Shown here piece by piece: positions 1 to 25,845 of a DNA stretch of 25,845 nucleotides. The notes below the pieces were generated by a model, which saw nothing but the letters and a program-made list of their open reading frames with translations, searched no databases and was not told where the DNA came from. Every line of letters begins with the position of its first letter. Position 1 is the stretch's first letter. The DNA comes from a virus: positions 1-25,845 of the IMG/VR virus record IMGVR_UViG_3300032296_000038; one strand, given 5' to 3'. Made by a program: the position numbers and the translations under genes.

Positions 1-811
1 AGGTAAACTGATCCCCGTATGGCTCAGCCAGCGTGCCAGAATCTACACCCCATCTGCGCCCATCGTAGTCTGAGAACGGAGTGATCTTGAGCTGGTGCAG
101 GTGGCCAGTAACGATTGACCTACCTGACTTGAGTGCATTGTTCCATGTACTGTGGACACCGTTGTGCCAGCGATGCTTGACGATCAATGAGTCATTGATG
201 TCTACTCTCCACCCTGTGTGCCAGCCAGGGAAGTAATCCCACAGGTTGCTGAACTCGGACAGGTCTGGAGCATGGGCGGCAATGTAGTTAAACAAGCGCA
301 CGTCATGGTTGCCATATGTCCACAGTTTAGTTGCGTTCTTAGATGCGTTGGCTATCTCATGCAGTCGGTCTTGGCAGGCTTCAATCTCCTTCTTTGGGGT
401 CGGAGGTTCTGTACCCATCAAGGCAGGGAAGCGACTGATCCTAGCACCATCAAACACGTCGCCGTTGAGGATCAAAGTCTGCGGCTTGAACTCGGTTATC
501 AGTTTGACAAAAGCCTTGTGAGCTACCGTCTCCTCACCTGGCCAGTAGTGGCAGTCACTAGCTATGAACACCATGCCAGTGTGTACCTTATGCTCTATGA
601 CCCTACGATTTTCAGGTATGGTTGTGACTTTATAGACAGTCTGCGGTGCATTGTAGGTTGGCAGGGATATGCCTAGGGTAGATTGGATCTTGGCCTTGCG
701 TCCAGCCAATGCCCTCACAGACATACCAACGTGTTCGGCAGCCAGCTTAGTGCTGCCAAACCGTTTCATCGCCGTAATGATTTCGTCGTCAGAGATTCTT
801 TTTAGTGCCAA
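1..811 (-). CDS. Calcineurin-like metallophosphoesterase with N-terminal HTH-like segment (C-terminus cut by window edge)
   Basis: About 270 codons are open from a TTG at 811 to the left edge with no stop, so the C-terminus is missing. The start codon is TTG with GGAAG a few bases upstream; the first in-frame ATG is 14 codons further in. The gene overlaps the preceding hydrolase by 23 nt. Residues about 5 to 40 (ITAMKRFGSTKLAAEHVG...) look like a small helix-turn-helix. The metallophosphoesterase motifs then follow in order: SDCHYW (metal-binding D-x-H), NGDVFDG (GDxxD), YGNHD (GNHD) and GHLH (GHxH). Members of this family hydrolyse phosphomono- or phosphodiesters with two metal ions. The substrate cannot be told here; nucleic acid or nucleotide processing is a guess prompted by the HTH. 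It sits last in the lysis-side cluster, after the holin and the Ntn-hydrolase. Confidence 0.85.
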   Translation of the reverse strand, partial: MALKRISDDEIITAMKRFGSTKLAAEHVGMSVRALAGRKAKIQSTLGISLPTYNAPQTVYKVTTIPENRRVIEHKVHTGMVFIASDCHYWPGEETVAHKAFVKLITEFKPQTLILNGDVFDGARISRFPALMGTEPPTPKKEIEACQDRLHEIANASKNATKLWTYGNHDVRLFNYIAAHAPDLSEFSNLWDYFPGWHTGWRVDINDSLIVKHRWHNGVHSTWNNALKSGRSIVTGHLHQLKITPFSDYDGRRWGVDSGTLAEPYGDQFT

Positions 812-1232
812 TTTTTCTTCCGCCTATTGTTATCACGTCTATCGGCCCGCGAGTAGCGGGGTCAAACAGAGCAGCGATTTCGACGGCTTCCTTGGGCGAC
901 TTGCCCAGGTGCATAGCCGCTAAGGCGTATGCTGATCCTGTGCCAATCGCATAGAAAGGTTCTTTGATGCAAGCAGGGATGATGGTACTTTCGTACACCC
1001 AAATGCCATCAGCTCTAAGCTCCATACATTCGACATCGCAGTCTGAATCTAGGTCTCCACCGTGCTCGATGGAGTTAAAAAATTTTAGGATCTGAACCCA
1101 ATCTCCGGCGGCTCCGGCTACCCCATCCTTCCACTGCCTGAGTTTACAAACGGAATAGTAACTACCTTCACCACTGCACATACTGTCAGCCGCTATCTGT
1201 TTATGGACTAGGCTGGCAGCTATGGTCGTCAC
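789..1232 (-). CDS. Proteasome beta/HslV-like Ntn-hydrolase
   Basis: This 147-residue protein starts with GTG, overlapping the holin stop as GTGA. Removing the initiator Met exposes Thr-Thr-Ile, the same N-terminus as HslV and proteasome beta subunits, where Thr1 is the nucleophile. Further matches are IAADS (the Asp17 position), VCKLRQWKDGVAGAAGD (Lys near the Lys33 position, then the G-x-x-G-D turn), and near the end FYAIGTGSAYALAAMHLG followed by EAVEIAALFDPATRGPI, the usual helix and last strands. Thr1, Asp15 and Lys29 in mature numbering would form the active site. No HslU-like or other ATPase is visible nearby. It could be a self-compartmentalised peptidase, an amidase-like relative, or a structural derivative. 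The fold call is made from motifs; substrate and oligomeric state are unknown. Confidence 0.75.
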   Translation of the reverse strand: MTTIAASLVHKQIAADSMCSGEGSYYSVCKLRQWKDGVAGAAGDWVQILKFFNSIEHGGDLDSDCDVECMELRADGIWVYESTIIPACIKEPFYAIGTGSAYALAAMHLGKSPKEAVEIAALFDPATRGPIDVITIGGRKIGTKKNL

Positions 1233-1405
1233 TTTTTCTTAAGCCACTTTTGAACCGTGTCGGTTTCGTATATACGAAAACCCGTCCAAACTATTGTGAA
1301 CAAAGCCGCAATGGACGGAAGGATCTCGGCTAGGGTACCGAGTACAGTTATGAACGACAGACCGTCGGCAACGTGTTTGGTAGTTTCGGATGCGTGATAA
1401 GCCAT
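1229..1405 (-). CDS. Holin (class II-like)
   Basis: A 58-residue protein with one clear hydrophobic stretch flanked by less hydrophobic helix: GLSFITVLGTLAEILPSIAA followed by LFTIVWTGF. The C-terminus is charged (IYETDTVQKWLKKK). This size and layout match the small holins next to fibre genes in T7-like podoviruses, which open the inner membrane at lysis. The start is placed at the ATG at 1405, four bases after the fibre stop; an upstream ATG at 1444 would overlap the fibre gene and add 13 non-conserved-looking residues. The stop overlaps the GTG of the downstream hydrolase. No endolysin is recognised next to it, so its partner is probably outside the window. Confidence 0.75.
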   Translation of the reverse strand: MAYHASETTKHVADGLSFITVLGTLAEILPSIAALFTIVWTGFRIYETDTVQKWLKKK

Positions 1406-1409
1406 GATC

Positions 1410-2312
1410 TCAATCGTAAATAATGTTGATACTGCCGGAGTCAAAGGTGCCGCTAACAGGCAGTACGCTAACGGTTGTCAGGACATCTGACAATGTCTTG
1501 TCCCCAGCACAGGTAATGGTTCCACCGGAATAGCTTACCGAACCAGAGGCCAGCCAAATGTTGCCACTGGTATTGGCTATGGTAATCACACCACTCAGGC
1601 TATACCCTGCGTTACTAGAGTTAAGCAAGAACCCGCTGGTTGATGTGGCCGAGGCCAATGAGGATGAGTCTAGGCGGGATGAGCCAGAGGTATATCCGGT
1701 TGTCTCAATGCCACCCGCATCTCCAAGCCTGACCAGTACGTTGACTGCTCCGCTTGTGCTGATCCCGTTTAGGCACAGGGTAATCCGCTTGACCCAAGAC
1801 GGGATGCTAGTGAAGGTTACAAAGGATGTGCTAGCTGCGTTTTGGCTAGTCATCCGGGTTATGGGCTGGCTCAACTTGGCTGGCGTTATCACGCCACTGT
1901 CAACCGTCCAGCTCGTACCAGATGAGGCCACCGTTATGTCGCCCTTGTCTCCGTCTGTCAGGGTAACAATGGTACGGTACTCAATGTCTGTCGCACCTGA
2001 GTTTACAAACAGTGCCTTGTTGCCATTGCTAGTCAGGGATGGCAACAGGTTTACCCTAGCTGCTGCTGCCGTGCTAGCACCAGTACCACCGTCTGCAATG
2101 GCTATGTCTGTGATGCCAGTGATTGAGCCGCCAGTAATGGCCACGTTGGTCGTTGCTTGCGACGCCTTTGCCAGAGGGATGCCACCTGCCGTAGCTCCGT
2201 CATGGACTACGATTGTATCCTTGGTAGTGTCAACCGTAATCTCAGCCTCAAGCCCTGTGAAGCTGGCGTGCTGGACAGTCGTACCTCTGCGTAGTCGCAA
2301 TGCGTTTGCCAT
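1410..2312 (-). CDS. Tail fibre/receptor-binding protein with Mtd-like N-terminal domain
   Basis: 300 residues starting at ATG 2312, one base after the upstream stop; a start at 2351 would overlap that gene. Residues 1 to 50 (RRGTTVQHASFTG, EITVDTTKDTIVVHDGATAGG) closely resemble the N-terminal domain of the Bordetella phage BPP-1 receptor-binding protein Mtd, which attaches the protein to the tail. Residues about 60 to 115 form a collar seen in many fibres (ITDIAIADGGTGAST then LLPSLTSN and VNSGATDIE). The rest is Ser/Thr/Gly-rich beta-type sequence ending SGTFDSGSINIIYD. No C-type lectin fold or variable-repeat pattern typical of Mtd is apparent in the C-terminal part, so only the attachment domain appears shared. 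It probably binds host receptors. Confidence 0.75.
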   Translation of the reverse strand: MANALRLRRGTTVQHASFTGLEAEITVDTTKDTIVVHDGATAGGIPLAKASQATTNVAITGGSITGITDIAIADGGTGASTAAAARVNLLPSLTSNGNKALFVNSGATDIEYRTIVTLTDGDKGDITVASSGTSWTVDSGVITPAKLSQPITRMTSQNAASTSFVTFTSIPSWVKRITLCLNGISTSGAVNVLVRLGDAGGIETTGYTSGSSRLDSSSLASATSTSGFLLNSSNAGYSLSGVITIANTSGNIWLASGSVSYSGGTITCAGDKTLSDVLTTVSVLPVSGTFDSGSINIIYD

Positions 2313-2313
2313 G

Positions 2314-2472
2314 TTATCCCTCTGCTGGTTCCGGTGTATTACCCGCCTCAACCCAAGCCTTGAACTCTGGGTAGTCCTCAGTACAGGTCAGTCTGCATTT
2401 ACCATCGTCATCAATACGGGCAAAGATTTGTTGGTCATCGGGATTAAGTTTGGGTAGCATTTTGTAAATCAT
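2314..2472 (-). CDS. Small fibre-associated protein (52 aa)
   Basis: Starts at ATG 2472, overlapping the stop of the upstream fibre gene by 4 nt (ATGA), and stops one base before the next fibre gene. The protein runs from MIYKMLPKLNPDD to AWVEAGNTPEPAEG. The ending matches small proteins that commonly sit between fibre genes in aquatic phages and resemble the tips of fibre-assembly proteins. The tight translational coupling on both sides supports that it is real. Its function is not known; assistance in folding or attachment of the neighbouring fibre is inference. Confidence 0.75.
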   Translation of the reverse strand: MIYKMLPKLNPDDQQIFARIDDDGKCRLTCTEDYPEFKAWVEAGNTPEPAEG

Positions 2473-3599
2473 AGTTCAGCACTCCATCCAAGATAACCAT
2501 TACCCGAATTAGTTACAATACTACCGCCATGTCCGGCAGTTAATCCAGAAGCAACATCAAAATTAACTTGCCACATATCTGTTGTTGTTCTAGTGCTAAA
2601 AGTAGGAACGGCAGAGCAGACAATCTGTGTTGTTCCATTCCACCTGTAATCAGATGCAGTTCCGCTTTGTTCTAGTGCGGATGGGGCTGTTCGTAATCTA
2701 ACCGGAAAATTACTAAAACCACTAAATACTGTTGTACCACTCGCAAAAGCACCAGTTGAAATAACCGCATTAACAGCAATTGCTGTTCTATAATAATACC
2801 GCTGACACATTATCAACTCACGCCCATAATCCCTGCGCTCAAACGGTGTAGCAACAGAGCCTACTTCGAGTTGAACGCCTGTGATGTACCAAGTAGCGTT
2901 GAGAGTGCCGATGACGGATGTTGCTCCTGTGGCGGATTGATAGTTTGCACCAGCCCATGCTCCAGCAGTTCCACTATAAGTTGAACCATTACCAAGACCA
3001 AAAGTAAGTCGTATGCCAACACCATTTGTTGTCAGCCAAGTTCCTGATGTATCTCCAGCAATTGTTATAGTTTTTTGTTCCCAAGTATTTGAAGCAGAAA
3101 TAGTGTAGCTAAATGGATAACTTCTATTTACAGCAGAATTTCTTAAACTTCCACCAAAAGTTCCAGTAAGAGAACTTCTTACCCAAAACGAAAGAGTTAC
3201 AGTTTTAGCATTAGCAGTTCCCCATGCTAAATCACCAATATTTAAGCCTTCAATAACTTGAACAATTTGAAAGTAATCAGAAGCACCAATGCTTACAGCC
3301 GATGCAGTAGATAATCCTAAGTAATTAACAAATCCTGCTGGAGGAGTAACAGAATCTTTATTTTGTTGAATAGCAAACTTACTAGCTTGTGATGCTTCAT
3401 ATTTCCATCTATCAACTGTAAAACTATCCACACTAGGAGTAACACTAGCACCAGCGTTCCTCTGGTCAATCCTCATGTCACCATTGATGATGCGGTTACG
3501 GAAGCCTTGCAGACTATCCGCAGTAGGGGTCATGCTATTTATAGTAGCGGTATTGCCACCACTAGCGTCTGTTACTACGTTGACCTTCAAAGTACTCAT
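2469..3599 (-). CDS. Tail fibre/receptor-binding protein, AT-rich
   Basis: 376 residues starting with ATG overlapping the upstream stop (ATGA). The N-terminal part has the motif GFRNRIINGDMRIDQRNAGA, followed by VDRWKYE and later VQLEVGSVATPFERRDYGRE and CQRYYYR. This layout is typical of phage fibre or carbohydrate-binding-type proteins seen in marine and freshwater phages. The middle is beta-rich (TVTLSFWVRSSLTG, WEQKTITIAGDTSGTWL), suggesting a jelly-roll-like binding domain. The DNA is markedly more AT-rich than its neighbours: the 60-base line at 3121 holds 20 G/C and the line at 3181 holds 23, against 37 in the line at 15241 in the nozzle gene. That suggests recent acquisition of this module. 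The host ligand is unknown. Confidence 0.8.
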   Translation of the reverse strand: MSTLKVNVVTDASGGNTATINSMTPTADSLQGFRNRIINGDMRIDQRNAGASVTPSVDSFTVDRWKYEASQASKFAIQQNKDSVTPPAGFVNYLGLSTASAVSIGASDYFQIVQVIEGLNIGDLAWGTANAKTVTLSFWVRSSLTGTFGGSLRNSAVNRSYPFSYTISASNTWEQKTITIAGDTSGTWLTTNGVGIRLTFGLGNGSTYSGTAGAWAGANYQSATGATSVIGTLNATWYITGVQLEVGSVATPFERRDYGRELIMCQRYYYRTAIAVNAVISTGAFASGTTVFSGFSNFPVRLRTAPSALEQSGTASDYRWNGTTQIVCSAVPTFSTRTTTDMWQVNFDVASGLTAGHGGSIVTNSGNGYLGWSAEL

Positions 3600-3823
3600 A
3601 AAGACTCCACAATCTGTTTCAACGCATCTACATGGGTCACAGAATTGATGTTGTTCTGGATCGTTGCGTACTTGTCACGGATGACTTGCCTTGATGCCTC
3701 TGCCGCTTGTGCCTCTGCCGGGATGGTTGCCTTAATATCTAACGGAGCAAACTCAGCAGACCGAGCAGCCCTGCGCTTGTCGTGAGCAATGTTCTTGGCT
3801 TTGTCTAAGTTAATCGTAATCAC
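3596..3823 (-). CDS. Small fibre-region protein (75 aa, GTG start)
   Basis: The ORF is open from an ATG at 3838, but the GTG at 3823 forms the overlap GTGA with the upstream stop, has GGGAG about 8 nt before it, and gives the natural-looking N-terminus (M)ITINLDKAKNIAHDKRRAAR. The GTG is therefore preferred. The protein is helical and charged: AHDKRRAARSAEFAPLD, then EAQAAEASRQVIRDKYATIQ, ending DALKQIVESL. Similar proteins lie beside fibre genes in aquatic phages and are often called tail fibre assembly or hypothetical proteins. Function is inferred from position only. Confidence 0.7.
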   Translation of the reverse strand: MITINLDKAKNIAHDKRRAARSAEFAPLDIKATIPAEAQAAEASRQVIRDKYATIQNNINSVTHVDALKQIVESL

Positions 3824-4008
3824 TCTGTATACTCCCAAGCATCTCTAAATGTGCGGTCTGACGGAATATCAGCAACATCTACAATCTTGTATGGTTTGCC
3901 TTCAGGTACATCTTTGGCGGCAATTTCTTCGATAGTTAGGCCGCAGTCAGCGGGAATAATCACCGCCACGCCGCCGTCATCTGTTTGGTAAATAATTCTT
4001 GAGTTCAT
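3820..4008 (-). CDS. Small tail fibre accessory/assembly-like protein (62 aa)
   Basis: Starts at ATG 4008 with AAAGGA six bases upstream, nine bases after the preceding stop. The sequence begins MNSRIIYQTDDGGVAVIIP and contains LTIEEIAAKDVP, YKIVDVADIPSDRTFRDAWE. The IVD.ADIPSDRTFRDAWE ending is a recurring signature of small fibre-linked proteins in cyanophage-like and other aquatic phages. It is coupled by overlap to the downstream 75-residue gene, and the two commonly occur as a pair. A fibre-folding chaperone role is plausible but not demonstrated. Confidence 0.75.
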   Translation of the reverse strand: MNSRIIYQTDDGGVAVIIPADCGLTIEEIAAKDVPEGKPYKIVDVADIPSDRTFRDAWEYTE

Positions 4009-4017
4009 GGTTGTCCT

Positions 4018-4524
4018 TTAACGGAAAACGGCAACGGAAATTGTGGCCATATCAAAATCACTTGCTGGCGTAGAAGCGTTTATCCGACAAGACGAAGTTG
4101 TGAACGCACCACTTGGACTGGGTGCAGTAAATGTTACTCCCTTAAAGGTGGTTCCAGTAGTGCCGCACACGCAATAATTTGCATCCGGCATCGCAGTCGT
4201 GAAGTTCACCGTGTAGTCACCCGTATTGTTATCCGTGATGCTCGACACATTTCCACTTGCACGAATTGCCACAGTACCAGTACCGTTGAAATTCACCCAT
4301 GCACGACATCCGTATGCAACAGCAGCGGAACCGTATCCTGAGTTAAAGGATAAGTCCCCGCTAAAAGAACCAGTAGTGCCAGAGATAGCCGCACCACCAG
4401 CCGTGGTGATAATGGTTCCCGTAGCGTCTGGCAGCGTCAGCGTCCTGTTTGTGTTGCTATTTGGGCTGGCAATCGTGAAGATGCCCGTCCCGCTGGCGTT
4501 GCTCTCTAGTTTGATTGATGACAT
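4018..4524 (-). CDS. Small tail fibre or fibre-tip protein (168 aa)
   Basis: The start is set at ATG 4524, which shares a base with the upstream stop (TAATG); an in-frame ATG at 4563 would overlap further. The N-terminus (MSSIKLESNASGTGIFTI, NRTLTLPDATGTI) is the beta-strand repeat style used to attach short fibres. Residues about 70 to 120 (YGCRAWVNFNGTGTVAIRAS, GDYTVNFTTAMPDANYCV) match a C-terminal domain found on many phage fibres and tips. It lacks a long shaft, so it may be a short fibre or a cap on a neighbouring fibre. The ligand is unknown. Confidence 0.7.
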   Translation of the reverse strand: MSSIKLESNASGTGIFTIASPNSNTNRTLTLPDATGTIITTAGGAAISGTTGSFSGDLSFNSGYGSAAVAYGCRAWVNFNGTGTVAIRASGNVSSITDNNTGDYTVNFTTAMPDANYCVCGTTGTTFKGVTFTAPSPSGAFTTSSCRINASTPASDFDMATISVAVFR

Positions 4525-4868
4525 TATTGGGCCTCGATCCAGTTCGTTGTTGTCTCGTCCCACGTGTATTGCTTACCATCTGTCGGGTACGCAACAGGCG
4601 CATCCCATAGGCAAGTATCCTCGTTCAGAGTCCATGAAGCATAAGGCTTTGTTGGTATGAACGCATCTCGTACAGGGTCGTAGGTGTAGCCGATGCCTGC
4701 ATAGTTCTTACGCAATGGACGGCCCTCTGGGTGTTGACCACCACAGGTGTTGTAAGAGGTCTGAATCCACTCACCGGGAGAGGAATCGACAAATGTAGTA
4801 AAAAACTCAGGCTCCGCAACAATCACTTGCGTCACGATGCCATCACAAACTTTTGCAAAATGTGACAT
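4524..4868 (-). CDS. Fibre-associated protein of a family also seen in cyanomyoviruses
   Basis: 114 residues starting MSHFAKVCDGIVTQVIVAE, with AAAAGGAA just upstream of the ATG. The remainder carries WIQTSYNTCGG, PLRKNYAGIGYTYD, RDAFIPTKPYASW and CLWDAPVAYPTDGK. This sequence pattern is shared by small proteins near fibre genes in T4-like cyanophages and other aquatic phages. It is Trp/Tyr-rich and probably a small beta-rich protein. A structural or fibre-assembly role follows from context; the biochemical role is not known. Confidence 0.75.
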   Translation of the reverse strand: MSHFAKVCDGIVTQVIVAEPEFFTTFVDSSPGEWIQTSYNTCGGQHPEGRPLRKNYAGIGYTYDPVRDAFIPTKPYASWTLNEDTCLWDAPVAYPTDGKQYTWDETTTNWIEAQ

Positions 4869-4878
4869 TTGTTTCCTT

Positions 4879-5850
4879 TTACGCCGTATATGAGCCTGAA
4901 CTGTTATAAGTCAAAATTGTATTTGAGCCGTTTGTTGTGACTGTTGGTGAACCTGTGGTTGTGCCTGTGTAGTTTGTGGTCGGAATTGAAAGAATAACTA
5001 CACCTGAGCCACCAGCGCCTCCTGTATTTGCGCCAGAAGTAGCTGTGCCACTACCGCCGCCGCCAGTGTTCGCAGTTCCACTATTTCCTGTGCCAGATAC
5101 ACTAGGACACGAAGCCCCGCCCCCAGCGCCACCAGAGCCGCCGGTGCCTGAATCATATCTACCGCCGCCTCCACCACCAGCAAGGGTTACAGATGAGCCA
5201 GTAATTGAAGATGCAGTTCCAGCACCGCCGTTACCGCCGGTTGTGCTTGTTCCAGCAATGCCAACAGCCGAAGAACCACCGCCACCGCCACCACCATAAG
5301 AGCTAGCAGAAGATGAACCACCGCCTCCGTTATTGCCTTGTCCAGATGTTCCTGTACCACCAGAAGTATTACCACTAGATACTCCAGAGCCGCCACCACC
5401 AGAGCCACCAGAAACACCGTTAACACCACCACCACCACCGCCACCACCCCCTGTGCTGGTAATTGAATCAAATACAGAATTTGAACCATTGGTTCCAGAT
5501 GCGTTACTGGCGCCACCGCTACCACCTGCACCCACAGTTACGGTGTAAGTGCTTCCAGTAGTTACGGGAAAACCAATGCCTGTACGATAGCCACCTGCAC
5601 CACCACCGCCACTAACAGCACCACTCGAACCACCACCACCACCGCCACCACCAGCAACAACAAGGTATTCAACTGTGTAGTTAGGGGATTGAAAAAAACC
5701 ACGCCATTGCGATCCAACTGAGTCCCACCACTCCAGTCGATTCAAGGTTGAGTTAAATCCACTTTGACCCGCTACTGGACTAGACGGGCGAGTTCCTGTT
5801 GTCCAAGTGGCGTTTGCAATCCCTGTTGTTCCGTTAAGTACAATCGTCAT
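4879..5850 (-). CDS. Polyglycine-rich tail fibre/adhesin
   Basis: 323 residues starting at ATG 5850 (MTIVLNGTTGIANA), one base after the stop of the main fibre gene; an ATG at 5877 would add nine residues overlapping that gene. Residues about 1 to 65 form a fibre head (TGTRPSSPVAGQSGFNSTL, LEWWDSVGSQWRG). From NYTVEYLVVAGGGGG onward, roughly 220 residues are dominated by Gly runs of up to nine with Ser, Thr and Asn, then a short beta end (GVVILSIPT, SNTILTYNSS). Glycine-rich domains of this kind can pack as polyglycine-II sheets, as in the phage S16 adhesin gp38, with variable loops contacting the receptor. The comparison to gp38 is architectural and not based on homology. Confidence 0.75.
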   Translation of the reverse strand: MTIVLNGTTGIANATWTTGTRPSSPVAGQSGFNSTLNRLEWWDSVGSQWRGFFQSPNYTVEYLVVAGGGGGGGGSSGAVSGGGGAGGYRTGIGFPVTTGSTYTVTVGAGGSGGASNASGTNGSNSVFDSITSTGGGGGGGGGVNGVSGGSGGGGSGVSSGNTSGGTGTSGQGNNGGGGSSSASSYGGGGGGGSSAVGIAGTSTTGGNGGAGTASSITGSSVTLAGGGGGGRYDSGTGGSGGAGGGASCPSVSGTGNSGTANTGGGGSGTATSGANTGGAGGSGVVILSIPTTNYTGTTTGSPTVTTNGSNTILTYNSSGSYTA

Positions 5851-5851
5851 G

Positions 5852-7984
5852 TTAGACCACCGTCCAAGCTGAACCACTCGACACCGTGACCGTCACGCCT
5901 GTATCTACCGTAACTGGCCCCGCACTTAATCCGTTAAAAGTTGACGCAATCGTATAGCTCGTATCAATCGTCTGAGCGTTTACAAAGATACCGTTCTGCG
6001 CCACAGGAACTTCAGACTTCAGTTCACCTGTTGATGGCTTGTAAAGTAACTTGGCGTTGCCCGTGTAAATCGTTGATGCAGTACCCGTGGTCGCATTTAG
6101 GAACGCAGGGTATACGTCAGTTGCCGTACTTGTATCGTTTGTAATACTTACACTACCGCCTGGTGTAGCCCAAGACAGAGTCCCGGTTCCATTCGTTACT
6201 AACGCTTGGCCATTAGATCCGTCAGCGTTTGGTAGAGTCCACGACACGTTAGAGCCAATGGCCGCAGGAGCCATCAGAGCTACATAGTTATTCCCATTGT
6301 CGGTGTCCTCGTAAAGCTTGATGTCAGCTCCGCTAGACGATGTGCCAGACACAACCACGGAGCCAACAAAGGTTGGAGCCCCAGTATCATCTAGCGTTGC
6401 TGAGGAGTTCTGGATCAGCTTTCCGGTCGTTAGATCAAACCTAGCGAAGGCATTGTCGGTTGCGCTTGCTGGCCCGACTACATCGCCTGAGCCGCCACCG
6501 CCACCAGTTACCCACTCAACATCAGTGGCCCCAGTATTGACCGCCAAAACCTTGCCAGCGTTACTAGCCAGAGCAGGCAGAAGAGAATTGCGTACAGTCG
6601 CGCCGTTCTCTCCTACCCATGCCGTGCCATTACCTACAATGAACTGTCCGTCAGATGGCGTGATACCGGCAATATCTGCCAGGTAGCCTACGCTGACTAC
6701 GTCATTGGCAACTGTTGTTACGTCGGCAGCTATCCCTGCCACAGTAGTTACGTTTGCCGATATGCCTGCGACCGTATTGATGTTGGCGTTATTCGTGGCA
6801 ACCGTATTGATGTTAGTGCTATTGCCTGCTACGGCATTGATGTTGGTCGAGTTGCCAGCCACGCTAGTCACGTTGGCGCTGATACCAGCTACGGTCGTCA
6901 CATTGGCAGAGATACCCGCAACCGTATTGACGCTAGCAATACTGCCTGCCACCGTGCCAATGTCCGTGGCGTCTGCCGCCACAGACGTGACATCTGCGCT
7001 AATCCCAGCTACGGTTGCAACGTCAGCAGAAATGCCGGCTACTGTATTTACGTCGGCAATACTTGCCGCTACCGTTCCAATGGTGTCAGTACCAGTCAGG
7101 TCGGCAGACACTATGGTTATATCACCGCCAGTACCGAGTTCTCCAACCACCGCATTGACGTTGGCTATCGACCCACCAACAGCGTTGACGTTGGCTATGT
7201 TGGTCGATACGGTTTGGATGTCAGTTAAGTTGTTATATGCTGTGACCAGATAACCCGTAGGCACACCAGTGGCGCCAGTCGCAGGGTCGGCAATTGAGCC
7301 TAGGTCGTAGTTCCAATCCGTGCCGGCTAGGTCATCGCCGATCACGTCAATCTGAGTAATGTGGTCAGCTAGCGAGGAGATATCTGCCGATATCCCAGAC
7401 ACCGTCTCAATGTCGTCCTTGATGGCGTCCAAGTCCTCAATGGCCTGAGACACCCCGGACAGCTCCACGATCTCATTGACAATCGCAGCCACGTCGTTGA
7501 GGCTGGTAATGGTATTAGCCGTCTCAGGATTGCCATTGGCGTCAAAGGAGAGCACCTTGTTGGCCCTGCTTGCCGCACTTGGCAAGACCATATTGATCGT
7601 CGTTGGATCGGTTTGTGGAGCCCGTATTGACCTTGCAATAGCCTCGGCGTTTTGCTGGTCAAAGATGGTCAGGCTGTCTAGCTCGTCGTTTAGGACGCTG
7701 GCAAACAGGTCGCCGCCAGTAGTGAAGTCAGTCGTACGCTCTATCGTACGATCCCCGACAATGGTTATGGTGGAACCGGATGGGCTGGCCAACAGGGTAA
7801 TTGAGCCAGTGCCGTTAGTATTGATAGTAACCGTATAGTTGGTAGTCAGGGTTAGAAGCGTGGCTCCGTCATAAACGGCCACGTCCCCCTGATCCAAAAT
7901 CTCAAACGTAAACGCATACGGGCCTGTGCCTGAAGCGGCATAGACCACCCTGCGTGATACGTTAGAGATATCGTAATCTGCCAT
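5852..7984 (-). CDS. Main tail fibre, T7 gp17-like N-terminus with repeat shaft
   Basis: 710 residues starting MADYDISNVSRRVVYAASG with AGGAAC upstream. Residues 1 to about 130 match the T7 gp17 N-terminal attachment domain (GPYAFTFEILDQGDVAVYDG, RTTDFTTGGDLFASVLNDEL). Residues about 135 to 240 are mixed (VNEIVELSGVSQAIEDLDAI may be a coiled coil). A shaft of 10-residue repeats follows, then a collar (LLPALASN, VNTGATDVEW, GGGGGSGD) and beta-rich C-terminal modules (IKLYEDTDNGNNYVALMAP, VSWTLPNADGSNG) ending SSGSAWTVV. It attaches to the tail and carries or positions the receptor-binding tips; the shorter fibre genes downstream probably supply alternative tips. Confidence 0.88.
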   Translation of the reverse strand: MADYDISNVSRRVVYAASGTGPYAFTFEILDQGDVAVYDGATLLTLTTNYTVTINTNGTGSITLLASPSGSTITIVGDRTIERTTDFTTGGDLFASVLNDELDSLTIFDQQNAEAIARSIRAPQTDPTTINMVLPSAASRANKVLSFDANGNPETANTITSLNDVAAIVNEIVELSGVSQAIEDLDAIKDDIETVSGISADISSLADHITQIDVIGDDLAGTDWNYDLGSIADPATGATGVPTGYLVTAYNNLTDIQTVSTNIANVNAVGGSIANVNAVVGELGTGGDITIVSADLTGTDTIGTVAASIADVNTVAGISADVATVAGISADVTSVAADATDIGTVAGSIASVNTVAGISANVTTVAGISANVTSVAGNSTNINAVAGNSTNINTVATNNANINTVAGISANVTTVAGIAADVTTVANDVVSVGYLADIAGITPSDGQFIVGNGTAWVGENGATVRNSLLPALASNAGKVLAVNTGATDVEWVTGGGGGSGDVVGPASATDNAFARFDLTTGKLIQNSSATLDDTGAPTFVGSVVVSGTSSSGADIKLYEDTDNGNNYVALMAPAAIGSNVSWTLPNADGSNGQALVTNGTGTLSWATPGGSVSITNDTSTATDVYPAFLNATTGTASTIYTGNAKLLYKPSTGELKSEVPVAQNGIFVNAQTIDTSYTIASTFNGLSAGPVTVDTGVTVTVSSGSAWTVV
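6689..7216 (-). repeat. Decapeptide (30-bp) tandem repeat in the fibre shaft
   Basis: Thirteen uninterrupted 10-residue units are coded from 7078 down to 6689, such as TTVAGISANV, TSVAGNSTNI, NAVAGNSTNI and NTVATNNANI. Three more units lie at 7216 to 7127, separated from the main block by a short non-repeat segment. The consensus is roughly [NT]xVAGxSxN[VI]. The DNA units are diverged while the protein register is kept, which argues for selection on a fibrous trimeric shaft. The shaft fold (beta-helical or coiled) cannot be decided by reading. Confidence 0.85.
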
Positions 7985-8010
7985 AATAGTTCCTATCCGA
8001 AATCTAATGG

Positions 8011-10914
8011 TTATCGCTTATATTTACCAACATCTCTTTGGGTTTCCTTGAGGTCTGCTATGGCTCCAGCCAAGTCCTTGTCCTCGGCCAAAAGTTGCTC
8101 CTTGGCAAACTTGTACGCAGAAGTTATCTCTGCGCTAATCATGGTTTGAGCTGCGGCCAAGTCCCGTCCGGCCAAGGTAATAATTGCCCGGTCTTTGCCC
8201 AAGGCGTCTATGCGCTCGGCCAATTTGCCGCCGTCCGTGGCCAGCTCAATCAGCCGGTTGTACTGGTCGGCTGACAGCTCTACCCCGTCAATCTTCCGGT
8301 CTGGCTTATATTGGGGTACGCCGTACTCAATCAGGGTTGCGTAGCCTGGCTCAAAGGTTCCGTCAGCCCTTTTGAACGGGTTGAACATCTCGTACAGGTT
8401 GCCCTTGCCATTGGTCTTTACGTTGCCCGTAAGGGGGTCAAGCGCAGGTGGCAGGCTATCTGATAGGCCAGGAGTACGGCTCTTGATAGTTCCAACCGCT
8501 TCCCAGAATCCTTTGCCAGCTCCAGCCAAAGGATCGATTTCCTCCGGGGACAAAGACTCCATGACATTGCTGCGGTCAGGGTTTACATATCGCTCAATGG
8601 CGGCCACAAGCGAGGAGTGCGTTCCGGTTACAGGCACAGCCCCGGCTACAAACGAAGTTGTTTGTTTGGCCAGTCTATTCATTACGTTGTATAGGAAACT
8701 TGGCGCATCCTTAGATCCTGCGCTAAATACCTTTTGGATCTCTCCAAAGCCAGCAAGCATAGGCTGATCGGCTAGGTATTGGTACACGCCCATCGCCCCA
8801 CCAGTTATTATCTTTTCCATGTCGGCTTCGCCAACCGTACTCATAGAGTATTCGCCTGCGGTAGCGCCAACCGATAGCAGGGTACCCAATGGCTCTAGTC
8901 CGGCGTAAGAGATATAGACCTTATCCGGGCCAACGCTAACCGTTGTGATGCCCTTAAAACGCTCAATCTCCTCGTCGCTTACATCTGACTTATTAAAGAC
9001 AAACGAGAACTCTTGCCATCCGGCGCCCTTGAGTGACTCTTTATCTTCGTTGCGATACGGGCCATATCCAGTTACCTTACCCTCCAAGGCGCTCATTCCA
9101 ACCCCGGTTATGATCCCGGTTCCTAGAGTCACGCGAGCTATGGCCATGTCTTTACGGATGCCGCCTGCGTTCCAATCAGCCCAGAACCTTGGGCTAGCAA
9201 AGTTCAATCCCGGAGTGCGGCTCATGGCCTCTAGGGCAATGTTAGTTGGCGTGCGGACAAACGGCACGAACATTTTGAGTATAGGATTTTGCAAAGTTTT
9301 TTGGATACCTTGCAGGCTAGACTCAAGCTCACGGGTAAATGTGGTGGTACGCGCCACAGCCTTAGCCGCAGCGTCTACGTCTGCCGGAGGGTTAGTTAGC
9401 GTCTGCTCCATAAAGCTAGACGCCTGCTTTGCCGCATCATCTGGAGATACACCTGCCGCTACTAGCCTGTTGTACTCAGCATTGCCTGCACGGGTGGCCA
9501 GAGCGTTTAGTTCCATGCGGTAAGACATGGCCTTGAAGAACTCGTCCTCAGCCATGAGCGCACGGCCAGGAAGCTCCACTACCTTGCCATAGTAACGTAT
9601 CGCGTTACTAACAGCCTTGCCCGTATCTGAGTCGCCAAAGTCAATGTCAAATGGATCTTTGCGGCCACGCACCATTTCAATCTTGGTGAACGGATCTGTT
9701 GGCTCGTTTTTCTTGGCGGCAGTGTAGGCAATTTCTGCCCCTTCACGGATGCCTTGAATCATGCCCATTGCTTGAGCGTATACCTCGTTGGTCTGGATTG
9801 CCTCCTCGCCACCTAGTATTGAGTTGCGTACCTTACCAACCATAGAGCCGACCATACGCTCTGGGATCTGGTACGCGCCAAAGAACATATTGCCTGCGAT
9901 ATTCTTGGCGTGAGAGATTGGAGACGAAAGCAGACCGTTGATCCAGCTCGTCGTTGTTATGTCTAAGAATCTATTAGCCCAACCCTTAGCGGTATTTGTG
10001 TAGCCCTTCTCAGCCAACTCTGCGCGAGCTGCACGGCTATCAAGAGCCGTATATCGGTTAGCCACAGACAATACGCTATCCAAAGCAAATGGCGTATCAA
10101 TGCCACCAGACTCAGTCAAGATTGCGTCAAGCATTGCGCCACGTTCTGCGGTTGAAGTTCTAGCCTGGGAGAAAACACCTAGCGTTCTAGCAATGTCAGC
10201 CTGCCGCCCTTTGGCCGCCTTGAGCAAAGCACCCTCTACGGCTAAAGCCTGTTGGAACTGTACGGCTAGATCTGAATTCAAAGTTCCATCTAACTTGGCT
10301 TGCTTAACCTTTTCTCCCAAATCAAAAGCTCGCTTGCCAGCGTCAGTAATGGCTAGCAACATCTTGTAAGCCTGACTTGCATTAGCTTCTGTTATTTTGG
10401 TCGGGTCAATAATCCTAGCCAAGAACGCCTCGTCGTACCCTTCTTCTGAAGCCTTGGCAGCAATCTCTTTATAAGACACCTTTTCTAGTTTGTCTGCTCC
10501 GTACACACGGGCAGTCACGTCAATGAACTGCTTAAGCCCATTGTCGTCTTGAATCATGTCTAGGTTGAAGGCAGTCTCAGGTGGCTTACCCTCCATCGGA
10601 ACTTCTGGGGGTATGTTGGCCATCTCACGCTCAACCTTCTCAACCACCTCGACCGGCGCATTGGGAATAGTTTGATATGGCCCAACTGCACCCTCTGGAG
10701 GTTTAATCTCACGCTTAGGCGCCTTCTTAATTACACCTTTCAATACGCCAAGCGGAAGCCCAGCTACGTCTACCGGCTCAAATGCTGGCTCAGCCTGGGT
10801 GTACTCAATCGGCTCTGGAAGCGGCTCATTAGGCTGTTGTGCCTGTATTTCAGCTACGTCCTTCTCAACGGAGCTGAGTTCATCTAATCGCTCTCCAAGC
10901 GGTTTCATTGCCAT
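8011..10914 (-). CDS. Large internal virion/ejection protein (T7 gp16-like position)
   Basis: 967 residues, ATG sharing a base with the upstream TAA. Residues 1 to about 80 are Pro/Glu-rich and probably disordered. The body is helical and Ala/Lys/Glu-rich. Near residues 530 to 620 is NPILKMFVPFVRTPTNIALE, followed by a hydrophobic stretch (VTLGTGIITGVGMSALEG) that could insert in a membrane. Both features are typical of the large ejected core proteins of podoviruses, which cross the envelope ahead of the DNA. No lytic transglycosylase domain, as in T7 gp16, is evident at the N-terminus. Position as the last core gene before the fibres supports the role. Confidence 0.75.
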   Translation of the reverse strand: MAMKPLGERLDELSSVEKDVAEIQAQQPNEPLPEPIEYTQAEPAFEPVDVAGLPLGVLKGVIKKAPKREIKPPEGAVGPYQTIPNAPVEVVEKVEREMANIPPEVPMEGKPPETAFNLDMIQDDNGLKQFIDVTARVYGADKLEKVSYKEIAAKASEEGYDEAFLARIIDPTKITEANASQAYKMLLAITDAGKRAFDLGEKVKQAKLDGTLNSDLAVQFQQALAVEGALLKAAKGRQADIARTLGVFSQARTSTAERGAMLDAILTESGGIDTPFALDSVLSVANRYTALDSRAARAELAEKGYTNTAKGWANRFLDITTTSWINGLLSSPISHAKNIAGNMFFGAYQIPERMVGSMVGKVRNSILGGEEAIQTNEVYAQAMGMIQGIREGAEIAYTAAKKNEPTDPFTKIEMVRGRKDPFDIDFGDSDTGKAVSNAIRYYGKVVELPGRALMAEDEFFKAMSYRMELNALATRAGNAEYNRLVAAGVSPDDAAKQASSFMEQTLTNPPADVDAAAKAVARTTTFTRELESSLQGIQKTLQNPILKMFVPFVRTPTNIALEAMSRTPGLNFASPRFWADWNAGGIRKDMAIARVTLGTGIITGVGMSALEGKVTGYGPYRNEDKESLKGAGWQEFSFVFNKSDVSDEEIERFKGITTVSVGPDKVYISYAGLEPLGTLLSVGATAGEYSMSTVGEADMEKIITGGAMGVYQYLADQPMLAGFGEIQKVFSAGSKDAPSFLYNVMNRLAKQTTSFVAGAVPVTGTHSSLVAAIERYVNPDRSNVMESLSPEEIDPLAGAGKGFWEAVGTIKSRTPGLSDSLPPALDPLTGNVKTNGKGNLYEMFNPFKRADGTFEPGYATLIEYGVPQYKPDRKIDGVELSADQYNRLIELATDGGKLAERIDALGKDRAIITLAGRDLAAAQTMISAEITSAYKFAKEQLLAEDKDLAGAIADLKETQRDVGKYKR

Positions 10915-11384
10915 TATTTAGCCCCTGTTACTTTCTTAGCGACGCGAGCAACTTTTTTCGCGCCTTTGACATATCCACCTGGCGCAGCAAGCTCACCGAC
11001 AGTCTCAGCCAAGGATTCTCCTGAGCCCATTTGTAGCCCAGCTTCGTCCAAAAACTTCTTGATATCCTCTGTCGTTGGCAAGCCAGTCTTAGACTCAAGC
11101 CCAGCCACAAACGCATCTAGGTCGCCGCCTGACTTGCCAAGCTCGTACACGCCACGGGCCAAAGCAATCAGATCGCCTGGCAGTCCTGCAAACCCTTGAG
11201 CCGCACCTTTTACTCCAGCACCTACGGTTTCAGCCACAGCACCCATAGCCGGCTCTAGGCTTACCCCGGTTGGGAATGGCTGTCCTGTGCGCGGGTTGAC
11301 GGCTGGCGCAGCAGGCGCCGGCTCCATCTCAACACGAAGGTCAGCGGCAAGCGCGTCTAAAAATGAGTTTTCTAGCGTGCTCAT
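10914..11384 (-). CDS. Putative internal virion protein (156 aa)
   Basis: Starts at ATG 11384, overlapping the upstream stop as ATGA, and ends sharing a base with the next ATG. The N-terminus (MSTLENSFLDALAADLRVE) is an amphipathic helix, followed by a Pro-rich linker. A Gly/Ala helix of moderate hydrophobicity comes next (GAVAETVGAGVKGAAQGFAG), then a Lys-rich tail (AKKVARVAKKVTGAK). It sits between the gp15-like and gp16-like genes, where T7 has no gene. The amphipathic, basic-tailed layout would suit a small ejected membrane-active protein, but that is inference. No family is recognised with confidence. Confidence 0.65.
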   Translation of the reverse strand: MSTLENSFLDALAADLRVEMEPAPAAPAVNPRTGQPFPTGVSLEPAMGAVAETVGAGVKGAAQGFAGLPGDLIALARGVYELGKSGGDLDAFVAGLESKTGLPTTEDIKKFLDEAGLQMGSGESLAETVGELAAPGGYVKGAKKVARVAKKVTGAK

Positions 11385-12919
11385 TGATTGTCCTTAATAG
11401 ACTTGATGCTACGCAAAATTGACTTGCGCTCATTGGCGTTACTAACCCCAGCTCGCTTCAAAGTTTCTTCCGTGTAATCTTCGCTGTACGTCAGGCCAGA
11501 CTTTTCTAGCTTTTGGCGCAGGCGAGCCTTATCTTCTTGCAATCGCTTTACATCCTCTTGCTGCAAACGGTTAGCCACCAAAGCCTGAGCCCTGCCAAAA
11601 GCATCAAACGATTTGCCTTGCGCAATAGCTTCTTGTTCTTCGGTTAGCAACTGGTTAATTACTTCTGCCTTGCGGACGTTGCCAGCACGGGTTGTTGGGT
11701 CGTTTGGGTTTGGAACAAACGAGTTGCCAATAAAGTCTTTGGCTCTAGCCATATCTGGCCGGTCTGTTTTGTCGATCAAGCCAAATAATTCATTGCGTTG
11801 CTTGAGAGAAATACGACGCTGCTCAAACAGGCTATTAGCATCCGCAAGACCCATTTCGCCTCGGCGTGCCTTATATTGTAATGCGCCAAAGTATTGGTCT
11901 GGTGCTCCTGGTACGTCACCCTCTTTAATCTGTCGCAGTTCTTCGCGGCTAGGTATGTACCCGCGCTTAGACATATCCGCAAGAAGTTCGTCGCCGCCAA
12001 TTGCGCCACTATAAAACTTGTTGTACGACTCATAGTTGGCCGCACGGTTACGCTCAATTGATAGCTTATTATCGCGGTCAAGAATCTGTAAGTCGTCGGC
12101 TTGACGCTTGAGCATGGTCTGAACTAGGCTATCGCGCTGTCCCTCATCTAGCTTGCCCCAGATTGGGCTAAACACTCCGGCGTCTCCTGTGCGTAGTTTG
12201 GTTAGCGCGTCAGACGGACGAGCTGCAAACTCAGGCGTATTGAAGTACGTAACCATTGTGTTGTTGCGAGCAGCTAGACGAGCCTTCTCAAAAGCGCCGT
12301 CTGCATCCAAATATCTTTTGACTGTGTCTTTGCTTTGGCCTGCCATGCCTGCCATTACACCGCGAGCACCGGCTTCGTACTGGACTACTTCTTCCTCAGT
12401 CATCTGGCCATTGCGGTACAAACCCCATACGTCTTGCAGGTTCTTGCTAAGCGAGCGCACAAGGTCAGCAGACTTAACATCAATGTCGGCGGCATATCTT
12501 GCCGTTTCAACTTCGGATACTTTGCGGAGCAGCGCATTGCCAGAATTTGAGATTGACCGCATCAAACCAGATGCTTGCTCCATATCTACTTCTGCTAGGC
12601 CACGGGCAAACCCTTGCATGGCCTTAACTTCGTTCTGAGCTTGTTCGTATGTCAGCTCATTGCGGTCAACCATGCCAGAAAGGTTGTCTAAAACTTTCTG
12701 AATCTCTAGCTCAGAATCCGCACGAAGCTGAATACCAAGAATACGATTCTTTTCTTTTTCTTCTTCTTTTACCTTGCCAAAAGCAAAAGAACTAATCTTG
12801 TCTAGGTTTTCTGATAAAGACGCAAATCCCTTTGCCCCCTCGCGGAGATTGGCAAAATCTAACCTTGGCACATCTGCCGAGATCAGACCTGATTCTTGAA
12901 AGCGTGGGAGGCGTGCCAT
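11381..12919 (-). CDS. Internal virion protein (T7 gp15-like position)
   Basis: 512 residues, start two bases after the previous stop, beginning MARLPRFQESGLISADVPRL. Almost entirely charged, helical sequence with long predicted coiled or helical-bundle stretches, for example KVKEEEKEKNRILGIQLRAD and QRISLKQRNELFGLIDK. Length and position between the gp14-like and gp16-like genes fit a core/ejection protein that forms part of the tunnel for DNA entry. There is no enzymatic motif. Assignment rests on order and composition more than on residue-level similarity. Confidence 0.7.
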   Translation of the reverse strand: MARLPRFQESGLISADVPRLDFANLREGAKGFASLSENLDKISSFAFGKVKEEEKEKNRILGIQLRADSELEIQKVLDNLSGMVDRNELTYEQAQNEVKAMQGFARGLAEVDMEQASGLMRSISNSGNALLRKVSEVETARYAADIDVKSADLVRSLSKNLQDVWGLYRNGQMTEEEVVQYEAGARGVMAGMAGQSKDTVKRYLDADGAFEKARLAARNNTMVTYFNTPEFAARPSDALTKLRTGDAGVFSPIWGKLDEGQRDSLVQTMLKRQADDLQILDRDNKLSIERNRAANYESYNKFYSGAIGGDELLADMSKRGYIPSREELRQIKEGDVPGAPDQYFGALQYKARRGEMGLADANSLFEQRRISLKQRNELFGLIDKTDRPDMARAKDFIGNSFVPNPNDPTTRAGNVRKAEVINQLLTEEQEAIAQGKSFDAFGRAQALVANRLQQEDVKRLQEDKARLRQKLEKSGLTYSEDYTEETLKRAGVSNANERKSILRSIKSIKDNQ

Positions 12920-12921
12920 TG

Positions 12922-13392
12922 TTAAACCGTACTAGTTTCAATCGGTGCCGGCGATTGTTTGCCGCCAAAAGATTGTGCAGCTCCGCTAACTAATTTTGTT
13001 GTGGCATTTAATACGCCCTGCCTATAAGCAGTCTGCCCAGCAGTTTCGTATATCTCAGCCTGCAACTTACCTCCTCGCAAGGCTGCGTCAGAGTCGGCAA
13101 GCATAATTGAATACTCTCGTCCGGCAGACGTTTCATTAGCAGCTCTTACAATGTCTGGCGATCCGCTAAAAGGGTCTATGCCACCGGCATAACCCCTGGC
13201 GGCTAAAGAAGCGTTCGTTGAAATAAGTTTGCGAAGTATGTCGTTTGACCGCTGCTGGTATTGCACAGCCTTACGCTCACCCTCTACGTTGGCAATTTTT
13301 GCCTTTATTTGATATTCTGATTTTGCCGTAACGCCTTGCTGGTATGAGCTGAAGGCGCTAAGTACGGTTGCTGCTATTGCTACTGCTTCCAT
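12922..13392 (-). CDS. Internal virion protein (T7 gp14-like)
   Basis: 156 residues from ATG 13392, one base after the nozzle stop, with AGGGGA seven bases upstream. An ATG at 13434 is in frame but lies inside the nozzle gene and adds Cys-rich residues that do not fit, so it is rejected. The N-terminus (MEAVAIAATVLSAFSSYQQG) is a hydrophobic helix, followed by a long helix and ARGYAGGIDPFSGSPDIV. This matches the small internal core proteins of T7-like and related podoviruses (gp14), which are ejected into the outer membrane. Position directly after the nozzle supports it. Confidence 0.75.
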   Translation of the reverse strand: MEAVAIAATVLSAFSSYQQGVTAKSEYQIKAKIANVEGERKAVQYQQRSNDILRKLISTNASLAARGYAGGIDPFSGSPDIVRAANETSAGREYSIMLADSDAALRGGKLQAEIYETAGQTAYRQGVLNATTKLVSGAAQSFGGKQSPAPIETSTV

Positions 13393-13393
13393 A

Positions 13394-15391
13394 TTATGTC
13401 CCCTGATGCACTGACACTTTGTATTCCATACCAAGCAGAGTCAACTTCAATGGAATCGTCTGCTCAATCGTAATCTGCCCGTCTTGCGTATAGCCAAGAA
13501 TACTATCAACCGTCTTAGTCCCAGTATATTCCGGAACCGGAAAATCCAAGATTGACTGGCCAAGAGCCACAAATGGAACCTCAACAGTATTGATGACCAT
13601 ATGCTGACTCTCGTAAACCAGAGCATTTACCTCAACTATACGCTTTTGGAACCCAAGCCTTGAGCCTGACGAGATCCGCAGCTCAATTGGCATGGTCTTA
13701 ACTTTGACCGTGTAGTTCAAGCCAACTTGGTAGCTCGTCGTACTACTACGGCCAAACGTCACCGTGCCGCCGGACGGAACCTGTTGGGCAGCTTGGATTG
13801 CTCCGTCTAGGTTGATGTTGACTGTTTTGGCTTCTAGATGTGCAACCGATGCGCTTGCCGCAACACCGCCGGTTACGCACGAATCCATCTGCAAGTCCTC
13901 GTCAAATATCTCAACAAAGTACACGGTCGTTCCATTTACTACCCGCTTGACCACAGAATAGATGACTGTAACGTCTACCGCCACATCTCTGTATTCCCCA
14001 TCGGTTGTGAACTCAGATGGGGCAATGACGTTCTGGGAACGCAAAAGCGAGAATACCGCCATCGTCCCGTCGGTACCGTTTACTATTAAAAGCAGGTCGT
14101 TCTCATCGGTTGCTACTGACCGACGCAACGCCATTCGTGTTGGCGTCCGCAAAAGATGGCCAGCCAGTAGCGAAATCTTGGACGACACATAGGTCGCCTG
14201 GGTATCCGTATAGGCAAACTCATTGAGCGATTTGCCCTGACGTTGTATGTACAACGTACCACTTTCCAATTGCTGAATACGCACGCCCGGTTTGGCGCCA
14301 TTGCGCGTCACAGCCTTCATAAAGAAGTTGGTAGGCGTTACCGGCTCTAGCCCTTCTTGCGGACAATAGAACTCACCGCCTGTCGTAAAGACTTGCAAAT
14401 CCCTGCCAGATACGACATCAGTGATTGCGTTAAACGTGTTCGTGTCCAATGTGGCTTCCACTGCGTCATCGTCTAGCCCTTCCGTAGCTTCAAAGTCAAA
14501 GAATAGTCCTACCTTAGAACCCCATACAGTTGACGGTCTAGTCTTGCTACCACCAAAGTACAGACGACCCTCATGGAACACAACCGATCGTGGGTACCCC
14601 TTGGTAGCCGACCAGACGTTTTCCCAGCCAGATTCAATCTCCCATTTGTTGTTGGCAATGGCAGAGGTATTAAAGAACGGGAACTCTACGATTGCATTGA
14701 CCACCGTTGAGCTGGTGAACTCTACAATCTTGGCTCGACCCTGCGGGGTTGCATTGACGTACTGGCCAACCGAGGATGCGCTAAACGGAGTGCCAGTTGA
14801 GGCAGTCAGCGTTACCTTGCCTGATACGGCAGATGGGGTCAGTGTTCCAGCAGGGTTTGTAAATGCCGGAGTAAACGCATACTTAGGCGTTGAGTCAAAA
14901 GTTATGTTGCTGATCGTCCAGTCAGCATCCGTTGCGCCACGCACAATTTTTATGGGGATGATATCTGGGTGGACAATAATCAACGTATCAGCCGACTGAG
15001 TCCAGTTGATCTCAGCTAGCCGTGCGCCGGTCAAGTCGTATGATGTCGTGTTCAGGTAGTCCAGCGTACCGCCATTGATGTCCATTACCTGAGCACCGTT
15101 CTTGAACACGTACATCCGATAATGCGTAAAGCAAAGCATATAGGAGTCTGTGACCGAGAACTCAAACGGCACCAAGCGCGTACCGTTGCCGGCAGACTCG
15201 GTGCTAGTGTTTGGCAAGCTCATAATGTACTTCGTGCCGGGACGACGACGAACACCACCCTGCGGCTGGACTATGACGTTGGTAGCCTCCTCCATGCCGT
15301 TCTGGTGCGCCTGCAAGTCAACACGGGCTCGCAGCAGCGGATCTAACTCGCCGCTTGAAAAGTTGGTCTGAACGCTTACAAACCGCGCCAT
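13394..15391 (-). CDS. Tail tubular protein B / nozzle (T7 gp12-like)
   Basis: 665 residues. The start ATG shares a base with the upstream TGA. The N-terminus is the family signature: VQTNFSSGELDPLLRARVDL, then EEATNVIVQPQGGVRRRPGT. Later motifs include PRSVVFHEGRLYFGG, KVGLFFDFE and a beta-rich C-terminus (KVKTMPIELRISSGS). These proteins form the hexameric nozzle below the gp11-like adaptor and are the site where fibres attach and DNA exits. Length is somewhat shorter than T7 gp12 (794 aa), as is usual for this wider family. Confidence 0.9.
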   Translation of the reverse strand: MARFVSVQTNFSSGELDPLLRARVDLQAHQNGMEEATNVIVQPQGGVRRRPGTKYIMSLPNTSTESAGNGTRLVPFEFSVTDSYMLCFTHYRMYVFKNGAQVMDINGGTLDYLNTTSYDLTGARLAEINWTQSADTLIIVHPDIIPIKIVRGATDADWTISNITFDSTPKYAFTPAFTNPAGTLTPSAVSGKVTLTASTGTPFSASSVGQYVNATPQGRAKIVEFTSSTVVNAIVEFPFFNTSAIANNKWEIESGWENVWSATKGYPRSVVFHEGRLYFGGSKTRPSTVWGSKVGLFFDFEATEGLDDDAVEATLDTNTFNAITDVVSGRDLQVFTTGGEFYCPQEGLEPVTPTNFFMKAVTRNGAKPGVRIQQLESGTLYIQRQGKSLNEFAYTDTQATYVSSKISLLAGHLLRTPTRMALRRSVATDENDLLLIVNGTDGTMAVFSLLRSQNVIAPSEFTTDGEYRDVAVDVTVIYSVVKRVVNGTTVYFVEIFDEDLQMDSCVTGGVAASASVAHLEAKTVNINLDGAIQAAQQVPSGGTVTFGRSSTTSYQVGLNYTVKVKTMPIELRISSGSRLGFQKRIVEVNALVYESQHMVINTVEVPFVALGQSILDFPVPEYTGTKTVDSILGYTQDGQITIEQTIPLKLTLLGMEYKVSVHQGT

Positions 15392-16005
15392 CAGAACCTC
15401 ACGTCAACCAGAGGGAAATCTTGAATGACTGGCACAGGCTGACCCTGCCCGTCCATTGTTGTTGCAATGCGCATATAGCCGCCACGGCCATTGTCAGCAG
15501 GCGAGCCAGTCGCTACACCCTGCCAATACTGCGCCTTCTCTACTTGATCTGTAACCGGCATGGCTAGGTGCCAAGCCATCATGTACTTCATAAGCTGAAC
15601 GAAATACACCGGCATCTCGTACTCTTGCACGTCGTACGGGTAGTCGATGTAGATGGTTTCTTCGTCGGTCAAGAGCTTGTCTTGGAAAATCCGATATGCC
15701 CGGATGCTTCCTGCGCCAGGCTGGTTGGTGGTCACAACCATCCGTGGCGGCCCAATGCGGTCACCAGGAAGCTGGAACTCATACTTGTACTCAGTCGTTG
15801 GGGTAGTAACTAGCTTGGATATTTGTGTTTTCTTGTACACAAACGACCAAGGGTACATCAAAAGGGTTTGCTTCTTGACATCCTGGTATAGCGTATCGGC
15901 AACATTTGCCGCGTCCGTACCCTCCGTAAATGAGGATATCGCTTTGGCTCCCAGCATTTGCAGGGCGGCAGAGCAGATTTTAATCGCGTTATCACCGGCG
16001 GCCAT
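15391..16005 (-). CDS. Tail tubular protein A / adaptor (T7 gp11-like)
   Basis: 204 residues beginning MAAGDNAIKICSAALQMLGA, overlapping the methyltransferase gene by 14 nt. Diagnostic features are FTEGTDAANVADTLYQDVKK, LLMYPWSFVYKKTQISKL and QLPGDRIGPPRMV, matching gp11-like adaptors (196 aa in T7). Twelve copies join the portal ring to the nozzle. It is translationally coupled to the downstream nozzle gene, as in T7. Confidence 0.9.
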   Translation of the reverse strand: MAAGDNAIKICSAALQMLGAKAISSFTEGTDAANVADTLYQDVKKQTLLMYPWSFVYKKTQISKLVTTPTTEYKYEFQLPGDRIGPPRMVVTTNQPGAGSIRAYRIFQDKLLTDEETIYIDYPYDVQEYEMPVYFVQLMKYMMAWHLAMPVTDQVEKAQYWQGVATGSPADNGRGGYMRIATTMDGQGQPVPVIQDFPLVDVRF

Positions 16006-16510
16006 CGTTAATCCCCAATACGGTTATTGCTGAGATATCGCTATTTGTAATGGTTAGTTGCCAAAAAGGGAAGTGTTGTGTTAGCACTTCTTGCCACCAA
16101 TCCAAAGGTTTTACTATTAAATGTGCATTTCTCCCGTCGGCTAGTACCTTTGCCGCCGGTCTTGTGGAGATTACCAGATAGACCGCCTTGTCTGCGTACT
16201 CCCTAATATCTATCAAGACATTGGTTAGTAGGTCTGGCTCAACGTGCTCAAGCACATCACAGCAGGCCACCATGTCAAAAGTACCCTCTGGCCTCATTGA
16301 AAATTCAGGCACACAGGGATCATACGAATATGCCGGTAGATATTCCCGCATAGTACCTTTCCCGCAGCCATAGTCCAGCAAGGTCTTAGACTCAGTCTCG
16401 GCCATAAAGTCGGCAATCTTGTCGTATAACGCCTCCCTTCGGCGGGAGCCGTACTTGGGATTTTTGTGAAGATGCTCATTCAAATCCCTATATTCTTGTG
16501 AAATTAGCAT
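15992..16510 (-). CDS. SAM-dependent class I methyltransferase
   Basis: 172 residues, overlapping the upstream gene by 7 nt. Motif I is LLDYGCGKG at residues 44 to 52 (SAM binding). Residues 78 to 91 (FDMVACCDVLEHVE) carry the acidic post-motif and the DVLEHV signature of the Methyltransf_11/23-like group. No target-recognition domain or DPPY/NPPY adenine-N6 motif is present, so a DNA base methyltransferase is unlikely. A small molecule, sugar or protein substrate is more likely. Together with the preceding DUF115-like gene it forms a two-gene insertion between head and tail genes, which hints at a shared glycan- or surface-modifying role. Confidence 0.82.
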   Translation of the reverse strand: MLISQEYRDLNEHLHKNPKYGSRRREALYDKIADFMAETESKTLLDYGCGKGTMREYLPAYSYDPCVPEFSMRPEGTFDMVACCDVLEHVEPDLLTNVLIDIREYADKAVYLVISTRPAAKVLADGRNAHLIVKPLDWWQEVLTQHFPFWQLTITNSDISAITVLGINDGRR

Positions 16511-17109
16511 GGTTTTCCTAGCATTTGCATAGTCTTGCCACTCATGGAATATACCCCATGCGTCTTGCCATCATCTATGTGCGACTGCAACAATTTGAGC
16601 CAGTGCTCAATTTGGGCATTAGTTGCGTATCCTTGGCCTTGGCTATACTTGTTTGGGTATGATTGTATGTATTTGTGATTCCCAGGTTCTAGTCCGATGC
16701 CTGCCATTATTACCTCGTCAAATCCCATGCCATGCCTAGCCCACATTGCGCCTGCTACGCCGCTTGAGCCCTTAGCCCAAGCCAAGTCTGGCCAGAAGTA
16801 ATCAATCGCTTCAAAGGCTTCCTTGCCCTCTTGAGTATGCCATGTGAACTTGCGGTTCATTTGGGATGCTCGCGGCCTTGCATGAACCCGTATTGGCCTG
16901 CTAGAGGCATCCTTAATCTGCTTGGTCATCTCGCAGTGCTGAGTCCATATGTGCTCAATCTCATGGACAACCGATGCGGCAAACTTTACCCCTAGGGTTG
17001 CGGCGTCTGGCCTAAGCCTACGCGCTTCTTCTAGGTCTACAAAAAGAGAAGGGGCTGCGCCACACAAGATGGCACAACCCCTATGCTTGGTAGGGTAAAC
17101 CCTATCCAA
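16504..17109 (-). CDS. Rossmann-type DUF115/glycosyltransferase-like protein
   Basis: 201 residues with a TTG start placed immediately after the TAA of the decoration gene; no ATG or GTG lies nearby. The N-terminal part has a nucleotide-binding-like turn (AILCGAAPSLF) followed by DLEEARRLRPDAATLGVKFA. The C-terminal half has KGSSGVAGAMWARHGMGFDE followed by VIMAGIGLEP, the second Rossmann segment. This order (G-x-APS, then GSSG..A...G..EV...G) is that of the DUF115/MptE-like group and of sialyltransferase-like phage proteins. The precise reaction is not clear. The first 23 codons contain a strong terminator hairpin, so part of the transcription should stop before this gene. Confidence 0.6.
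   Translation of the reverse strand: MDRVYPTKHRGCAILCGAAPSLFVDLEEARRLRPDAATLGVKFAASVVHEIEHIWTQHCEMTKQIKDASSRPIRVHARPRASQMNRKFTWHTQEGKEAFEAIDYFWPDLAWAKGSSGVAGAMWARHGMGFDEVIMAGIGLEPGNHKYIQSYPNKYSQGQGYATNAQIEHWLKLLQSHIDDGKTHGVYSMSGKTMQMLGKPC
17041..17081 (-). terminator. Intrinsic terminator after the capsid cassette, inside the next ORF
   Basis: Read on the minus strand, GGGGTTGTGCC (17081 to 17071) pairs over all 11 positions, two of them G-U, with GGCGCAGCCCC (17061 to 17051). The loop is 9 nt and the stem is followed directly by TTCTCTTTTT. It lies about 30 nt after the decoration-gene stop. This is the same relative position as the T7 terminator Tphi after gene 10, but here it overlaps codons 10 to 23 of the downstream ORF. 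Confidence 0.75.
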
Positions 17110-17382
17110 TTAGTCGCTGTCGGTTGCGCTTACAGTTGTACCGTCAACGATGTCAACTACGCCGCTTGAGTTGGAGTTGACATAGGTCAACACCAAAGAC
17201 GGGGTCGTTGTGTCGTAAACAAAAAGGATGTCGCCAACAGACAGAACGCTGGACAGGTCGTTGAAATACCCGGAGGTATTCACGGTTGCCTGTGTGTCAG
17301 ACGTTTTGTAGAGGTACATCGAAGGTGCGTTTCCAGCCTTGGAAGCGCATACAGTTACAAAGCCAGTTGCAGAATAAGCCAT
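17110..17382 (-). CDS. Putative capsid decoration/head protein (90 aa)
   Basis: Starts MAYSATGFVTVCASKAGNAP, with AAGGAGA seven bases upstream. The middle has TVNTSGYFNDLSSVLSVGDI and LFVYDTTTPSLVLTYVNSNS, ending VVDIVDGTTVSATDSD. Small beta-rich proteins with GYFN..S..L.VGD lie directly after the major capsid gene in many podoviruses and siphoviruses and are thought to be head-associated. It shares the capsid transcript between the two terminators, which suggests high copy number. Family membership is by pattern; decoration of the capsid surface is inferred. Confidence 0.65.
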   Translation of the reverse strand: MAYSATGFVTVCASKAGNAPSMYLYKTSDTQATVNTSGYFNDLSSVLSVGDILFVYDTTTPSLVLTYVNSNSSGVVDIVDGTTVSATDSD

Positions 17383-17394
17383 TTGTCTATCTCC

Positions 17395-18237
17395 TTATAC
17401 CGAGTCAGTGGTTTGGATTTCGACAATACCCTCTGCGTCGATTGCAATTGCACCAGCCGAGAACACAGCATTTACTAACCAGCTTGTTTTCTCAGGGATG
17501 TAATTGATCTCTGTGCGGGGAGCGATGCCCTCTGCATAGCCGACTGCGTCGCGGTGGAAAGCCCACAGCTTGCGCTCGGAAGATGCAACAGGCAGGCCGC
17601 CTTCGTCACGGTCACCGATTGTGTGGAAGGTAAAGCCGAGGAACGTGTTCAACTCGCCCGACACTAAAGCGCGGACAGTGTTGAAATCAGCCGAAGTAAC
17701 AGCCGTCTCAGCCAAGAGGCTTGACAAGCTGTTTGCGTGGATAATCATGTGACGGTTATCCATCGGGACGTTGTTCTTGTCCAGAGCTTTCTTAGCTGCG
17801 CGGAGCTTAGCTACGTTTAAGCCAGTGTCCGTACCACCCTCGTCCTCAGTAACGATCAATGACGTGCTGGAAGCAGCCAAAGCGTTGAGGATGAGCTGGT
17901 CTTGACGACGGCCAATGGCGTTAGCAACAACCTTAACAAGCTCATTACGCTCGTCAAAATTGACTTTAGCCTGCGAGAAAATGTCCGAATACTCGGCAGC
18001 GTTCCAGTCCTGCATGGTAGCAGTAACGGTCGAGAAGCCGACGTTCATGGGGGTTACATCGGATTGGGGAACGCGAGCAGTCGCAATACCTTTACCGACC
18101 TTTGGGAACTTAACAGTTGAGCCTTCAACACCCCGACGCTGACGAACAGCAGGAACCAGTTTAGCAACACCCTGGTAAGCCTGTTTAACTTCAGCATCAA
18201 AGAGCGTTACAAAGGCATTTGACAATGAAACAGCCAT
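17395..18237 (-). CDS. Major capsid protein
   Basis: 280 residues beginning MAVSLSNAFVTLFDAEVKQA. Recognisable capsid features are GSTVKFPKVGKG (the N-arm/E-loop region), ATARVPQSDVTPMNVGFSTV, and FSQAKVNFDERNELVKVVAN followed by AIGRRQDQLILNAL (spine helix). The A-domain sequence is DNRHMIIHANSLSSLL, and the C-terminus is VNAVFSAGAIAIDAEGIVEI. This is the HK97-fold type capsid of many small podoviruses; it lies after the scaffold and before a decoration gene. The strong ribosome binding site and the flanking terminators indicate very high expression. It is shorter than the T7 capsid protein (344 aa). Confidence 0.88.
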   Translation of the reverse strand: MAVSLSNAFVTLFDAEVKQAYQGVAKLVPAVRQRRGVEGSTVKFPKVGKGIATARVPQSDVTPMNVGFSTVTATMQDWNAAEYSDIFSQAKVNFDERNELVKVVANAIGRRQDQLILNALAASSTSLIVTEDEGGTDTGLNVAKLRAAKKALDKNNVPMDNRHMIIHANSLSSLLAETAVTSADFNTVRALVSGELNTFLGFTFHTIGDRDEGGLPVASSERKLWAFHRDAVGYAEGIAPRTEINYIPEKTSWLVNAVFSAGAIAIDAEGIVEIQTTDSV

Positions 18238-18242
18238 TTGAA

Positions 18243-18249
18243 TCTCCTT
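18243..18249 (-). promoter_or_regulatory. Strong ribosome binding site of the capsid gene
   Basis: AAGGAGA lies five bases before the capsid ATG, in an A/T-rich context preceded by a T-tract. It is among the best Shine-Dalgarno sequences in the window and supports the start at 18237. Confidence 0.8.
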
Positions 18250-18282
18250 GAAAGTTAAAAAAAGTTTCGCCGCTTCGGTTAG

Positions 18283-18296
18283 CCAGAAGATTCTGG
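18283..18296. repeat. Short inverted repeat in the capsid leader
   Basis: CCAGAA and TTCTGG flank a two-base centre, giving a 14-bp dyad. In RNA it would form only a short hairpin. It could be an operator or a mild RNA structure in the capsid leader, or chance. No function is assigned. Confidence 0.4.
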
Positions 18297-18370
18297 GCCT
18301 ACTGCTTGCGCCTTACGGACGCCAATCGCCTGTTCCCAGGTGGTCAAGGGCCGGTGTTCTGGTATGCCTT

Positions 18371-18401
18371 AATGCGATTTGTAATGGTTATGATTCGCAT
18401 T
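18371..18401. repeat. 7-bp inverted repeat around the candidate promoter
   Basis: AATGCGA (18371 to 18377) and TCGCATT (18395 to 18401) are exact inverted copies, 17 bases apart. The dyad covers the spacer of the candidate promoter that follows the terminator. It could be a regulator-binding site; the spacing of arms is about two helical turns. Confidence 0.45.
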
Positions 18402-18406
18402 TGCAA
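18378..18406 (-). promoter_or_regulatory. Candidate sigma70-type promoter for the capsid cassette
   Basis: On the minus strand TTGCAA, a 17-base spacer and TACAAA occur just downstream of the terminator and about 140 bases before the capsid start. Each hexamer matches the bacterial consensus at four of six positions. The position makes sense, because capsid transcription has to restart after the terminator, but the match is modest. A phage-polymerase promoter of unknown sequence is an alternative. Confidence 0.35.
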
Positions 18407-18415
18407 GGGGGGTTC

Positions 18416-18451
18416 AAAAAAAATCCCCCTAGCCGGAGTCAGGCTAGAGGG
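18416..18451 (-). terminator. Strong intrinsic terminator between scaffold and capsid genes
   Basis: On the minus strand CCCTCTAGCC (18451 to 18442) pairs over all ten positions, one of them G-U, with GGCTAGGGGG (18434 to 18425). The loop is 7 nt and the stem is followed by A and eight T residues. It begins about 50 nt after the scaffold stop. Stem strength and the T-run make this one of the clearest non-coding elements in the window. Confidence 0.88.
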
Positions 18452-18499
18452 ACTAAAGCCACGAAGGAGAGTGGCGAGGAGGAAAATGTTGCCTGTATT

Positions 18500-19288
18500 T
18501 TAACTGAAGTGTTGAGAAAACATCTTCTCAACCTTAGCCCGATATGCGGGATCGCTCTGGTACTTGGGATCTCCAACCATAGCGTATAGCTCGTCTTTGC
18601 TGGCCACCCCTTCTATTGGGGCTGAGTTCACGGGAATCTTGATATTCTCGTAAGACTCACGCAGCTTGAGCATCATCTTCAAGCCCTTGGCTGTACCAGC
18701 CGCATACTTGAACTCATCAAAGTCGTCCTTTGAGAAGATGCCCTTACGGACTAGGCCAGATGCCCAGTCAACCGCGCCCTTAATCATGGCGTCAGCATTG
18801 GGGCCAAGAGCCTTGCGCTCCTGGTCAACGGTCATGCGTACCTGCTCTTGCTGGTCGCCTGCCATAGCCATGTAATCGCCCACTAACTTATCTAGTGCCG
18901 ATTGGCTAACCCCATACTCCTGAGCCCAACCTAATACCGTGGTGCGCAATGGGTCGTCCTCTGGAGTGTCTCCAAAAACGCTGGTGTCGTACTTACCGTC
19001 TGTCGGAGCCTTGTGCTTGCCCTGGCTGATCTGCTTACGCAAATCCTGCCAAGACTTAGCAATAGCCTCTAAGTCTGGTGCCGCCTCATCTTTTTTCCAG
19101 AAGTTCTCTGGCCACCAGTCGGGACGCTCTAACGGCTCGTCGTCATCCTCCTTTGGGCTCAAATGGTCAATCTGGGTCTTAGTCGTGTCTACCTGCTGGC
19201 CCTGCTCATCGGTGGGTGATACACCGTCGAGTAGGCCAGTTTCTTGGCTTTCGCCTTGAGCACTGGGCTCGCTTGCTTGGGTTTCCAT
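18500..19288 (-). CDS. Capsid scaffolding protein (T7 gp9-like)
   Basis: 262 residues with an acidic, Gln/Ser/Asp-rich N-terminal half (METQASEPSAQGESQETG, LSPKEDDDEPLERPDWW) and helical C-terminal part ending PAYRAKVEKMFSQHF. Residues around 60 to 140 (PENFWKKDEAAPDLEAIAKS, GDTPEDDPLRTTVLGWAQEY) match capsid-assembly scaffolds of podoviruses. A basic, helical C-terminal end is usual for binding the capsid inner surface. It lies between the Bbp19-like gene and the capsid gene, with AAGGAA before the ATG. It is lost during maturation in the model phages. Confidence 0.82.
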   Translation of the reverse strand: METQASEPSAQGESQETGLLDGVSPTDEQGQQVDTTKTQIDHLSPKEDDDEPLERPDWWPENFWKKDEAAPDLEAIAKSWQDLRKQISQGKHKAPTDGKYDTSVFGDTPEDDPLRTTVLGWAQEYGVSQSALDKLVGDYMAMAGDQQEQVRMTVDQERKALGPNADAMIKGAVDWASGLVRKGIFSKDDFDEFKYAAGTAKGLKMMLKLRESYENIKIPVNSAPIEGVASKDELYAMVGDPKYQSDPAYRAKVEKMFSQHFS

Positions 19289-19552
19289 TTACAGGTTCCT
19301 TGCTTTGGTTATCCGTGCAATAAACTCCCGAATCACGCTATTCTGTCCCTCTCGGTAGAAAGCGTAACTTGGGTCAGAACCCGGCACGGCAACGGGCTGA
19401 TCTAGGTATGCTTGGTCTAGCCATTGCATAAGCTTCTGGCCATCCTCGGAGCCAAAGACCCGAAGGCAGAGCTTGTTTAAGTCATCTGCCTTCGTTGTTG
19501 CTTCTCTGATATCTGTCTGGACGGCTTCTAAATCTTCCCAGCCGCCGGCCAT
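19289..19552 (-). CDS. Bbp19-like small protein (87 aa)
   Basis: The ATG shares a base with the portal TGA. Core features are LCLRVFGSEDGQKLMQWLDQ, a short Pro/Gly turn, then YAFYREGQNSVIREFIARI. That 'F...DGQ.....L ... REGQ.SVI..I' pattern resembles the Bbp19-type small protein of Bordetella phage BPP-1 and relatives, found beside portal genes. It is mostly helical. Function is unknown; a head-assembly or virion role follows from position. Confidence 0.65.
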   Translation of the reverse strand: MAGGWEDLEAVQTDIREATTKADDLNKLCLRVFGSEDGQKLMQWLDQAYLDQPVAVPGSDPSYAFYREGQNSVIREFIARITKARNL

Positions 19553-21114
19553 CAGACCATCTTCCCGACTACTTGAGCTGCCAACTCAGGGTTGGCTTCG
19601 GCAGCTTGAGCCGCCATCTGAGCACCTTCTTGCTTCATAAACTCTCTTTCCTCTGGTGTTGTACGCAACCTCTGCGGGATGCCTAACTTCTCTGCGATGT
19701 AATCCAACATCTCGCCAGTCTTAACCGACATCTGGCCTTCTGGGCCAGCCTGAGCTGCGATCTGAGCGTATTGCAGAATGTTGTTTACTTCTTCCATGCT
19801 CTGAGCCATAGCCAACGGAGCTACGGCAGAGACACGCACTTCCAGGCCATTGACCCGTAACGGCAGGTCAATAAGGCCGCGGTCGTCCATGACTTGCAGG
19901 ATCTTGCTCACCAACGGAATCATTGTCTCATTTATGAGACGCCCAAAGGCTGAGCCCAGGTTCTGAGCCAGCTCCTTCATCCGTTCTACGACTTCTGTCG
20001 CAGAGCGTGCAGACATATTGTCTGGAGGGAGGCTTTCGTCGAGGAGAATCCGTTTGATGTTCTGCCGTAGATCGTTGATGACGATTTGCGATACGTTGAA
20101 ATCACCTGAACGTGGCAACGCCCGTAACGATTCACCTTGAGGGCCTCCATTGCGAGCGACCGGAATAATCGCCCCTGGGACAATCTTGATCGTGTTGGGG
20201 TTAAGTACGCCGTCGTCTGCTGCCGTATAGACACCAGCAATAGCAAGGCTGGCGTTTTTAAGTAGTAACTCAAGTGTTTTATTAAGGGTCTTGATATCCG
20301 GAAGCGCAGTGATAAGCGGCCCTCGACCATAGATTTCTCCTGCTACCTTCATGTACCGGCTGACAACCCAAGGGCTGATCTTCATTTTGCGGTACACAAT
20401 TTCAGATTTAGACTCTTTGTGGATAACGTAATACGAGTAGTCACCACGCTTGGGGTCAATGATCGTTGCCTCAATGAGCTCAACGTCCTCGGTTGGCTTA
20501 TCCTTGACCAGACGGGCAAGAGTCCCTTCAATCGTTGCGTCCGTCCACTGGCGCTGAATCGCCTCAGCCTTTATCCTCATCCGGCGATAGACGTTGTCTA
20601 CCTGGCCATTAGCGCCTTCTTCAAACGCAACAAGGTACTGCGGGACGGGGATGAAGTTGATTGGGTTTGTGTCGTCTCCAGGCTGAACCATCATTACGGC
20701 TGTGCCGACAGACAGGTCAAGCAAGAACTCGCCCATAGCAATGTCAAAGTTTGACTGCTTCATGGTCGCAAAAAGCTTCTCGTTATAGACATCTAACGCA
20801 GCTTGAGCTTCAGGCTTGCGGTCGTCAGGAATGTCCGGCCCCGGCTCTAAGCGGCACCACTTACGTTGTGGAGGGAAGATTCCAGACTGGAGGCGGTTAG
20901 CAAAACGCTGAACTGAGTTGATGGCCGTCGAGTCAAAGACCCGGTTCATCTTCTTGGCGCCACCTACCTTGCCCTCCCAGTAACCGTCGTACAGGTTGCG
21001 CTGCGGCAAAGCAAACTCGTAGGCGTCCTCATACAAATCCCTGAAGTCGTCCTTCTTGCGAAGCGCCATGTCGTGACGCTTCAGTACATCTTCAACCTTT
21101 AGTCTTTCGGCCAT
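19552..21114 (-). CDS. Portal / head-to-tail connector (T7 gp8-like)
   Basis: 520 residues starting MAERLKVEDVLKRHDMALRK, close to T7 gp8 (536 aa). Diagnostic stretches are LPQRNLYDGYWEGKVGGAKK and VFDSTAINSVQRFANRLQSG, the latter followed by FPPQRKW. Others are EIYGRGPLITALPDIKTLNK and LDESLPPDNMSARSATEVVE. The C-terminal Gln/Ala-rich region is the usual barrel end. Twelve copies form the ring at one capsid vertex, through which terminase packages DNA and to which the gp11-like adaptor binds. Confidence 0.93.
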   Translation of the reverse strand: MAERLKVEDVLKRHDMALRKKDDFRDLYEDAYEFALPQRNLYDGYWEGKVGGAKKMNRVFDSTAINSVQRFANRLQSGIFPPQRKWCRLEPGPDIPDDRKPEAQAALDVYNEKLFATMKQSNFDIAMGEFLLDLSVGTAVMMVQPGDDTNPINFIPVPQYLVAFEEGANGQVDNVYRRMRIKAEAIQRQWTDATIEGTLARLVKDKPTEDVELIEATIIDPKRGDYSYYVIHKESKSEIVYRKMKISPWVVSRYMKVAGEIYGRGPLITALPDIKTLNKTLELLLKNASLAIAGVYTAADDGVLNPNTIKIVPGAIIPVARNGGPQGESLRALPRSGDFNVSQIVINDLRQNIKRILLDESLPPDNMSARSATEVVERMKELAQNLGSAFGRLINETMIPLVSKILQVMDDRGLIDLPLRVNGLEVRVSAVAPLAMAQSMEEVNNILQYAQIAAQAGPEGQMSVKTGEMLDYIAEKLGIPQRLRTTPEEREFMKQEGAQMAAQAAEANPELAAQVVGKMV

Positions 21115-21116
21115 TG

Positions 21117-21389
21117 CTAATCCTTTTTGTGCTTTGCGGCGAACGAACGGGCCGCTTCTTTGCTACCGAAGCCCCAAGCTTTGAGGGCGAGCTTGAGGCG
21201 GGTGGGTCTACCTTTTTCGTCTGTGAGAGGCCCAGCCATGCCGCCAAATCGCGCAGCAAAGCTAACACGCCTCGGGTTCGTGCCAGACTTAACGGGGGCT
21301 TGGAGGTTGCCGCCTTCCTTGTTTTCAAAGTGCTTCCTGCCTGCTTCATTGAGTCCACCTTCCGGGTTTTGATGTTTCTTCTGTACCAT
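21117..21389 (-). CDS. DUF6321-like small protein (90 aa)
   Basis: The preferred start is ATG 21389, sharing a base with the upstream stop; an ATG at 21401 would add four residues inside the preceding gene. The protein contains HQNPEGGLNEAGRKHFENKE, LQAPVKSGTNPRRVSFAARF and GPLTDEKGRPTRLKLALKAW, with a Lys-rich end. This matches the DUF6321 family found in many aquatic podoviruses and cyanophages. It is small, basic and Gly-rich. Function is unknown; the basic charge allows DNA binding, which is not shown. Confidence 0.75.
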   Translation of the reverse strand: MVQKKHQNPEGGLNEAGRKHFENKEGGNLQAPVKSGTNPRRVSFAARFGGMAGPLTDEKGRPTRLKLALKAWGFGSKEAARSFAAKHKKD

Positions 21390-21973
21390 TACTCGTACCA
21401 CTCAATCATTAAGTGAGCCATGTGCGCTTGGCCACTTCTGTTTGTTAGCCTAAATAAATAAGTTGTCAGAGGCGCTAAAACATATTGAAACGAAAATGCA
21501 GCGGCTCCACCAGCCTGACCACCAGACCCACCCGCAAGGAACTCTCCGGTCAAAGCCGTTCCGGTAGTAGTGACTGTCGGGTTGATTAGTATTGCGCTTG
21601 CGCTCGTATTGGTGGATGACCTATAACGATTGATGGCTGTAAATGATGTTCCACCAGTTACCGTTGCGTTTTCGTAAATAGTGAATTCCGCATCCCCTCC
21701 ACAATTAACATCAAACACTAGGTGAGGATATTTGCCAGTAGCCCAGGCAACGGCAATATCAATAGACGCATTGTCAGCCAGTTGATTTGCATCGCCATTT
21801 AAGTAGTAAGCATAAAAGGCTCGGCCTTCGTGCAACCTAATATGGTTAATGTCAGCAACTACAAATGGCTTTTCAGATCCAGCTACAACCTGGTTGCCAT
21901 CTTTGTCAATAAATGTTGACGTAACAAATCTTGACTTTGTATTGTCAGATTCTCGCTGAACAATAATAGCCAT
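21389..21973 (-). CDS. Putative virion protein (194 aa)
   Basis: Starts MAIIVQRESDNTKSRFVTST. The C-terminal half is beta-rich, with FTAINRYRSSTNTSASAILI, FLAGGSGGQAGGAAAFSFQY and TTYLFRLTNRSGQAHMAHLM followed by IEWYE. The final segment (L..NRSG......IEWYE) recurs in proteins beside terminase or portal genes of aquatic phages. A jelly-roll type head-fibre or decoration protein would fit the composition. No family was recognised with certainty; location among small coupled genes before the portal is the only context. Confidence 0.6.
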   Translation of the reverse strand: MAIIVQRESDNTKSRFVTSTFIDKDGNQVVAGSEKPFVVADINHIRLHEGRAFYAYYLNGDANQLADNASIDIAVAWATGKYPHLVFDVNCGGDAEFTIYENATVTGGTSFTAINRYRSSTNTSASAILINPTVTTTGTALTGEFLAGGSGGQAGGAAAFSFQYVLAPLTTYLFRLTNRSGQAHMAHLMIEWYE

Positions 21974-22143
21974 TAGCTCTCATCATCCTCATCTAAGTGC
22001 ATAGCTTTTTTCAAGTCCATATCACTTGCTTTTTTACGGCCTTGTTCTTTGGCTAGCATCTTGGCTACTTTTTTGTGAAACGCCGTAGGCTTGCGCGGCA
22101 TCTCATCTTCATCTTCTTCACCCAGGTAGATTTCAATACTCAT
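21973..22143 (-). CDS. Small charged protein (56 aa)
   Basis: ATG 22143 shares a base with the upstream TAA, and its own TAA shares a base with the next ATG. The protein has a strongly acidic start (IYLGEEDEDEMPRKP), a basic middle (FHKKVAKMLAKEQGRKKASD) and an acidic end (DEDDES). No family is recognised. Its coupling on both sides makes it part of the chain of small genes before the portal. Confidence 0.65.
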   Translation of the reverse strand: MSIEIYLGEEDEDEMPRKPTAFHKKVAKMLAKEQGRKKASDMDLKKAMHLDEDDES

Positions 22144-22298
22144 TATTTAGCCTTTGGCTTCATGGCAGTTTTTGCCGCCTTCTTAAATGCTTCCTCGGTT
22201 GGCGCACCTTTGGAACCAGGCTTACGCATCTTCTCGCCTGAGCCTTCTTTTATACGCTCACGCTTTTCATGGATGTTGGCATAGAGTCCTGGCTTCAT
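22143..22298 (-). CDS. Small basic phage protein (51 aa, MKPGLYANIH type)
   Basis: ATG 22298 overlaps the upstream TGA (ATGA). The N-terminus MKPGLYANIHEKRERIKEGS is the signature of a small basic protein that recurs between terminase and portal genes in aquatic podoviruses. The remainder is Lys-rich (EAFKKAAKTAMKPKAK). Function is unknown; the charge would allow DNA or RNA binding. Confidence 0.75.
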   Translation of the reverse strand: MKPGLYANIHEKRERIKEGSGEKMRKPGSKGAPTEEAFKKAAKTAMKPKAK

Positions 22299-22453
22299 TT
22301 CTTGGCCATCCCTGCCTGAGACATGGCGATTGCCACTGCCTGCTTTTGGCTCTTAACCACTGGGCCACCCTTGCCTGAGTGCAGGCTACCTGCCTTGTAC
22401 TCACGCATAACCTTGGCCACCTTCTTTTGCATCTTGTCTTTTTTGTCCATCAT
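22295..22453 (-). CDS. DUF6496-like small basic protein (52 aa)
   Basis: Two adjacent ATG codons lie at 22453 and 22450; the first shares a base with the upstream TAA. The sequence KKVAKVMREYKAGSLHSGKG, then VKSQKQAVAIAMSQAG, is the DUF6496 pattern (KVM.EY..G.LHSG...V..RKQA.AIA.S.AG). This family is very common in phages and bacteria and has no known function. Confidence 0.82.
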   Translation of the reverse strand: MMDKKDKMQKKVAKVMREYKAGSLHSGKGGPVVKSQKQAVAIAMSQAGMAKK

Positions 22454-22695
22454 TAGACACCAGTACCGAGGGTTTGTTGTAGCCCAGTCTCAGGAGCGAT
22501 CCGAGCCTCAGACAGAAGCGCACGGCCACCACGGCGAGCACGGCGGCGAGCTGCCGTATCTTCAGCGGCTGCTTGCGCGGCTGGCTTTTCAACCGGCTTT
22601 GCCACATCTCTCATTTGATCTGCAACAGTTCCCTGGCCACCATCTTTGCGCGGCAAATCCAATACTTTTTTAATGCTGCCAACTGCTCCACTCAT
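22453..22695 (-). CDS. Small protein, paralogue of the upstream gene (80 aa)
   Basis: Starts MSGAVGSIKKVLDLPRKDGG, with GAAAGGA upstream of the ATG. The C-terminal third, ARRRARRGGRALLSEARIAP followed by ETGLQQTLG, matches the equivalent region of the preceding gene, while the N-terminal parts differ. The conserved Arg-rich segment plus LLSEAR.APE.GL..LG is a motif seen in small proteins near terminase and portal genes of aquatic podoviruses. Function is unknown. The pair appears to have arisen by duplication followed by N-terminal divergence. Confidence 0.75.
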   Translation of the reverse strand: MSGAVGSIKKVLDLPRKDGGQGTVADQMRDVAKPVEKPAAQAAAEDTAARRRARRGGRALLSEARIAPETGLQQTLGTGV

Positions 22696-22697
22696 AA

Positions 22698-22940
22698 TTA
22701 AGTCCTTTCTGCGCCCATAGAGCCTAAAGTTTCCAACCCAAGTTCAGGAGCCACACGGGCTTCTGACAACAACATCCTTGACCCACCGCGCAGGCGAGCA
22801 CGGCGTTTGGCCGCTGACTGCTCAGCCAAGTCCACGCGCTCTGCCTCAGCCTGAGCTGCTAGCCGTGCGTTTTCCTTGCGCTGCTCCTCAAGCTGACGCT
22901 CGGCTGCGCTGTTATCGGGTTTCTTAAACATTCCACTCAT
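22698..22940 (-). CDS. Small protein with coiled-coil N-terminus, paralogue of the next gene (80 aa)
   Basis: Starts one base after the previous stop (MSGMFKKPDNSAAERQLEEQ). The N-terminal half is a probable coiled coil (QRKENARLAAQAEAERVDLA). The C-terminal half is AKRRARLRGGSRMLLSEARV followed by APELGLETLG, shared with the downstream 80-residue gene. Both proteins begin with MSG and have the same length. A virion or head-assembly role is plausible from position only. Confidence 0.75.
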   Translation of the reverse strand: MSGMFKKPDNSAAERQLEEQRKENARLAAQAEAERVDLAEQSAAKRRARLRGGSRMLLSEARVAPELGLETLGSMGAERT

Positions 22941-22941
22941 A

Positions 22942-23370
22942 TCAGACCCTCGACATCATTAAGTAATCTACCCCGTCCACGCCGTATTTGCGTAAGACCC
23001 CGTCGCACTTAAAGCCTATGGCATGAGCCCACTTCTCTGCGCGCTTATCCGTAGTTCTAACGGTTAATTGGATACGGTGCAATCCCATAGATATCTTTGC
23101 GATATCCATTACCTTAATCCCAATGCGCGTAAGGGTTACAGGGATTGTTCTTACCTTTTCATCTGGCATTAACCATGTCTCTGCGACACCTTCCCAGATA
23201 GACACAAACCCAAAGATGGCCACGGGTTCCATGTTTAGGAAGGCGGTTACTGCCGGCCCCATCCTGGCCTGTGTTTCTAGTAGACCTGGTATCTCGTCCT
23301 TGGTTGCCAGCACAGTCACATCCTCTGACTGTATGGACATCCTTTCGGCGTGATTAACCGAGAAGGGCAT
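22942..23370 (-). CDS. T7 gp13/GNAT-like protein (142 aa)
   Basis: The start is set at ATG 23370 (AAAGGG nine bases upstream), 40 bases after the terminase stop. An ATG at 23442 is open too but would overlap the terminase and add residues of shadow-like composition. The C-terminal half has the GNAT look: FGFVSIWEGVAETWLMPDEK, then GLHRIQLTVRTTDKRAEKWA and HAIGFKCDGVLRKYGVDGVD. The usual acetyl-CoA loop (Q/R-x-x-G-x-G/A) is not visible. That agrees with the T7 gp13-like group, which is virion-associated and probably not an active acetyltransferase. T7 gp13 is 138 residues, close to this length. Confidence 0.72.
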   Translation of the reverse strand: MPFSVNHAERMSIQSEDVTVLATKDEIPGLLETQARMGPAVTAFLNMEPVAIFGFVSIWEGVAETWLMPDEKVRTIPVTLTRIGIKVMDIAKISMGLHRIQLTVRTTDKRAEKWAHAIGFKCDGVLRKYGVDGVDYLMMSRV

Positions 23371-23410
23371 AAAAAACAGCCCTTTGCGTTTGTTAGCTTG
23401 GTTTAGTCGT

Positions 23411-24970
23411 TCAGCGAGAACCGAACACGTCAAACTCGGCATTTACCACCGTCTGAGCTACGCGGGTATCCGCGCTCAATGCACTCTTAGTCATACGCCT
23501 ATGCTCGCCCCCGCCAAGGAGAAGATACCCAAATGCGTCGCCAACGTGCGAGTGTTCATTTTTGTTTGGTGCATCGCGGAATCTTTCTTGCCCCGCACCA
23601 ATCGCAATACGCTTAAAATGATACCCGCCGGCAAGGGCTTTCCGGAGGAGCTTGCATTGCTTGTTCACAATGAGACCAGGCTTGCCATTGATCAGTCTTT
23701 GCATGGGCGCGGCAGCAGCTTCACGTCTAACCTTGAAGTCGTTGCTATGTGTAGGCTGGGCTCTAAGACCTAGAGTGCGCAGATGGTCAAAGGCTGTTAC
23801 CTCGTAAATCGCATCTCGTTGCATACCAGCCGGGTCACCCCAAAGCATAATCTGGCAGCTAGGGAATCTGGCGTTTAGCTCAGCCAAGAGCTGCTGACCA
23901 AACCTTTCTAGTCCCATGTCGAAGGTAACAATTTCGTGGATCACTACCCACCTGCCATTGTTGAGCCTTTGGCCTATTACCGCAGCTGGGGTAAGACCAA
24001 AGTCTAGCCCAACCTGAAGCGGCAAGGCCGGGTCAAACTCCACGTCGTCTGACATCATATTGTCGTCGTACTCTGGCCAGACTGGCCTGCCCTCTTGGAC
24101 GTAGGTGTACTTACCTTCGGCATAGCACTTGATCCAATCTAGATTCTTGCCCAGAAGCATCTGCTGATAGTAGCCAGCTGGAAGATTGTCTACGTTTTCT
24201 GCCCTTGGGTTTATTTTCCACCAGCGGCCAGAGGCAAACACATGGTCATTGGCTTCTGGGTTTTCTGGCAGGTCGTCAGAGGAAACCTCGACCACGCCAC
24301 CTGGCTGCTTAAAAAATGACCAGCCGTATTGCCCGGTCAGCTTTTCCTTTTCTGCCAAGCGGAACCACCAATGGTCGTCATCCATTGGGTTTGTATCCAT
24401 CCAGATACCGTGCCAGCTAGCTCCACCATCTCGCTTTGTCGGGTATCGACCAACCCGGTGAGTCAGCCCGTCGATCACAGCCTTTGGTAGTTCTCTAGCC
24501 TCGTTGACCCAGGCGCCTGTCAGCTCCAAGGACAGAAGCTTACGCACGTCCTTTGGTTGGTCTAGGGCTAGGAATATAACCTCCATGTCTATACCGGAGG
24601 CGTCTCCCCTGGATGGGAGGCGTATATGGTGGGTAATCGGCGGCGTCCAGAGCATCGGCCCAAAGGTGTTTTCTGGAAACAGATCAAGCCAAGTCTTGAT
24701 CGTTGTGGTCTTGAGCATTGGGTACGAGTTACGCACCACAGCCCATCGCGAGTACCTTATTCCATCAATCGGACTAGGCTTTTGCTGGACGGCTTTCATC
24801 ATTACCTTGGCCGCACAAGCATAGGATTTGCCCGAACCTACTGGCCCCATCAGACCTTGAACAAAGGCGCTAGACTGGATGAACTTATAGACTTCTGGGG
24901 ACTTAGAGAAGTTTAGGTTTAGCCCAGTTACCGGCAGTTCTTTAGAACTTCTTTCTTTAGTCTTAGCCAT
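23411..24970 (-). CDS. terL: Terminase large subunit
   Basis: 519 residues. Walker A is GPVGSGKS at residues 42 to 49. The Walker B/catalytic region is ELTGAWVNEARELP, and the coupling region MDTNPMDDDHWWF. The RNase-H-like nuclease has VGLDFGLTPA (first Asp), LWGDPAGMQRD (second) and HSHVGDAFGYLLLG (third). The gene packages DNA into proheads through the portal, using ATP, and cuts the concatemer. It lies upstream of the head genes, not at the end of the late operon as in T7. No small-subunit gene is recognised in the window. The start overlaps the upstream membrane-protein gene by 8 nt. Confidence 0.95.
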   Translation of the reverse strand: MAKTKERSSKELPVTGLNLNFSKSPEVYKFIQSSAFVQGLMGPVGSGKSYACAAKVMMKAVQQKPSPIDGIRYSRWAVVRNSYPMLKTTTIKTWLDLFPENTFGPMLWTPPITHHIRLPSRGDASGIDMEVIFLALDQPKDVRKLLSLELTGAWVNEARELPKAVIDGLTHRVGRYPTKRDGGASWHGIWMDTNPMDDDHWWFRLAEKEKLTGQYGWSFFKQPGGVVEVSSDDLPENPEANDHVFASGRWWKINPRAENVDNLPAGYYQQMLLGKNLDWIKCYAEGKYTYVQEGRPVWPEYDDNMMSDDVEFDPALPLQVGLDFGLTPAAVIGQRLNNGRWVVIHEIVTFDMGLERFGQQLLAELNARFPSCQIMLWGDPAGMQRDAIYEVTAFDHLRTLGLRAQPTHSNDFKVRREAAAAPMQRLINGKPGLIVNKQCKLLRKALAGGYHFKRIAIGAGQERFRDAPNKNEHSHVGDAFGYLLLGGGEHRRMTKSALSADTRVAQTVVNAEFDVFGSR

Positions 24971-25112
24971 TTTTAGCCGCTAGGTAGAGTCCGACATTGC
25001 CAATGCTATACCCAACAAAAGCAATACCAAGACCAACATTGCCGTGTCTAATAAAATCGAAAGCAACGATGGCATAGACGATTCCTATCACGGCGATCAG
25101 CCACGCCGCCAC
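24963..25112 (-). CDS. Small membrane protein, GTG start (49 aa)
   Basis: The GTG at 25112 follows the TGA of the upstream gene with no gap and in the same frame. The protein has two hydrophobic segments: AAWLIAVIGIVYAIVAF and GLGIAFVGYSIGNVGLYLAA, joined by DFIRHGNV. Small proteins with the GN.GLG.AF.GY..GNVGL pattern lie next to terminase genes in many aquatic podoviruses. It could be a spanin- or holin-like membrane protein, but its role is not known. Its stop overlaps the terminase start. Confidence 0.75.
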   Translation of the reverse strand: MAAWLIAVIGIVYAIVAFDFIRHGNVGLGIAFVGYSIGNVGLYLAAKNG

Positions 25113-25195
25113 TCAAGCCACCCCGATAGAACAATAACAAAAACCATTGTTAAAACAAACCACGCCACATTTTGAGCAAGTATGTGTTCCGGCAT
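25097..25195 (-). CDS. Nested small membrane ORF (32 aa), out of frame
   Basis: ATG 25195 with AAGGAG six bases upstream opens a 32-residue reading frame, MPEHILAQNVAWFVLTMVFV followed by IVLSGWLEWRRG. It has one 20-residue hydrophobic helix ending in a Trp/Arg-rich cytoplasmic-type tail. It lies within the C-terminal half of the zinc-ribbon gene in another frame and overlaps the start of the 49-residue membrane gene by 16 nt. The ribosome binding site and the typical single-pass design argue for expression, but size and overlap leave doubt. Confidence 0.5.
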   Translation of the reverse strand: MPEHILAQNVAWFVLTMVFVIVLSGWLEWRRG

Positions 25196-25316
25196 TTTCT
25201 TCTCCTTTGAGTATTTTGATTGCTTCTTTCCAAGCAATTTCCGCGCAAGCCTTTTCGTCCTCACTCCATTGTCTTGCGTCCTGCCTTGACTGAACCCAGT
25301 CGTCAAAGTTAATCAT
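25113..25316 (-). CDS. Small zinc-ribbon-like protein (67 aa)
   Basis: Starts at ATG 25316, overlapping the glycosyltransferase stop by 8 nt, with GAGGGG upstream. Residues 1 to 40 are helical and charged (MINFDDWVQSRQDARQWSED). The C-terminal part has Cys at residues 47, 50, 54, 60 and 62 (CSKCGVVCFNNGFCYC), a likely metal-binding ribbon. The gene ends with TGA immediately before the GTG of the next gene, and its second half doubles as the coding sequence of a small membrane ORF. The N-terminal pattern is typical of small phage proteins of unknown function. Confidence 0.65.
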   Translation of the reverse strand: MINFDDWVQSRQDARQWSEDEKACAEIAWKEAIKILKGEENAGTHTCSKCGVVCFNNGFCYCSIGVA

Positions 25317-25845
25317 CGCACCCCTCGTTCATTTTTTTATACTCAGCCCACCACATACTTGAGTTATCGCAATTTTGATATGCTGCAAAGCAAGGTGTGC
25401 CAATGGTGTAATGGTACAGATTAGCGTACTCGTTCAGAGGATACTCCAGAACTAGCCAGTTCCAGGTTATAGGGATTTCCCCTATCTCCCCGTCGTGCAG
25501 CCAGCTAAAGCGATGAAGGAATGGCCCGTCCAGGTGTTTAATCATTTCCGGGGTAAGGCTGCGGTTAGCTGAGTGCTCGCAGTTCCACAGGATCAGGCTT
25601 GACCAGTTTTTTCTGGGGTAATTCTCGTTTTTATTTCCAAGATACTTGCGGGGGTGGACGGTCTGGTAGTCGTGTTGGACGACTTGGACTGCGTATCTAT
25701 CGTCACGCATTGCCCAGAGTTTGGCGATATCTTCACGGCAGACCATGTCCCCGTCTGCGAAGATGGCCCAACCACGGTAGCCCATGAGATGCGGTACGAG
25801 AAACCTTGAATAGATGAAGTCATTTGATCCGTCCTTTCGTCCTAC
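25309..25845 (-). CDS. Glycosyltransferase-like protein (N-terminus cut by window edge)
   Basis: The frame is open from the right edge, so the true start lies outside; an internal ATG at 25785 is not the likely start because the in-frame codons before it read as conserved sequence (DFIYSRFLVPHLMGYRGWA). The core is FADGDM, a D-x-D type metal and nucleotide-sugar-binding motif, followed by DIAKLWAMRD and later FLHRFSWLHDGEIGEIPITW, NWLVLEYP and LYHYTIGTPCF. This layout matches GT8-like phage and bacterial glycosyltransferases. It may glycosylate host surface polysaccharide, virion protein or DNA; the target cannot be told. It is co-directional with the terminase genes. Confidence 0.75.
   Translation of the reverse strand, partial: VGRKDGSNDFIYSRFLVPHLMGYRGWAIFADGDMVCREDIAKLWAMRDDRYAVQVVQHDYQTVHPRKYLGNKNENYPRKNWSSLILWNCEHSANRSLTPEMIKHLDGPFLHRFSWLHDGEIGEIPITWNWLVLEYPLNEYANLYHYTIGTPCFAAYQNCDNSSMWWAEYKKMNEGCDD

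Follow-up and report, generated by a model that had tools for sequence, protein, structure and literature searches.

A predicted PPH-family proteasome-type hydrolase in the lysis region of a T7-like phage and its recurrent neighbourhoods in other phages

A fragment of a T7-like phage, referred to here as the window (25,845 nucleotides, positions 1 to 25,845 of the IMG/VR record IMGVR_UViG_3300032296_000038), carries a gene whose product seems to belong to PPH, a phage family of proteasome-type Ntn hydrolases already described in 2021 by Fuchs, Alva and Lupas (PMC8665760), and which opens a lysis cassette in these T7-like phages. The favoured reading, to which a probability of about 0.55 can be given, is that the gene product would be an ATP-independent threonine peptidase, made late, that trims or removes small or unfolded proteins, most likely structural or assembly proteins of the phage. 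As far as sequences and a predicted structure can reveal them, the fold, the catalytic residues, the selection acting on the gene, the absence of HslU and the position in a late module are in place. The original prediction had regarded the protein as an unusual enzyme in a late phage operon; the late position was confirmed, but PPH is a published and widespread phage family. The useful addition lies in the recurrent head-completion and lysis neighbourhoods of PPH, which are new here, none having been reported in the description of the family (PMC8665760).

A selectively maintained gene with a proteasome-type active site

The PPH gene occupies positions 789 to 1232 on the minus strand, running from 1232 to 789 with its stop included, and encodes 147 residues from a GTG start; its first codons, GTG-ACG-ACC-ATA, specify Met-Thr-Thr-Ile, with the Thr of codon 2 as the predicted mature N-terminus. 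The original prediction had named no strand, and its reading frame is correct once the minus strand is supplied; the MTTI start, the Asp (Asp16), the Lys (Lys30) and the GTGSAYALAA segment (residues 97–106) that it listed are all present. Coding on the plus strand of the same interval was ruled out by stops throughout. The open reading frame is genuine, a phage gene kept by selection, and a chance match is excluded by its similarity to phrog_1040 ("peptidase HslV family", E 2.4e-26), by 13 close relatives on viral contigs, by matches in 444 phage records at E ≤ 0.01, and by purifying selection, with dN/dS of 0.05–0.15 over 17–49 synonymous changes in eight comparisons with relatives on viral contigs.

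Thr2, Asp16, Lys30, Gly43, Gly97 and Gly99 are invariant in 48 of 48 non-redundant PPH relatives, a count that is slightly favoured for Thr, since the starts of the relatives were chosen partly by a following Thr, with every row of the alignment nonetheless showing Thr in that column. Asp124 is kept in 46 of the 48. In the alignment with HslV, the residues Thr2, Asp16, Lys30 and Gly43 correspond to Thr1, Asp17, Lys33 and Gly47 in proteasome numbering, and Gly43 would represent the oxyanion-type Gly. The proposed conservation of Thr1, Asp and Lys thus holds across the family, and loss of Thr at mature position 1, which was looked for among the homologues, did not occur in any of the 48. A propeptide is absent, the start codon directly preceding the Thr, and the frame is closed just upstream of the PPH start in four relatives (L001, L002, L004 and L022).

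A compact predicted HslV-like fold

Searches of the PDB with a ten-sequence PPH family profile retrieved HslV (3e-9), the human 20S beta5 subunit (2.8e-8) and BPH (1.8e-7), and phmmer with the window protein found BPH as its sole sensible match (E 0.04). Single-sequence searches of Pfam and NCBIfam with the window protein alone gave no match; the comparison with PF00227 that had been proposed as a check therefore failed for this protein by itself and succeeded for its relatives, 23 of 47 of which match that model at E ≤ 0.1 (best 2.2e-7). Profile alignment by hhalign to Escherichia coli HslV reached 96.5% probability over 100 columns, with a single long gap of 19 residues at about positions 68–86 of HslV.

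The AlphaFold2 model of the monomer, with a mean pLDDT of 90.9 and a pTM of 0.85, adopts an HslV-like fold, as had been anticipated. Foldseek against the PDB placed HslV at the top (E 1.4e-8, TM 0.73), with BPH also among the top matches, and against a viral library it returned phage proteins, some of them annotated as proteasome beta or HslV. Model and Foldseek agree on a proteasome-like beta-sandwich core, and the model has one helix (residues 45–57) between strands 37–43 and 67–73, where HslV has two. Alignment and model together show a predicted HslV-like fold contained in 147 residues from which helix H2 is absent, and PPH ranks among the smallest proteasome-type subunits. The claim of a proteasome/HslV-type Ntn hydrolase is supported by PHROG_1040, the PDB profile search, hhalign and the Foldseek placement, and profile searches keep the protein inside the Ntn superfamily.

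The window protein has a length near 140 residues (147), the core fold, the catalytic residues, no H2 and no propeptide, all features of PPH. Its assignment to the family is made on these features and on PHROG_1040, taken as a stand-in for the sequence cluster of the PPH authors.

Genomic neighbourhoods and candidate roles

On the minus strand of the window, the genes for TerL, portal (labelled head-tail adaptor by PHROGs), major head protein, tail tubes, internal virion protein and fibres follow one another. A 166-aa protein (22942–23442, minus strand) resembles the phrog_308 internal virion protein and, weakly, acetyltransferases, and a tail-fibre-like protein (5852–7984, minus strand) contains many repeats of the type VAGISANVTTVAGIS. 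After the fibres come a 58-aa protein with a single hydrophobic segment (1229–1405, minus strand), whose stop shares 4 nt (GTGA) with the start of PPH, then PPH, and then a calcineurin-like metallophosphoesterase with an N-terminal HTH-like segment (2–811, minus strand; PF00149, E 9.6e-7; phrog_221, E 6.5e-22), which overlaps the end of PPH with its start and runs off the window. The 58-aa protein had been called a holin from an open reading frame at 1229–1444, for which an ATG at 1405 is the better start; it has one hydrophobic segment and no above-threshold match in either PHROGs or Pfam, and only its position is holin-like; the label is plausible and unproven. In the window clade, and likewise in a distant relative (L062:1924-3195), PPH is followed by the HTH-like metallophosphoesterase, a pairing that may thus predate the clade.

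The sister contig L005 extends beyond the end of the window and encodes a protein of 161 aa whose hydrophobic segment is C-terminal, one of 167 aa with weak holin similarity (phrog_6637) and a T4-type lysozyme (PF00959, E 1.9e-36), the lysozyme lying about 1.9 kb downstream of PPH in sister phages. The slot before PPH is filled by non-homologous small membrane proteins, mostly with a 4-nt overlap with PPH: the 58-aa protein in the window, a 53-aa protein in L001:267-425, a phrog_462-type protein in L027:2846-3076 and a recognised holin in L037:7721-7945. These downstream lysozyme and weak-holin genes and this membrane-protein slot are the basis on which PPH is placed at the opening of the lysis cassette.

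In other phages, local profile searches and annotations revealed the order MCP-Ad1-PPH-Hc1-Ne1 in soil siphophages, in betaproteobacterial prophages, in Erwinia phage Gungnir39 and in Vibrio phage 1.131.O. Among neighbours scanned against PHROGs, Ad1 lies upstream of PPH in 10 of 32 cases and Hc1 downstream in 7 of 31, counts that describe the neighbourhood rather than rates because the sets were hand-chosen and a few members reach one or two genes further, among them the Ad1 of L090, L081 and L095 as well as four genes of the Hc1 set that are second downstream. The window clade and Guernseyvirinae have a lysozyme close to PPH, which in Guernseyvirinae stands upstream of holin and endolysin; in the T4-like phage KP13-26, the lysozyme near PPH is similar to those of tails or to endolysins, and its gene is possibly not one for lysis. 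Mapped on a tree of 74 rows, the head-tail label requires at least five changes and the label for lysis at least four on starred branches, which speaks for repeated association and not for a number of independent gains, since losses count among the changes, some branches are long and the bootstrap is not fully settled. Elsewhere, PPH lies beside an HNH gene in relatives of DSL-LC04, beside phoH/nrd in T4-like phages, and in other contexts in phiCbK and EL. In the DSL-LC04 clade, the HNH endonuclease gene and the start of PPH share about 26–35 nt (L015:19589-20026, L031:3431-3853 and L041:7601-8023). A universal link between PPH and lysis is ruled out, as the context varies by lineage, and because this context is not uniform PPH may serve some general function outside lysis and assembly. 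The genome scan yielded only eight bacterial loci, too few for more on hosts.

In the favoured reading, host methionine aminopeptidase would expose Thr1 of the propeptide-free protein, and the subunits would then assemble, the helices H3 and H4, through which the rings of HslV and of the proteasome contact each other, being kept. The assembled enzyme would act as a threonine peptidase without ATP; made late, by co-translation with the lysis genes in this phage and with those for head completion in others, it would trim or remove small or unfolded proteins of the late phase, most likely structural or assembly ones. No activity, oligomer or substrate has been reported for any PPH in the literature found, and no experiment on PPH function was found in the literature after 2021. 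A broader proposal, that a mini-proteasome subunit lacking a propeptide serves several unrelated phage lineages as a late protease of assembly or lysis, located between head-tail adaptor and head-closure genes or heading the lysis cassette, is put forward tentatively and should be regarded as doubtful.

The neighbourhoods also bear on narrower roles. PPH could possibly, though with low probability, be a dedicated processing protease of virion assembly that cuts or clears connector, scaffold or tail-completion proteins; the MCP-Ad1-PPH-Hc1-Ne1 order, the Ad1 and Hc1 counts and the repeated head-tail label argue for this role, but the gene lies in the lysis region of the window phage and of Guernseyvirinae, numerous relatives show different neighbours, a cleaved substrate is not known, and small genes often drift inside late operons. 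It is unlikely that PPH sets the timing of lysis by degrading the small membrane or antiholin protein encoded next to it: the 4-nt overlap in the window clade, the holin of L037, the holin-endolysin genes of Guernseyvirinae and the lysozyme downstream in sister phages are consistent with such a factor, but the adjacent membrane proteins are not homologous, PPH elsewhere occurs without lysis neighbours, and overlaps of 4 nt are common in phage operons, PPH having one with Ad1 too.

Docking of PPH on the host HslU ATPase, which would redirect HslU into a hybrid protease, seems quite unlikely; an association with host HslU had been among the possibilities raised in the original prediction. HslV is among the nearest solved relatives of PPH, and the HslU model detects its target in control genomes, among them those of E. 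coli and Caulobacter, which some PPH phages infect; nevertheless, PPH does not reach the cut-offs for HslV orthology and lacks the segment at about positions 68–86 of HslV. In HslUV this segment, helix H2, lies on the HslU-docking side, and its absence therefore argues against the hybrid. A non-protease Ntn enzyme, such as a ligase or amidase, is very improbable; connectase exemplifies the same fold turned into a monomeric ligase (PMC8665760), but the helical S3/S4 insertion of the connectase type is absent from the PPH model.

Returning to the late, ATP-independent peptidase, the Ad1-PPH-Hc1 and PPH-holin-endolysin neighbourhoods recur in sequenced isolates (Gungnir39, Vibrio 1.131.O and SE2), which makes the question of function approachable with simple active-site mutants.

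Comparison with named proteasome-type systems

PPH shares with HslV (ClpQ) the fold, the catalytic residues, the TTI start and the GSG-x-YAxxAA segment. However, it lacks the 19 residues of helix H2 and stays below the cut-offs of HslV models, the NCBIfam HslV model being unmatched by the window protein and reached by relatives at 5.6e-5 at best, under the cut-off. HslU was found in 0 of 14 PPH-bearing phage records by a search that does detect it in control genomes, in agreement with the original remark that no regulatory ATPase is visible; HslV orthology is ruled out, given the unmatched models, the missing H2 and the lack of HslU in these records. With the proteasome beta subunit (PF00227), PPH has the superfamily and the catalytic core in common, whereas it has neither propeptide nor alpha subunits and is about 50 residues shorter. 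BPH (5ovs/5ovu), which functions without a known unfoldase (PMC8665760), is the nearest single-sequence match in the PDB, albeit at the modest phmmer E value given above; it is longer (about 200 aa) and carries H2 as well as a long acidic pore loop.

The closest correspondence is with PPH itself as described in PMC8665760, whose authors found neither an AAA+ partner nor an informative genomic context. The window protein and that family have in common a length of about 140 aa, the absence of a propeptide, the Thr1/Asp/Lys/Gly set, the lack of H2, a phage origin and the lack of an AAA+ partner, and they differ in nothing essential. With DSL-LC04 providing its nearest named phage relative, at about 53% identity, the window protein would represent a new sub-branch of PPH in T7-like phages.
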